Below, piece by piece: positions 1-53,104 of a DNA stretch of 53,104 bases; the first letter of the stretch is position 1; every line of letters begins with the position of its first letter. The position numbers and the translations under genes were made by a program. The stretch comes from Chloroflexota bacterium (lineage in GTDB: Bacteria; Chloroflexota; Anaerolineae; Anaerolineales; Villigracilaceae). The notes under the pieces were generated by a model. It was not told the origin of the DNA and did no database searches. It worked only from the letters and a program-made list of their open reading frames with translations. The DNA is taken from the NCBI GenBank assembly GCA_024434165.1, contig QMIW01000019.1, forward strand, positions 1 through 53,104, read 5' to 3'.

Positions 1-630
1 GGCGTTAAGCGGACGCCAGCGCACCGTCAGCTCGGTGCGGCCGTCTCCTGCGTCGGTGAAGGTGGCCGTGCTCAGCATCTCGCGCGGCCAGGTCGGGCTC
101 ATCGGATGGCGGGTCATGCCGCCGTCCCTGTCGGAGAAGGAGACGACGCAGACGATCTTCTCCTGCGGCAGGCGCACCCAGATCGAACCGTTGGACGGAC
201 CCGGATGATGTTCGAGCAGCACGGGCGAGTCGCCCCAATGCAGGGTCATTTGGTCGGAAAAGGAGACCTCTGGCGGCGCCCAACGGACGCTGCCCAAGCC
301 GGGGATGGATTCCCAATCGGCGCCGGTTTCCTCTCCCTGCGCCTTGAAGGTGCTGGGGCGGGTGCGGAAGATGTTGGCGGTCTTTTCATGCGCGATGACG
401 GTGCAGTCCATGGCGCGCGCGCCCAGGGTGCGGTCGGGATGCGCGTCCATGTTGATCAACACGCGCTCCATGCCGCCGCCCAGGTTCATCAATGAGGCGC
501 GCCAGGAACGCGCTTCCTCCGGGGAGGGCGGCGCATCAATCTGGATCAAGCCGCGCGGGGTGACGATCACTCCCAGCGTCACGCCGGGATACTGGTCTTC
601 GATATAAATGTTTTTGGTAATCTCCTGCAT
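1..630 (-). CDS. Metallo-beta-lactamase-fold protein joined in frame to an AHSA1/SRPBCC tail (partial, runs off the window)
   Basis: The reading frame opens at the ATG at 630, with AGGAG a few bases upstream, and stays open to the window edge. The first ~160 residues read as a metallo-beta-lactamase fold: an N-terminal ITKNIYIEDQYPG strand, then LEHHPGPSNGSIWVRLP, which resembles the third ligand region of that fold. The usual HxHxDH metal site is replaced by INMDAHPDRTLG, so canonical zinc hydrolase activity is doubtful. From about residue 165 the frame changes character to TRHPMSPTWPREMLST, then TELTVRWRPLN, which is typical of the C-terminal third of AHSA1-type SRPBCC proteins. The N-terminal part of the AHSA1 domain is absent. 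I checked that both parts share one frame. It is either a deletion fusion of two neighbours or an assembly join. No function is assigned. Confidence 0.7.
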   Translation of the reverse strand, partial: MQEITKNIYIEDQYPGVTLGVIVTPRGLIQIDAPPSPEEARSWRASLMNLGGGMERVLINMDAHPDRTLGARAMDCTVIAHEKTANIFRTRPSTFKAQGEETGADWESIPGLGSVRWAPPEVSFSDQMTLHWGDSPVLLEHHPGPSNGSIWVRLPQEKIVCVVSFSDRDGGMTRHPMSPTWPREMLSTATFTDAGDGRTELTVRWRPLNA

Positions 631-687
631 AGCGCTCCTGAAATGATTAAACGACTTCGGAAGCCTGTTTCCGCCTCCGAAGTCCAT

Positions 688-2847
688 TTAGTTTTGTTTC
701 TGGTCCGGTTTGAAGGTCAAGCGTCCGGTCTGGCGCTTGAGCTGACCCGTGGCTTGTTTCTTCGCCACAGGCAGCGTGAGCCAGAAGGTGGTGCCTTTTT
801 CCATCTCGCTTTCCACATGGATCTCGCCCCCGTGTCCATGCACAGCCAGGCGGCAAAACGCCAGCCCCACTCCCAATCCGCCGGGGCGGTTCCTGCCGCG
901 CAGGCGGGTGAATTTTTCGAAGATGCGTTCCTGGTCTGCCGGGGAAATTCCGGGACCCGTATCGCGCACGTAGAATTTGACGTATGCGCCGTCGGATGTG
1001 GTCTGCGCGCCGATCTCGATGCGCCCGCCCACCGGCGTGAACTTGATGGAATTTTCGAGCAGGTTGACGAACACGCGGTAGATCATGTCCACATCCACCC
1101 AGATGAGCGGGAGGACGCTGGTGGCGTGATTGACCAGCGTTTGCTGGCGGGCGGCAGCGGACGGCTCCACATCGCGCAGCGACTCGCGGATGAGCGCGAT
1201 CGGGTCAATGGAATTCTGGTCCACAATCGGCTGCCCGGCTTCGAGGCGGTTGATATCGAGCAGGGAGTTCACCAGCCGCTGGATGCGGGCGGTGGAGTTC
1301 CGCGCAATATTCAGCATGGAGGTCAGCATATCGTCGTTGGGAAGCAGGGTGCTCATCATCTCCAGGCTCGAAACGATGTTGCCCAGCGGCGAACGCAGGT
1401 CGTGGAAGATCATGGAGGTCATGTCGTCGCGCAGGGCGTCCAGTTCCTTGCGGACGGTAATATCCCGCATGATCCATTGGATGGAGTCCGCATCTTCGAA
1501 TTCCACGCGGCGCACATACACCTCGACGGGGATGATGCCGCTGTCCATGCGGTGCAAGCCCGCTTCATAGTTGCACCCGTTGTCCCGCCGGAGGACTTCG
1601 AAACGCTCCCCGATCAGGGTCCAATTGACTTCATGCAGTTGGTCAATGGTCAGGGTGTGCAGCTGCTCCACGCTGTAACCGCTCAACGAAACCGCGCGGC
1701 GGTTGGCTTCCAGGATCCGTCCGTTGAAATCGGTGATCAGAATCGTATCCACGCTGTCTTCGAACAGCTCGCGGTAATGCTGGTGCGCCTTTTGCAGCTG
1801 CTCGAACAACTCCGCGTTTTGAATCGTCGTCCCGGCGAGACTGCCCAAGCCGGTCATCACCACCAGCGCGTCCGGGTCGAACGAGCCGTTGGTGGGATTG
1901 ATGGCCTCCAGCACGCCGATGATCTTTCCCTGCGCCTGAATGGGAGCGATGGCAAGAGCGCGCATCTCGACTCCATTGAGGCGGTCAATTTCACTGTAAC
2001 GCGGGTCCTGCTGGACGGCAGGCACCACCATTCCCTGCTTTTCACGGATGACCGTTCCAGCCAGCCCTTTGCCCTCCGGGATGCGGTTGCCCGGAATACT
2101 GCCGTAGTTATGCCCCGCCGCCGCCTGGAAGACAAGTTGACCGTTGTTGTTGTCAATTAGTGCCAGCGCCACCGTCTCAACCTGAAGCGCCTGCATCGTC
2201 TGGTTAAGGATGCGGCGCAGGACGTCCTGCATCGCCAGCGAGGTGTTGATCGCCGCCGCCCCTTCCGCCAGCGCCGACATGACGCGCGCCGTGCGCTGTG
2301 TTTCGGTATACAGGCGCGCGTTCAGGACCGCAATGCTTGCCTGGTCCGCAATCGCCTGCATCAATTCGAGGTGTTCTCCGTTGAAGGTGTTGGGAACGGG
2401 ATGAACGAGCGTAAGCACCCCCACCATGCGTTCGCGCGCCATGAGCGGCACGCAGATCGCCGATTTTGCGCCGCTCTTTTCCACGGAATCATCCGCGCGG
2501 CGCAGCCAGCGTTCGTCCTTGCTGGTATCGGGCACCAGGGCGGGCTTGCGGTTCTGCACAACCCAGCCTGCCAGCCCGCGTTCCATCGTTTCGCGCAATT
2601 GCTGCGTGGTATGGTCATGGAACTGCCTGCCATATACGATGGTCGCATCCACGGGTCTGCCGAAGTCGTCCATTACGATGATACTGCCGCGCTCGCCTCC
2701 CACATACTGAATGGCGGCGAACAACAGCCGTTGCAGGACGGTTCGAAGGTCCAAGGCAGTGGCAACTTCACGGCTGACTTTGACCAGCAATTCAAGCAGA
2801 GGGCGAGTGCGACCTTCAGACATTTGTACCCAGTGTTCCCGGACCAT
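688..2847 (-). CDS. Sensor histidine kinase, GAF-GAF-PAS-HisKA-HATPase
   Basis: This 719-residue soluble kinase has no membrane segment and no receiver domain. Domains in order: GAF (~15-175), GAF (~190-345), PAS (~355-470, starting HYRELFEDSVDTILITD), a dimerisation/phosphoacceptor helix with the phospho-His at about H482 (IFHDLRSP), and an ATPase domain with N-box NLLENSIKF (~595-603), G1 DTGPGIS (~629) and G2 GGLGVGLA (~656). Two GAF domains suggest sensing of a small ligand or redox signal. No response regulator lies nearby, so it is an orphan. A second possible start is the ATG at 2823; neither start has a convincing ribosome binding site. A -10-like TATACT lies only 4 bp before the ATG at 2847. 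Confidence 0.9.
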   Translation of the reverse strand: MVREHWVQMSEGRTRPLLELLVKVSREVATALDLRTVLQRLLFAAIQYVGGERGSIIVMDDFGRPVDATIVYGRQFHDHTTQQLRETMERGLAGWVVQNRKPALVPDTSKDERWLRRADDSVEKSGAKSAICVPLMARERMVGVLTLVHPVPNTFNGEHLELMQAIADQASIAVLNARLYTETQRTARVMSALAEGAAAINTSLAMQDVLRRILNQTMQALQVETVALALIDNNNGQLVFQAAAGHNYGSIPGNRIPEGKGLAGTVIREKQGMVVPAVQQDPRYSEIDRLNGVEMRALAIAPIQAQGKIIGVLEAINPTNGSFDPDALVVMTGLGSLAGTTIQNAELFEQLQKAHQHYRELFEDSVDTILITDFNGRILEANRRAVSLSGYSVEQLHTLTIDQLHEVNWTLIGERFEVLRRDNGCNYEAGLHRMDSGIIPVEVYVRRVEFEDADSIQWIMRDITVRKELDALRDDMTSMIFHDLRSPLGNIVSSLEMMSTLLPNDDMLTSMLNIARNSTARIQRLVNSLLDINRLEAGQPIVDQNSIDPIALIRESLRDVEPSAAARQQTLVNHATSVLPLIWVDVDMIYRVFVNLLENSIKFTPVGGRIEIGAQTTSDGAYVKFYVRDTGPGISPADQERIFEKFTRLRGRNRPGGLGVGLAFCRLAVHGHGGEIHVESEMEKGTTFWLTLPVAKKQATGQLKRQTGRLTFKPDQKQN

Positions 2848-2879
2848 AATAAGTATAGCCCCTTTGGTACAATTAATCC
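2848..2879. promoter_or_regulatory. 32-bp divergent promoter region with two facing -10 boxes
   Basis: Leftward -10 TATACT (2852-2857) faces the histidine kinase. Rightward -10 TACAAT (2868-2873) ends 6 bp before the ATG of the HAD gene, so that transcript is probably leaderless. The -35 regions would lie inside the opposite genes and are weak. Transcription in the two directions should interfere. Confidence 0.5.
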
Positions 2880-3539
2880 ATGCCCATAAATCCCCTAAAA
2901 GTCCATGCGCTCTGCTTCGATGTGGATGGCACCCTGAGCGACACCGACGACCTGTACACGCAAAAAGTCTCCAGATTTCTCCCCCGCTTTATTTTCAAAA
3001 ATCCAGACCGCGCCGCGCGCCGCTTTGTGATGTGGATCGAATCGCCCGGCAATGCCCTGCTGAGTCTCGCGGATACGCTTCACCTCGACGACGAGATGGT
3101 TGCCATCATCAACTGGCTTTATCGCCGCCGAAAACAATCCTCGAGGAAATTCCTGCTCGTCCCCGGCGTGGACGAGATGCTCAAAAAACTGCACGGACGC
3201 TACCCCATGTCGGTGGTCAGCGCGCGCGACGAGCATGGGACGATGGCGTTCCTTGAACAGTATGACCTCGTCCGGTATTTCGATGCGGTCGTCACCGGTT
3301 TATCCGCCAGGCATACCAAGCCCTATCCCGACCCGGTGCTGCTCGCCGCGGAAAAAATGGGCGTCGCGCCCGAAAACTGCCTGATGATCGGCGACACCAC
3401 CGTGGACATCCGCGCGGGGAAATCTGCCGGGGCGCAAACGGTGGGCGTTTTATGCGGTTTTGGCGAGGAACCCGAATTGAGGAAAATGGGGGCGGATGAA
3501 ATTTTGGAAGATACGACGAAGTTATTGAGAATCTTGTAG
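2880..3539 (+). CDS. HAD-superfamily hydrolase, phosphoglycolate-phosphatase-like
   Basis: This is a 219-residue cytoplasmic phosphatase of HAD subfamily IA. Motif I is DVDGTLSDTDD, with nucleophile Asp and acid Asp two residues apart. Motif II is VVSARDEHG. Motif III/IV is KPYPDPVLLAAEKMG, then MIGDTTVDIRAGKSAGA. A helical cap lies between motifs I and II. Specific substrate cannot be read from the sequence; phosphoglycolate or pyrophosphate are common in this subfamily. The ATG sits 6 bp after a -10 box with no ribosome binding site, a leaderless arrangement. A perfect 13-bp inverted repeat overlaps the stop codon. Confidence 0.85.
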   Translation: MPINPLKVHALCFDVDGTLSDTDDLYTQKVSRFLPRFIFKNPDRAARRFVMWIESPGNALLSLADTLHLDDEMVAIINWLYRRRKQSSRKFLLVPGVDEMLKKLHGRYPMSVVSARDEHGTMAFLEQYDLVRYFDAVVTGLSARHTKPYPDPVLLAAEKMGVAPENCLMIGDTTVDIRAGKSAGAQTVGVLCGFGEEPELRKMGADEILEDTTKLLRIL

Positions 3540-3564
3540 GGACACAGCCTCGCTGTGTCCCTAC
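3536..3564. repeat. Perfect 13-bp inverted repeat at the end of the HAD gene
   Basis: GTAGGGACACAGC, a 3-base CTC loop, then GCTGTGTCCCTAC. It overlaps the TAG stop at 3537-3539. No T-run follows on either strand, so it is a strong hairpin but not a clear intrinsic terminator. It may protect the transcript 3' end, or be a repeat of the REP type. Confidence 0.7.
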
Positions 3565-3602
3565 ATTCTGTCAGGCGGAAATTGCTTCCATTTTTCGCTC
3601 AA

Positions 3603-3638
3603 GCCGCCGTCCTCGGCGGCGAGGACGGCGCCGAGAGC
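3603..3638. repeat. GC-rich palindromic dispersed repeat, copy A
   Basis: This 36-bp unit starts GCCGCCGTCCTCGGCGGC and ends GAGAGC. Closely related units occur at 11874-11909, 16376-16411 (inverted) and 53051-53086. It is self-complementary and lies between genes. Confidence 0.75.
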
Positions 3639-3676
3639 AATCATCTTGTTTAAAGTACTTTTTGATACCTGCTTAT

Positions 3677-5707
3677 TTATTTAGAGACCACTTCCATCTC
3701 TTCCTGTTTTTTGAACTGGCTCATGTACAAATCGTAGTAAAAACCCTGCCTTGCCAGCAGTTCGTCGTGTTTGCCGCGCTCGATGATCTGACCGTCCTTC
3801 AGCACCAAAATCAGGTCTGCGTTGCGGATGGTGGAGAGGCGGTGCGCAATGACGAACGCGGTGCGTCCTTTGAGCAGTTCATCGAAGGCTTTCTGGATGA
3901 GACGTTCGGTGCGTGTGTCCACGCTGGAAGTTGCTTCGTCCAGAATGAGGATCTTCGGGTCCGAGAGCGCAGCGCGGGCAATCGCGAGCAGCTGCCGCTG
4001 TCCCTGCGAGAGACCCGACCCGCGTTCACCCAAAACCGTTTGATATTTTTCGGGCAGGCGCTCGATGAACGAATCGGCGTTGGCGAGTTTGATCGCCGCC
4101 ATCACTTCTTCATCGGCTGCATCGGGTCTGCCAAAGCGGACGTTTTCCATCACGCTCTGGCTGAATAAAAACGTATCTTGAAGCACAATGCCGATCTGTT
4201 CGCGGAGCGATTTCATCGTCACATCACGGACGTCCATGCCGTCAATTTTCACGGAGCCGCTTGTCACGTCGTAAAAACGTGGAATCAAATTGATGATCGT
4301 CGTCTTGCCCGCGCCTGTGGGACCGACAATGGCGATGGTCTGTCCAGGCTGGGCGGTGAAGGAAACGTCTCTCAGCACGGGCACGCCGTCTTCGTAGGAG
4401 TGCGAGGCGTTTTCAAATTCGACCAATCCCTTGATGGGCGGCATGGTCGTTGCGTTGGGCTTGTCGGTCACGGCGGGTTTTTCATCGAGGATGTTGAAGA
4501 TGCGTTCCGCGCCCGCGATGGCGTTTTGAATGTTCGTCCACAAGACGGCGATCTGTTGAATCGGCTGGTTGAAGCGCTGGACGTAGGCGAGGAAGGTCAC
4601 AACCAAGCCGAGCGTAACGGTCGTGCCAAGCAGGGACTGTCCTTTGAGCAGATACCATCCGCCCACGCCCGTGACAATCGCCAGCGCAACGTAGGAGAGC
4701 GCTTCGAGCGTGGGCGCAAGCGCGGAGGTGTACGCCACGGCGCGCACGTTGGCGTCGCGGTTGGCGGCGTTGACTTCCTTGAATTGTTCGATGTTCTCGT
4801 CGGCGCGGTTGAACGCCTGCACTTCGCGCACGGCGGCGATGGATTCCTGCAATTCGGCGTTGACGTTGCCAATCTCCTGCCGCGAGATGCGGAAGGCTTT
4901 GCGCGCCTGCTCCGAGAAGTACCACGTGGCGATGAACATGATCGGCGCAACGGACAGCGAGAGCAGCGCAAACGGCACGTTGGCGGTCAGCATTTTGTAG
5001 GAGACCCAGACCAGCGAGAGAATCCCGCTGAACACGTTGACCAGCGCGAATGAGAAGGCTTGTTCGATGGCGGTCGTGTCGTTGGTGATGCGGCTCATCA
5101 GGTCGCCCGCTTCATGCTCGGAGTAGTAACTGAGCGATAACCGATGCAGCTGCTCGAACACTTCCACACGCAGGACACGCAGCACGTGCTGACCCGTCCA
5201 TGCCATGGTGAAGAAGGTGAGACCCGTCAGCACGGCGCCGAGGACGTACAAGCCGATCATGACCAGGATGAGGCGGAACATGCCTTCGATGCGCTGGTCG
5301 TCCGTCATGGCGGCGGGGTTGGGGACGTCGAATCCGCCCAGGGTGTAGGCGTTGTAAACGAGCCTGCGCGTGAACGACAGGGATGATGGATCGTCCGCGG
5401 CGAGATAACAGGAGGAGGAAGAGGCTTGGGATGTCGAACCAGTATCGGGGAAGAATGAAGCGAAGCCTCCTCCCGAAGCGCCCGCCGGGACGAGGAAACA
5501 GTCCGTCGCCTGTCCCATCAATTCGGGGGTCGTGACTTGAGTCCACGTGGCAACGATGACAAAACCGACCGCAAGCAAAATCATGTACCAGAAGCGGTTG
5601 AAGTATCTGCCGAGGCGTCCCAACGTTTCGCCGAGGTTGCGCGGCTTGATGGTTTCCTGATTTAACATGCCGCCGAAGCGGCCCCCGCCAGCAGGTCCGT
5701 GCATCAT
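3677..5707 (-). CDS. ABC exporter half-transporter (catalytically intact Walker B subunit)
   Basis: This 676-residue type IV (B-family) exporter half has a membrane domain (~40-400) and an ATPase domain (~425-660). Walker A is GPTGAGKTT (~462-470). The signature is LSQGQ (~566), which departs from LSGGQ. Walker B is ILILDE (~586-591) with the catalytic Glu present. An ~85-residue Ser/Gly-rich extracytoplasmic insert with two Cys (C70, C100) lies between TM1 and TM2, longer than in most family members. The start is supported by GGAGG 8 nt before the ATG. It is the last gene of a MarR-ABC-ABC unit and is predicted to pair with the product of 5915-7861. Probable role: export of drugs or lipophilic compounds from the cytoplasmic membrane. 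Confidence 0.92.
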   Translation of the reverse strand: MMHGPAGGGRFGGMLNQETIKPRNLGETLGRLGRYFNRFWYMILLAVGFVIVATWTQVTTPELMGQATDCFLVPAGASGGGFASFFPDTGSTSQASSSSCYLAADDPSSLSFTRRLVYNAYTLGGFDVPNPAAMTDDQRIEGMFRLILVMIGLYVLGAVLTGLTFFTMAWTGQHVLRVLRVEVFEQLHRLSLSYYSEHEAGDLMSRITNDTTAIEQAFSFALVNVFSGILSLVWVSYKMLTANVPFALLSLSVAPIMFIATWYFSEQARKAFRISRQEIGNVNAELQESIAAVREVQAFNRADENIEQFKEVNAANRDANVRAVAYTSALAPTLEALSYVALAIVTGVGGWYLLKGQSLLGTTVTLGLVVTFLAYVQRFNQPIQQIAVLWTNIQNAIAGAERIFNILDEKPAVTDKPNATTMPPIKGLVEFENASHSYEDGVPVLRDVSFTAQPGQTIAIVGPTGAGKTTIINLIPRFYDVTSGSVKIDGMDVRDVTMKSLREQIGIVLQDTFLFSQSVMENVRFGRPDAADEEVMAAIKLANADSFIERLPEKYQTVLGERGSGLSQGQRQLLAIARAALSDPKILILDEATSSVDTRTERLIQKAFDELLKGRTAFVIAHRLSTIRNADLILVLKDGQIIERGKHDELLARQGFYYDLYMSQFKKQEEMEVVSK

Positions 5708-5721
5708 AGCGCCCTCCGCAT

Positions 5722-5882
5722 GTCATTGCGAGGGCTGGTCGAGGAGCGGCGCTGCAAGCACCACGTATCGAGACCCAGCCCGAAGCAATCCCCCGTCTGA
5801 GGGGAAAGTTTTTTCGAGGATGCTTCACTGGATACCTGGAGATTGCTTCGTCGCGGTGCCTCGCGCCGCTCCTCGCAATGAT
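5722..5882. repeat. Inverted pair of CATTGCGAGG-type repeats between the two ABC genes
   Basis: The left copy (5722-5793) begins TCATTGCGAGG and ends GAAGCAATCCCC. The right copy (5840-5882) is its inverse, reading TCATTGCGAGGAGCGGCGCG from the other strand and ending GAAGCAATCTCC. The left copy has a short duplicated stretch. The pair makes a ~160-bp element with matching ends, like a MITE. Repeats of the CATTGCGAGGAGCG...GAAGCAATC type are familiar from many bacterial genomes. It sits inside the MarR/ABC operon. Confidence 0.75.
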
Positions 5883-5914
5883 ATTGGGAATTTTTATTTT
5901 TTATGTTCATGTGA

Positions 5915-7861
5915 TTACCTTTGACCGCTCTGTGTTTCCGGTAAAAGTTGCGAATTGTAAATTTCCGCATAAATGGGTTCCTCTTCCATGAGTTCGGCGT
6001 GCCTGCCCTGCGCGACGATCTGACCTTTATCGAGGACGATGATCCTGTCGGCGTTCATCACGGTGCTGATGCGCTGTGCGATGACGAACGACGTGCGTCC
6101 TTCCATCAGGGTATCGAGCGCTTTTTGGATTTGCGCTTCGGTGGCGAGGTCCACGCTCGAGGTGGAATCATCCAGGATAAGAATTCGGGGATTTAAGAGA
6201 ATGGCGCGGGCGATGGCGATGCGCTGCTTTTGTCCGCCGCTGAGGGTTTGCCCGCGTTCGCCGACGTGCGTGTTGTAGCCTTCGGGGAAGGACATGATGA
6301 ACTCGTGCGCGGCGGCGGCTTTTGCGGCGGCTTCGATTTCCTGCTGGGTGGCGTCGGGTTTGCCGAAGGCGATGTTCTCGCGGATCGTCCCGCTGAAGAG
6401 GGTGGTCTCCTGCAAGACAATGCCGATCTGCGAACGAAGCGAGTCGAGAGTCACGTCGCGCAAGTCGTATCCGTCAATTGTGATTTTCCCTTCGCTGGGG
6501 TCATAGAAACGCGGCAGTAAATTGATGATGGTCGTCTTGCCCGAACCTGTCGCGCCGAGCAGGGCAACCGTCTCGCCTGCTTTGGCTTCGAACGAAACAT
6601 TGTTCAGCACAGGCTCGCCCCCGCCGAAATAACGGAAGGTCACGTTCTCGAATTTGACATCGCCTTTCACGGGAGGAAGTTTGACCGCGTCGGGTTTATC
6701 CACAATGTCGGATTTCGCGTCGAGGATCTCGAAGATGCGTTCCGCCGACGCGCCCGCCTGCCCCATCTGCGTGACGATCATGCCGAACATCATGATCGGG
6801 AAAAAGAGATACATCAGATAAAGCGAGAACTCCTGCCACGCGCCCAGGCTGAGCGCGCCGACGATGATTTGCTTGCCGCCCACGTACAGAATCGCGGCTT
6901 GACCGAGGTTCGCAATCAGAAACACGAGCGGGAACATGAACGTGAACAGACGCGAGACCGCAATCTGCTGGTTCATCGTATCGTCTGCGGCGGCGCGGAA
7001 CTTCGCCTGCTGTTCCCGTTCGCGCGTAAACGCCTTGATGACCTTGATGCCCGCGAGGTTTTCCTGCAAGACCGTGTTCAAGTGCGACAACTTCTGCTGC
7101 ACTTTGGCAAACATCGGCTGGGCAACGCTTGCAAACACGATGAAGATCACAATCGCAACGGGCAGGATGGGCATCGCCGTCCACGCCAGCGAAACGTTCG
7201 ACGTGAACAAAATGACGACCGTTCCCGTCAGCAGAATCACCGCGCCGACAAGCTGCAAGAGTCCCTGCCCGATGAAGAGGCGCACCTTTTCCACGTCGTC
7301 GGTGGCGCGAATCATCAACTGACCCGTTTGGTTTTTATCGTGATATGAAAACGACAAGCGCTGGATTTTTGCATAGAGATCGTTCCGCAGATCATACGCG
7401 ACGGCTTGCGAATTCTTCTCCGCCCAGAACGCCTGCAAAAATGCGAAGAGTCCGCGCAGGAGAGCGAAGACGACGATGGCGGCGATGGCGGTGATCAACG
7501 CCTGCGGGGCGTTTGCCGCATCCGCCTCCAACTGGACTTTGAGCTGGTCCAGCGTCAGGGAGGCTGGTCTACCCGTGAGTTCGAGAATCTTCGGCAGGGC
7601 GGCATCCACAAACGCGGCGGGGATTTTATCCAGCGCCTGCAAAATCTGGTCGGCGACGTAGCCGCTCGTCACCGCGTCAATCACATTGCGCACCATGCGC
7701 GGCACAGCAAGCTGCGAGAGCGTGGCGACGAGCAAAAACAGATACGGCAGGAGAGCCTGCTGCTTGTAACGGGTCAAATAGCGGATGGCGCGCCCAATGC
7801 CCTTGTTGGATGAAGAACGGGGCCGCGTGCGGGTGCGGGGGTGGGATAGGGTTGCTTGCAT
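5915..7861 (-). CDS. ABC exporter half-transporter (degenerate Walker B subunit)
   Basis: This 648-residue B-family exporter half has a membrane domain (~35-385) and an ATPase domain (~400-640). Walker A is GATGSGKTT (~436-444), the signature a canonical LSGGQ (~540), and Walker B ILILDD (~560-565), where Asp replaces the catalytic Glu. This is the mirror image of its neighbour, which has DE but LSQGQ. A heterodimer would therefore hold one good ATP site (neighbour's Walker A/B plus this LSGGQ) and one degenerate site, as in LmrCD or BmrCD. A ~70-residue insert follows TM1. A purine-rich AAAGGAAA before the ATG supports the start. It lies downstream of marR and upstream of the partner half. 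Confidence 0.92.
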   Translation of the reverse strand: MQATLSHPRTRTRPRSSSNKGIGRAIRYLTRYKQQALLPYLFLLVATLSQLAVPRMVRNVIDAVTSGYVADQILQALDKIPAAFVDAALPKILELTGRPASLTLDQLKVQLEADAANAPQALITAIAAIVVFALLRGLFAFLQAFWAEKNSQAVAYDLRNDLYAKIQRLSFSYHDKNQTGQLMIRATDDVEKVRLFIGQGLLQLVGAVILLTGTVVILFTSNVSLAWTAMPILPVAIVIFIVFASVAQPMFAKVQQKLSHLNTVLQENLAGIKVIKAFTREREQQAKFRAAADDTMNQQIAVSRLFTFMFPLVFLIANLGQAAILYVGGKQIIVGALSLGAWQEFSLYLMYLFFPIMMFGMIVTQMGQAGASAERIFEILDAKSDIVDKPDAVKLPPVKGDVKFENVTFRYFGGGEPVLNNVSFEAKAGETVALLGATGSGKTTIINLLPRFYDPSEGKITIDGYDLRDVTLDSLRSQIGIVLQETTLFSGTIRENIAFGKPDATQQEIEAAAKAAAAHEFIMSFPEGYNTHVGERGQTLSGGQKQRIAIARAILLNPRILILDDSTSSVDLATEAQIQKALDTLMEGRTSFVIAQRISTVMNADRIIVLDKGQIVAQGRHAELMEEEPIYAEIYNSQLLPETQSGQR

Positions 7862-7873
7862 GATTTCCTTTTG

Positions 7874-7923
7874 GTGATTGAGTAATTGGGTAATTAGAGA
7901 TTAGAGATTGGAGACTGAGAGGA
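7874..7923. repeat. Degenerate period-7 tract (GAGATTA/GAGATTG type)
   Basis: Consecutive units such as GAGATTA, GAGATTG and GAGACTG repeat every 7 bases with changes between units. It lies just upstream of the ABC start at 7861, in the marR-ABC gap. It is one of about twelve such tracts in the window. Confidence 0.7.
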
Positions 7924-7983
7924 GTGTACGATGAGATGTGAAGCGTATCGGCAGACGAATGGGTTACGTCTGGGTATTTATTT

Positions 7984-8048
7984 GTGTACCTGTGTACCTG
8001 TGTGCTTGTTTACCTGTCTATTTGTTTACCTGTCTACGTGTGTCCTGT
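7984..8048. repeat. Degenerate period-8 tract overlapping the end of marR
   Basis: Eight consecutive octamers run GTGTACCT, GTGTACCT, GTGTGCTT, GTTTACCT, GTCTATTT, GTTTACCT, GTCTACGT, GTGTCCTG. The marR stop codon (8034-8036) lies inside the tract, so the last residues of MarR are encoded by the repeat. Confidence 0.75.
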
Positions 8049-8492
8049 TTCCGTCTCCAATTCCTGCGCGGCTCGGGTGAGGAGGGCAAGCGCTTCGTTG
8101 ACTTTGGTTTTCTCCTCCGCGGTCAAGCCTGTCATCAATTCGTCCATCCAGCGGTGGCGTTCCTCATTTCCCTGGCGGATCAGCGCCCTGCCTTTCTCGG
8201 TGAGATTCAGCAGTTTTGCGCGGCGGTCGTTCGGGTCCTCCTCGCGCTGGACCAATCCGCTTTGCACGAGTTTATCCACCAATTGGCTGGCAGCCGCAGG
8301 GGTGATCTCGAAGCGTTCGCTGACCTCGGACATGCCGCACGCGCCCTTGTAATGCAGCTGCATCAGGATGCTGAATTGCGGCATCGAGAGTCCCGTTGAT
8401 TTCACGAAGAGATGCCAGCCGCGCATCGAGCGGTGCATGAACACATCCATCCAGGAGCGGACGGATTGAGAAAGGGAGGGGGACTTCGTCAT
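8034..8492 (-). CDS. MarR-family transcriptional regulator
   Basis: This 152-residue winged-helix repressor has a DNA-recognition region FEITPAAASQLVDKLVQSGLV and a wing with NDRRAKLLNLTEKGRALI, the classic MarR pattern. It is the first gene of a leftward unit followed by the two ABC exporter halves, which strongly suggests ligand-relieved repression of that exporter. Its start is preceded by a promoter and a perfect palindrome (GTTAAGC, 2 bp, GCTTAAC) that ends 19 bp before the ATG, with a second half-site next to the ATG. This implies autoregulation. Its last codons lie in an octamer repeat tract. Confidence 0.9.
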   Translation of the reverse strand: MTKSPSLSQSVRSWMDVFMHRSMRGWHLFVKSTGLSMPQFSILMQLHYKGACGMSEVSERFEITPAAASQLVDKLVQSGLVQREEDPNDRRAKLLNLTEKGRALIRQGNEERHRWMDELMTGLTAEEKTKVNEALALLTRAAQELETETGHT

Positions 8493-8497
8493 GGTTA

Positions 8498-8553
8498 AGC
8501 CTGCTTTTTAGTTAAGCGGGCTTAACTTTATACAAGAGTCGGATTTCGGTCAA
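8498..8553 (-). promoter_or_regulatory. marR promoter with palindromic operator
   Basis: Leftward -35 TTGACC (8548-8553), 15-bp spacer, -10 TATAAA (8527-8532). The operator GTTAAGC-GG-GCTTAAC (8511-8526) directly abuts the -10, where a bound dimer would block polymerase. A related partial copy, GTTAAGC-CT-GCTT, lies at 8494-8506 next to the ATG. The two sites are on the same DNA face range expected for two MarR dimers. Confidence 0.7.
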
Positions 8554-8738
8554 GGGGAGGGACGTTAAAGGTGTGTTAGAAAAAAGGAGACAAAAGAAAG
8601 TTCGGGAGTGCATGAAAGATTCCCCAGCCACAGAGGTCGTTGGGGAAAATCTCTGCGGCGGCACGCTTAATTCGCCATTCCCGAAAACCCCGGATGTTGC
8701 AAAGGTCTTAAAAACCGAACCACTTCGTTGCCGCTTCA

Positions 8739-9635
8739 TTACCCCGGCAAGCCGATATTTCCCTTCACATCCCTTGCATTCCCCAAATGGGCGGTAAACC
8801 AGAACGTCTCGCCGGACTCAAGTCCGAGCAATATCCACTGTAATTCAATCGCCTGCGAGTAGAAGCGCGCCCGCGGAAGATGCTCATCCAGCTTCGGATA
8901 TGTCTTCCCCATCTTCGCTACGAATGTTTCACCGTAGGCGGTGATCAAACTGCCGATATCCAATGCCGCATCCCCGATACCCGCCACACCGAAATCCAGT
9001 ACCCCGGTGATTTCACGCCGGTTCACGTCGTACAGGATGTGATATGGAGCCAGATCGCCGTGGATGAGCGCCGGTTGATAATCGAACGGGTCGGACTCCG
9101 CTTCCAGCACGGACTCGAAGAGCCGCTCTGCCCATTGGACCTGGTGCTTCAACATGAGCGGATACACCTTTTCTCTGATGCGCCCGTGAAGTCCCAGCCA
9201 GCGCTCGCGAGTTGCGGGGGCGGGCGTAAGCGGAATTTCCCAATCCACGCCGGTAATGCCGGCAGTGTGAAGTCCGTGCAGAAATTTTCCAAGTTGTTCT
9301 GCAATGGACGCTTGTGTTTCTGCGTTCAGGGCAAGGATCGTCTCGCGCAATAAAGGTCCACCGTCAAGGAAGGGATACACCACACAGCCGCGTTCGCGGT
9401 GGATTGGGGTCGGTACGCCCACGCCGAGGTTCGGGCGGACAAGGTCAAGTATGTTCATTTCAGTGTCGAGGAAGTCGGCGTAACGTTCCGTTTTGGCGAA
9501 GCGGAAGACGAGTTCCCGGTTGACAACGACGACGTCGTTGATCAAGCCCTCCTGATTATGCTCGACGGTTTCGATGTTCAACTCCGGCATGATGGCGCGG
9601 ATGCGTTTCAGCAGGGTTTCGGGGATTTGCGACAT
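8739..9635 (-). CDS. APH-family phosphotransferase
   Basis: This 298-residue aminoglycoside/choline-kinase-fold protein has an N lobe with ELVFRFAKTERYADFL (ATP-binding Lys), a hinge CVVYPFLDGGPLL, a catalytic loop IHGDLAPYHILYD (catalytic Asp in HGD), and the metal Asp in GVLDFGVAGIGDAALDIG. The closest named families are macrolide and aminoglycoside phosphotransferases, but the fold also covers kinases for small metabolites, so resistance cannot be claimed. AGGAA lies 9 nt before the ATG. It precedes (in the same direction) the MarR/ABC exporter unit with ~190 bp between, which contains the marR promoter, so they are separately transcribed. Confidence 0.85.
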   Translation of the reverse strand: MSQIPETLLKRIRAIMPELNIETVEHNQEGLINDVVVVNRELVFRFAKTERYADFLDTEMNILDLVRPNLGVGVPTPIHRERGCVVYPFLDGGPLLRETILALNAETQASIAEQLGKFLHGLHTAGITGVDWEIPLTPAPATRERWLGLHGRIREKVYPLMLKHQVQWAERLFESVLEAESDPFDYQPALIHGDLAPYHILYDVNRREITGVLDFGVAGIGDAALDIGSLITAYGETFVAKMGKTYPKLDEHLPRARFYSQAIELQWILLGLESGETFWFTAHLGNARDVKGNIGLPG

Positions 9636-9671
9636 GGGAAATTTCCTGGTTGAATTTGTACCACCGCCGCA

Positions 9672-10697
9672 CTACGGCGTCACGCCGGGACAGCCTCCCG
9701 CACGCGAGGCATCGTACGGCATCCCAAACGCTTCGTAGACGGGCGCGCCGTCCCAATCCGCGGGGATGGGCAGACCGAGCGCAAAGGCAATCGTGGCGGC
9801 GGTATCCATGATGTAGACCTGCGTCTGCAGCTCGCCGGGCGCAATGCGCGGACCGCTGACAACCCACGGGATGGTCATATCGCCGGGCAGTTCCGTACCG
9901 TGTGTGGTGTCGTGCCCGCCGTGATCGGAAGTGACGATGATGAGCGTATCGTCGTACATGCCGCGGCTTTTCATCACTTCGAGCAGCAAACCGAACGAGT
10001 CGTCATCCCTTTTGTAGGCGCGCAATTGCCCCGGCGACATCCAGCCGTACTCGTGTCCTGCCAGGTCGCCGTCGGGGAAGTGCATGAGCATCAGCCCAAA
10101 GCCCTCACGGATCTGTTCGATTGCCATGTTTTCGAGGGTGGTGATGTCCTTGATTTTATCGGTCACGTCAATAAAGCCGAAAAAGTCGGTGCTGCCCGGC
10201 TCGGTGACCTGACGCAGTTTTTCCTTGCCCGCCACAAGGACCGTCCGCAAGCCGGAAGCATGCGCCAGGTCGAAAATGTCGGCGCCAAGCGCAAAGCCGT
10301 TTTCCGGCACGTACTCGTTCCAGCGGACAATGTGCTTCGCCGGGCATGTGCCGGTCAGCATCGAGGCGTGGGCGGGAAGGGTCAGGCTGGGGTTAATGGT
10401 CTGCGCGCGCAGGGTGTATGCGCCGCTTTGCATCAGGGAGAGGACGTTGGTCATCCCGGCGGCTGCGATGGCGTCGGGGCGCAAGCCGTCGAAGGTGACG
10501 ATCAACACGCGCGAAACAGCGGGCAGCGGTGTGGGCGTGATCGTCGGCAGGAGCGTTGCAAGGGGAGAGGGGGTGGGGCTTGGGGTGAGAGTCGCTGTCG
10601 GAATCAGAGTCGGGGTCGAGGTCGGGGTTGAAGCGTTGACTCCACAGGCTTGAAGAAACAACATGAAGAGGATCACGAGGCGGAGGCGTCTGGTCAT
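9672..10697 (-). CDS. Lipoprotein phosphodiesterase/nucleotide pyrophosphatase (alkaline phosphatase fold), copy 1
   Basis: This 341-residue exported lipoprotein has the signal LVILFMLFLQAC, lipobox Cys ~18, then a Thr/Pro-rich linker (~25-58). The catalytic domain belongs to the NPP/alkaline-phosphatase superfamily: metal Asp in TFDGLRPDAI, nucleophile Thr in LTLPAHASMLTG, metal ligands in PDGDLAGHEYGW and SDHGGHDTTHG. It should hydrolyse phosphodiesters or phosphomonoesters outside the cytoplasmic membrane using two zinc ions. It lies 36 bp after a paralogue (10734-11807) in the same direction, so it is probably a tandem duplicate in one operon. Confidence 0.88.
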   Translation of the reverse strand: MTRRLRLVILFMLFLQACGVNASTPTSTPTLIPTATLTPSPTPSPLATLLPTITPTPLPAVSRVLIVTFDGLRPDAIAAAGMTNVLSLMQSGAYTLRAQTINPSLTLPAHASMLTGTCPAKHIVRWNEYVPENGFALGADIFDLAHASGLRTVLVAGKEKLRQVTEPGSTDFFGFIDVTDKIKDITTLENMAIEQIREGFGLMLMHFPDGDLAGHEYGWMSPGQLRAYKRDDDSFGLLLEVMKSRGMYDDTLIIVTSDHGGHDTTHGTELPGDMTIPWVVSGPRIAPGELQTQVYIMDTAATIAFALGLPIPADWDGAPVYEAFGMPYDASRAGGCPGVTP

Positions 10698-10733
10698 ATC
10701 GGGTATTCGTTTTTCCGGGGTGGGGATTTTGAA

Positions 10734-11807
10734 TCACTGCTTGCAAGGGTAGCTTTCGTGCGTCTCGACCTGCGGTTCGCCGAAGGCTTCATAGACGGGA
10801 ATGCCGTCCCAATCCTCCTGCAGAGGGAGACCGAGGGCATAGGCGACCGTCGCGGCGGTATCCATGGTGTAGATGGGCAGGGTGAGTTCCTTTTGCACCA
10901 CGCCGGGACCGTAGGCGATCCAGGGAATGCGAAAGTCTTCGATCAGTGTGCCGATGTGGTTCGTATCGTGCCCGCCGTGGTCGGCTGTGACCATGATGAA
11001 GGTGGTCTCGAAAAGTCCGTTATCCTTGAGCGCTTGAATGATTTTCCCCAGCACTTCATCGCCCTGACGGAGGACTTTCATGTACTCGCCGGACATCCAG
11101 CCGTATTTGTGTCCGCGATTGTCGCCGCCGGCAAAATGAACGAACATCAAGCCGAAATCCGCTTCGATCTGCGGGAGGACGGCGCGCTCGATGGCAGGCT
11201 CGCCATACGCCACCTCGAAGACCTGCGTGGTCTCCGGCTCCGCCAGTTGACGGAGTTTATCCTTGCTGACGATCATGACCGTCCTCAGCCCGGCTTCAGC
11301 CGCCAGGTCGAACACATCCACGCCTTTGGAATAGCCCATGTACATGTAGAATTTGTTGTAGATAACGCCGTGGTCTTCCATGCAAAGACCCGAAAGCATG
11401 GAGGCATGGCTGGGCGACGTGGCGGGGTAGTCAATGGTGCGCGCGCTGGTGGGTGCGTAAGCGCCGCCCTTCATCAACTCCATCAGGTTCGGCATGGGCG
11501 CCTGCTCGATGGCGTCGGGGCGCAAGCCGTCGAAACTGATGATGAGCGCGCGTTCGATGCTGGCTTTGGACGGGGTGGGCGTAAGTGTGGGGGCAGGCTT
11601 GGGCGTGGGGGTCCGTGTGGCGGTTGCCGTGGGAGAGGCTGTGGATGTGGAAATCGTCTCCGGCAGGGTTTGTGTGGCAGCAGCTTGCACCGGCGGCAGG
11701 ATGGGAGTCCCGGCGGGCGCAGGGGCGAGGGAACTGCCCCAAATGTTGGGAAGCGGGCCGCAACCCGCCGCAAGAAATACTGCCAGGAAAACGAAAAAGC
11801 GCTTCAG
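10734..11807 (-). CDS. Lipoprotein phosphodiesterase/nucleotide pyrophosphatase, copy 2 (CTG start)
   Basis: The catalytic domain matches its neighbour: metal Asp in SFDGLRPDAI, nucleophile Thr in ATSPSHASMLSG, metal ligands in GGDNRGHKYGW and ADHGGHDTNH. No ATG or GTG yields a signal peptide. Extending the frame to a CTG at 11807 gives KRFFVFLAVFLAAGCGP, a perfect lipoprotein signal with the Cys at residue 17, and GGAG lies 8 nt upstream. I therefore choose CTG as the start (357 residues). A start at the GTG at 11690 would remove the signal peptide. A Thr/Pro-rich linker precedes the enzyme domain. Role as for copy 1. Confidence 0.82.
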   Translation of the reverse strand: MKRFFVFLAVFLAAGCGPLPNIWGSSLAPAPAGTPILPPVQAAATQTLPETISTSTASPTATATRTPTPKPAPTLTPTPSKASIERALIISFDGLRPDAIEQAPMPNLMELMKGGAYAPTSARTIDYPATSPSHASMLSGLCMEDHGVIYNKFYMYMGYSKGVDVFDLAAEAGLRTVMIVSKDKLRQLAEPETTQVFEVAYGEPAIERAVLPQIEADFGLMFVHFAGGDNRGHKYGWMSGEYMKVLRQGDEVLGKIIQALKDNGLFETTFIMVTADHGGHDTNHIGTLIEDFRIPWIAYGPGVVQKELTLPIYTMDTAATVAYALGLPLQEDWDGIPVYEAFGEPQVETHESYPCKQ

Positions 11808-11873
11808 GGGAACTTCTCCAATGATGGTTTCCGCAAACCAATCGGTAAACCATCCAACTACCTGCCTGCTCGA

Positions 11874-11909
11874 GCCGCAGTCCTCGGCGGCGTCCCCGCC
11901 GCCGAGAGC
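11874..11909. repeat. GC-rich palindromic dispersed repeat, copy B
   Basis: It begins GCCGCAGTCCTCGGCGGCG and ends CCGAGAGC. Same family as 3603-3638, 16376-16411 and 53051-53086. It sits between hutU and the phosphodiesterase pair. Confidence 0.75.
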
Positions 11910-11934
11910 ATGGAACGGATTAAAACATCACACA

Positions 11935-13587
11935 CTACTTCAACATCGGCATCTTGATTCCATGGCGCTTCGCGGCGGCGATGGCAATTTCATACCCCGC
12001 ATCCGCATGGCGCACGACACCCATGCCGGGGTCGGTAGTCAGCACCCGTTCCAATCGGCGCGCGGCTTCGGGCGTGCCGTCCGCCACAATGACTTGGCCG
12101 GCGTGCTGGCTGTATCCCATGCCCACGCCGCCGCCGTGATGGAACGAGACCCAGGTTGCGCCGCCGACGGCATTGATGAGCGCGTTCAAAATCGCCCAAT
12201 CCGAAATGGCATCCGAGCCGTCCTTCATCGCTTCGGTCTCGCGGTTGGGCGAAGCGACCGAACCCGAATCCAAATGATCGCGCCCGATGACAATCGGCGC
12301 TTTCACCTTGCCGCTTGCAACGAGTTCGTTGAACTTCAATCCCGCATTCACGCGCTCGCCATAACCGAGCCAGCAAATCCGCGCGGGCAAGCCCTGGAAC
12401 GGCACTTTCTCGCGCGCCATCTTCAACCAGCGGTGCAAATGCGCGTCTTCGGGGAACAGTTCCATGATCGCCTGATCGGTGGTGTAAATATCTTCCTTCT
12501 CGCCCGAAAGCGCCACCCAGCGGAACGGTCCCTTGCCCTCGCAAAACAGCGGGCGGATGTATGCCGGCACAAAGCCGGGGAACTCGAACGCATCGGTCAC
12601 GCCGTGGTTGTATGCCTGCTGGCGGATGTTGTTGCCATAATCGAACACCTCCGAGCCTTTGCGCTGAAATTCCAGCATGGCGCGCACGTGCTTCGCCATC
12701 GAATCCATCGCCATCTTTTTATATTTTTCGGGATTTTCGACCCGTAACTGATTCGCCGCCGTCACCGACAACCCCGACGGGACGTACATCAACGCCTCAT
12801 GCGCCGACGTTTGGTCTGTCACCACATCGGGAATGACTCCACGCTGGGAGAGTTCGTGATACACATCCGCCGCGTTGCCAATGAGACCGATGGATTTCGG
12901 CGTTTTGTTCTTTACGTTGTCCTCCACCAGCGTCATCGCCTCTTCGAGGTTATCCACCACCATATCCACATAGCCGATGGCGCGGCGGCGTTCCGCGCGT
13001 TCGGGGTCCACTTCCACGATCAACCCCACGCCTTCATTCATGGTGATCGCCAGCGGCTGCGCGCCGCCCATGCCGCCCAAACCAGCCGTCAAAACGAATT
13101 TGCCTTTCAGCGAACCCCAGCCTTTGAGTTTGGCGAGCGCGCCGAAGGTTTCGTATGTCCCCTGCAGGATGCCCTGCGTGCCGATGTAAATCCACGAACC
13201 GGCGGTCATCTGCCCGTACATGATGAGTCCCTTTTTGGCGAGTTCATCGAAATGCTCCCACGTCGCCCAGTGCGGCACAAGGTTGGAGTTGGCGATCAAC
13301 ACGCGCGGCGCGTCCTGGTGGGATCTGAAAATCACCACCGGTTTGCCGGATTGCACCAGCAGGGTTTCGTCCTCTTCGAGGTTTTTGAGCGATTCGAGAA
13401 TCGCATCGAAGGATTCCCAATCGCGGGCGGCTTTTCCGCGCCCGCCGTAGACGACAAGGTCTTCGGGTCTCTCCGCCACTTCGGGGTCAAGATTGTTTTG
13501 AATCATGCGGTAGGCGGCTTCGCTCAGCCAGTTCTTGCAGGTGAGTTGCGTTCCACGCGGCGCGCGGACGGTGCGGGGATTGGACAT
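11935..13587 (-). CDS. hutU: Urocanate hydratase
   Basis: This 550-residue protein has full family length. It converts urocanate to imidazolone propionate in histidine degradation, using tightly bound NAD+ as electrophile. Family hallmarks seen: [11 protein letters not shown] near the N terminus, [16 protein letters not shown], the NAD-binding [15 protein letters not shown], and the C-terminal [19 protein letters not shown] followed by HADAGYEIA. The start has AGGAG 9 nt upstream. It is 12 bp downstream of a lipoprotein gene, so the two are probably cotranscribed. No hutH, hutI or hutG is in the window, so the rest of the pathway must lie elsewhere or be missing. Confidence 0.96.
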
Positions 13588-13599
13588 GAAAATCGGCTC

Positions 13600-14451
13600 C
13601 TATTGTCTGATGGCAAATGATTCGACGATCTCATCGAACGAAGGCACGACGGTCTCCTGCCACGTTTCGGTGGTGGATAAGGTAATGGAAAGCGCGCCCA
13701 CAGGCAGTTCAAAGAACGCCAGTTTCTGGTAGATGACGATGTTCGCGCCATCCTGCGTGACGGCGGGGGTGCGGGACGTGATGACGCCGAAGGGCACGCC
13801 GTCTTTCGTGGTCAGCACTTCGGTGGTCAGCACCTCAGCCCCTTCGATGGAAGCCGGCAGGCTGTCTGCCAGTTCCTGCAAGCGGGCGTCGTCCGGCAGG
13901 GATAAATTCTCCTGCTGGTCCCAGAGGAAGTTGACGTTGGTGACGAACCCGCCGTCAATGTGCTCTTCGTTAATATCCAGCAGGAACAGGCGGAAGAGGT
14001 TCGGGTCCTGTCCTTGAATGGCGCCCAGGGAGCGTTGAATGGCGGGGTTGGACGCCTCGGGCAGGAGCCAGGCATCGAGGAATTCCGGCGCGTTGACGCG
14101 CAGGGCAAGCCACGGCATGGGGATCGTGACCTCGTATTTGCCCAGCAGGTCAATGAAACTGCTGGTGCCGTCGGCGTTTTTGTTCAGCACGCTTTCCGCG
14201 GACTGGGTGGGCGTGGCGGCAATTTCAGCGGACGTTGGCGCGGGGGTGGAAGTCGCTGCGAGATCAATGGCGGGCGCGGCTTGCTGGGTCAACTGAAGCG
14301 CGGCGGAAACCGTCCCGGCGACCATGATTTCCAGCCGTGTATCAGGCGTCGGCGAAGCGGGAGGCGCGGAGGTCGTCACTCCAGGCACGGCGCACGCCAG
14401 GGCGGTCATCAGGAGGGCGAGCGAGGCGGGCAATCCTCGTTGTCGGTTCAT
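13600..14451 (-). CDS. Lipoprotein of unknown function
   Basis: I do not recognise the family. With the ATG at 14451 (AAGGA 8 nt upstream) it encodes 283 residues: signal GLPASLALLMTALAC with the lipobox Cys, a Thr/Pro/Ala-rich linker to about residue 90, then a ~190-residue folded domain starting FIDLLGKYEVTIPMPW and ending SFDEIVESFAIRQ. That end pattern is common in secreted proteins measuring or stabilising envelope components, but nothing is specific. Upstream in-frame starts (14460, 14472) would add a few residues. It is directly followed by hutU (12 bp gap), which suggests shared transcription but not shared function. Confidence 0.7.
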   Translation of the reverse strand: MNRQRGLPASLALLMTALACAVPGVTTSAPPASPTPDTRLEIMVAGTVSAALQLTQQAAPAIDLAATSTPAPTSAEIAATPTQSAESVLNKNADGTSSFIDLLGKYEVTIPMPWLALRVNAPEFLDAWLLPEASNPAIQRSLGAIQGQDPNLFRLFLLDINEEHIDGGFVTNVNFLWDQQENLSLPDDARLQELADSLPASIEGAEVLTTEVLTTKDGVPFGVITSRTPAVTQDGANIVIYQKLAFFELPVGALSITLSTTETWQETVVPSFDEIVESFAIRQ

Positions 14452-14480
14452 GGGGTCCATCCTTGATTGCAAAGTAAAAA

Positions 14481-14512
14481 AGCCTCCCGGCTATTATAAG
14501 CCGAGAGGCTGG
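14481..14512 (-). terminator. Intrinsic terminator after the Rrf2 gene
   Basis: Read leftward: AGCCTCTCGGCT, short AT loop, AGCCGGGAGGCT (one mismatch), then TTTTTT. The loop also contains TATAAT (14493-14498, leftward), which could serve as the -10 of the lipoprotein gene starting at 14451. Confidence 0.8.
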
Positions 14513-14528
14513 GATGTTCGAGCGAAAT

Positions 14529-14942
14529 TCAGACGGTGGTTTGTTTCTTTGCGACCATATCAGCGAAGTTTGTGCCCTTCAACCGGCGCACCAGGTCTTC
14601 CTGCGCTTCGCACCACACCGGGCGCAGGGGGCAGTTTTCGTCGAACGAACACGCGCCGCTATCGCCCACGCATTCGTTGAGCTGGATGGGACCATCAATG
14701 GCTTCGATGACTTCGAGCAGGGAGATGTCCTTCGGGTCCCGCGCCAGCGTCACCCCGCCGCGTGCGCCGCGTGAGGTATGCAGCAACCCGGCGATCGAAA
14801 GCTGAGAGATGATTTTGGCGAGGAACGAAGGCGGGATGCGCTGTTCCTCGGCGATTGAACTCGTGGCGGTCCGCTGTTCGCCGTTGCGCGCAAGGTGAAG
14901 CACAGCGCGGACGGCATAATCGGCTTGGCGGGTGATTTGCAT
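14529..14942 (-). CDS. Rrf2-family Fe-S transcriptional regulator
   Basis: This 137-residue winged-helix regulator of the IscR/NsrR family begins MQITRQADYAVRAVLHLA, with recognition region TSSIAEEQRIPPSFLAKI and wing TSRGARGGVTLARDP. Cysteines at 91, 98 and 104 (NECVGDSGAC, then ENC) match the cluster-binding spacing of IscR-like proteins, and C111 follows. It should bind a [2Fe-2S] or [4Fe-4S] cluster and respond to iron, oxidative or nitrosative stress. No Fe-S assembly genes are adjacent, so IscR versus NsrR versus another role cannot be decided. A perfect palindrome in its own promoter suggests autoregulation. Confidence 0.9.
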   Translation of the reverse strand: MQITRQADYAVRAVLHLARNGEQRTATSSIAEEQRIPPSFLAKIISQLSIAGLLHTSRGARGGVTLARDPKDISLLEVIEAIDGPIQLNECVGDSGACSFDENCPLRPVWCEAQEDLVRRLKGTNFADMVAKKQTTV

Positions 14943-14960
14943 ACAAACCTCACTTAAAAA

Positions 14961-15013
14961 AGGTAAAAATTACCTACAATCACGATTTTATTGTGAAAAC
15001 AGGCTCAAGGCAA
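14961..15013 (-). promoter_or_regulatory. Rrf2 gene promoter with palindromic operator
   Basis: Leftward -35 TTGCCT (15008-15013), 17-bp spacer, -10 TAAAAT (14985-14990). The operator AGGTAA-TTT-TTACCT (14961-14975) is a perfect 6-3-6 inverted repeat placed about at +1 to +20, so binding would block initiation or escape. GAGG lies 7 nt before the ATG. Confidence 0.7.
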
Positions 15014-15094
15014 GTGATAGAGGTCATAGAGGAATTATGACCTTTTACTCTGAATTACAGGCGCGTTGAGACGGGACAAGCCCGCCTTTTCATG

Positions 15095-15130
15095 AAAAAA
15101 CGCATCGCGGGTTGCGAAATCCGCGATGCG
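15095..15130 (-). terminator. Intrinsic terminator after the beta-structured lipoprotein gene
   Basis: Read leftward: CGCATCGCGG, 10-nt loop, CCGCGATGCG, then TTTTTT. Perfect 10-bp stem (15101-15110 with 15121-15130). It separates the lipoprotein gene from the Rrf2 gene. Confidence 0.85.
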
Positions 15131-15157
15131 CAGCGTGCCGGTGAATTCTCTTCGGCG

Positions 15158-16003
15158 TTATCGTGTAAGCGTGAGATTCCCCGCCCCCATTTCGATGACG
15201 AAGGTGAGTGTGGGACCTTCGCCTTCCTGTTTGTAGGCGTTTCCGCTTCCGCTCCAGCCGGGACCTGCGTTGACGTTCGACAAGCCTCCCTCCACCGTGA
15301 CGACGGCGTTGACGCCTTCCGGGATGACGATGATGATGTTGCTCAAGCCGCTTTCGATCTTGATCGAGGCGTCGCGCCGGAGTTCGCCGGAGAAATCGAG
15401 GGTGTAATCGCCCGCGCCGGAGGAGAAGTCAAAGATGCTGAAGTTGGCGTTGGCGAGCCCGGTCATGGTCACATTCGACGCGCCGGTGGAATACAGGAAC
15501 GAAGACATTTCCGCCTGGTTCGGCTCGGAGAACGCAAGTTCGACATCCGCCGCGCCGTCGTTGATGGTGAGGCTGGTGAGCGCCAGCCCGCCGAACTCGT
15601 AGGACCCATCATAGGCGCCGGCGTCAATGGACAGGTTCATGGGCTGCGCGCCGAGTTTGAAATCCCACTCGTTCTTGAGGTTATCGAAGGATGGAAAGTT
15701 GGGGAATTCCACGTTTCCCATTTTGATTTCCACATTGCCGCCGTCTTCGACGATTTCAGGTTTGAACTCCTCGTAATTGTAGGTGGCGGTTCCGTCCACG
15801 AGCGTGTCTGCGCCGGGGGCGAGGGTCAGGTCGCCTGCGCCGAATGAAAGCTGCAAATTGACCTCCTCCGCGTCGGGGTAGTCCACGCGGATTTGGTCGG
15901 TCACTTCGGCTCCGGGCGTGGGAGCCTGCGGCAGGTTTACGTCGAATCCGCAGGCGAGTGTGGCAAGCGCGAGAATCGCGATGAAAATTATCAGTCTGTA
16001 CAT
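15158..16003 (-). CDS. Lipoprotein with a repetitive beta-strand (toast-rack-like) domain
   Basis: This 281-residue protein has signal IIFIAILALATLAC, lipobox Cys 18, then a short Pro linker. The body is a series of short beta strands with Gly/Asn turns, e.g. VNLQLSFGAGDLTLAPGAD, SLTINDGAADVEL, VTVEGGLSNVN and IEMGAGNLTLTR. Alternating LTL/VEL strands ending in GAG/DGA turns are typical of DUF2154/DUF4097-like toast-rack domains found in envelope and cell-wall-stress proteins. Start supported by GAGGAGG before the ATG. Exact role unknown; it is monocistronic, closed by a terminator. Confidence 0.72.
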   Translation of the reverse strand: MYRLIIFIAILALATLACGFDVNLPQAPTPGAEVTDQIRVDYPDAEEVNLQLSFGAGDLTLAPGADTLVDGTATYNYEEFKPEIVEDGGNVEIKMGNVEFPNFPSFDNLKNEWDFKLGAQPMNLSIDAGAYDGSYEFGGLALTSLTINDGAADVELAFSEPNQAEMSSFLYSTGASNVTMTGLANANFSIFDFSSGAGDYTLDFSGELRRDASIKIESGLSNIIIVIPEGVNAVVTVEGGLSNVNAGPGWSGSGNAYKQEGEGPTLTFVIEMGAGNLTLTR

Positions 16004-16073
16004 AAGAAAAACCTCCTCAGGTTAGTGCAAGAAGGTATACGAGGGAAAGCGGAAAGTGGTTGCGAGAGATTTG

Positions 16074-16127
16074 TCAAAGGTCGAAAGTCGAAGGTCAGGA
16101 TACGACTTTCGATTTTCGACCTTCAAC
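16074..16127. repeat. Period-7 tract with inverted halves
   Basis: Units CAAAGGT, CGAAAGT, CGAAGGT run one way, then CGACTTT, CGATTTT, CGACCTT run the other, so the tract can fold into a hairpin. It encodes the last residues of the DUF2277 protein (VEGRKSK). Confidence 0.75.
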
Positions 16128-16322
16128 TGTTTTTAAGTTTGCCAGGATTTTCCTTGTAGACTCCGCCACTTCTTCAATGGCTTTGTTGAACGCTTCTTCA
16201 TTTGCTTTTGACGGTTTGCGATACCCGCTCACTTTCCGCACGTATTGCAAAGCGGCTTCGTAAATCTCCTGCTCGGTGACGGGGTGATCCATATTTCTAA
16301 GGGGTTTGATGCTTCGGCACAT
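16095..16322 (-). CDS. DUF2277 family protein
   Basis: This small 75-residue protein matches the DUF2277 pattern closely: MCRSIKPL at the start, then EEIYEAALQYVRKVSGYRKPSKANEEAFNKAI (seen as TEQEIYEAALQYVRKVSG and RKPSKANEEAFNKAIEEV). Function of the family is unknown. The last ~11 residues (TVEGRKSKVVS) come from a period-7 repeat tract and are unlike other members, so the original C terminus has probably been replaced or extended by the repeat. GAGG precedes the ATG and a TATAAA box lies just upstream. Confidence 0.85.
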   Translation of the reverse strand: MCRSIKPLRNMDHPVTEQEIYEAALQYVRKVSGYRKPSKANEEAFNKAIEEVAESTRKILANLKTVEGRKSKVVS

Positions 16323-16657
16323 GATTACCTCTATTTATAGACTTCTTGCAAAAGTCACTTTTTTATCTTGCTCAAGGCGGCGTCCCCGCCGCCGAGGACT
16401 GCGGCGGGGGCACTTATACAAGAGGTTTATTTTGGCTCTTTGGGATTTGATGGAGTAAAACCCTTTTTGGACACAAAAAAACCAAAGGAAAATCCGTGTC
16501 GTCCGTGTACCGCCCCCACGTAATCCCAGAGAGCCTTTATTTTAGCGGTCTCGATACGGTCTCGCAAAGAACGCTCAACCTCTCGACAACCAGCCTCTTC
16601 CCTATTCCCTCTTCACTATTCCCTATTACCTCTTCCCTATTCCCTCTTCCCTATTCT
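16323..16657. other. 335-bp intergenic region between radA and the DUF2277 gene
   Basis: It contains the DUF2277 promoter (TATAAA near 16335), inverted copy C of the GC-rich palindrome (16376-16411), an AT-rich middle with short direct repeats of TCCGTGT (near 16494), and most of a CCTATTC/CCTCTTC period-7 tract. No coding potential or RNA gene was seen. Confidence 0.6.
16376..16411. repeat. GC-rich palindromic dispersed repeat, copy C (inverted)
   Basis: On the other strand it reads GCCCCCGCCGCAGTCCTCGG then CGGCGGGGACGCCGCC, matching copies A, B and D. Copy D (53051) and copy C are also both preceded at a distance by ACCTCTTGTA, suggesting the mobile unit is longer than the palindrome. Confidence 0.75.
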
Positions 16658-16672
16658 CTACTTCTCATTCCT
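16593..16672. repeat. Long period-7 tract (CCTATTC/CCTCTTC type) reaching into the radA stop codon
   Basis: About eleven consecutive heptamers: CCTCTTC, CCTATTC, CCTCTTC, ACTATTC, CCTATTA, CCTCTTC, CCTATTC, CCTCTTC, CCTATTC, TCTACTT, CTCATTC. The radA stop (16658-16660) and its last codons (NEK) lie in the final units. Confidence 0.85.
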
Positions 16673-18061
16673 CAACGCCGCACTCAACGCCTGATCCAAC
16701 GCGCGGACCTCGATGATCTCGATCCCTTTGGGATATTCCTCACCCTTCCGCAACGCTTTCGGGATGATGGCGGTCTTGAAGCCGAGTTTCTGCGCCTCAC
16801 GCAAACGCGCCACCATCTGACCGGGCATGCGCAGCTCGCCCGCCAAGCCGATCTCGCCGATCAGCACCGCATCCGCGCGGACGGGGACATCGCGCCACGA
16901 GGAAGCAATCGCAGCGGCGACCGCCAAATCGGCGGCGGGTTCGTCAATCTGGATGCCGCCCACCACGTTGACAAAGACATCCTGCTCGGCAAGTTCCAAC
17001 CCGACGCGGCGCGTCAACACCGCCGTGATCAACAGCAGGCGGTTGAAGTCCACACCGTTGGGCGTGCGGCGCGCGTTACCAAACTGGGTCGGCGAGGTGA
17101 GTCCTTGAATTTCGACCAAAATCGGGCGCGTGCCTTCCATCGTCACGGCAATCGCGGAGCCTGCCGCGTTCACCAGCCGCTCCGCCAAAAACGCCTCGGA
17201 CGGATTCAGCACCTCACTCAAGCCGCCTTCGCGCATCTCGAATACGCCCACCTCCGAGGTTGCGCCGAAGCGGTTCTTCACCGAGCGCAGCAGACGATAC
17301 GCCTGGAAGCGGTCGCCCTCCAAATAAAGCACCGTGTCCACGATATGCTCCAGCACGCGCGGACCGGCAATCGCGCCTTCTTTTGTCACATGCCCGATCA
17401 TGAACACCGTCACGCCGCTGGACTTTGCCAACTCCCGCAGCTGCGATGAACACTCGCGCACCTGCGAAACCGACCCCGCCGACGAATCCAACTCGGAGAG
17501 ATACGTGGTCTGGATGGAGTCAACAATCAGCAGGTCGGGCTTGGAAGCGTGGACGTGATTCAAAATCACTTCGAGGTTGGTTTCCGTCACCAGCAAAAGA
17601 TTCTTCGGCAAATCCTTCCCGCCATTGAACAGGCGCGAGGCGCGCATTTTGATCTGCCGCTCCGACTCCTCGCCTGACACGTACAGCACGCGCTGGACTT
17701 TCGCCATCTCCATCGCCATTTGCAGCATGAGCGTGGATTTGCCGATGCCCGGGTCGCCGCCCACGAGGACGATGGAGCCGTGAACGATGCCGCCGCCGAG
17801 CACGCGCGCGAACTCGCCGATGGGCAGGTGAACGCGATCCTCCGCCTCACCGCTGACCTCGGAGATGGGACGCGGTTCCGATCTGCCCGTCAGCCCGCGG
17901 ACGTTTCCCGCTCCCTTCCTGGAGACGGGTTCATCGTGGATGACTTCCTCGATCATGCTGTCGAACGCCCCGCACTGCGGACATTTGCCCATGTACGATG
18001 CAGACACTCGTCCGCATTGCTGGCAGACGTATCGGGTGTGGGATTTTGTTTTTGCCATCAA
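16658..18061 (-). CDS. radA: DNA repair protein RadA/Sms
   Basis: This 467-residue protein has standard length. It is a RecA-like branch-migration ATPase/helicase in homologous recombination. Domains: N-terminal C4 zinc finger (CQQCG then CPQCG, ~14-33), RecA core with Walker A GGDPGIGKST (~101), the RadA-specific KNRFG motif (VKNRFGATSEVGVF, ~263) and a C-terminal Lon-protease-like domain. It follows homoserine dehydrogenase in the same direction with ~80 bp between; that gap holds a TATACT box and a palindromic repeat whose GGGAG end supplies the ribosome binding site. The final codons are within a period-7 tract. Confidence 0.96.
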   Translation of the reverse strand: MMAKTKSHTRYVCQQCGRVSASYMGKCPQCGAFDSMIEEVIHDEPVSRKGAGNVRGLTGRSEPRPISEVSGEAEDRVHLPIGEFARVLGGGIVHGSIVLVGGDPGIGKSTLMLQMAMEMAKVQRVLYVSGEESERQIKMRASRLFNGGKDLPKNLLLVTETNLEVILNHVHASKPDLLIVDSIQTTYLSELDSSAGSVSQVRECSSQLRELAKSSGVTVFMIGHVTKEGAIAGPRVLEHIVDTVLYLEGDRFQAYRLLRSVKNRFGATSEVGVFEMREGGLSEVLNPSEAFLAERLVNAAGSAIAVTMEGTRPILVEIQGLTSPTQFGNARRTPNGVDFNRLLLITAVLTRRVGLELAEQDVFVNVVGGIQIDEPAADLAVAAAIASSWRDVPVRADAVLIGEIGLAGELRMPGQMVARLREAQKLGFKTAIIPKALRKGEEYPKGIEIIEVRALDQALSAALRNEK

Positions 18062-18065
18062 ATTA

Positions 18066-18105
18066 CTCCCCCCTCTCCTTTTAGGAGAGGGGACGGGGGT
18101 GAGGT
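18066..18105. repeat. REP-like palindrome (CCCCTCTCC...GGAGAGGGG) before radA
   Basis: CCCCTCTCC, TTTTA loop, GGAGAGGGG, followed by ACGGGGGTGAGG. A related unit occurs at 40858-40932 before the ribD-like gene. Read leftward, its end GGAGAGGGGGGAG provides the Shine-Dalgarno sequence of radA. Confidence 0.7.
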
Positions 18106-18141
18106 TGGGTGCGGTCAGTATAACAGAATTTTTGTTCTGTT

Positions 18142-19176
18142 TTACCTCACCACATTCACAAAATCGGCAAACAGACCGTACGCGGTTTCTTCGGGTCCGC
18201 CCTTCAGCCCTGCGCGTTCGGTGACCGTGATCGAATAATCGGGCAACACGTCGGTTCTGAATGTCAACCCTGTTGACGAGCCCATCATGCCATACAGCGG
18301 GGACAACGGCTCGACCAGTTCGGGAGCAACGCGGGCTTTGATCTGATTCCCAGTCCGTTCCGCCGAAGCGACCAGTTTCCAGCGCTTCCCTTCCGCTTGT
18401 GCCTGTTTCACCATCCCCGGCGTGATCTCCCGTATGCCTTTTCGCTCCGCATCCTGCGGCTTGAATGGGGTATCCATCAACACAGTCACCAGCGCGGCAA
18501 CCTTGACCGCCGCATCCCAGCCGTCCACGTCACCGGAGGGATCGGTCTCCGCGATGCCGATGCTTTGACAATACTTTACCGCATCGTCGAACGTCTCGCC
18601 GTCTTCCATGCGCGAGAGGATCAGGTTCGTCGTGGCGTTGATGATGCCCTTGAACGAAATCAACTCGGCAAGCGGCATCGCTTCGCGGAAAGTGGAAAAG
18701 ACGGGCGTCCCACCCAGCACGGTGGACTCGAAAAGAAATTTCCTCCCTTTTGAATTTGCCAGCGCAGTCAATTCTCGATAACCATGAACCACTGTTCCTT
18801 TGTTCGCTGTGATCGCGTGCATGCCTGCTTCCAACGCCGCGCGGACGTGATCAATGGCGGGCTGCCCGGTCTCGTAGTTGACAGGGGAATTTTCGAACAT
18901 GATGGTGGCTTGGGAGTGTTGAATTACAGAAAGAGAATTGGAGACTGGAGAATTGGAGATTGGGTCAATGGACTTTCCACTTTCCACTTTTTCCAGCGCT
19001 TGTTGAACATCGAGACCGTTTGGGTTTACTGCATGTCCATGTCTACCGGTGGCAACGCCTGTGATCGAATATGTGACGCCGTATTTTGCCTGGAGCAATT
19101 CACGCTTGCGTTCGAGCAGGTGGACCAGCGCGCGGGCAACGTTGCCAAAGCCGATGAAGCAAAGGTTGTGGTGCAT
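18142..19176 (-). CDS. hom: Homoserine dehydrogenase (short form, no ACT domain)
   Basis: This enzyme reduces aspartate semialdehyde to homoserine in threonine/methionine synthesis. I set the start at the ATG at 19176 (AGGAG 8 nt upstream; 344 residues), since the 17 codons above it lie in a repeat tract. The Rossmann motif is FIGFGNVARALVHLL. The catalytic region includes TANKGTVVHGY, ESTVLGGTPVF, GIINATTNLILSRM and ETDPSGDVDGWDAAVK (substrate Lys/Asp). Between GLDVQQALEK and the beta strand QATIMFENSP lies an insert, VESGKSIDPISNSPVSNSL, encoded by a period-7 repeat tract, a loop not expected in the family. It lies in a leftward gene run upstream of radA. Confidence 0.92.
   Translation of the reverse strand: MHHNLCFIGFGNVARALVHLLERKRELLQAKYGVTYSITGVATGRHGHAVNPNGLDVQQALEKVESGKSIDPISNSPVSNSLSVIQHSQATIMFENSPVNYETGQPAIDHVRAALEAGMHAITANKGTVVHGYRELTALANSKGRKFLFESTVLGGTPVFSTFREAMPLAELISFKGIINATTNLILSRMEDGETFDDAVKYCQSIGIAETDPSGDVDGWDAAVKVAALVTVLMDTPFKPQDAERKGIREITPGMVKQAQAEGKRWKLVASAERTGNQIKARVAPELVEPLSPLYGMMGSSTGLTFRTDVLPDYSITVTERAGLKGGPEETAYGLFADFVNVVR
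18931..18994. repeat. Period-7 tract inside the homoserine dehydrogenase gene
   Basis: Units such as GAGAATT, GGAGACT, GGAGAATT, GGAGATT and, after a short break, CTTTCCA, CTTTCCA, CTTTTTC. It is read in frame within hom and adds about 19-21 residues rich in Ser, Pro and Asn. Confidence 0.8.
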
Positions 19177-19196
19177 GGGGGGAACTCCTGATTCAG

Positions 19197-19253
19197 TTGA
19201 AGGTTGCAGGTCGAAGGTTGGGATCATTAAAACTTGGAACTTTCAACCTTCAG
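19197..19253. repeat. Period-7 tract with inverted halves upstream of hom
   Basis: GTTGAAG, GTTGCAG, GTCGAAG, GTTGGGA one way, then CTTGGAA, CTTTCAA, CCTTCAG as the inverse. Lies between the SCO1664-like gene and hom. Confidence 0.75.
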
Positions 19254-19259
19254 CGGGTC

Positions 19260-19961
19260 TTAGATTGGCGGGTACGGATACGCTCTGCGTCCCTGCGGAG
19301 GGCGGGGAAAAACCCGGGACGAGCACAAGGCTTCGGCGCGGTTCAAGAGGGCGCGAATCTCCCTCGGGCTGAGATAAGGCTCGAAGAGGGCGGAACAACT
19401 TTCAAGCGAGGAAAGAGGCGCGAGCAATTCGTCCGGAATCCTTTGCCCGGCAAAGTCCCACAGCACGGTGCGGAGTTTATATTCTTCGTGAAAACAAATC
19501 CCGTGATCAATGGCATAAAGATGGCGCGTGCCGTCCTCGAAAAAAATGTGACTGCCCTTGCGGTCGGCGTTGTTGGCGGCGAGGTCGAAGAGCGCGACGG
19601 GACGGAGTTTTTGTTTGTCTTCGGGCGTGAAGTTGAAGTAGTGATATTCGACGTCGTATTCGATGTATTGCTGGAGCGAACCGGGACCGTGCGGACCATC
19701 CTCCCGATAGACGGTGATCGGCACGATGTGAAAGCCGAGCGCTTCGCTCAGTTGATACGCGGCGGCTTCGCGCAACGCCAGCGTATTATCGGGAAAGTCC
19801 CACAACGGCTGTTCGCCTTTGCTGGGTTTGTACACGGCTTTGATGGTTTCCCCTGCATGATGCACATCCACGAGGAAGGTGTAGTTCGAACCGAGCATGA
19901 ACTGACCGCGGAGTTCGTAGTCGCCGTGGGTGAGGATGTTCTTCGTGTTGGGGGAATTCAT
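19260..19961 (-). CDS. SCO1664 family protein (PI3/4-kinase-like fold)
   Basis: This 233-residue protein of the SCO1664 family is distantly related to phosphatidylinositol 3-/4-kinases and HipA-type kinases. Seen: [21 protein letters not shown] with the ATP-binding Lys, a Glu in [15 protein letters not shown], a catalytic-like stretch [15 protein letters not shown] (Asn, Asp), and metal-like [15 protein letters not shown]. Substrate is unknown. Its gene is 61 bp from a DUF3090 gene in the same direction, the pairing known from actinobacteria, which supports the assignment and suggests the two act together. Confidence 0.85.
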
Positions 19962-19963
19962 AG

Positions 19964-20015
19964 TGGTCGAAAGTCAAAGGTCAAAGGTCTTTAACTTTCG
20001 ACCCTCGACCTTTGG
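19964..20015. repeat. Period-7 tract with inverted halves between the SCO1664-like and DUF3090 genes
   Basis: GGTCGAA, AGTCAAA, GGTCAAA, GGTCTTT, then AACTTTC, GACCCTC, GACCTTT. The second half is the approximate inverse of the first, so the RNA could fold as a hairpin. Confidence 0.75.
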
Positions 20016-20022
20016 CTTGGTT

Positions 20023-20550
20023 TTAATGCAGGTGCCCGTTCTTCTTCGGGCAGAAATGCCCTTCCGGCTCCATGGGCTGGCCGCACTGCGGGCAGACGGG
20101 GCGCCCGCGCGAGGAAACTTCCTGTCCCCAGCGGGCGAGGCGGCGCAATTGCGTGCGCGTCGCCCAGAAGCGCACCTGCGCGGCAGATTCGACATCCTGT
20201 TCCTCGGTCACCAATTCCTTGGTAAAGATGACGACGCGGTCGCGTTCGCGGTCGTAGCCCAAACCGATCTCCCCGGCGCGAAAGAGCGGGTCCACGGGCG
20301 GGTGGATGCGCATGGCGTCTTCTACATAATCGCCGGAGGCTTCCTCCAAATGCGGGTTCTGCTGGCTGATCTGGGCGAGGAACTGTTCGATGCCGATGGC
20401 AAGCGAGATCAACTGCGCCTTTTCGATGATGATGGTGATGGTGCGCGTATCCTGATAGGCTTGCAAATAAAAGACGCGCTGACCGGGTTTGCCGATGGCG
20501 TCTGCTGTGATATGGTCACAGGGATCAACGTCAATTTCAAAACGGGGCAT
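20023..20550 (-). CDS. DUF3090 family protein with C-terminal zinc ribbon
   Basis: This 175-residue protein has a DUF3090 body with [43 protein letters not shown] and [21 protein letters not shown]-like (seen as [18 protein letters not shown]), ending in a zinc-ribbon half, [16 protein letters not shown]. Family function is unknown. It is the first gene of a leftward run leading into the SCO1664-like kinase, the same neighbourhood seen in actinobacteria. A TATACT box and AAAGG ribosome binding site precede the ATG; the divergent mutase promoter overlaps this region. Confidence 0.85.
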
Positions 20551-20559
20551 AATCTACCT

Positions 20560-20586
20560 TTGCCGGCGAGTATACCATTGTATAAT
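20560..20586 (+). promoter_or_regulatory. Promoter of the acyl-CoA mutase gene
   Basis: -35 TTGCCG (20560-20565), 15-bp spacer, consensus -10 TATAAT (20581-20586). The leader is ~20 nt and carries AAAGGAG 5-6 nt before the ATG at 20614. No cobalamin riboswitch-sized leader is present. Confidence 0.65.
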
Positions 20587-20613
20587 GTCAGCACCTCTGC
20601 CAAAGGAGATGCC

Positions 20614-22293
<1,680 letters not shown>

Positions 22294-22311
22294 AGTTAGA
22301 GGTTGCAGGTT

Positions 22312-22350
22312 AACGTGGAAGCGGCGTTCAGGTCGTTTCCACGTTTTTGT
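22312..22350 (+). terminator. Intrinsic terminator after the mutase gene
   Basis: AACGTGGAA, ~20-nt loop, TTCCACGTT then a T-run. It overlaps the 3' end of the convergent symporter gene. A short AGTTAGA/GGTTGCA/GGTTAAC stretch (22294-22317) before it looks like a remnant period-7 tract. Confidence 0.7.
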
Positions 22351-23752
22351 TTCGCCGCACTGCCAACAACTTTTGAATCCGCTGGTATTTCTCGCGCGAG
22401 AGCGGGTACGTCCATGCCAGGATGATCGTGCCCAGCAGAATCGCCGCGCCGATGAACGAGACCATCACGCGAATCATGAACACCGCCGACCCCGTCTGCT
22501 GGAATTGGTTCGCGCCTTCAGGGGGAACCTGATAACCCGACCAGCCCAAAATTTGCAGCGTCACAAAAATGACCAGCGCGCCCGTAAGTTTGCGAATCAA
22601 AGTGCGGATGCCGTAGTAGATTCCCTCCCGCCGCCTGCCGGTGCGGAGTTCGTCCCATTCGATCACATCGGGGAGAATCGAATCGGGCAGGATGTACGCG
22701 GCAGAGACGCCGACGCCCGCCAGCGCGGCAATGACCAGCAGGTAGCCGGTTTCGCCGGGCTGGATGGTGAAGATCATCACTTCGACGAGAATCCAGGCGG
22801 TCATGCCGGCGATGTACGCCCGGATTTTGTTATGCCGCCTCGCAAACCACAACCAGAATGGAACGCACAGCACGCATACAAACATCAACACTCCAAAGAA
22901 CGCGGATTCAAGCGCGAGGTTCACGCCCAGGACGTTCACCCCTGCCAGCAAATCCCCCTGCGCCACCCAATACAGGAGGAAGAACGGGAAGGTGATGGCG
23001 ATCATATCCACCGCCGACCAGTTGAACATATAAATTCCAACCGCATAGCGGAACGGCACATTTTCCCACGCGAGTTTCAGACTCTCGCGGAAGGAGAGCG
23101 TCTCCTGCTCACCGCTGGAGCCAAACCGCTCGCGTACGATCAACCCGATCAGAAAGAGCGGAAGCGACCCAATCGCTCCGAAGACCGCGCCCGCGGTCAT
23201 GAATCCCTGTTGCTGCGAGCCGCCGCCCAGCATCACTGCATCCACGATCATGGGCGCAGTGATCACCACCGTCATGGCGGAGAGCAGTTGGAAGACCGTG
23301 CGAAAACTCGAAAGCGAAGTCCGCTCATCGTAGTCCTGGGTTAACTCCGGGGTCAATGAAAGAAACGGGACCGATACCAGCGTGGTCAGCGTGTCGGAGA
23401 TCATGAAAGCGACGGTCACATAGATCAACAGCCCGATCTGACTCTCCCAGTCCGGCGCGGACCACAGCATGACAAAACTCAACCCGAACGGGAAGGCAAA
23501 CCACAAAAGGAAGGGTCTGCGCCTCCCCAGTCTGGATTTGACGCGGTCGCTCAGAATCCCAATGATGGGATCATTGACAGCGTCCCAGGCGATGCCGACC
23601 AGCGCGCCGAGCGAGGCAAGGTGCGGCTCGATACCCACCACATCGGTGAGATAGATGGCATAGAAAATGGAGCGCATCATGCCAATGCTCGAAATCCCCC
23701 AGTCGCCGGAACCGTATAAAAGTTTGAGCCAGAACGGAAGACGTCTTTTCAC
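22328..23752 (-). CDS. GPH-family (MelB-like) sugar:cation symporter
   Basis: This 474-residue protein has about 12 membrane segments. Family features: N-terminal LLYGSGDWGISSIG, the first-half NDPIIGILSDRVKSRLGRRRP (seen as DAVNDPIIGILSDRVKS and GRRRPFLLW) typical of glycoside-pentoside-hexuronide symporters, and ILPDSILPDVIEWDELRTG in the second half. It should import a sugar or glycoside with H+ or Na+ across the cytoplasmic membrane; the substrate is not readable. The start is a GTG at 23752 with AAGGA upstream. It is convergent with the mutase gene and stands alone. Confidence 0.88.
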   Translation of the reverse strand: MKRRLPFWLKLLYGSGDWGISSIGMMRSIFYAIYLTDVVGIEPHLASLGALVGIAWDAVNDPIIGILSDRVKSRLGRRRPFLLWFAFPFGLSFVMLWSAPDWESQIGLLIYVTVAFMISDTLTTLVSVPFLSLTPELTQDYDERTSLSSFRTVFQLLSAMTVVITAPMIVDAVMLGGGSQQQGFMTAGAVFGAIGSLPLFLIGLIVRERFGSSGEQETLSFRESLKLAWENVPFRYAVGIYMFNWSAVDMIAITFPFFLLYWVAQGDLLAGVNVLGVNLALESAFFGVLMFVCVLCVPFWLWFARRHNKIRAYIAGMTAWILVEVMIFTIQPGETGYLLVIAALAGVGVSAAYILPDSILPDVIEWDELRTGRRREGIYYGIRTLIRKLTGALVIFVTLQILGWSGYQVPPEGANQFQQTGSAVFMIRVMVSFIGAAILLGTIILAWTYPLSREKYQRIQKLLAVRRNKNVETT

Positions 23753-23779
23753 GACGTATTTTCCTTGTCTCCAAATAAC

Positions 23780-23882
23780 TTAACTCACCTTACGCGGCAG
23801 GGGTGACCCTTTCTTGCAGATAGGCTGTCTGTTTTGCCCAAACGGGTTGCCCTATACGACGAAATCGTGTAAGGTGAGTTAA
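23780..23882. repeat. 103-bp element with perfect 14-bp terminal inverted repeats
   Basis: TTAACTCACCTTAC (23780-23793) and its exact inverse GTAAGGTGAGTTAA (23869-23882) flank a 75-bp centre with no coding potential. It lies in the 232-bp divergent gap between the symporter and the exonuclease gene. It resembles a MITE without its transposase; a structured RNA or cruciform is possible. Confidence 0.7.
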
Positions 23883-23971
23883 CATTCGCGCAAGTGTAGC
23901 ACGAAACCCGTTCATTTTTCGTTCGCAAACGAAGCCGGGCAGCGAATGCCGCCTCTGTGAGCGTTTAGCGA

Positions 23972-23977
23972 TAAAAT
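23972..23977 (+). promoter_or_regulatory. -10 box of a leaderless transcript (exonuclease gene)
   Basis: TAAAAT ends 7 bp before the ATG at 23985, and no ribosome binding site is present, so transcription should start at or next to the ATG. Confidence 0.55.
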
Positions 23978-23984
23978 TGACCGC

Positions 23985-25229
23985 ATGTCCTCGCTTGCAG
24001 ACAAATTGAAGTCGCTCGGCGTCAAGACGGCGAACACGCTTCCTTCCAAGCCGAAGGCTGGGAACTGGTCCATTGACTCGGTCGTCGCCGGAAGCGTTGC
24101 CTCCACCCCGCGCGGCGATACATTCGTCTCCGAGCAGGTCTTCGGGGCGGAGTACCTGCACGGGGATGTATCCCCCTACTCCTCATTTCCGCTTGAGTTC
24201 ATTTCACAATGGGCAAACGACCCGCGCATCGCGGAAATGCCCATCCATAAATTCGCATTCCTGGATACGGAAACGTCCGGCATCTCCGGCGGGACGGGCA
24301 CGCTTGCCTTTCTCGTCGGCGCGGCGCGCTTTGTGGAAGGGCAGCTCGTCCTGAAGCAGTTCTTTCTGCGCGACCCCTCCGAAGAGCCCGCCATGCTCGA
24401 AGCGTTGATTCACTTCCTTGCGCCGTGTGAGGGACTGGTCACATTCAACGGCAAAGCCTTCGACGCGCCGCTCCTCGTCACCCGGTATTCCCTGCACCGC
24501 ATCCCCGTCCCCTTCAAGGGTTACGCCCACATTGACTTGCTGCCGCTGGCGCGCAGGCTCTGGCGCGACAGGCTCCCTTCGCGCGCCTTGAAGTATCTCG
24601 AAGAGCACGTGCTCGGCTTCACGCGGACTTCGGAGGAGGTTCCGGGTTACGAGATTCCCTGGCTGTATTTCGATTACCTGCGCAGCGGCGACGCGCGTCC
24701 GCTGGGCGGTGTGTTCTATCACAACGCGATGGATGTGGTGGCAATGGCGGCTTTGCTGGGACATGTCAGCGAACTGCTGGCAGACCCGTTCAACGGGCGG
24801 GTGGAACACGGTCTCGACTTCATTGCGCTCGGCAAACTGTACGAGGACCTCGGTCATTGGGACGAGGCGGCGCGTCTCTTCGAGCGCGGACTCGAACTCA
24901 TCCATTCGGGCGGCTCAGGGCTGGGGTTGGAAGAAGCAGATTTCGGCGTGGCGGTGAAGCGTCTTTCCATCCTGCAGAAAAAGCGCGGAGACCTGGATCG
25001 AGCCGTAAAGTTGTGGGAGGCGGCGGCGGGCAAAGGTCACATTTACGCGCATATCGAACTGGCAAAGTATTACGAACACAAGCTGCGCGATGTGCAGGCG
25101 TCCATCCGGTGGGCGCGTTCGGCGCGCAGGGAGGTGGAGCAGGCGGACCTGCCCGGGTACATTCGCAAACACTGGCTGAATGAAATTGACCGCCGGCTTG
25201 CGCGGCTTCAAAGAAAAGCGGGTTTATAA
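23985..25229 (+). CDS. YprB-like RNase H-fold exonuclease with C-terminal TPR-like region
   Basis: This 414-residue protein has a central 3'-5' exonuclease-like domain (~85-275) with DEDD-type residues: FLDTETSGISGGTG (Asp, Glu), TFNGKAFDAPLL (Asp) and YHNAMDVVAMA (Asp, after His-Asn). This matches the YprB/ribonuclease-H-like family. The C-terminal ~130 residues (e.g. GKLYEDLGHWDEAARLFERGLE) read as tetratricopeptide-like helices, probably for protein contacts. Nucleic-acid substrate is unknown. It is expressed from a leaderless-type promoter. Its stop codon overlaps a TATAAT sequence that may start the next transcript. Confidence 0.85.
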   Translation: MSSLADKLKSLGVKTANTLPSKPKAGNWSIDSVVAGSVASTPRGDTFVSEQVFGAEYLHGDVSPYSSFPLEFISQWANDPRIAEMPIHKFAFLDTETSGISGGTGTLAFLVGAARFVEGQLVLKQFFLRDPSEEPAMLEALIHFLAPCEGLVTFNGKAFDAPLLVTRYSLHRIPVPFKGYAHIDLLPLARRLWRDRLPSRALKYLEEHVLGFTRTSEEVPGYEIPWLYFDYLRSGDARPLGGVFYHNAMDVVAMAALLGHVSELLADPFNGRVEHGLDFIALGKLYEDLGHWDEAARLFERGLELIHSGGSGLGLEEADFGVAVKRLSILQKKRGDLDRAVKLWEAAAGKGHIYAHIELAKYYEHKLRDVQASIRWARSARREVEQADLPGYIRKHWLNEIDRRLARLQRKAGL

Positions 25230-25256
25230 TTGATCATCACGCTCGAGGAGGAGCAG

Positions 25257-25673
25257 ATGCTTCAGATAAATATTTCGCAGGAAACGGGGGACGTCCCTGT
25301 TACCGTGATCGGGGTGGCGGGGCAGTTGGACGGGCAAACCTATCAGGAATTGATCCGCTCCGCCCAGGAGGCGCACCGGAGCGGGGCAAAAAACTTCCTG
25401 TTGGATTTGAGCGAACTGACTTACATTTCCAGCGCGGGATTGGTGGCGCTGCATACCATCGCGCTCTTCATGCGCGGCGAAGAAATCCCCGACCCCGAAC
25501 ATGGCTGGGCGGCGCTCAAATCCGTTGATCGTTCGCGCGCAAGCGGTTTGCAGAAGCATGTCAAACTGTTGAACCCGGCTCCGCAGGTCGCCAACGTGCT
25601 GGATATGGTGGGGTATACGGCCATCTTCGAGATTTTTAACGACCGCAAAAAAGCGCTCGAATCCTATCGGTAA
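25257..25673 (+). CDS. STAS-domain protein, anti-sigma-factor-antagonist type (first of two)
   Basis: I start at the ATG at 25257 because GAGGAGGAG lies just upstream (138 residues); an in-frame TTG at 25230 is less likely. The STAS core shows GQLDGQTYQELI, LDLSELTYISSAGLVALHTI with the conserved phosphorylatable Ser in SSAG, and VLDMVGYTAIFEIF. Such proteins bind anti-sigma kinases of the RsbW type and are switched by phosphorylation. No kinase or phosphatase gene is near. It forms a symmetric arrangement with a second STAS gene at 27042 around an oxidoreductase. Confidence 0.9.
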   Translation: MLQINISQETGDVPVTVIGVAGQLDGQTYQELIRSAQEAHRSGAKNFLLDLSELTYISSAGLVALHTIALFMRGEEIPDPEHGWAALKSVDRSRASGLQKHVKLLNPAPQVANVLDMVGYTAIFEIFNDRKKALESYR

Positions 25674-25737
25674 CGCGCCGACCAACAGCGATGCCTGCCC
25701 GCATCGCTGTTGATTTATTGTTATCAAGGTGATTAAC

Positions 25738-27015
25738 ATGAAACATAAACTGGGAAACATCGTCTTTATCGTTCTGGTTCTGGTCACGATTGGCGTCTGG
25801 CTGGTCTTTCCACCCGAGAGCGAAGGGGTGGAGAATTATTTTCGCTACCACGCCGGGATGATGCTCGGCTCGGTGGTGATCGTGCTGATGTCGTTCTCGC
25901 TGTTCCTCTCCACCCGTCCGCGCTGGGCGGAGCCGTATTTCGGCGGGCTGGATAAGATGTACATGACCCACCGTCACACCTCGACGGCGGCATTCCTGCT
26001 CATGTTCGTGCACCTGCTCACCGTGCCGCTGCGCGTCTTTGACCTGTTGCTGGGCAACTACCTGGCGATCATCTCGTTCCTGGGCATTGTCGCCATCGTC
26101 CTGCCCACGCTTGCGCCGCGCATCCCGTTCCTGAACAAACTGACGGGCAGTTCGTACGAAGGCTGGAAGAAACTCCACCGTTACATCGGTATCTTCTTTA
26201 TCCTGGGATACCTGCATTCCATCACCGTCAATGCGCCGGGCGCCAGCGTCGCCATCAACTGGAACCAGGTCTTCGTTTTCCTCGGCATCGGTTCCTATCT
26301 CTACACCGAGTTGTTCGGCAGGTTTTTCAGAAAATATGCGCCCTACGTTGTGGAAGCGGTGAAACACCCCAACAACTCCACCACCGAAGTGACCCTGCGC
26401 GCCAGGGGCAAACCCATCCAACACGCGCACGCCGGGCAGTTCCTGTTCGTGCGATTCCCCGGCGATAAAACGTTGAACGAATCGCACCCGTTCACCATTT
26501 CCAGCGCGCCGCACGAAGGCGTGATCCGGGTCACCGTCAAAGCCTGCGGCGATTTCACCCGTCATCTCTTCCACAACCTGAAGGAGGGCATGGAGGCAAT
26601 CGTCGAAGGCGCGTACGGGATGTTCAACTACAAGACCGGCGGCGGGAAGCAGATCTGGGTTGCGGGCGGAATTGGCATTACGCCCTTCCTCTCGTTCCTG
26701 CGGGACCTGAAAGCGGACCTGCCGTACGACGTGCATTTCTACTACACGGTGCGCCACGAAGAGGAAGCCGTCTTTGCGGGTGAGATTCGGGAAATCACCG
26801 CAAAACATCCGCGCCTTATGGCGCACATCCGCTTCTCGTCGGTTCACGGCTCGCTGACGGTGGAGGAGATCGTGAAGAACGCCGGCGGAAGCGTGGACGG
26901 GCATCACGTCTACATGTGCGGACCGCTGCCGATGGTGCAGGCGTTCGAAAAGAAGTTCCTGGAGGCGGGCGTCCCCGCCGCGAATATCCATTATGAAGAG
27001 TTCAATTTCAGATAA
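25738..27015 (+). CDS. Ferric-reductase-like membrane oxidoreductase (heme membrane domain plus FAD/NAD(P)-binding domain)
   Basis: This 425-residue protein begins at the ATG at 25738 (AAGGTG before it). The N-terminal half has about six membrane segments with candidate heme His in KMYMTHRHTST, MFVHLLTV, KKLHRYIG and GYLHSITV. The soluble half is ferredoxin-reductase-like: an FAD site near HPFTISSAPHEG, flanked by GQFLFVRFPG, an NAD(P) site WVAGGIGITPFLSFL, and a C-terminal MCGPLPMVQAFEKKF and EEFNFR. It should move electrons from NAD(P)H across the membrane, to ferric iron, oxygen or another acceptor. It is flanked on both sides by STAS genes, an unusual context. Confidence 0.88.
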   Translation: MKHKLGNIVFIVLVLVTIGVWLVFPPESEGVENYFRYHAGMMLGSVVIVLMSFSLFLSTRPRWAEPYFGGLDKMYMTHRHTSTAAFLLMFVHLLTVPLRVFDLLLGNYLAIISFLGIVAIVLPTLAPRIPFLNKLTGSSYEGWKKLHRYIGIFFILGYLHSITVNAPGASVAINWNQVFVFLGIGSYLYTELFGRFFRKYAPYVVEAVKHPNNSTTEVTLRARGKPIQHAHAGQFLFVRFPGDKTLNESHPFTISSAPHEGVIRVTVKACGDFTRHLFHNLKEGMEAIVEGAYGMFNYKTGGGKQIWVAGGIGITPFLSFLRDLKADLPYDVHFYYTVRHEEEAVFAGEIREITAKHPRLMAHIRFSSVHGSLTVEEIVKNAGGSVDGHHVYMCGPLPMVQAFEKKFLEAGVPAANIHYEEFNFR

Positions 27016-27041
27016 CCCCCCGCCGGGACAGGAGACCTTCC

Positions 27042-27458
27042 ATGCAAATCTCAATTTCAAAGCACGGCAGCGTGACGGTGATGAGCCTGCAAGGGGACGT
27101 GGATTCTTCCTCGTACGTCAACGTCATTGACAGGGCGCAGCAGGTGTACGACGACGGCGCGCGCAACCTTTTGCTGGACCTGAGCAAGGTGCCTTACGTG
27201 AGCAGCGCTGGGCTGATGGCGCTTCATACAGTGGCGCGTATTTTCATGGGCCAGCCGGTGAACATCAAGGACGGCGGCCGTCCCGCCTTTCGCGCGATCA
27301 ACCCCCAGCAGGATGTCTCGGTGCGCGATCACGTCAAACTGCTCAGCCCGCAGCCTCCCGTCTTGCAGGTGCTGGATGTGGTGGGGCTGAGCCAACTCCT
27401 CGACATATTCAGCGATCTCGAAACCGCGTTGAATTCCTTTCCTGCGCCCGCCGCGTGA
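27042..27458 (+). CDS. STAS-domain protein, anti-sigma-factor-antagonist type (second of two)
   Basis: This 138-residue paralogue of the product of 25257 has the same length and a matching plan: LQGDVDSSSYVNVIDRAQ, LDLSKVPYVSSAGLMALHTV (phosphorylatable Ser in SSAG), RDHVKLLSPQPPVLQVLDVVG. Ribosome binding site GGAGACC precedes the ATG, 26 bp after the oxidoreductase stop, so the three genes look like one operon. The pair may have arisen by duplication. Partner kinases must be encoded elsewhere. Confidence 0.9.
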   Translation: MQISISKHGSVTVMSLQGDVDSSSYVNVIDRAQQVYDDGARNLLLDLSKVPYVSSAGLMALHTVARIFMGQPVNIKDGGRPAFRAINPQQDVSVRDHVKLLSPQPPVLQVLDVVGLSQLLDIFSDLETALNSFPAPAA

Positions 27459-27542
27459 CCGTCCTCTCGTTTTTCCGTCCCTGCAACTTCCGGCTGGGGA
27501 TGCGCATCCAACAGGGTACATTCAAATCAATGAGAGGACAGT

Positions 27543-28022
27543 ATGTCTCGAAGAAAAAGCAGTAGAAGAAACCATCCCGCCGCCCGCAGCGGACTCTCCG
27601 CCTTTTTGCGGCGTCCGGCGGTGCAGTTGGGCATGGCGGCGGTCGTGGCGTTGATCGTCTATTTGATCGCAATCTCGGCTGGCGGCGGGAAGGGCGCATC
27701 CACCATGCTGGCGCGGGAAATCAGCGTGGACGAAGCCTACCGGATGTATCAGGCAGGGGTCTTCGTCCTGGACGTCCGCACGCAGGAGGAATGGGATGAA
27801 TATCATGCGCCGAACACCACGCTCATTCCGCTGGATCAACTGCCGTCGCGTTTGAACGAACTGCCGAAGGATCGGGAGATCGTTGTGGTGTGCCGCTCCG
27901 GCAACCGCAGCCAGCAGGGACGCGACATTCTGCTGAATGCAGGTTTCAATGCCACGAGCATGACCGGCGGCTTGAAGGAATGGTACGCCAGGGGCTATCC
28001 CATCGAAGGCGCGCCGCAATAA
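27543..28022 (+). CDS. Membrane-anchored rhodanese-domain protein
   Basis: This 159-residue protein has a basic N terminus, one membrane segment (VQLGMAAVVALIVYLIAIS, ~29-47) and a rhodanese domain (~60-155). Hallmarks: FVLDVRTQEEWDEYHAPN and the active-site loop VVVCRSGNRSQQG with the persulfide-forming Cys, then GGLKEWYARGYPI. The domain is probably outside the membrane. It likely handles sulfane sulfur. It follows the STAS-oxidoreductase-STAS genes by ~85 bp and ends in a strong terminator, so it may be the last gene of that unit. Confidence 0.9.
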   Translation: MSRRKSSRRNHPAARSGLSAFLRRPAVQLGMAAVVALIVYLIAISAGGGKGASTMLAREISVDEAYRMYQAGVFVLDVRTQEEWDEYHAPNTTLIPLDQLPSRLNELPKDREIVVVCRSGNRSQQGRDILLNAGFNATSMTGGLKEWYARGYPIEGAPQ

Positions 28023-28028
28023 GAAAAA

Positions 28029-28067
28029 GACCCTAAAAGTCTCGGAGACCTTTAGGGTCTCTCTTTT
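28029..28067 (+). terminator. Intrinsic terminator after the rhodanese gene
   Basis: AGACCCTAAA, then AGTCTCGGAGACC loop/inner stem, TTTAGGGTCT, followed by CTCTTTT. A similar sequence (CCCTAAAAGG...CCTTTTAGGG) ends the SDR gene at 43156. Confidence 0.85.
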
Positions 28068-28116
28068 GAAACGTTAGAGTCCGTTCTTTTTTCGATGGGG
28101 GCAATTCTTTCGTGGT

Positions 28117-28122
28117 TATAAT
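28117..28122 (+). promoter_or_regulatory. -10 box of a leaderless transcript with a GTG start (permease gene)
   Basis: TATAAT ends 6 bp before the GTG at 28129. No ribosome binding site is present. Confidence 0.55.
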
Positions 28123-28128
28123 CATCCC

Positions 28129-29142
28129 GTGGAAACGACAACAACCCCCAACCGCCTGCCGCGCACGATGATCGCATTCATCGCGCTGGGAATCCTCATC
28201 CTCGCTGCCTCCAGCATGCTGCCTGCCGGGTTCTTTCCCTGGATATGGAACCGCCTCAACGTTTTTGCGACGGTCTTCCTCGGCATCTTCGTGGAAGCCG
28301 TGCCGTATCTCCTCCTGGGCACGTTCGCATCGGGACTCGTGGAAGTGTTCGTGGACCGCGACCAGATGAGCCGCTGGGTGTCGAATCGGCCCGCCGCGGC
28401 GGCGGTCAGCGGCGCCTTCATGGGCATGGTCTTCCCGGTCTGCGAATGCGGCGTGGTGCCGCTCACGCGCCGTCTCTTCAAAAAGGGATTGCCCCTCTCG
28501 GCGGGCATTTCGTTCCTGCTTGCCGCGCCGGTCTTGAATCCCATCGTGGTCTTTAGCACCGCCGCCGCCTTTGGATGGGGCGCAATGCTCTTCTGGCGGT
28601 TCGCCGTCAGCCTCGTCATCGCCGTCACTGTGGGACTCATCTTCTCGGTCCAGAAGGAGGCGGAGGCTGTTCTTCGACCCGTGCTGTCGGGGCACGAGCA
28701 CGAACATGTCCACGCGGAGACGGGCAATTCCATCCCGGAAAAAATCCGCAAAGCCCTGCTCATCACCGTGGACGAGTTTTTCGATATGGGGCGTTATCTC
28801 ATCCTCGGTTCGGTGCTCGCGGCGGGATTGCAGACCTTCATCTCGCAGTCGGCTTTGCTTGCCGTCGGGAGCGGACCGATCCTCTCGGTGCTGATCATGC
28901 TGACGCTGGCAATATTGCTTTCCATCTGCTCGACGGTGGATTCGTTTGTGGCGCTCGGCTTCATCGGCACGTTCAGTTTCGGGTCGGTGCTTTCGTTCCT
29001 CGTCTTCGGTCCGATGGTGGACATCAAAAGCGTGATGATGTATTTGCAGGTCTTCAAACGGCGCGCGGTGTTTTACATCGTCTCCATCCCGTTCATGATG
29101 AGCCTGCTTGCCGGGTTGATTTTCAATTACTGGGTGAAATAG
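28129..29142 (+). CDS. Permease of the DUF318/UPF0718 (YcgR-like) family
   Basis: This 337-residue protein has about eight membrane segments. Family signatures: VFPVCECGVVPLTRRLFKKG with the conserved CECG, LAAPVLNPIVVFST, and a second-half ICSTVDSFVALGF. A His-rich cytosolic loop HEHEHVHAE (~190) suggests a divalent metal. It begins with GTG under a leaderless-type promoter. It sits 4 bp before a TIGR03943 gene; the two form the common YcgR/YcgQ-like pair and probably one membrane complex. Nearby zinc uptake genes and a Fur-type regulator make metal transport the best guess. Direction and metal are not established by the sequence. Confidence 0.85.
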   Translation: METTTTPNRLPRTMIAFIALGILILAASSMLPAGFFPWIWNRLNVFATVFLGIFVEAVPYLLLGTFASGLVEVFVDRDQMSRWVSNRPAAAAVSGAFMGMVFPVCECGVVPLTRRLFKKGLPLSAGISFLLAAPVLNPIVVFSTAAAFGWGAMLFWRFAVSLVIAVTVGLIFSVQKEAEAVLRPVLSGHEHEHVHAETGNSIPEKIRKALLITVDEFFDMGRYLILGSVLAAGLQTFISQSALLAVGSGPILSVLIMLTLAILLSICSTVDSFVALGFIGTFSFGSVLSFLVFGPMVDIKSVMMYLQVFKRRAVFYIVSIPFMMSLLAGLIFNYWVK

Positions 29143-29146
29143 GTTT

Positions 29147-29896
29147 ATGATGCCGCCGCGAATGATTCGTTCCTTTCAGGGATTGCTGCTGCTGGGGCTG
29201 AGCGTGTTCTTTGCCTCCAAAGCCGTCAACGGGCAGTTGACATGGTATATCAACGCCCGCTTCGTGCCGCTGACGGTCTTCGGCATCGTCTTCCTCGCCG
29301 TCCTCGCGCAAACGGTCTTCACCGAGATTCGCCGCTCCCGCCGGCGCGAGCAGGAGGAAGGCGGGCACGAACATCACGAACACGCGCCCGCTTCCGGCAA
29401 CTTGTGGATCATGTTGATCCCGCTGGCAATCGGCATTTTGATACCGCCGCGCCCGCTGGATTCCTCCGCATTTACCAGCAAGGGATTCAACACCAGCGCG
29501 CCGCTGGTCAGTTCCGATTCCTCGGCGCGCATCTTCGAGACCGAATCCGAAGAACGCAACATTCTGGACTGGCTGAAACTCTTCAACTTCGAAGAGGACG
29601 TGACCCGGTTCGTCGGGCAGAGCGCGTCGGTGGTCGGCTTTGTGTACTTCGACGAGCAGCTGGAAGCGAACCAGTTCTACGTCAGCCGCTTTGTGGTCTC
29701 CTGCTGCGCGGCGGACGGCTTCGCCATCGCCATGCCCGTGCAGTGGGATGACTCCGTTACGCTCGAACAGGATTCGTGGGTGCGGGTGAAGGGAACCATC
29801 GAAGCCGTCACGCTCAACGGAAGCCGCGTGCCGATGATTCTGGCGGAGTCGGTTCAGAGCGTGCCCGTGCCGGAACAGCCGTATCTCTTCCCATGA
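29147..29896 (+). CDS. TIGR03943/UPF0703 (YcgQ-like) permease partner
   Basis: This 249-residue protein has two N-terminal membrane segments around a His-rich loop GHEHHEHAPA (~82), a third segment LWIMLIPLAIGILI, then a ~130-residue outer domain with FVGFVYFDE-type strands (seen as VVGFVYFDEQLEANQFYVSRF) and the family signature SCCAADGFAIAMPVQW. It is the standard partner of the permease just upstream. The His-rich loop repeats the one in the partner and supports a metal-related job. Its stop overlaps the next start (ATGA). Confidence 0.87.
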   Translation: MMPPRMIRSFQGLLLLGLSVFFASKAVNGQLTWYINARFVPLTVFGIVFLAVLAQTVFTEIRRSRRREQEEGGHEHHEHAPASGNLWIMLIPLAIGILIPPRPLDSSAFTSKGFNTSAPLVSSDSSARIFETESEERNILDWLKLFNFEEDVTRFVGQSASVVGFVYFDEQLEANQFYVSRFVVSCCAADGFAIAMPVQWDDSVTLEQDSWVRVKGTIEAVTLNGSRVPMILAESVQSVPVPEQPYLFP

Positions 29897-31254
29897 AATT
29901 GCGCCTCACCTTCGATACAGCCGCCGCCGGCGCCCTGCTTGTCCTTGCCGCGCTGGTGGGGCTGGTCCTCCTCCTCGGCGGGCAGGCGGGCGTGCGCGTG
30001 CGCGTGGACCTGCCGGAGGACGGCATCGTCGGTCCATACCAGACCATCACGTTCACCTTTTCCGAAGCGTTCGATTCCGAGATGGCATCCGCGCTCATCT
30101 CGCTCGATCCCGTCCACGAAGGGTATCTCGAATGGACAGACACCTACACCATGCGCTTCACGCCCGCCAAGCCCTACGAACGAGGCGTGACCTACAGGCT
30201 GCTGGTGGATGCGGGCGAGGTCGCCGCCAGGGGACGCGAAGTAAAAAAAGCGCAAACGTGGAATTTCACCGTCCGCACGCCGCGCGTGGCATACCTGCTC
30301 ATGCAGGAAAACATAAACAGCATCTGGTCGGTCAATATGGATGGCAGCGACCCGCAGCGCCTCACCGACGGAACGGTCCCTGTCATTTCGTTCGACGCAG
30401 CGCGAAGCGGCGACTTCATCATCTTTGCCGCCCCAAACTCGAAAGGCGGCGTGGACCTTTGGCGCGTCAGCCGCGGGGGCGGGGATGCCGAAATTCTGCT
30501 CGACTGCGGCTTCGACCGCTGCACCACGCCCGTCATTTCGCCGGATGAGACGCGCATCGCCTACTCGCGCGAAGCCGCCGGTCCCACGCCGGACCTGCCC
30601 TTCGGCTCGCCGCGCATCTGGGTCCTGAATATCGAAAACGGGAGCAACAGCCCCGTGTACGAAGACCGGCAGATTCTGGGATACAACCCCTCCTGGTCTC
30701 CCGACTCGAACAAACTCGCCTCTTTCGACGGGCTGGCGGATACCATCCGCCTGATGGATTTCCAAACGGGACAGCAATACCTCTTCCCCTCCAACACCGG
30801 CGGACCTGTGACCTGGTCGCCCGATTCGACCAAATTCCTCTACACCGTCTTCGCCCAAACGGAAACCGGCGGGCGCTCGCAGGTCCGGCTTGCCGACCTT
30901 GCCATCAACGAGACCATCACCTACATCGGTCAAAAGGACGCCTACGACTATTCCTACTACTCCATTGCCTGGTCGCCATTGGAAGACCGCGCCGTTCTCA
31001 GCCTGCGGCTCGATGAAAAGCAGCTCACCCAGGCGCTGTGGGTGTTCGACCCTGCGCTGCTGGACGGAGTCATCATCGCCGGCGACCCCGATTACACCTA
31101 CAACTCGCCGCAATGGGACCCCTGGGGACAGGCATTGGTCTTCCAGCAATTCAAACTGCGCGGGCAATACAAGCCGGAGATCGGTCTCTGGCGGGGCGGC
31201 ACAAACGCCGCCAGCCTGCTCGTCGAAGGCGTGATGCCGCGCTGGCTGCCGTAA
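29893..31254 (+). CDS. Membrane-anchored Ig-like plus TolB-type beta-propeller protein
   Basis: The ATG at 29893 overlaps the previous stop in ATGA, giving 453 residues. It has an N-terminal membrane anchor (AGALLVLAALVGLVLLLGG, ~11-29), a bacterial Ig-like domain (~35-135; TITFTFSEAFDSEM, PAKPYERGVTYRLLV), then a propeller of PD40/TolB-type blades with WSVNMDGSDPQRLTDG, VISPDETRIAYS and SWSPDSNKLASF. Such propellers bind proteins or peptides outside the cell. It follows the permease pair with translational coupling, and the next gene carries a similar propeller fused to a transporter. Confidence 0.82.
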   Translation: MKLRLTFDTAAAGALLVLAALVGLVLLLGGQAGVRVRVDLPEDGIVGPYQTITFTFSEAFDSEMASALISLDPVHEGYLEWTDTYTMRFTPAKPYERGVTYRLLVDAGEVAARGREVKKAQTWNFTVRTPRVAYLLMQENINSIWSVNMDGSDPQRLTDGTVPVISFDAARSGDFIIFAAPNSKGGVDLWRVSRGGGDAEILLDCGFDRCTTPVISPDETRIAYSREAAGPTPDLPFGSPRIWVLNIENGSNSPVYEDRQILGYNPSWSPDSNKLASFDGLADTIRLMDFQTGQQYLFPSNTGGPVTWSPDSTKFLYTVFAQTETGGRSQVRLADLAINETITYIGQKDAYDYSYYSIAWSPLEDRAVLSLRLDEKQLTQALWVFDPALLDGVIIAGDPDYTYNSPQWDPWGQALVFQQFKLRGQYKPEIGLWRGGTNAASLLVEGVMPRWLP

Positions 31255-31311
31255 CATTGCGCGGCAAAGCAAATCCCCTGTTCGACCGGCATCCTCCCCG
31301 CAAAGACCGTC

Positions 31312-33834
31312 ATGAGTGTTGTTTTGAAAAAGACTTTATCCAAACTCATCGTACTTTCAACCCTGATCCTGCTCCTCCCCATTCGAACCGCCCGCGCCCA
31401 CCCCGCAGATTTGTACGCACATTCCATCGCCATCACGCTCTCGCAGACCGGGATGCAAATCGAATGGCAGATCAAGCCGGGTCCGCTGCTGGTCCACTTC
31501 ATCTGGAACGAAATGGATGCGGATCAGGATGGCGGCGTCAGCGGTGCCGAAGCCGAATCCTGGAGCGCAGCCCGGCTGGACCTGTTGGCTGTCTCGCTCG
31601 ACGACAAGCCCCTCCCGCTGACGGCGGATTCGATCCAGATGCCCTCCACGCTGCAAGCCTTTCAAGCGGGGCAGGAATTCATCATCTTCCGTTTTTCCGC
31701 CGAACTGGACCAAAACACGAACAACGTCCAGCGCATCGTGATCGAAAACAGGCTGGAACCGGCAAAATCCATCAACTGGTTTTACCTCAACGCAGCCGAC
31801 GGAGCAGCCTTTCTCTTCCCTTCGCAGAAGAGTCACATCCTCACCGTTGACCACGTCCGCAGCCCGGCGTGGATCGAAGACCAAAGCCGCCTGCTCACCG
31901 CATGGGACAGCGGCGCGCCCGCCCTGCCTTTCGGTCAACGAAAAGATGCCGTGACCGAAACCGCCGGGCGGGTCGTCCCTGAACTTTCAGAGCGTTCGCC
32001 GCAGGAAATCCTGCTCGACCTCGTCCGCAGCGGGGAACTCTCGTTCGCCTTTTACATGTTCTCCCTGCTCATCGCGCTTGCGCTCGGCGCGCTCCATGCG
32101 CTGACCCCCGGTCACGGCAAGACGGTGGTTGCCGCATACCTCGTCGGTTCGCGCGGCACCTCGCGGCATGCCATCGTCCTCGGCAGTGTCGTCACGCTGA
32201 CGCACACCGGCTCGGTCTTTCTGCTGGGCATCGTCACGCTTGCGGCATCGCAATACATTTTGCCGACGACCCTCTTCCCGTTCCTTGAAATCCTCTCCGG
32301 CGTGTTGATCCTCGGCTTGGGTGTTTACCTGCTTTGGCAGAGGTTTGTCCATTGGCGTTCTACTCGAAATCCCGCCGCTGTTTCCGCCGGCAGGCGAAAA
32401 ATATCCTTCGCCCCCTCTTCCCCGAAAAAAATCTCCGGCGCAGTCAAAATCGAAGCCGCGCCCGCCGGAATGCACCGTCACGGCGGCGGGAAACTGCATT
32501 CCCACGACATCCCCGAAACCATCACCTGGCGCTCGCTCATCGCCCTCGGCGTCAGCGGCGGACTCGTCCCATGCCCCGATGCGATTGCGATCCTGCTCGT
32601 GGCGATTGCCATCAACCGCATCCTGCTTGGACTGGCGTTGATTCTCTCCTTCAGCCTCGGTCTCGCCGTGGTGCTGATCGTCGTCGGGCTGTTGATGGTC
32701 AACAGCCGCCGGCTCTTCGACCGCCTGGGCGTTTTGGACCGCTTCGCGCCGGTCCTGCCGATCGTCAGCGCGGCGGTCGTGCTGGTTCTCGGCGCGGCGC
32801 TCACCTGGGGCGCAGCGGTTCGGGCAAAGGAAAATGTCGGGGGTGTGCCGCCGGTTCAAACGTCAATCCATGAAGCGCGGATCTTATACCTCCGCGAAGA
32901 TGAGAATCGCATCCAGAGTCTGTTCGTCACCGATTATGCAAAGGACACGTCCCGACCGGTTTCGGGAGAAACCCAAAACGTGGCGGATTTCATCGTCTCG
33001 CCGGATCGAACCCAGGCGGCGTACATTGCCCAAAGCGGCAGCGCTTCGAACGAGATTTGGCTGGCGGAACTGGAAAGCCTGACGCGCCGAAAACTTGCCG
33101 AATGCGTGGATGCGATCTGCTCGGGCATGGTCTGGTCGCCGGATGGAGGGCGCATCATCTACGAACGGATGAGTTTGGACGGCAGCGCGAGCGGACTGCC
33201 AACCCTGTGGTGGGTGGATGTGGAAACCGGCGAAGACCAACCCGTCTTTCAGGATTCGCAAATCCCCGGCGGCAACCCGCGCTGGTCGCCGGACGGCGAA
33301 TGGTTGAGTTACGCCGCCCCGGACGGCATCCGGTTGTATCACCTCGAAAACGGCGAAACGCGCGTCATCGAAAATATCCTTGGCGCGGCGGCGGCGTGGT
33401 CGCCGGATGGCAAAACGATTCTGCTGCGCGATGTGGTCATCCGTCATAACCAGTTCGTGACACAGTTGTTTTTATACGACCCCGCTTCGGAAACGCTGAT
33501 AAACATCAGCCCGGACGAAGGGTTCGAGAACACGCTGGCGGCGTGGTCGCCGGATGGAGAATGGATCGCCGCGGTGCGGCGCGACCTCTCCATTCCGCGC
33601 GGCGACCAAATCTGGTTGATGCGCGCCGACGGAAGCGGCGCCCGTGCGCTGACGGACGACCCCGATGCCCTGCACGGCAGCTTGAACTGGTCGCCGGATG
33701 GAAGGTATCTGTTATACGAGTTGTATGCGCTCGAAGCGTTCCCGTTTTCCTCCCGGCTTCGAGTGCTGGAGGTGGAAAGCGGGAAGGTGAGCGATCTGGA
33801 GATCGAAGGGTTTAATCCCAAATGGGTGTGGTGA
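31312..33834 (+). CDS. NicO-type metal transporter fused to a TolB-type beta-propeller, with EF-hand
   Basis: This 840-residue protein has a signal sequence (~1-29), an outer domain (~30-235) with an EF-hand loop DADQDGGVSGAE (69-80), then a NicO/RcnA-like membrane domain (~245-500) carrying ALHALTPGHGKTVVAAYL (H262, H268) and GVSGGLVPCPDAIAI, with a His-rich loop MHRHGGGKLHSHD (~387-399) between halves. A propeller follows (~520-840): VSPDRTQAAYIAQ, WSPDGGRIIYE, RWSPDGEWLSYA. NicO proteins move Ni2+/Co2+ or related metals and usually end after the membrane domain. The propeller, like that of the preceding gene, is an unusual fusion. It precedes the Fur-type regulator. Confidence 0.85.
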   Translation: MSVVLKKTLSKLIVLSTLILLLPIRTARAHPADLYAHSIAITLSQTGMQIEWQIKPGPLLVHFIWNEMDADQDGGVSGAEAESWSAARLDLLAVSLDDKPLPLTADSIQMPSTLQAFQAGQEFIIFRFSAELDQNTNNVQRIVIENRLEPAKSINWFYLNAADGAAFLFPSQKSHILTVDHVRSPAWIEDQSRLLTAWDSGAPALPFGQRKDAVTETAGRVVPELSERSPQEILLDLVRSGELSFAFYMFSLLIALALGALHALTPGHGKTVVAAYLVGSRGTSRHAIVLGSVVTLTHTGSVFLLGIVTLAASQYILPTTLFPFLEILSGVLILGLGVYLLWQRFVHWRSTRNPAAVSAGRRKISFAPSSPKKISGAVKIEAAPAGMHRHGGGKLHSHDIPETITWRSLIALGVSGGLVPCPDAIAILLVAIAINRILLGLALILSFSLGLAVVLIVVGLLMVNSRRLFDRLGVLDRFAPVLPIVSAAVVLVLGAALTWGAAVRAKENVGGVPPVQTSIHEARILYLREDENRIQSLFVTDYAKDTSRPVSGETQNVADFIVSPDRTQAAYIAQSGSASNEIWLAELESLTRRKLAECVDAICSGMVWSPDGGRIIYERMSLDGSASGLPTLWWVDVETGEDQPVFQDSQIPGGNPRWSPDGEWLSYAAPDGIRLYHLENGETRVIENILGAAAAWSPDGKTILLRDVVIRHNQFVTQLFLYDPASETLINISPDEGFENTLAAWSPDGEWIAAVRRDLSIPRGDQIWLMRADGSGARALTDDPDALHGSLNWSPDGRYLLYELYALEAFPFSSRLRVLEVESGKVSDLEIEGFNPKWVW

Positions 33835-33878
33835 TACCCGCGGTCATTTGCAAGCCCGCGCGATTTCGGTTCAGCGGC

Positions 33879-33925
33879 TTGACTCTTTGGAAATACCCCT
33901 TTATACTAATTGAAAATGATTTTCA
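33879..33925 (+). promoter_or_regulatory. Promoter and Fur/Zur-type operator of the regulator gene
   Basis: -35 TTGACT (33879-33884), 17-bp spacer, -10 TATACT (33902-33907). The perfect 7-1-7 inverted repeat TGAAAAT-G-ATTTTCA (33911-33925) covers the predicted start site. Fur-family boxes have this 7-1-7 form. It lies just before the regulator start, so autoregulation of the regulator and downstream zinc genes is likely. Confidence 0.82.
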
Positions 33926-33928
33926 TTA

Positions 33929-34366
33929 ATGGAATTTGCAATGGCGGCATCTGAAGCGTGGCTGGAACAATTGCATCAAAACGGCTGCCGCATCACGGCG
34001 GCGCGGCGCGCCGTGGTGGATACGGTCTTCGGCGCCACGCACGCGCTCACGCCCATCGAGGTGTACGATGCGGCGCGCAGGAAATACCGCGCGCTGGGTC
34101 TCGTCACCGTGTACCGCACGCTCGAAAAACTGGAGGAACTGCACCTCATTCAGCGCGTGCACCAGCCGATGGGCTGCCAGGCGTTCATTTCGGCGGGCGT
34201 CGGTCACCAGCATCTGCTCCTGTGCCAGAACTGCGGACAGGTGGAATTCTTCGAAGGCGACGACCTCGACGCGCTGACCCGCTCGATCGCACGCAAGACC
34301 GGCTATCAAATTCAGGAGCACTGGCTGCAATTGTTCGGTCTGTGCGCCAACTGTCGTTCGTCATAA
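33929..34366 (+). CDS. Fur-family metalloregulator, probably zinc-responsive (Zur-like)
   Basis: This 145-residue protein has a winged helix with RITAARRAVVDTVFG, PIEVYDAARRKYRALGLVTVYRTLEKLEEL, and a dimerisation domain with regulatory-site residues in GCQAFISAGVGHQHLLLC. Two structural zinc CxxC pairs are present: CQNC and CANC. It has 49 bp to znuA, then znuC and znuB, so it is best read as Zur repressing zinc uptake when zinc is plentiful. A perfect 7-1-7 palindrome overlaps its promoter. Alternative start: ATG at 33941. Iron- or manganese-sensing cannot be excluded from sequence alone. Confidence 0.88.
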   Translation: MEFAMAASEAWLEQLHQNGCRITAARRAVVDTVFGATHALTPIEVYDAARRKYRALGLVTVYRTLEKLEELHLIQRVHQPMGCQAFISAGVGHQHLLLCQNCGQVEFFEGDDLDALTRSIARKTGYQIQEHWLQLFGLCANCRSS

Positions 34367-34414
34367 ACCAAAACCGTCCCTCACGTTGTGGGGGATAAAA
34401 ATCAGGAGCAGTAA

Positions 34415-35341
34415 ATGAAAAAGATTATCAATACCATTATCGTGACGTTAACTCTCGCGCCTCTTTTCCTGACGGGCTGCGGTCCCGCCCCTCAAAGCGG
34501 GGACGACGAGTTGAAAGTACTCGCCTCCACTTCCTTCCTGGCAGACATCGCCCAAAACGTAGCGGGAGACCGCCTGACCGTGGACTCCCTGCTCCCCATC
34601 GGCGCGGACCCGCACGCCTATCAAGCCGCGCCTGCGGATGTGTCGAAGATCGCGGAAAGCGACGTGTTGATTTTGAACGGACTCGAATACGAACACTTCA
34701 TCGAGCCGCTGCTCGAGAATGCGGGCGGCGAACGGTTGGTCATTGAAGCCGCCTCCGGGTTGACGCCCACGAAATTGGAAGAATCCACTGAAGGCGAAGG
34801 TCGTGGAAACGAGGCGGGCGATCCGCATATGTGGCTGGATGCGAACCGCGTCACCCGCTATGTTGAAAACATCCGTGATGGGTTGATCAAAGCCGACCCT
34901 GCGGGTGAGGAAATCTACCGGGCCAATGCCGCCGCTTACATCGAACAATTGATCGAGCTCGATATGTGGATCTGGCAGCAGGTGCAGACCATTCCCGCCG
35001 AGCGCCGTCTGCTGGTGACCAATCATGAAGCGCTGGGGTATTTCGCCGAGCATTATGGTTTCACGATTGTCGAAAGCATCCTGCCGAGTTTCAGTTCCGA
35101 AGCGGGCGCATCGGCGCAGGAGATTGCCGCGGCAATCGAGGCGATCAAATCTTCGGGCGCGCCCGCCATCTTCCTCGGCGAAGCGGAAAACGCCGACCTC
35201 GCGGAGCAGATCGCCGCCGAAACGGGCGTGCAGGTGGTGGATAGTTTGCACCTCGAATCCCTGACCGACGGCGAACCCGCGCCGACCTACATCGCCATGA
35301 TGAAACATAATGTGACCCAAATTGTGGGCGCTTTGAAGTAA
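34415..35341 (+). CDS. znuA: Zinc ABC transporter substrate-binding lipoprotein
   Basis: This 308-residue cluster A-I solute-binding protein has signal VTLTLAPLFLTGC with lipobox Cys 22. Metal ligands by family alignment: H67 (GADPHAY), H138 (GDPHMWLD), H204 (TNHEALGYFAEHYG) and an acidic residue near FLGEAENADL. A His rather than Glu at the third position is the zinc-type pattern. The loop before the second His is Glu-rich (STEGEGRGNEAGD) instead of His-rich. AGGAG precedes the ATG. It hands metal to the ZnuB/ZnuC pair downstream. Confidence 0.9.
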   Translation: MKKIINTIIVTLTLAPLFLTGCGPAPQSGDDELKVLASTSFLADIAQNVAGDRLTVDSLLPIGADPHAYQAAPADVSKIAESDVLILNGLEYEHFIEPLLENAGGERLVIEAASGLTPTKLEESTEGEGRGNEAGDPHMWLDANRVTRYVENIRDGLIKADPAGEEIYRANAAAYIEQLIELDMWIWQQVQTIPAERRLLVTNHEALGYFAEHYGFTIVESILPSFSSEAGASAQEIAAAIEAIKSSGAPAIFLGEAENADLAEQIAAETGVQVVDSLHLESLTDGEPAPTYIAMMKHNVTQIVGALK

Positions 35342-35367
35342 GATAAGGGAGCGGCAAACACATCTCT

Positions 35368-35396
35368 CAATCGCAAATCGAAAATCGCAAATCGAA
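35368..35396. repeat. Period-7 tract running into the znuC start codon
   Basis: CAATCGC, AAATCGA, AAATCGC, AAATCGA, then ATG. The start codon directly follows the last unit; no Shine-Dalgarno sequence is visible. Confidence 0.8.
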
Positions 35397-36185
35397 ATGT
35401 CTCACACACCCCATCGTCTCGAAGTTCAAAACATCCGCGTCGGTTACGGCGAGAAGATCATTCTCGACGATCTGAGTTTTCAAATCCCGCACGGCGCGCG
35501 CGTCGCCGTGGTGGGACCGAACGGCGCGGGCAAGTCCACGCTGTTCAAGGCGCTGGTCGGGCTGCTGCCGTTGAAAAACGGGCAGATCCTGATTCACGGC
35601 GAGGCGCTCGGCTCGCACCGCGATTGCGTGGCGTACGTGCCCCAGCGCGAAGAAGTGGACTGGCGTTTTCCCGTCACCGTGCGGGATGTGGTGACGATGG
35701 GTCGTTTCGGGCAGATGGGCTGGCTCAAGAGTCCCTCCGCGCACGACAAGCAGATGGTAACCAACAGTCTCGCGCAGATGGGCATTGCAAACCTCGCGGA
35801 GAATCCCATCGGTCAGCTCTCCGGCGGTCAGCAGCAGCGCGCCTTCCTTGCCCGCGCCCTCGCGCAGGAGCCGCACATCCTTTTGATGGACGAACCGTTC
35901 ACCGGCGTGGACATCACCACGCAGGAGGCGACCCTGCGCCTGCTCGACCATTTGCAGGAACAGGAGGTGACGGCGATGGTCTCCACCCACGATTTGAACC
36001 TTGCCGGTTCGCGCTTCGACCTGGTGCTGCTGCTGAATCACCGCCTCATCGCCTTTGGTACGCCGCAGGAGGTTTTCATCAGGGAGAATCTCGCGCAGGC
36101 GTTCGGAAATTCCCTGCTGGTGATGGAAAACGGGGTGATGCTGGTGGACGAATGCTGTCCGCCGGAGGAAAAATTTAATGGTTGA
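35397..36185 (+). CDS. znuC: Zinc ABC transporter ATP-binding protein
   Basis: This 262-residue ATPase has Walker A GPNGAGKST (~40), Q-loop YVPQREEVDW, signature QLSGGQQQRAFLARAL, Walker B ILLMDEPFTGVD and switch His in VSTHDLNLA. The YVPQR..VDW pattern is typical of the metal-uptake subfamily that pairs with ZnuB/MntB permeases. It powers zinc import with ZnuB. The gene has no ribosome binding site; instead an A-rich period-7 tract runs up to its ATG. Confidence 0.93.
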   Translation: MSHTPHRLEVQNIRVGYGEKIILDDLSFQIPHGARVAVVGPNGAGKSTLFKALVGLLPLKNGQILIHGEALGSHRDCVAYVPQREEVDWRFPVTVRDVVTMGRFGQMGWLKSPSAHDKQMVTNSLAQMGIANLAENPIGQLSGGQQQRAFLARALAQEPHILLMDEPFTGVDITTQEATLRLLDHLQEQEVTAMVSTHDLNLAGSRFDLVLLLNHRLIAFGTPQEVFIRENLAQAFGNSLLVMENGVMLVDECCPPEEKFNG

Positions 36186-36209
36186 CCGCCGCTTCCATCA
36201 AGACCCTCC

Positions 36210-36246
36210 ACAATCGTAAATCCAAAATCCAAAATCTAAAACCGTA
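36210..36246. repeat. Period-7 tract running into the znuB start codon
   Basis: CAATCGT, AAATCCA, AAATCCA, AAATCTA, AAACCGT, then AATG. As for znuC, the start codon follows directly with no Shine-Dalgarno sequence. Confidence 0.8.
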
Positions 36247-37062
36247 ATGTCCTTTCTCCTCCAGCCTCTCACCTACGAATTCATGCAGCGCGGACTGCTC
36301 GCCTCGGTCATCGTCGGCGTGCTGTGCGCAGTGATGGGAACCTACGTCGTCCTGCGCGGCATGGCGTTCCTTGGAGACGCAATGGCGCACGCCATTCTGC
36401 CCGGCGTGGCAATCGCCTACATTCTCAAAGGGGATCTGCTGGTCGGGGCGGGGGCGGCGGCAATCGCCGTGGCGCTGACCATCGGCTTGTTCTCGAAGGA
36501 AGGCGCCGTCAAGGAGGATACCGCCATCGGCATCCTGTTTGCGGCGGCGCTTTCTTTGGGAGTGGCGCTCATCAGCACCATGCAGACCTACGCGGTGGAT
36601 CTATCCCACATCCTGTTCGGCAACGTCCTGGGGGTCAGCCCTTCCGATCTGTGGTTGATCGGCGGGTTGAGCGCCGCCATTTTGTGTACGGTGGCATTGC
36701 TCTACAAGCCCTTCCTCGTTATTTCGTTCGATCCCGTCCTCGCCGCTACGCTGCGCCTGCCCGCCGAGCTCCTGCGGAATCTTATGCTCGTCCTGCTGGC
36801 GCTGACGGTGGTGGTTTCGCTTCAAACGGTGGGCGTCAGTCTCGCCGCCGCCATGCTGGTCACGCCCGCCGCGACGGCGTACCTGCTCACCCGCCGCCTT
36901 TTGCCGATGATGCTGGTCTCGGCGTTGATCGGCGCATTATCTTCCATGATCGGCTTGTATCTCAGTTATTATTTCAACATCGTTTCGGGGTCTGCCATTG
37001 TGTTGACTGCAACGGCATTTTTCCTCATCGGTTTCGGCTGGAAGCGGCTGCGCCGGACATGA
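36247..37062 (+). CDS. znuB: Zinc ABC transporter permease
   Basis: This 271-residue protein has about eight to nine membrane segments. Family hallmarks: LLQPLTYEFMQRGLLASVIVG at the N terminus (QRGL), GTYVVLRGMAFLGDAMAHAILPG, DLSHILFGNVLGVS and VSLQTVGVSLAAAMLVTPAATAYLLT. It forms the zinc pore with ZnuC. It is the last gene of the regulator-znuA-znuC-znuB unit. The ATG follows a period-7 tract without a ribosome binding site. Confidence 0.93.
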   Translation: MSFLLQPLTYEFMQRGLLASVIVGVLCAVMGTYVVLRGMAFLGDAMAHAILPGVAIAYILKGDLLVGAGAAAIAVALTIGLFSKEGAVKEDTAIGILFAAALSLGVALISTMQTYAVDLSHILFGNVLGVSPSDLWLIGGLSAAILCTVALLYKPFLVISFDPVLAATLRLPAELLRNLMLVLLALTVVVSLQTVGVSLAAAMLVTPAATAYLLTRRLLPMMLVSALIGALSSMIGLYLSYYFNIVSGSAIVLTATAFFLIGFGWKRLRRT

Positions 37063-37145
37063 AAAGCGTTTTGGGTATCAAATTGAAACCCGGATAAACG
37101 GGGATATAGTACCAATGGCTAATCGGTTTATCCCCCTTACGGTCA

Positions 37146-37173
37146 TTGTGAAAACGGTGGGACTCCATATAAT
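37146..37173 (+). promoter_or_regulatory. Promoter of the SRPBCC gene
   Basis: -35 TTGTGA (37146-37151), 16-bp spacer, consensus -10 TATAAT (37168-37173). AAAGGAG lies before the ATG at 37211. Confidence 0.65.
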
Positions 37174-37210
37174 GAAAATACGATTTATCAAAACAAAAGG
37201 AGAACCAACC

Positions 37211-37648
37211 ATGGCACTTATCGAAACTTCCATCCAGATCAACGCTTCACCGGAGAAAATCTTTTCCTACGTATCGAGCCTCGACAGTTTAAAGAACGAG
37301 TACGTCGCCGGCGTGGAGGCGGATGGACCGATCAAACTCGGCGCGAAGATCAAGACCAGGGTCAAGTCTGCGCTGGGCGCGATGACCGAGATCGTTTCGG
37401 AGGTGGTGGCATACGAGCAGAACAAAAAGTTCGGCACCAAAACCTTTGCCGCCCCGCCCGCCTCGGACGTAACCAGCACGTACATCCTCGAAGCCGAGGG
37501 CGGCGGGACCAAAGTCACGCTGCAGACCGAAGCCGTGCTCACTCCTCCCGGCATGCCCTCCATGCCCGGCATGGAAGACATGATGAAGAAGCAAATGCTC
37601 GCCGGCTACGATGCGGCGCTCGCGGCATTGAAGAAGAAATTGGAATGA
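37211..37648 (+). CDS. SRPBCC-domain protein (CoxG-like) with a Met-rich tail
   Basis: This 145-residue protein starts at the ATG at 37211 with AAAGGAG upstream. The domain is the lipid/ligand-binding SRPBCC fold: IQINASPEKIFSYVSSLDSL, then ADGPIKLGAKIKTRVKS and a long C-terminal helix GYDAALAALKKKLE. Between the last strand and helix is PPGMPSMPGMEDMMKKQM, with six Met in 16 residues, which could bind a soft metal such as Cu(I) or simply contact a membrane. The precise ligand is unknown. It lies just after the zinc transporter but has its own promoter and terminator. Confidence 0.82.
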   Translation: MALIETSIQINASPEKIFSYVSSLDSLKNEYVAGVEADGPIKLGAKIKTRVKSALGAMTEIVSEVVAYEQNKKFGTKTFAAPPASDVTSTYILEAEGGGTKVTLQTEAVLTPPGMPSMPGMEDMMKKQMLAGYDAALAALKKKLE

Positions 37649-37676
37649 AACGATAAAGACCTGACAAAAGTTTCAG

Positions 37677-37706
37677 CCTCCTGTTGATTCCCGGCAGGAG
37701 GTTTTT
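37677..37706 (+). terminator. Intrinsic terminator after the SRPBCC gene
   Basis: CCTCCTG, 11-nt loop, CAGGAGG, TTTTT. Confidence 0.8.
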
Positions 37707-37734
37707 GTTTCAAAGCGCCCTCGCATCTTTACGG

Positions 37735-37740
37735 TAGAAT
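37735..37740 (+). promoter_or_regulatory. -10 box of a leaderless transcript (first peptidase gene)
   Basis: TAGAAT ends 7 bp before the ATG at 37748; no ribosome binding site is present. Confidence 0.5.
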
Positions 37741-37747
37741 TGCGCCC

Positions 37748-39253
37748 ATGCGTATCCATACTATTTTTGCGCTTCTCGCCGCTTTCCTTTTCATCTCCGC
37801 GTGTTTCCCCGCCCAGCCTGTTGTGGACGCGCCCCCCTCCACCGAGCCCGTCTTTCTCACCCTGCCCGTCACCGACACGTCCATAGCCCCGTTGGAGACG
37901 GAAACTCCACAGCCCACCAACACGCCGCGCCCCGCGCTGGAACGCGCCAAATACACTCTCAACGCCGCAGTGGACTACGACGCCCACACCGTCACAGTGG
38001 ATCAAACGATCCTGTACCCCAACCAGACCGGCAACCAACTCAACACGCTCGTCCTTGCCGTGACGCCCAACCTTTGGGCGGGAAGTTTCACCCTCTCCAG
38101 CCTCGTCATTGACGGGGAGACCGTCACCACCTACTCGCTGGACGGTCAGCGCCTGGATGTTTCCCTCGCTTCCTTCCTGCCCGCAGGCGGCGTGACCGAG
38201 ATCAAACTTCAATACACGCTGGCGCTTCCCTTTGCCGAACAGGAAGACCCCGGTATTTCCCGCCCGCGCATTTACGGCTATACCAGCAGGCAGATCAACC
38301 TTGTCAACTGGTATCCCTTCGTAGTGCCGAACATCAACGGCGAATGGATTCTGCACGACCCCTGGTACTACGGCGAACACCTCGTCTATGATGCGGCGGA
38401 TTACGAAGTGAACCTCAAATTCAGCGACCCGGCTTCGGTTCCCGTCGTCGCTTCGAGCGGAATCCCCGAAGCGCTGCCCGATGGCTCGACCCGCTATACC
38501 ATCGAATCCGCGCGGACGTTCGCCCTCGCCGCCAGCCGCGATTTCCAGGTTGCAAGCACGGTGGTCGGCGATGTCACGCTCACCAGTTATTACTTCCCCT
38601 TCAACGAGCGTGGAGGACAAGCCGCCCTGCAAGCCTCCGCACAGGCGCTGCAGGTGTTCAGTTCGCGTTACGGACCGTATCCGCACAAAAGCCTCTCCAT
38701 CGTCATGGGCGATTTCAACGACGGCATGGAGTATTCCGCTTTCTTCTATCTCAGCCGCGATTTCTACAACCTCTACGACGGCACGCCCGCAAATCATCTC
38801 ATCGCTATTGCTGCGCATGAGACCGCGCATCAGTGGTGGTTCGAGCAGGTCGCCAGCGACCAGGCGCTCCAGCCCTGGCTGGATGAAGCACTATCCACCT
38901 ATTCTGAACGTATTTACTATGAAAATACTTCCCCAGATATTCTATCGGGTTGGTGGTGGCCCTATCGCATTGACTTTTACGAACCTCAAGGCTTCATAGA
39001 TATACCAGTCTACGAGGGGCAGGGGTTTGTGCCTTACTGGGCAACTGTTTATTTTAATGGTGCTTATTTCTTCGAGGACCTGCGCGAACGCATCGGCGAC
39101 GAAGCCTTCTTCGCCTTCATTCAGGATTACCTCAACCAGGGACGCGGCAGAATCGTCACTGCAAACGATTTCTTCCGCATTCTGCGCACACACACCGGCG
39201 CGACCGACATTTCCGACCTCGTCAACCAATACTTCCGCAGTGTCTATCAATGA
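37748..39253 (+). CDS. M1-like (gluzincin) metallopeptidase lipoprotein, copy 1
   Basis: This 501-residue exported lipoprotein has signal LLAAFLFISAC, lipobox Cys ~18, a short Pro/Thr linker, then an aminopeptidase-N-like fold: an N-terminal beta saddle (YTLNAAVDYDAHTVTVDQ) and a thermolysin-like catalytic domain with HETAHQWW (zinc His, catalytic Glu) and the second zinc Glu in WLDEALSTYSERIYYE. GMEYSAFFYLS stands where M1 enzymes have GAMEN, so the exopeptidase anchor is altered. It should degrade peptides outside the cell. Its stop overlaps the start of a close paralogue (ATGA). Confidence 0.88.
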   Translation: MRIHTIFALLAAFLFISACFPAQPVVDAPPSTEPVFLTLPVTDTSIAPLETETPQPTNTPRPALERAKYTLNAAVDYDAHTVTVDQTILYPNQTGNQLNTLVLAVTPNLWAGSFTLSSLVIDGETVTTYSLDGQRLDVSLASFLPAGGVTEIKLQYTLALPFAEQEDPGISRPRIYGYTSRQINLVNWYPFVVPNINGEWILHDPWYYGEHLVYDAADYEVNLKFSDPASVPVVASSGIPEALPDGSTRYTIESARTFALAASRDFQVASTVVGDVTLTSYYFPFNERGGQAALQASAQALQVFSSRYGPYPHKSLSIVMGDFNDGMEYSAFFYLSRDFYNLYDGTPANHLIAIAAHETAHQWWFEQVASDQALQPWLDEALSTYSERIYYENTSPDILSGWWWPYRIDFYEPQGFIDIPVYEGQGFVPYWATVYFNGAYFFEDLRERIGDEAFFAFIQDYLNQGRGRIVTANDFFRILRTHTGATDISDLVNQYFRSVYQ

Positions 39254-40857
39254 ACCCCAAATCTCCAATTACCAATTACCGATTACGACTCTTTCTCCAC
39301 CTTCTGCTTTCCATTCTCCTTTTCTCTTGCGCTTCCCCAACGCCAGCCCCCACGCCCTTACCCTTTGCGCGCTTCATCCTCCCCACGCGCGACCCAAACG
39401 CCACGCCCACGCCTTTCCAACCCTCCGGGCAGGTGAACACCCCCGTTCCGACGTTTACCCTGTCGCCGATTCCCAGCGCGACGTTCACCCCCACCACGCC
39501 TCCCACCGCAACGTGGACATCGCCTCCCGCCCCGCCGACAGTTGCTTCTGATTCCCCAACCTCCCCGCCGCCGACAGCGCCGGCTTCCTCGCGTCCGAAC
39601 TACATCCTTTACGCGACGCTGGATTTCAACAACAAAACCGCCGCGGTTGATCAGACCATTCGTTACCCCAACAGGACAGGCTCGACCCTGAACGAACTTG
39701 TCTTCTCCGTCCAGCCGAATCTCTACACCAACGCTTTCGTCCTCAATTCCATATCGCAGGATGGAAGCGCGCTCACCTCCTACACCCTCAGCGGACAACG
39801 CCTGACCGTCAACTTGAACCAACCGCTGGCATCCGGCGCGGCGACCACGATTTCGCTCAACTTCAACCTCAACATCCCCGCCAAGAACGCAAACGACGTC
39901 TTCGGCTACGACTTCAACCAGATCAACCTCACAGACTGGTACCCGTTCATCGTCCCGCACCGGGGCGGGTGGATTTTGCACGACCCCATGCCGTGGGGCG
40001 AGCATCTCGTCTACGACTCGTGCGACGTCGAGCTGAATATCAAGACCGATTCGGGCGTGATTCTGGCTGTGGGCGCATCCCCCGAAGCCAACGGCGAATG
40101 GACGCGCTACCGCATGTATGGCGCGCGCACCCTGGCGCTCTCCGCCAGCAATGAATTCCTCGTTGCGGAAACCACGCTGGGGAACGTCAGCATCCGCTCG
40201 TATTATTTCAACGGCTACAGGAACGCGGGCGACGACATGCTGATTTATGCCAGCGAAGCCGTCGAAACGTATTCCGCCCAATTCGCGCCCTACCCGCACC
40301 AGACGCTCGCCATTGTGCAGACCGACATGGACGACGGGCAGGAGTTCGACGGATTGGTCTTCCTTTCGACGGATTTCTACGCTCAATACAACGGGACCGC
40401 CCGCAGCAACCTGACCACCATCGGCGTGCATGAGATCGCGCACCAATGGTGGTACAGCCTGGTGGGCAGCGATCACGCCCTCGAACCCTGGCTCGATGAG
40501 GCGCTTTCCACCTACAGCGAGCGGATTTTCTACGAAAACAACTATCCCGCCAACGTCAGCTGGTGGTGGCAGTTCCGCATTGATTTCTTCAAACCCAGCG
40601 GCTACGTGGACGCGACCATCTACGATTACGGCACGTTCCGCGCCTACACCAACGCCGTCTATTTCCAGGGCGCCTACTTTCTCGATGAATTACGCGAGCA
40701 GATGGGCTACGGCAATTTCTCGAAATTCCTGAAAACCTACGCCGCGCGCTTCGCCAACGGTCACGCCGCCTCGGCGGATTTCTTCGCCCTGGCACGCGAG
40801 ACGGTCAACATCAATTACGATGGTTTGATCGCGAAATATTTTTCGGGGTCGTATTAG
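39250..40857 (+). CDS. M1-like (gluzincin) metallopeptidase lipoprotein, copy 2
   Basis: This 535-residue tandem paralogue of the previous gene is translationally coupled to it. Signal LHLLLSILLFSC with lipobox Cys ~26, then a long Thr/Pro-rich linker (~28-115). The same catalytic pattern: HEIAHQWW and WLDEALSTYSERIFYE. The GAMEN position reads DDGQEFDGLVFLS, further altered. Its first residues (NPKSPITNYRLRLF) are encoded by a period-7 tract, which means the repeat forms the positively charged start of the signal peptide. Extracellular peptide hydrolysis is expected; specificity is unknown. Confidence 0.88.
   Translation: MNPKSPITNYRLRLFLHLLLSILLFSCASPTPAPTPLPFARFILPTRDPNATPTPFQPSGQVNTPVPTFTLSPIPSATFTPTTPPTATWTSPPAPPTVASDSPTSPPPTAPASSRPNYILYATLDFNNKTAAVDQTIRYPNRTGSTLNELVFSVQPNLYTNAFVLNSISQDGSALTSYTLSGQRLTVNLNQPLASGAATTISLNFNLNIPAKNANDVFGYDFNQINLTDWYPFIVPHRGGWILHDPMPWGEHLVYDSCDVELNIKTDSGVILAVGASPEANGEWTRYRMYGARTLALSASNEFLVAETTLGNVSIRSYYFNGYRNAGDDMLIYASEAVETYSAQFAPYPHQTLAIVQTDMDDGQEFDGLVFLSTDFYAQYNGTARSNLTTIGVHEIAHQWWYSLVGSDHALEPWLDEALSTYSERIFYENNYPANVSWWWQFRIDFFKPSGYVDATIYDYGTFRAYTNAVYFQGAYFLDELREQMGYGNFSKFLKTYAARFANGHAASADFFALARETVNINYDGLIAKYFSGSY
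39258..39290. repeat. Period-7 tract coding for the N terminus of the second peptidase
   Basis: AATCTCC, AATTACC, AATTACC, GATTACG, ACTCTTT. Read in frame just after the ATG at 39250. Confidence 0.75.
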
Positions 40858-40932
40858 CCCTCACCCTAACCCTCTCCCTTTGGGAGAGGGGACGCCCTTC
40901 CCCTTTCGGGGGAAGGGCCGGGGATGAGGGAG
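40858..40932. repeat. REP-like double palindrome before the ribD-like gene
   Basis: CCCTCACCCTAACCCTCTCC, TTTG, GGAGAGGG, then CCCTTCCCC, TTTC, GGGGGAAGGG. Related to 18066-18105. The GGGAGGAG just after it serves as ribosome binding site for the gene at 40941. Confidence 0.75.
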
Positions 40933-40940
40933 GAGACACC

Positions 40941-41621
40941 ATGAACAGACCTTACACCTTCATCAACGTCGCCATGACAGCGGATGGCAAAATAGACACC
41001 TTCGAGCGCAAAGGCGCGGCGATCTCGTCCGCGCGGGATAAACAGCGCGTGGATGAATTACGCGCCGCAGCGGATGCGGTCCTCGTCGGCGGGAGGACGC
41101 TCCTGGAGGAACAACCCAAACTCACCGTCCGGAGCGAAGCGCTGCGTGAGGGAAGAATCAGGCAGGGGCGTTCACCCAACCCTATTAAAGTAGGAGTCGC
41201 CTCCGTCGCAGACATCCCAAAAGATTCAGATTTTATTAAGGCAGGCGATGCGCGGCTCGTAATATTTACAACATCACGAACGTCCATACCGCAGATTGAG
41301 CGATTGCGCGCGCTGGGCGTCGAAGTATTTGTGGATGATTCCGCGCGCGTTGACCTGCGCAAGATGATGCTGACGTTGAAGAAAATCGGCGTGGATCATT
41401 TGATGGTGGAAGGCGGCGGGACGATCAATTTCGAACTCATGCGGCTGGGTCTTGTGGATGAACTTTTGATCCATGTGGCGCCGATGATCTTCGGCGGTGC
41501 GAACGCCCCCACCCTCGCCGACGGTTCCGGGTTTCCGCGTGAAAGCGCAAGGGAAATGAAACTGATGGATGTCGAACGCTGGGACGACGGCGGGGTCTTG
41601 TTGAAATATAAATTCTTGTAG
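40941..41621 (+). CDS. RibD C-terminal-type reductase (pyrimidine/dihydrofolate reductase fold)
   Basis: This 226-residue protein corresponds to the reductase half of RibD, with no deaminase domain: PYTFINVAMTADGKIDTFER, AADAVLVGGRTLLEEQPKLTVR, LMVEGGGTINFELMRLGLVDELLIHVAPMIFGG. It should reduce the ribosylamino-pyrimidine 5'-phosphate with NADPH in riboflavin synthesis, like the stand-alone archaeal/fungal enzyme. The next gene is ribA, 28 bp downstream, supporting this. A deaminase would have to be encoded elsewhere. Strong ribosome binding site GGGAGGAG is provided by the preceding repeat. Confidence 0.87.
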   Translation: MNRPYTFINVAMTADGKIDTFERKGAAISSARDKQRVDELRAAADAVLVGGRTLLEEQPKLTVRSEALREGRIRQGRSPNPIKVGVASVADIPKDSDFIKAGDARLVIFTTSRTSIPQIERLRALGVEVFVDDSARVDLRKMMLTLKKIGVDHLMVEGGGTINFELMRLGLVDELLIHVAPMIFGGANAPTLADGSGFPRESAREMKLMDVERWDDGGVLLKYKFL

Positions 41622-41649
41622 CCCGCTTTGCGCGGCTTTTGGAGAGAGT

Positions 41650-42405
41650 ATGTCCACCTTGATGCACGAAAAAATTCAGATCCTTTTGGAAGAGGATTGC
41701 TGTCACGAATGTGAGGGATACGGCGAAGACCAAATTTGCGTCCACATCGAAGCCATCGCCGAACTGCCGACGCGCTTTGGCGATTTTCACATCGTGGCGT
41801 TCTCGAACAACCGCGACGACAAGGAACACGTCGCCATCATCAAAGGCGACGTGATCGGCGCGGACGACGTGCCCGTGCGTCTGCATTCGGAATGTTTGAC
41901 AGGCGATGCGCTCGGCTCGCTGCGCTGCGACTGCCGCGACCAGCTCGAAGCGGCGTTGAAAAAGATCGGCGGCATGGAAACGGGCATGGTGCTGTACCTG
42001 CGCCAGGAGGGACGCGGCATCGGGCTTACGAACAAGATCCGTGCCTACACCCTGCAGGATCAGGGGCTCGACACGGTCGAGGCGAATCTGGCGCTTGGCT
42101 TCCGCGACGACGAACGCGATTACGCCGTCGCTGCGCACATGATCCACTCGCTCAAGGTGCGGTCCATCCGGCTGATGACCAACAACCCGAAGAAGATCGC
42201 GCAGCTCGAACAGCACGGCGTCAAGGTCAACGAGCGCGTTCCGCACATCCTGCCGACCAACGAGTACAACCGGTTTTATCTCGAAACCAAAGCCGCCAAG
42301 TCCGGTCACATGCTCGATTTCCGCGGCAAGGAACACCTGCCCGAACAGAGCGACCCAACCATCGTCGAAGGCATGAGCGATAATCAGATTCAAGGCGATG
42401 TATGA
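41650..42405 (+). CDS. ribA: GTP cyclohydrolase II with an N-terminal Cys cluster
   Basis: This 251-residue enzyme opens GTP to the first riboflavin intermediate. Zinc Cys are C82, C93 and C95 (HSECLTGDALGSLRCDCRDQ), spaced as in E. coli RibA. LRQEGRGIGLTNKIRAY and RLMTNNPKKIAQLEQHGVKV are standard. Family members usually begin near LPTRFGDFHIVAF; here a ~38-residue extension precedes it with C17, C18, C21 and C30 (EEDCCHECEGYGEDQIC). That could hold a second metal. It follows the RibD-like reductase in one operon. Confidence 0.93.
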   Translation: MSTLMHEKIQILLEEDCCHECEGYGEDQICVHIEAIAELPTRFGDFHIVAFSNNRDDKEHVAIIKGDVIGADDVPVRLHSECLTGDALGSLRCDCRDQLEAALKKIGGMETGMVLYLRQEGRGIGLTNKIRAYTLQDQGLDTVEANLALGFRDDERDYAVAAHMIHSLKVRSIRLMTNNPKKIAQLEQHGVKVNERVPHILPTNEYNRFYLETKAAKSGHMLDFRGKEHLPEQSDPTIVEGMSDNQIQGDV

Positions 42406-42412
42406 GTAGGGG

Positions 42413-42457
42413 GCAGGTTGAAGGTTGAAGGTTGAAGGTTACATGTTGAAGGGTTGT
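42413..42457. repeat. Period-7 tract before the SDR gene
   Basis: GGTTGAA, GGTTGAA, GGTTGAA, GGTTACA, TGTTGAA, GGGTTG. It starts 8 bp after the ribA stop and ends ~17 bp before the next ATG. Confidence 0.85.
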
Positions 42458-42473
42458 ATTGAATCGAGTGAAG

Positions 42474-43145
42474 ATGTCGAATAAAACGATTGTTATCACC
42501 GGCGCGACGGGCGCGCTTGGAAGCCTCGTCGCTAAGACGTTTGCAGGCATGGGTCACAACCTTGCCCTGCTCGATATTGACAGGACCAAACTGGATTCCC
42601 TCGTCCGCGATCTGGACCTGCCCCCGGAGCGGCTCTTCGCCCAAACCGTTGACCTGCTCGATGAGCGCGCGCTTCAGGACTCCGCCGGAGCGGTTCTTTC
42701 CAAATTTGGCAGTATCCACGCCTTGTTCCATCTCGTCGGCGGCTGGGTGGGCGGCAAGACTTTCGCCGACACTTCCGCAGACGACCTGGAGTTCATGGTC
42801 AACCAGCACATCCGCACCACGTTCAATTTGTTCAAGACTTTTGAAGAGCCGCTCTCGAAAAACGGCTGGGGACGGGTGATCATCGTCTCCGCTTCCACCG
42901 TGCCGCACCCGCCCGGCAGGTCGGGGGTTTACACCGCCGCCAAAGCCGCGCAGGAGAACATGGCGCTCTCACTCGCTGCGGAGTTAAAGGAGGCGAAAGT
43001 GACGGCGAACATCATCCAGGTAAAATCCATTGACGTGGAGAACAAAGGCACAGGCACCACGCCAGGCGCAATCGCCGCCACCATGCAGTATCTGTTTTCG
43101 GATGAAGCAGGCAAGATCAACGGGGCGAGGATTCCGTTGTATTAA
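42474..43145 (+). CDS. Short-chain dehydrogenase/reductase
   Basis: This 223-residue Rossmann enzyme has NAD(P)-binding TGATGALGSLVAKTF, substrate/catalytic Ser in VSASTVPHPPGRSG and catalytic YTAAKAA. An acidic residue at the end of beta 2 (LLDIDRTK) suggests NAD(H). Substrate unknown. I take the ATG at 42474 rather than the in-frame TTG at 42459. It is followed by a strong terminator, after which the AT-rich restriction-modification island begins. Confidence 0.87.
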   Translation: MSNKTIVITGATGALGSLVAKTFAGMGHNLALLDIDRTKLDSLVRDLDLPPERLFAQTVDLLDERALQDSAGAVLSKFGSIHALFHLVGGWVGGKTFADTSADDLEFMVNQHIRTTFNLFKTFEEPLSKNGWGRVIIVSASTVPHPPGRSGVYTAAKAAQENMALSLAAELKEAKVTANIIQVKSIDVENKGTGTTPGAIAATMQYLFSDEAGKINGARIPLY

Positions 43146-43155
43146 AGACAATGGT

Positions 43156-43196
43156 CCCTAAAAGGTTTCGAAGACCTTTTAGGGGTTTCTTTTTTT
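43156..43196 (+). terminator. Intrinsic terminator after the SDR gene
   Basis: CCCTAAAAGG, short loop, CCTTTTAGGG, then a long T-run. It closely resembles the terminator at 28029. It abuts the left edge of the AT-rich island. Confidence 0.85.
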
Positions 43197-43845
43197 ACAG
43201 CCCCGCCTGGAATACCAGAAACCAGCCGTTGAATGGATGCTTTATTTGAAGGATTTTCAATTCCCCCAATCGCTGTGCTCCAACGACGGCGTCCATTTTT
43301 TCGATCAAATCCTCCTTCTCGGTCTCCGAATGAAATGGGCAGACGAGATTGAGCGTGTCATCCAGAATTTCGGGGTAATAATCAGGGTCAAAAATATTTG
43401 ATTGAGGCTTTACTTCAATCTCAACTTGATATTTCAAAGTCACAGATGACTTCTTCAATCTTCCAACGCGGCTTAGGACTTTTTGAAACGATACGGCGCT
43501 TTTTATCAGCTCTTTTTCTTCTTTGTCAACATCAGTCAGGTTTTCATCGATTATTTGGGAAAACATTTCACTTGACAAATATTCTGCCGAGACGCCTCCG
43601 AGGAAACTCTCGTGTATCAGACAAACCTTTTGAAAACCCGCCTTACGACCACGAACAAGGAAATATTTATCTGTAAATATTGGTTCGATAGGAATAGTTA
43701 TAACAAGTGGGGCAATTCGATAATCTTCATGATCGCTCACAAAAATCATTTCTTTGTCGCAATCCAACCCAGCAAGGCCCAAGCCTTGCTTAAGGAACGA
43801 TCTCTTATCGAATAGTTCAATCCAAAATGAATATAATGACTCCAT
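43195..43845 (-). CDS. Unrecognised protein, third gene of the restriction-modification cassette
   Basis: I do not recognise this 216-residue protein. It is acidic, has no signal or membrane segment, and reads as a soluble mixed alpha/beta protein: MESLYSFWIELFDKRSFLKQ at the start, a Lys/Glu-rich middle (VDKEEKELIKSAVSFQKVLS), and a C-terminal HPFNGWFLVFQAGL. It starts 6 bp after the methyltransferase stop with GAGGGG upstream, so it is cotranscribed with the methyltransferase and endonuclease. Its base use is as AT-rich as theirs and unlike the flanks, so it arrived with them. A control, accessory or defence role is inference from position only. Confidence 0.7.
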   Translation of the reverse strand: MESLYSFWIELFDKRSFLKQGLGLAGLDCDKEMIFVSDHEDYRIAPLVITIPIEPIFTDKYFLVRGRKAGFQKVCLIHESFLGGVSAEYLSSEMFSQIIDENLTDVDKEEKELIKSAVSFQKVLSRVGRLKKSSVTLKYQVEIEVKPQSNIFDPDYYPEILDDTLNLVCPFHSETEKEDLIEKMDAVVGAQRLGELKILQIKHPFNGWFLVFQAGL

Positions 43846-43851
43846 AACCCC

Positions 43852-44721
43852 TCACATCAAAGTCAGTTGAGTTAATTTTTCTTCTTCTCTCACCATTTTT
43901 TTATTTGCCTTAAGGGGAAGAGAGTAATTGGAGATAAAAAGCTCATTTCCTTTATCAGCCTTGCCTTGTTTGTAATTGTTCATTCCATACTGCAATTCCC
44001 ATTCATAAATATTGGCGAATTCAAAATTCTTTCTGATTTCCGGGGAATCGTCATATGTGATCAACCATGAATGGTCGCATTTTTTCATTGCAACAGCAAA
44101 TTCATCGTGATTGAATTCAGTATGCAGAACGCCATTTTTTCCATATAACTTCGATTTAGCAGCTTTGTAATATGGTGGATCTAAAAAAGTAAAAACGTTC
44201 TTTGAACCGCCGAAAAGCATCTCGCGATAATCTACATTAGTTATCTTTACCCCCTCCATAATCTCACCTAATTTAGCCACTCGTTCAATCGAAGAATTTG
44301 TAAACCTGCCAACGAAAGCTAGTTGAGAATAACCACCCGCCTCAACCACTCCAGAAAACGTAATTCTGTTCAGAACAAAAAAACGAACAGCACGTTCAAA
44401 TTCCGATAATTTCCCAACGTCAATTTCGAGTAGTTCATCAAATAATTCCTGCCCATTTAATCTTTCTTTTTTTACCTTTGCCACCTCGCGAGCAAGTTTT
44501 TCGGAATCAATCTGTGCCGATTTCCAAAAACAATACAATTCCGAATTTAGATCATTAATCCAATATTTCACTTTTGGAAATTTCTGTTTTAGGTAGATGA
44601 AAAAAGAGGCGCCCCCAACAAATGGTTCGCGGTACTCGTCAAACTCCTTTGGTATAAGGAGTTTCATTTGCTGAACGGCGCGGGACTTGCCGCCAGGGTA
44701 TCTTAGAGGGCTTTTAATCAT
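43852..44721 (-). CDS. DNA adenine methyltransferase, D12 class
   Basis: This 289-residue enzyme starts at the ATG at 44721, giving the usual MIKSPLRYPGGKSRAV; the SAM-binding motif is EPFVGGASFF and the catalytic motif is DPPY (181-184). It methylates adenine N6 in double-stranded DNA. The start overlaps the end of the upstream endonuclease gene by 8 bp, so translation is coupled. It should protect host sites from the partner nuclease. The target sequence cannot be read. The gene is clearly more AT-rich than the flanking genes, a sign of horizontal transfer. Confidence 0.93.
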   Translation of the reverse strand: MIKSPLRYPGGKSRAVQQMKLLIPKEFDEYREPFVGGASFFIYLKQKFPKVKYWINDLNSELYCFWKSAQIDSEKLAREVAKVKKERLNGQELFDELLEIDVGKLSEFERAVRFFVLNRITFSGVVEAGGYSQLAFVGRFTNSSIERVAKLGEIMEGVKITNVDYREMLFGGSKNVFTFLDPPYYKAAKSKLYGKNGVLHTEFNHDEFAVAMKKCDHSWLITYDDSPEIRKNFEFANIYEWELQYGMNNYKQGKADKGNELFISNYSLPLKANKKMVREEEKLTQLTLM

Positions 44722-45928
44722 GCTCTTTTTCGTTTGAGGAAATAAGAATTTCAAGTTTCTGGTTGTGTGCAGCTTCTTGGTTCATCTTTCTTATAATCGC
44801 AATCTCTCTGGCTGTACAGGCATTCTTATTGAGGATAAAGAAACTACTCAATTCGCCTTCACTGCACGGCATAGATAAAGCCCCTCTTACTTTCCTTCCG
44901 GTTAATTTGAGGCGAGAACGAAACCTAACAGGGGCGAAATTTAATTTAAGTGTGTGTAAGTTAGAATACAGAATCAATTTAAACAAACCATCTTTGACAT
45001 CAGAAAGGCTTGGCAGGAACCCTCTGGTAGAGTTTTTTGATTCCTGTATCACATAAATATCACCTTCTTGCACAACTTCATCAGCCGTCAGGTAGTATGT
45101 TCCACCAAGATAATTTTCTATTTTGAAGGTAGCCTTTACGCCATCCGCCAAATATTCGAAGCTGTGTAATGTTTGAGTTTCGCGAACCGACGCGCCTCTG
45201 GAACCGCGAAGTGAAATGTCTTTGAATTTCAAAAAATCCCTCATAATCGTCGCAAGATATTGTTCCTGTATATTTCGATCATGCATTAAGACGCCTGTCT
45301 TCCGGGATATCTTTTCATAACTATCCAAGGCGTTTTTGTAAATATCCACAAAACTGTCTTCAATTAGAGTTCTATTCCAGTGCAAGGCGCTTTGCTTATA
45401 CTGGCTAATTCTTAATATCTGATCGTTGACTATTTTGATATTAAATTCTTGGCTGGTAATTTTATTTTTTGAGGATTGTAAAGGTCTGGTGTTTTTTACT
45501 GCACGGTCATAGTAAGCTAAAACTATATAAACATTCAATAGATTCATCCATGACACTGTAGAGTATTGAATCCTATCCAAATCGCCGTCTAAGCCTTCAT
45601 CTTTCAGCACGGGAATAATTGTTAACCGCATTGGAGAATTAAAAGTGTTGTAAAGTCTTTCAAAGGGATAACTTCGAGTTCTTTTCGGAGACACCCACTT
45701 TGAGTAAGCAAATTCGCCATTTGGCATTATTATTTTTCCAGAGGTTCCAACTCTATTGATGTCAAAGCCATTAAAGTCATACTCTGGTAAATTTTCGGCT
45801 AGATATGCCCTGTATTGAACATCCTTAATAAATCCCTCAAAACTTAGAGTCATAGATACTTTGTCTCCAGAAATTCGCTGAAAGGCCTTTGTCAACAAAT
45901 TCTTCAAAAATCGGATTGTTTTTCTCAA
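44714..45928 (-). CDS. Probable type II restriction endonuclease (PD-(D/E)xK candidate)
   Basis: This 404-residue protein has no close family I can name with certainty. A candidate nuclease core is TADEVVQEGDIYVIQESKNS, with an acidic residue (D283 or D290), then E296-x-K298 in a hydrophobic strand, the PD-(D/E)xK pattern. The N-terminal half has TIIPVLKDEGLDGDLDRIQY and SWMNLLNVYIVLAYY, a layout I associate with restriction endonucleases. It lies directly upstream of, and overlaps, a D12 adenine methyltransferase, which is the strongest argument. The start is a TTG with AGGTGA just upstream. AT-rich composition indicates transfer. Confidence 0.72.
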   Translation of the reverse strand: MRKTIRFLKNLLTKAFQRISGDKVSMTLSFEGFIKDVQYRAYLAENLPEYDFNGFDINRVGTSGKIIMPNGEFAYSKWVSPKRTRSYPFERLYNTFNSPMRLTIIPVLKDEGLDGDLDRIQYSTVSWMNLLNVYIVLAYYDRAVKNTRPLQSSKNKITSQEFNIKIVNDQILRISQYKQSALHWNRTLIEDSFVDIYKNALDSYEKISRKTGVLMHDRNIQEQYLATIMRDFLKFKDISLRGSRGASVRETQTLHSFEYLADGVKATFKIENYLGGTYYLTADEVVQEGDIYVIQESKNSTRGFLPSLSDVKDGLFKLILYSNLHTLKLNFAPVRFRSRLKLTGRKVRGALSMPCSEGELSSFFILNKNACTAREIAIIRKMNQEAAHNQKLEILISSNEKEHD

Positions 45929-45995
45929 ATCTCACCTATGGATCAGCAGTATAACAGCACTCTTCCACCCCTCACAACCCGAAGGGATTTTCCGT

Positions 45996-46001
45996 TATAC
46001 T
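45996..46001 (+). promoter_or_regulatory. -10 box of a leaderless transcript (hydrolase gene)
   Basis: TATACT ends 7 bp before the ATG at 46009. On the other strand TATACT near 45951 is a possible -10 for the endonuclease gene. Confidence 0.55.
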
Positions 46002-46008
46002 CGCGCCC

Positions 46009-46875
46009 ATGCGCAGTCAATTCATCGAGACCAACGGCGTCAAACTCCATGTCGTGACCGACGGACCCGAAGACGGGACGCCGGTCATTTTATTACACGG
46101 ATTTCCCGAATTCCACTACGGATGGCGCAGGCAGATTCCCGCGCTGGCAGAGGCGGGTTTCCGGGTCATCGTACCGGACCAGCGGGGATACCATCTCTCC
46201 GACAAGCCGAAGGGCGTGCGCATGTACAGGGTGGATATTCTGGCGCAGGACGTCATCGGTCTGCTCGATCATTTTGGAATTCAAAAAGCGCGGATCGCAG
46301 GACACGATTGGGGCGCGATGATCGCATGGACGCTGGCGCTGAATCACCCCGGGCGGCTGGCGAAACTCGCCATTCTCAATGTGCCTCATCCCGATGTGAT
46401 AACGCGCTTTGTGCTGGAAAACAGCTGCCAGCGCAGGAAATCCTGGTATGTTTTCTTCTTCCAGATTCCCTTCCTGGTGGAATGGATTCTCCGCCGAAAC
46501 AACCACCGCAACCTCGCGCGGATGCTGGTCGGTTCGGGGCGCAAAAGCACGTTTACAAAAGCGGATATCGGGGAATACCGCAAAGCCTGGTCCCAGCCCG
46601 GCGCGTTGACCGCCATGCTGAACTGGTATCGCGCCATCGTCCGCGGGAGCGTGCGATATGCCTTCCAAAGGAACCGCATCCCTGCGCGGCGGGTGAATGT
46701 CCCCGTGTTGATTCTGTGGGGGAAGAACGATGTGGCGCTCAGCCATGAAATGATACAGCCTTCACTGGACTTGTGCGATAACGGCGAAGCCGTCCTGTTC
46801 GAGCACGCCACGCATTGGGTTCAGCACGATGAAGCCAGTGAGGTCAACAAACGATTGATCGGGTTTTTGAGGTAA
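46009..46875 (+). CDS. Alpha/beta hydrolase, epoxide-hydrolase-like
   Basis: This 288-residue cytoplasmic enzyme has oxyanion-loop HGFPEFHYGWRRQ, PDQRGYHLSDKP, nucleophile Asp in GHDWGAMIAW and catalytic His in HATHWVQHDE. An Asp nucleophile with the HGFPE motif is the epoxide hydrolase/haloalkane dehalogenase pattern, and the cap tyrosines fit the former. Substrate unknown. It is transcribed from a leaderless-type promoter and is followed after 3 bp by an EamA transporter, then a NUDIX gene. Confidence 0.88.
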   Translation: MRSQFIETNGVKLHVVTDGPEDGTPVILLHGFPEFHYGWRRQIPALAEAGFRVIVPDQRGYHLSDKPKGVRMYRVDILAQDVIGLLDHFGIQKARIAGHDWGAMIAWTLALNHPGRLAKLAILNVPHPDVITRFVLENSCQRRKSWYVFFFQIPFLVEWILRRNNHRNLARMLVGSGRKSTFTKADIGEYRKAWSQPGALTAMLNWYRAIVRGSVRYAFQRNRIPARRVNVPVLILWGKNDVALSHEMIQPSLDLCDNGEAVLFEHATHWVQHDEASEVNKRLIGFLR

Positions 46876-46878
46876 TCC

Positions 46879-47733
46879 ATGCCAACTGCCGCCCTCATTC
46901 TGCTTTTCCTTTCCGCCTCCATGCACGCGCTGTGGAACTTCCTGCTCAAGAATGCGGAGGAAAAATATATTGCCATGGGCTGGCAAACAATCCTGAGCGG
47001 CATCCTCGCCTTGGGGGTGATGTTCTATTCCGGTTTGCCGCCCAGGGAGATGTGGGGGTTTGCCGTCGTCAGCATGCTGCTCGAAGCGATCTATTTCATC
47101 CTGCTGTGCATCGCCTACAGCGACCACGATTTCTCGCTGGTATACCCCATTGCGCGCGGAGGCGCTCCCGCCCTGCTGGTGGCATGGACGGCCATCTTTT
47201 TGCAGGAAAGGTTGACGACCGGCGGGTACATCGGTCTTGCGATGATCACGATTGGCATGATGGTCATCGGCGCGACGGCTCTTCTGCAAAGCAAAGGGGA
47301 AAAACTCCATTTGAAAGGCGTGTTCACCGCGCTGGCGGTGGCGCTGGTCATTTCGCTCTATACCTTCATTGACGGCTTTGCCGTCAGGAACGGACCCGTC
47401 CTGCCGTACGGGTTGTCCATGTTCGTGATGGTTCCGTTCGTGACGACGCCCTACATCACCCACCACTACGGCTGGGAGTCGTTCGTTCGGGTATGGAAGA
47501 CCAACCGCAATTATCTTCTGATGGGCGGCGTGCTGGGACTGGTCGCCTACATGCTGGCGCTGTTTGCCTACACCTTCGCGCCGCTCAGTTATTCGGGCGC
47601 GATCCGCGAAGTAAGCGCGGTGATTGGGGCGTTCCTCGGCTGGCGCTTCCTCAATGAGCAGATGGGCGGGGTGCGGGTGGCCGGCTCGGCAATCGTCTTC
47701 GCCGGGGTGATGGTGATCGCGATCTTTGGATGA
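46879..47733 (+). CDS. EamA/DMT-superfamily transporter
   Basis: This 284-residue protein has ten predicted membrane segments in two EamA halves. Seen: LILLFLSASMHALWNFLLKN at the start, YPIARGGAPALLVAWTAIFLQERL (end of the first half, with the typical E-R/L-T), and PLSYSGAIREVSAVIGAFLGWRFLNEQ (second half). Family members export amino acids, nucleosides or drugs. It starts 3 bp after the hydrolase stop, an operon arrangement; no substrate link is evident. Confidence 0.87.
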   Translation: MPTAALILLFLSASMHALWNFLLKNAEEKYIAMGWQTILSGILALGVMFYSGLPPREMWGFAVVSMLLEAIYFILLCIAYSDHDFSLVYPIARGGAPALLVAWTAIFLQERLTTGGYIGLAMITIGMMVIGATALLQSKGEKLHLKGVFTALAVALVISLYTFIDGFAVRNGPVLPYGLSMFVMVPFVTTPYITHHYGWESFVRVWKTNRNYLLMGGVLGLVAYMLALFAYTFAPLSYSGAIREVSAVIGAFLGWRFLNEQMGGVRVAGSAIVFAGVMVIAIFG

Positions 47734-47759
47734 ACGGTTTTTAGAGAGGAAACGACACC

Positions 47760-48179
47760 ATGACAGACCAGGTTTTCCCCGAACCGACGGTGGGAGTCTT
47801 TATTTTCAACCCGGCAGGCGAGATTCTGCTCTTGAAGAGCCACAAATGGCCCGGCAAATATGTCGTGCCCGGCGGGCATGTGGAGTTGGGCGAGCGCATC
47901 GAAGAGGCGGTCGTCCGCGAGGCAAAGGAGGAGACCGGGCTGGACGTGTACGATTTGAAGTTCGTCATGTTTCAGCAGTGCATTTACGACCCTGCCTTTT
48001 GGAAACCCCGGCATTTCATCTTCTTCGAGTACGCCTGCCGGGCGGATTCGCTCGAAGTGAGGCTGAACCACGAAGCGCAGGAACATGCCTGGGTCCGGTT
48101 GGAGGCGGCTCTTCATCTGCCGTTGGATTCGTACACGCGGACGGTCATCGAGAAAATAATCGCAGGAAATTTGTCATGA
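47760..48179 (+). CDS. NUDIX hydrolase
   Basis: This 139-residue enzyme has a full Nudix box: GGHVELGERIEEAVVREAKE followed by ETGL, matching GX5EX7REUXEEXGU. It hydrolyses a nucleoside diphosphate linked to another group, releasing NMP or phosphate. FVMFQQCIYDPAFWKPRHFIFFEYACR and a sugar-nucleotide-like size recall GDP-mannose hydrolases, but the substrate is not certain. It is the third gene of the hydrolase-EamA-NUDIX run, with ~26 bp before it. Confidence 0.9.
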   Translation: MTDQVFPEPTVGVFIFNPAGEILLLKSHKWPGKYVVPGGHVELGERIEEAVVREAKEETGLDVYDLKFVMFQQCIYDPAFWKPRHFIFFEYACRADSLEVRLNHEAQEHAWVRLEAALHLPLDSYTRTVIEKIIAGNLS

Positions 48180-48210
48180 TTTTCAGTCAGTTTACAGTTA
48201 CAAAAAACCA

Positions 48211-48239
48211 TTGCATCCCTCCCTAAAAGTGAGTAAGAT
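48211..48239 (+). promoter_or_regulatory. Promoter of the leader peptide/aminotransferase transcript
   Basis: -35 TTGCAT (48211-48216), exactly 17-bp spacer, -10 TAAGAT (48234-48239). The predicted start site is 1-3 bp before the leader peptide ATG at 48249. The transcript must pass the hairpin at 48305-48340 to reach the aminotransferase. Confidence 0.65.
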
Positions 48240-48248
48240 AGGGTTGCC

Positions 48249-48359
48249 ATGATGTTAATTCTGGCGTTACGTTTTTTGGGCATCCTATTGCCCCTGGTCA
48301 GCCTGCCTGACGGGTACCCGCGTACCTGTCAGGCTTTTTTATCTCTCTTCAAGGAGTGA
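48249..48359 (+). CDS. Leu-rich leader peptide (36 residues) of a candidate attenuator
   Basis: An open frame from ATG at 48249 to TGA at 48357-48359, 2 bp before the aminotransferase ATG. It begins MMLILALRFLGILLPLVSL: eight Leu, two Ile and one Val in 19 residues. The Leu codons include TTA, TTG and CTA, which are uncommon in this GC-rich genome, as expected where ribosome stalling matters. Its last third overlaps a terminator hairpin and its T-run. It is too short for database support, so translation is a prediction from position, codon content and the attenuator geometry. Confidence 0.55.
   Translation: MMLILALRFLGILLPLVSLPDGYPRTCQAFLSLFKE
48278..48340 (+). terminator. Candidate transcription attenuator with terminator and antiterminator
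   Basis: Terminator: 13-bp stem GCCTGACGGGTAC (48305-48317) with GTACCTGTCAGGC (48322-48334), one G-U pair, CCGC loop, then six T. Alternative hairpin: GTCAG (48297-48301) with CTGAC (48307-48311) would take the left arm of the terminator. Upstream hairpin: GGGC (48278-48281) with GCCC (48290-48293), lying in the Leu-codon region. This is the segment 1/2/3/4 order of classical amino-acid attenuators. The terminator could also serve only the preceding NUDIX operon, but the promoter at 48211 lies before it. Confidence 0.6.
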
Positions 48360-48361
48360 AA

Positions 48362-49597
48362 ATGCAAACACCGTGGGAGTATCGCTACGCACATCGCACA
48401 CAGAAAATGGGAAGTTCAGTCATCCGTGAACTGTTGAAATTGACCGAACAGCCCGATATCATCTCCTTTGCGGGGGGGCTGCCTGCGCCGGAGGTCTTCC
48501 CGGTAAAGGAATTTCAGGAGGCGTGCAATCGCGTTTTGACCGATCACGGCGCGCAGGCGCTGCAATACAGCACCACCGAGGGGTATCGTCCGCTGCGGGA
48601 GATGATCGCCCGCCACACCGAACGTTACAGCGTGCATGTGACGCCGGAAAATATCCTGATCACGTCCGGTTCGCAGCAAGCGCTGGATTTCATCGGAAGG
48701 CTGTTCATCAACCGCGGCGATTATGTGGTGGTGGAATCGCCCACCTATCTCGGCGCGTTGCAGGCATGGAACGCCTACGGGGCGCAATACATTTCGGTGC
48801 GCGCGGACGAGCACGGCATGATCGTGGATGAACTGGAAGCCGCGCTTCGCATCGGACCGAAGTTCATCTACGTCCTCCCGAACTTTCAGAACCCGTCGGG
48901 TTCGACCCTCAGCCTCGAGCGGCGCAAAAAACTGGTGGAACTCGCCGATAAATACGGCGTGCCGATCATCGAGGACGACCCGTATGGTCAACTGCGCTAC
49001 GACGGTGAGCACATCCCCGGCGTGGTGATGCTGGACAGCCAGTACCGCAACGACGACGACGGCGAATACACCGGCAACGTCATCTACCTGAGCACGTTTT
49101 CGAAACTGCTCGCGCCGGGTCTGCGCCTGGCGTGGGTGATCGCTCCCACCACTGTCATTCAACGGCTGGTGATGACCAAGCAAGCCGCCGACCTGCACAC
49201 TTCCTCGTTCAACCAGCAGGTGGCGTACGAAGTGGGCAAGGGCGGTTTCCTCGACGAGCACGTCAAGGTCATCCGCGCCACGTACAAGGAACGCCGCGAT
49301 GTAATGCTCGAAATGATGGACGAGATGTTCCCGCCTGAAATGCGCTGGACGAGACCGGCGGGCGGCATGTTCCTATGGGGTATGATGCCCGAAGGCGTGG
49401 ATGCAGCAGAGGTGCTGAAGATCGCCATCGAACGCAAGGTGGCATTCGTGCCGGGGGCGTCTTTCCACCCGAACGGCGGCGGGGCAAATACCATGCGCAT
49501 TAACTTCTCGTATTCCAACCCGGATACCATCCGTGAAGGAATCACGCGGCTTGGAGCCACGCTGAAGGAAGTGCTGAAGAAGAACGGGTATCATTAG
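48362..49597 (+). CDS. PLP-dependent aminotransferase, LysN-like (2-aminoadipate/branched-chain/aromatic)
   Basis: This 411-residue fold-type I aminotransferase starts at the ATG at 48362 (AGGAG 6 nt upstream). The plan follows Thermus LysN: IRELLKLTEQPDIISFAGGLPAPEVFP, ALQYSTTEGYRPLREMI, TSGSQQALDFIGRLF, FQNPSGSTLSLERRK, the PLP Asp-region IIEDDPYGQLRY and the Schiff-base Lys in YLSTFSKLLAPGLRLAW. LysN-type enzymes accept 2-aminoadipate, leucine and others. A Leu-rich leader and attenuator just upstream hint at control by leucine or branched-chain amino acids, so a role there is plausible. It ends at a strong terminator. Confidence 0.9.
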   Translation: MQTPWEYRYAHRTQKMGSSVIRELLKLTEQPDIISFAGGLPAPEVFPVKEFQEACNRVLTDHGAQALQYSTTEGYRPLREMIARHTERYSVHVTPENILITSGSQQALDFIGRLFINRGDYVVVESPTYLGALQAWNAYGAQYISVRADEHGMIVDELEAALRIGPKFIYVLPNFQNPSGSTLSLERRKKLVELADKYGVPIIEDDPYGQLRYDGEHIPGVVMLDSQYRNDDDGEYTGNVIYLSTFSKLLAPGLRLAWVIAPTTVIQRLVMTKQAADLHTSSFNQQVAYEVGKGGFLDEHVKVIRATYKERRDVMLEMMDEMFPPEMRWTRPAGGMFLWGMMPEGVDAAEVLKIAIERKVAFVPGASFHPNGGGANTMRINFSYSNPDTIREGITRLGATLKEVLKKNGYH

Positions 49598-49619
49598 CCC
49601 GTGAAAATGCAGCAAACGA

Positions 49620-49650
49620 AAAGACTTGCCCGCAAAGGCAAGTCTTTTTT
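49620..49650 (+). terminator. Intrinsic terminator after the aminotransferase gene
   Basis: AAAGACTTGCC, CGCAAA loop, GGCAAGTCTTT, running into six T. Perfect 11-bp stem. Confidence 0.92.
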
Positions 49651-49662
49651 ATCGTCAATCGT

Positions 49663-49703
49663 CCCTGGTCTACGGTCCACCATCCACCATCTACTCTTCC
49701 ACA
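49663..49703. repeat. Period-7 tract at the end of the malic enzyme gene
   Basis: CAATCGT, CCCTGGT, CTACGGT, CCACCAT, CCACCAT, CTACTCT, TCCAC. The malic enzyme stop (49691-49693) lies in it. Confidence 0.75.
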
Positions 49704-51040
49704 TACGGCACATAATCGGCGCGGGCGATGCCCTGCTTGATGGCGGTCTCCGCCACGGCGCGCGCCACCGCGCGATGAACCTTTTTATCCAGCGGGTTCG
49801 GCACCAGTTCGCCGGGCGGCGTCATCCCGGCAATCGTCGTTGCCGCCGCCAACAGCATCTCATGCGTGATGCGCGGGGCGTTTGCATCCACCGCGCCGCG
49901 AAAGATGCCGGGGAATCCCAGCACGTTATTCACAGACTTTCCATCCGCCGCGAACGCCGCGCCGCGTTCCATCGCCGTTTCGGGGTCAATCTCCGCATTC
50001 GGGTTGGAGAGCGCCAGGATGACCTGTCCCTTGCGCACCATCTCCGGCTTGATGAGGTTCGGCGCGCCGGTGGTGGCGATTACGATATCGCACTTCTCCA
50101 TGATTTCCTTCAAATTGGATTTGACCCCGCCCGCCTTTTGGAATCGTTCCAACGCTTCGGGACTCAGATCCGCGCCGTAGACCGGGTTGCCCGTCAAACG
50201 CATCAACATCCGACCGATGGCATGTCCGGCTGCCCCAAGCCCCACCTGCCCGACGACGGCTTTGTTCAAATCCATGCCGGTTTCGCGCGTGGCAACCATC
50301 AACGCTGCGGTGGCAACGACCGCCGTGCCGTGCTGGTCATCGTGCATGACGGGAATATCGAGCATGGCTTGCAGGCGCTCCTCGATCCCGAAGCAGCGCG
50401 GCGCGGAAATATCCTCCAGTTGAATCGCGGCGAAGGTCGGCGCGATGGCGGCTACCGTGCGGACGATCTCATCCGGGTCTTTGGTGTTCAGCAAAATCGG
50501 AATGCCCGAAAGCCCCACGAGCGTTTCCATGAGCATGGCTTTGCCTTCCATCACGGGCATGCCCGCCAGCGGACCGATGTCGCCCAGCCCCAGCACCGCC
50601 GTCCCGTCGGTGACGATGGCGACCATGTGGCTGATGCTGGTGTACAGCCGCGCCTGCGAAGGGTCCCTTGCGATGCGCGTGCAGACCTCCGCCACGCCGG
50701 GGGTGTAGACGCGCCGCAGGGTGGTCAGCGATTCGATGGGATAGCGCGAACGGATGGCGATCTTGCCCTTCTGGTGCAGTTCCAGTACCTCGTCGCGCAC
50801 TTCAAGGATCTTCGTTCCTTCGTTGTTTTCCATGGCCGCCAGCACGGCGGCAAGACTTTGTTCATCTTCGGCAGCGATGGTGATGTCGCGCACCACATGC
50901 CGGGAGGTTTCGGTCAATAAAACGATACTGCCGGTATTCCCGCCCGCTTCGGCGATGGCGGTCAACAGCCGCGCCAGCACGCCCTTTTTCTGTGAATTAC
51001 GCACACGTACGATTCGGATGATCTTTCGTTCCCAGGCCAT
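49691..51040 (-). CDS. NAD-dependent malic enzyme with N-terminal ACT domain
   Basis: This 449-residue enzyme oxidatively decarboxylates malate to pyruvate. An ACT domain (~5-80; [20 protein letters not shown]) precedes the malic core: [42 protein letters not shown] (catalytic Lys in EGKA), [15 protein letters not shown] with metal Asp residues, and the NAD site [14 protein letters not shown]. The ACT domain suggests amino-acid or effector control, a known arrangement in some bacterial malic enzymes. AGGAG precedes the ATG. The last codons run into a period-7 tract. Confidence 0.95.
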
Positions 51041-51127
51041 GGTGTCTCCTTTTGTTCACATCCATTTTAATGCGAATACCGCGAAAAGGTTTCGCGGCAT
51101 TCGTCTCTGCTTCGAGGTTGTAGGGGG

Positions 51128-51844
51128 TTACTTCAACAGGTCCGGCAGTTCGGCAAAATTCCGAATGACGGCGCACTCAACATCCGGGAAGAGCCGGCTT
51201 GGGTCGTAGAGCACAGGCACAAGTCCGGCGCGAAGCGAACCGACGATGTCGGCAAAGTAATTGTCGCCGACGTACATCGTCTCGGGGGCGGATGTCCCCG
51301 CGCGCTCCAAAGCGTGTTCGAAGATGCGCGTCTCCGGTTTGAAGGCTCCCACTTCGCCGCCCGCCAGCGAAAAATGGAAGAATGAATCGAGGCTCAGGGT
51401 TTTCAATTCCTCGTGGACGGGTTCATCGCGATTGGTCACGATACCGAGGATGTACCCCGCCTCCCTGAGTTTGGCGAGGATGAACGGCGCCTCTTCGGGG
51501 ACGTACACTTCGGGTTTGTAGTTCTCGCCCATGTAGGCAGATACTTTGGGCGCCAGTTCGGCGGCGCGGGTTTGATGAAGCCCCAGCGCCACCATGCGCC
51601 GTTTTGAAAAATTGATCCAGAACCCGGCGGAGTCATCCTTGAAGGTTTTGCTGTCCTCCTGAATTTCCGGCGAACTCGCAAAGTAGTAATGTTCCCAATG
51701 CGCCGCACGGATTTTGTCCTCCTCGGAAAAATCCACGTTGATGCTTTTGAGGTAATCCAGAAAAACTTCGTCACCGGTGGGGATGTGGTGACGAAGTGTG
51801 CCATCCAGGTCGAACAGGATTGCCTTGATTTGATTTGAATTCAT
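51128..51844 (-). CDS. HAD-superfamily hydrolase, subfamily IA (YjjG-like)
   Basis: This 238-residue phosphatase has motif I FDLDGTLRHHIP, motif II ILGIVTNRDEP, Lys in GAFKPETRIFEHAL and motif IV MYVGDNYFADIVGSLRAGLVPVL. A helical cap lies between motifs I and II. The layout is that of YjjG/pyrimidine nucleotidase-like enzymes, but the substrate is not certain. It starts 3 bp after the moaA stop in the same direction, so the two are probably cotranscribed. Confidence 0.85.
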   Translation of the reverse strand: MNSNQIKAILFDLDGTLRHHIPTGDEVFLDYLKSINVDFSEEDKIRAAHWEHYYFASSPEIQEDSKTFKDDSAGFWINFSKRRMVALGLHQTRAAELAPKVSAYMGENYKPEVYVPEEAPFILAKLREAGYILGIVTNRDEPVHEELKTLSLDSFFHFSLAGGEVGAFKPETRIFEHALERAGTSAPETMYVGDNYFADIVGSLRAGLVPVLYDPSRLFPDVECAVIRNFAELPDLLK

Positions 51845-51847
51845 ATA

Positions 51848-52852
51848 TCAACCGCCGATATGCGACATTTCCACTTTGGGAAGGGGGATGGTGTTTTCGG
51901 AACGAATCTCGGAATAACGGTCGGCGCGGCTGCCCCAGACTTTTGCGATCCCGGCGGAGAGTTCCTCGTCCGTCGCGCCGCCGCGCAGGAGGGATTTAAA
52001 GTCGTGTCCCTTGATGGAAAAGAGGCAGGTGTAGAGTTTACCCTCCGCGGAAAGGCGCGCGCGGTTGCAATCGCGGCAGAACGCCTGTGTGACCGAAGCA
52101 ATGACGCCGATCTCTCCGCCGCCGTCCTTGTAACGCCAGCGTTCCGCCACTTCGCCGCGATAGTTCGGGTCCAGCGGTTCGAGCGGCATTTCTTCATGGA
52201 TGATTTGGATGATCTCCTTTGCAGGGACGACATCGTCCATGCGCCAGCCGTTGGTGTGACCCACGTCCATATATTCGATGAAGCGCAGGATGTGACCTTT
52301 CTCGCGGAAGAAACGCGCCATCGGCAGGATGCTGGTTTCGTTGACGCCGCGTTTGACCACCATGTTGACCTTGATGGGCGCAAGCCCAACCGCAGCGGCG
52401 GCGTCCATGCCTTCGAGCACTTTTTCCACGGGGAAGTCCACGTCGTTCATCGCCTTGAAGACGGCGTTATCGAGCGAGTCCAGGCTGACGGTGACGCGCT
52501 TCAACCCGGCGTCCTTGAGTTCCTGCGCGAAACGCGGCAGGAGCGCGCCGTTGGTGGTCATGGTCAGATCGAGGTCGGGAATGGACGACAGCATCGAGAT
52601 CAACAGCGGCAAATCCTTGCGCACCAGCGGCTCGCCGCCCGTCAGGCGGATCTTCCGAACGCCGTGCGCGGCAAAGATGCGCGCCAGCCGCGTGATCTCT
52701 TCGAATGTCAGAATCTCCTCGCGGCGCAGGAATTGATAACCGGGACCGAAGACTTCCTTTGGCATGCAGTACACGCAGCGGAAGTTACAGCGGTCTGTGA
52801 CCGAAATTCGCAGGTCGCGCAGGGGGCGGTTGAGGGTATCCAATAGAGGCAT
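51848..52852 (-). CDS. moaA: GTP 3',8-cyclase MoaA
   Basis: This 334-residue radical-SAM enzyme makes the first molybdenum cofactor intermediate from GTP with MoaC. The N-terminal [4Fe-4S] cluster is [11 protein letters not shown] site [13 protein letters not shown]. The C-terminal cluster Cys are in [22 protein letters not shown] (C-x2-C-x13-C, GTP-binding cluster). The C terminus ends ..KVEMSHIGG, near the functional GG tail. Length is normal. No other moa/moe genes are in the window. A TATAAT box lies ~70 bp upstream. Confidence 0.96.
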
Positions 52853-52923
52853 GGGAATGCTCCGTATCCTAAAACATCAAGCGGGCATGTTGTGCTGTCC
52901 AAAAAAGCCGCAGCGTACCGGGC

Positions 52924-52929
52924 ATTATA
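52924..52929 (-). promoter_or_regulatory. -10 box of the moaA promoter
   Basis: Leftward TATAAT, flanked by CGGG and CCCG, about 70 bp before the moaA ATG; the -35 (GCGCAA) is poor. I looked for and did not see a Moco riboswitch fold. Confidence 0.45.
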
Positions 52930-53050
52930 CCCGTCACAACGGCAAATTGCGCTTTGATTCGCATGATCATGTATTTCCATAATAAAAACTTCATTAGACC
53001 TCTTGTAAAGTAGTCGGTCATAAGTTTTTAGAAAACAAATTCCTGCTCAT

Positions 53051-53086
53051 GCCGCCGTCCTCGGCGGCGGGGACGCCGCCGGGAGC
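53051..53086. repeat. GC-rich palindromic dispersed repeat, copy D
   Basis: Begins GCCGCCGTCCTCGGCGGCG and ends CCGGGAGC. Same family as 3603, 11874 and 16376. It lies near the window edge, upstream of moaA. Confidence 0.75.
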
Positions 53087-53104
53087 GTATTTTTGTAAAA
53101 TTTA

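Follow-up and report, generated by a model that had tools for sequence, protein, structure and literature searches.

What kind of element is a tandem repeat whose seven-base period stays constant while its sequence changes from one site to the next, and what keeps producing it? The question is raised by a 53,104-nucleotide stretch of DNA (the window) from a Chloroflexota bacterium whose nearest relatives are Anaerolineales, in which a sequence-only reading had listed a dozen period-7 tracts with differing units. Of the 12 positions on that list, 11 have a period-7 array by TRF; the exception, 22294, is weak in the window but clearer in the related genome G017. Rfam at the gathering threshold gave no match anywhere in the window.

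We examined whether period 7 stands out from chance and from other periods. A lag-match scan (threshold, 15 of 18 matches) of 293,104 bases, comprising the window and two stretches taken without regard to repeat content (C61:1-180000 and C148:1-60000), found 19 period-7 tracts, 13 of them non-coding and 6 in predicted genes. Every other period from 4 to 13 gave 0 to 4 tracts, while periods 14 (a harmonic of 7), 15, and 21 gave 7, 5, and 6; three second-order Markov simulations gave 0, 0, and 0 period-7 tracts. Across 2.08 Mb, arrays with at least four identical 4-mer anchors numbered 250 at period 7, 32 at period 8, 20 at period 6, 13 at period 9, 1 at period 5, and none at periods 10 and 11. 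In a separate listing, one of 73 period-7 runs was a poly-T run. The autocorrelation check proposed in the sequence-only reading, applied to the same 293 kb, agreed in part. Mean autocorrelation of non-coding DNA at lag 7 was 0.2631 (z of 3.2 against shuffles), exceeding lags 5, 8, 10, and 11 (0.2607, 0.2529, 0.2510, and 0.2529), and coding DNA showed no lag-7 rise (0.2469 versus 0.2452 at lag 8 and 0.2444 at lag 10); however, the non-coding value fell below lags 1 to 4 and all multiples of three to 21. The multiples-of-three excess is probably due to missed coding DNA, and mean autocorrelation is weaker evidence for period 7 than the tract counts. An assembly artifact is unlikely because other assemblies have tracts at the corresponding orthologous positions and the single-contig genomes G021 and G026 each carry four period-7 tracts within 200 kb. 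With a period-7 signal above both chance and other periods, these tracts are prokaryotic heptanucleotide tandem arrays of the STRR-like class.

Within the window, the arrays differ in sequence, setting, and structure (strand is given where one was assigned). An unstructured tract of GGTAATT, ATTAGAG, and ATTGGAG words (7873..7914; TRF rows at 7873, period 8, and 7893, period 7; fold z of 0.24) adjoins a degenerate period-8 tract of the TGTGTACC type (7983..8048; TRF periods 8 and 16), which was absent from the original list and is partly present in G017. A hairpin of GTCGAAA words (16074..16130, minus strand; fold z of −6.7) separates a DUF2277 gene from a toast_rack gene. The longest tract, 9.6 units of CCTATTC and CCTCTTC (16594..16660; TRF; unstructured), lies at the 3′ end of a gene with Pfam AAA_25, zinc ribbon, and Lon_C matches, which we take to be RadA-like; the G017 ortholog has a shorter tract built of other words (CTCTATT and CTCTACT). 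The words ATTGGAG and ACTTTCC fall inside a homoserine dehydrogenase frame (18931..18990; TRF; Pfam Homoserine_dh), and several orthologs have different heptad words at these codons. Two further hairpins flank P0001: one, built of GTTGAAG words, separates P0001 from the dehydrogenase gene immediately 5′ of an AGGAG (19196..19250, minus strand; fold z of −2.3) and is replaced by other stem-loop elements in some relatives; the other lies between a DUF3090 gene and P0001 (19962..20022, minus strand; fold z of −5.6). The weak tract without a TRF call (22294..22317) follows a methylmalonyl-CoA mutase gene. AATCGCA and AATCGAA heptads (35368..35397, plus strand; TRF) immediately precede the start codon of an ABC ATPase, and AATCGTA, AATCCAA, and AATCTAA heptads (36207..36247, plus strand; TRF) immediately precede that of an ABC-3 permease. 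AATTACC heptads occupy the first codons of a Peptidase_M1-domain protein (39258..39287, plus strand; TRF). A GAAGGTT array (42408..42452, plus strand) lies in the spacer that separates a GTP-cyclohydrolase-II gene from a short-chain dehydrogenase gene; in G021 and G026, the two genes overlap (ATGAATAA). Finally, a malic-enzyme-like gene has GGTCTAC and CCACCAT heptads at its 3′ end (49663..49694; TRF; fold z of −2.2), with different words in both G017 and G021.

Comparison with G017 shows how these arrays change. Exact seven-base steps were seen at two sites, 35368, where G017 has one unit (7 nt) more, and 7874, where the alignment has a 7-nt gap. The arrays at 42413 and 19964 differ by a net 7 nt plus other changes, including other words at 42413; those at 16074 (few substitutions) and 39258 (words changed) are as long as in G017, and at 22294 the difference is 15. 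This length comparison left out 16593 (not aligned) and 36210 and 49663 (distant anchors). At 35368, 36210, 39258, and 42413, the congeners G021 and G026 had no clear tract. Arrays appear, swap words, and vanish fast among congeners.

The arrays had been described as concentrating between genes, and they do: 84 of 129 tracts from nine stretches (1.49 Mb) are intergenic, compared with a non-coding share of 18.9%. These 129 include tracts from stretches of G138, G113, and G176 that were picked for AATTACC matches, and tract densities in these three were not used because the stretches had been so chosen; the complementary figure of 45 coding tracts is rough because gene prediction relied on a home-made codon score. 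Dispersed and chiefly intergenic, the arrays bear out the proposed STRR-like character. The median distance from a tract to the upstream stop is 4 nt. Among 83 classified tracts, 74 lie between co-directional genes (68% expected) and 3 between divergent genes (20% expected), and 38 of 74 are within 30 nt of a predicted start codon. Orientation relative to genes is even (35 C-rich-sense versus 39 G-rich-sense). Because the arrays have no strand preference, we dropped Rho utilization or another sense-strand RNA signal as their function.

Growth by slippage or a shared copying process had been suggested as the origin. In its plainest form, local slippage would duplicate a random 7-mer in place and let it decay, sites exchanging nothing and no word being favored over another; a polymerase-contact idea for seven-base slippage is attributed to Mrazek and colleagues in the available text of PMC4679880. 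The strong period bias and the 7-nt steps at two sites fit such a process, and the intergenic bias follows from frame-shift costs. The words themselves fit less well. The 129 tracts have 63 distinct consensus words, in keeping with the claim of a constant period and varied units, yet the words are not randomly assorted: identical pairs number 221 (some of them orthologous) versus a mean of 14 for letter-shuffled words, and 28 versus 1.1 within G113 alone. AATTACC, ACTGATC, AACTGAT, AATCTCC, and AAAGTCG are the commonest. Different words are amplified in different genomes, too. Among 80 family genomes, AATTACC occurs at 143 places in G113, 93 in G138, and 2 in G033; GAAGGTT at 37 places in G033 and none in G113; and ACTGATC at 35 places in G122, while the four words scanned are nearly absent from G021, G026, and G023. 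Because these counts carry no tree correction, the bursts may reflect descent. The recurrence of identical words and the genome-specific bursts indicate that words spread or are constrained, so that local slippage is insufficient. Slippage alone also leaves unaccounted for the near-absence of the four words in G021, G026, and G023, and it predicts neither the under-use of divergent spacers nor the avoidance of certain positions by variants. On the other side, two tracts of one genome are not clearly more likely to share a word than two tracts of different genomes (2 of 171 pairs within G000 and 19 of 532 between G000 and G113; 9 of 561 within G017 and 22 of 952 between G017 and G113), with only G113 standing out (28 of 378). 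This agrees with plain slippage, and it favors shared word constraint or descent over within-genome copying. Overall, we consider plain slippage unlikely to be the full account, though it keeps a real chance of being right.

The words combine fixed and free positions. Among the matches listed, to which one array can contribute several neighboring windows, variants of ACTGATC change at positions 5 to 7 in 127 of 132 rows. AC or GT accounted for 27 of 72 invariant neighboring positions, versus 22% overall (p = 0.001); despite this enrichment, we do not claim a universal AC/GT core because cyanobacterial tracts did not show it (0 of 6). Fixed positions are not predicted by slippage and copying. 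They could be contacts made by a regulator or an RNA-binding protein recognizing a core once per seven bases. Published motifs show similar layouts, a regulator-type role has been proposed for TAACTGA repeats (available text of PMC4679880), and the runs of co-directional genes and proximity to predicted starts would suit such sites. The even orientation of the arrays, the many unrelated words in one genome, and the empty sites in congeners despite the same neighboring genes all argue against this explanation, which we regard as improbable.

Inverted halves able to form hairpins had been noted at several sites. Four of 12 folded window tracts (a set that includes the period-8 tract and omits 22294) have z below −2, at 16074, 19197, 19964, and 49663; the rest do not. 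An inverted arm (score of at least 10) accompanies 36 of 128 tracts, compared with 2.6% of swapped controls. Stem-loops after stop codons recall palindromes of the REP/BIME type, which RAYT (Y1) transposases mobilize, and 78 of the 80 family genomes have Y1 proteins, with a weak, uncorrected correlation to array counts (Spearman 0.27, p = 0.017). However, the array-poor G026 and G021 have five Y1 proteins each, 92 of the 128 tracts have no inverted arm at the score used, and no single mobile sequence underlies the arrays. With Y1 proteins nearly everywhere and RAYT genes not following the bursts, we judge RAYT very improbable as the cause.

One spacer, at 19962-20022, retains its structure in most of the relatives examined. 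Twenty-nine of 44 orthologous spacers (the window and 43 of 45 loci tried, several extending some bases beyond the start codon) fold with z below −2, and 15 do not. Pairing is kept through double changes at columns 20-51 (AU 10, GC 4) and 24-47 (AU 7, GC 6, GU 2); the RNAalifold covariation term is small (−0.18, from 17 aligned spacers picked by eye). In many relatives, this spacer keeps its stem, with compensatory changes, while its words are replaced.

A copying enzyme could also generate such arrays. Using a short RNA template, a reverse transcriptase might add repeats in a telomerase-like manner, the product being inserted in the chromosome; the DRT10 defense system makes tandem-repeat DNA (available text of PMC12632851), and the constant period, genome-specific word types, and degenerate positions would all be expected. 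The same text gives a 9-nt period in one DRT10 system and other lengths elsewhere, which counts against the idea. Seven genomes with at least 15 array matches, including G176 (112) and G033 (40), lack an RVT_1 match, 12 RVT_1-positive genomes lack any match to the four words, and RVT_1 and array counts are not significantly correlated (Spearman 0.17, p = 0.14, n = 80). Since some array-rich genomes lack an RVT_1 match and reverse transcriptase genes do not track the bursts, we rejected this as a general cause and give it next to no weight.

The closest precedent offered was the STRR heptanucleotide repeats of heterocystous cyanobacteria, reportedly described by Mazel and colleagues in 1990. 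Like the Chloroflexota arrays, these are tandem seven-base units of several word types, but they belong to another phylum, and the reported STRR1-3 consensus words are not the main words here. With a host nearest Anaerolineales and commonest words that differ from the reported consensus, we rejected STRR1-3 proper. Plasmid DNA of Nostoc and relatives peaks at period 7 as well (20 tracts in 550 kb), and of 14 distinct tract words from cyanobacteria, 4 also occur in Chloroflexota arrays (0.96 expected, p = 0.011); the four plasmid records were found by a heptad query, and the stretches taken exclude the match places. This replaces an earlier count of 7 of 20 versus 1.5, which held plasmids chosen by the heptad query and tracts beside matches. 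Calothrix has three tandem heptanucleotides (PMC4692102, available text). The P6b heptads of the Nostoc trnL intron, of Class I (TDNGATT) and Class II (NNTGAGT), resemble the Chloroflexota hairpin in retaining a heptad-built stem while the word class is repeatedly replaced, but they lie within a group I intron, and the Chloroflexota hairpin lies between two protein genes (PMC4476775, available text). All units obey AATCNHA, the reverse complement of Class I, in 10 of 21 AATC-anchored Chloroflexota arrays; in the other 11, the motif is not obeyed throughout.

Other bacteria offer further parallels, as far as the available portions of the sources describe them. Xanthomonas (GGGANTN)n repeats, with positions 1 to 4 and 6 conserved and 5 and 7 free, share the layout of Chloroflexota ACTGNTN; they too are mainly intergenic (about 90%), include many inverted pairs, and have prominent repeats at different genes in two species, but their G runs form G-quadruplexes (PMC4692102). 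G-quadruplex heptads, which Nostoc has as well, call for four or more G3+ runs, and the main Chloroflexota words have no GGG run. TAACTGA repeats of Beggiatoaceae, some Cyanobacteria, and Bacteroidetes also have period seven, and the rotation AACTGAT is among the G017 words; they are, however, one exact word, mostly just before starts in BOGUAY (PMC4679880), and the many words and even orientation of our arrays ruled them out. We had been led to expect no named family in Chloroflexota, an expectation overturned by the (GATAGRA)n heptamer satellites of Chloroflexus aurantiacus (PMC6749651). These are heptamer arrays in the same phylum but consist of a single word, in the genus Chloroflexus rather than in Anaerolineales (PMC6749651).

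The forms ACTG-N-T-N (Chloroflexota) and the published GGGA-N-T-N, with the variants A-C-N-A-N-T-Y and AATC-N-H-A, raise the idea that heptad arrays of Chloroflexota, Cyanobacteria, and Proteobacteria share one grammar, in which four fixed bases form a core and the next three are free-T-free, or close variants of this layout. Such a grammar would reflect an undescribed activity of the cell by which DNA is read, copied, or tolerated in seven-base steps and which is active in only some species of a genus; we think this unlikely. The cross-phylum ACTG rule is weakened because most ACTG arrays outside Chloroflexota come from query-selected DNA: all three in non-cyanobacterial plasmids are matches of a query holding ACTG-N-T-N words, and 6 of 9 cyanobacterial arrays, on L205, are at or near a query match, leaving only three unselected, on the Nostoc stretch L207.

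By a narrow balance of probability, we favor seven-base slippage or template switching combined with copying or shared constraint of words, and with pairing preserved at some spacers. The part of the original suggestion that invoked slippage is in keeping with the seven-base steps at two sites, but simple local slippage fails to explain shared words or fixed positions. Arrays may gain and lose units by replication slippage or template switching, and words common to several sites could mean that arrays copy one another or that a common bias or constraint favors certain words; no copying enzyme or event was identified. Arrays accumulate mostly in co-directional spacers, close behind stops and away from divergent promoter regions, and a tract copied in inverted order would yield a stem-loop. 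The pairing kept at 19962-20022 would be explained most simply by a useful intercistronic RNA hairpin or by arms that correct each other during replication.

Prokaryotic heptad arrays have already been published for cyanobacteria, Xanthomonas, and Chloroflexus aurantiacus (PMC4692102 and PMC6749651, available portions), and the arrays in the Anaerolineales family studied here are of the same kind. What this family offers is a set of congeneric genomes that are array-rich or nearly empty, with different words amplified, together with fixed and free positions comparable across phyla and one spacer whose stem outlives its words.

We used a tandem-repeat finder (TRF) at the 12 places where a sequence-only reading had listed tracts of a slightly varying 7-base word, and it called a period-7 array at 11 of them, the sole miss being 22294. 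The window is the complete contig C67 of a 4.4-Mb genome (G000) in 173 contigs. A lag scan (threshold, 15 of 18 lag matches) of 293,104 bases, made up of the window and two stretches taken irrespective of repeats, found 19 tracts of period 7 versus 0 to 4 at each remaining period from 4 to 13, with zero period-7 tracts in three runs on simulated sequence; among longer periods, 14 (a harmonic) gave 7 tracts, 15 gave 5, and 21 gave 6. An independent count in 2.08 Mb of DNA from the group, which required four or more identical 4-base anchors per array, returned 250 at period 7, 32 at period 8, 20 at period 6, 13 at period 9, 1 at period 5, and none at periods 10 and 11. The predicted lag-7 signal of non-coding DNA was borne out in part: mean self-match rose in non-coding DNA only, but the rise was modest, and every lag divisible by three, up to 21, scored higher. 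Beside the heptad tract at 7873, TGTGTACC-type words repeat in degenerate form with a period of 8 (and 16) at window 7983-8048.

The tracts are concentrated between genes, as had been proposed: nine stretches totaling 1.49 Mb contain 129 tracts, 84 of them intergenic, compared with a non-coding share of 18.9% (p about 2e-30). Co-directional gene pairs flank 74 of the 83 tracts having two neighbors (68% expected from spacer length); convergent spacers hold 6 and divergent spacers 3 (20% expected). The upstream stop lies a median of 4 nt away and the predicted start of the downstream gene 29 nt, and strand preference is absent (the sense strand is C rich in 35 of 74 and G rich in 39).

A heptad tract can also occupy a coding frame, as in the homoserine dehydrogenase gene (Pfam), where several orthologs carry different heptad words at equivalent codons. 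This segment has equal length (45 codons) in the window (AATCTCCAATTCTCC) and the fetched stretch L069 (CTTTCCTCTTTCC), while L081 (ACCAATTACCAATTACC) and some others exceed them by two codons. In L083, a CTGAGCAACGTCGAAGGG-type in-frame stretch adjoins the heptad words, and the variable segment spans 55 codons. In the related genome G017 (L068, 8801 onwards), the frame stops after 112 amino acids, on reaching the heptad tract; a palindromic insert without counterpart in the window is present there.

Heptad arrays keep a constant period and undergo fast gain and loss, with steps of seven bases at two sites. We compared the window with G017 (mostly 83 to 94% DNA identity) and two congeners, G021 and G026 (mostly 70 to 83%), and the sites behave unlike one another. 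The G017 tract has the same length at 16074, differs by exactly one unit at 35368, and is shorter with changed words at 16593. At 42413, a GAAGGTT array in the window corresponds to a CAGGTAT/CAGGTTA array in G017 and to no array in G021 and G026, where the flanking genes overlap by ATGAATAA; a clear tract is likewise missing from these two genomes at 35368, 36210, and 39258. At 19197, G017 and G026 carry other stem-loop elements and G021 a hairpin with different words. The equivalent spacer (window 19196-19250, 3' of the gene for protein P0001) holds TGTCATTGCGAG- or TGTCGTTGCGAG-type stem-loops in L068, L092, L094, and L097, GTAGGGGCG-type in L072, L095, and L108, and GTGACAGTCAC-type in L083.

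The claim of inverted halves holds for some tracts: a partner arm (within 60 nt, score of at least 10) accompanies 36 of 128, compared with 2.6% of swapped controls, and the other 92 lack one. Folds with z < -2 occur in the window at 16074, 19197, 19964, and 49663, the remaining eight folded tracts lying above this cutoff. P0001 itself (233 amino acids) has its closest named relatives in Chloroflexi/Anaerolineales MAGs (CFX11, 88% identity), one a Candidatus Villigracilaceae; 74 named loci around its relatives (1.0 Mb) contain 73 period-7 runs (one being poly-T), 1 to 11 runs at each other period between 4 and 13, and 38 at period 14. At window 19962-20022, the spacer preceding P0001, 29 of 44 orthologous spacers fold with z < -2 and 15 do not, and the words differ (GTCGAAA, GTTGAAG, and GTTACAG types). 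L109 uses period-8 words, and L085 and L110, both among the 29, use unrelated repeats. In L085 and L110 the hairpins are strong and built from different short repeats (GACGCAGATGAACGC; CACAGAGATCACAGAG). In L095 and L108 the hairpin likewise consists of period-8 words and folds more weakly. We aligned 17 GTC-type spacers chosen by eye; of the 14 predicted pairs, 5 show pairing-preserving double changes (best, AU 7, GC 6, GU 2), and the covariation energy term is small. Base pairing is preserved at this one site, which resembles the Nostoc P6b stem as described in PMC4476775, retained through repeated replacement of its word class. The stem may be kept as useful or through arm-to-arm correction.

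Words are shared among arrays. Identical consensus-word pairs among 129 tracts number 221 versus a mean of 14 with letter-shuffled words, some of them being orthologous sites of G000 and G017. Within genomes, the counts versus shuffled are 28 versus 1.1 (G113), 11 versus 0.8 (G138), 9 versus 0.5 (G017), and 2 versus 0.3 (G000); G113 excepted, sharing inside one genome shows no clear excess over sharing between genomes. When the same 80 family genomes were searched in full for four words (at most one mismatch, overlapping places included), genome-specific bursts emerged. AATTACC occurs at 601 places in 34 genomes (reversed pattern, 8), including 143 in G113, 93 in G138, 56 in G176, and 10 in G000; ACTGATC at 270 in 28 (reversed, 0), led by G113 (49), G176 (36), and G122 (35); GAAGGTT at 157 in 34 (reversed, 2), with 37 in G033, 17 in G012, 13 in G000, and 0 in G113; and AAATCGC at 37 in 6 (reversed, 0). 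These four words have zero matches in G026 and G023 and one in G021. Phylum-wide, AATTACC arrays occur in 17 of 400 genomes (14 of the 25 genomes sampled within the family and 3 of the 375 from outside it).

Plain local slippage as the sole cause of the arrays gives no account of words common to different arrays, nor of the fixed positions within words described below. The growth step itself would be slippage or template switching, and shared words may come from copying among arrays or from a common word constraint. Reverse transcriptase is not required, because G176 and G033 are array rich without an RVT_1 (reverse transcriptase domain) hit; over the set of 80 genomes, the number of RVT_1 hits does not follow array abundance. 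The window's own genome has one such domain (G000:C61:2896-3582, E 9.6e-38). Genes for RAYT, a Y1 transposase, are near-universal in the family (78 of 80 genomes).

Heptamer arrays are already known from many prokaryotes, as PMC6344855, PMC4679880, PMC4692102, and PMC4476775 report, and we file the Anaerolineales arrays in this class. The remark that no named family was known in Chloroflexota is not supported, as PMC6749651 describes a Chloroflexus aurantiacus heptamer satellite; for Anaerolineae, no publication was found among the matches listed, in a search mostly outside subscription papers. Cyanobacterial plasmid stretches (550 kb) likewise peak at period 7 (20 tracts; 12 at period 9, at most 3 at each remaining period from 4 to 13), and 4 of their 14 distinct words are common to the family set versus 0.96 expected (p 0.011).

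Some positions of a word are fixed and others vary. Among the matches listed that have exactly one mismatch to the search pattern, 127 of 132 rows for ACTGATC deviate within positions 5 to 7, 99 of 108 for AATTACC at position 2, 4, or 7, and 93 of 104 for GAAGGTT at position 1, 2, 4, or 7. In ACTG-anchored arrays of the fetched Chloroflexota DNA, 116 of the 142 units have T at position 6 (C in 21, A in 5, G in 0). That position is T in 36 of 36 units from cyanobacterial plasmids and 18 of 18 from other plasmids, most of these arrays being hits, or neighbors of hits, to a query that itself contained such words; three unselected ACTG arrays in the Nostoc stretch L207 agree on T. The Xanthomonas motif, given as GGGANTN in PMC4692102, has the same layout, with four fixed positions followed by a free one, T, and another free one. 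On the opposite strand, the Nostoc trnL Class I motif TDNGATT (PMC4476775) reads AATCNHA. Of the arrays anchored on AATC, 10 of 21 from Chloroflexota, 3 of 4 from cyanobacteria, and 0 of 3 from other plasmids comply with this motif in all their units; among 82 Chloroflexota units, position 6 is a base other than G in 78, and A occupies position 7 in 63. This fixed-position layout is the part of the heptad arrays that deserves follow-up.
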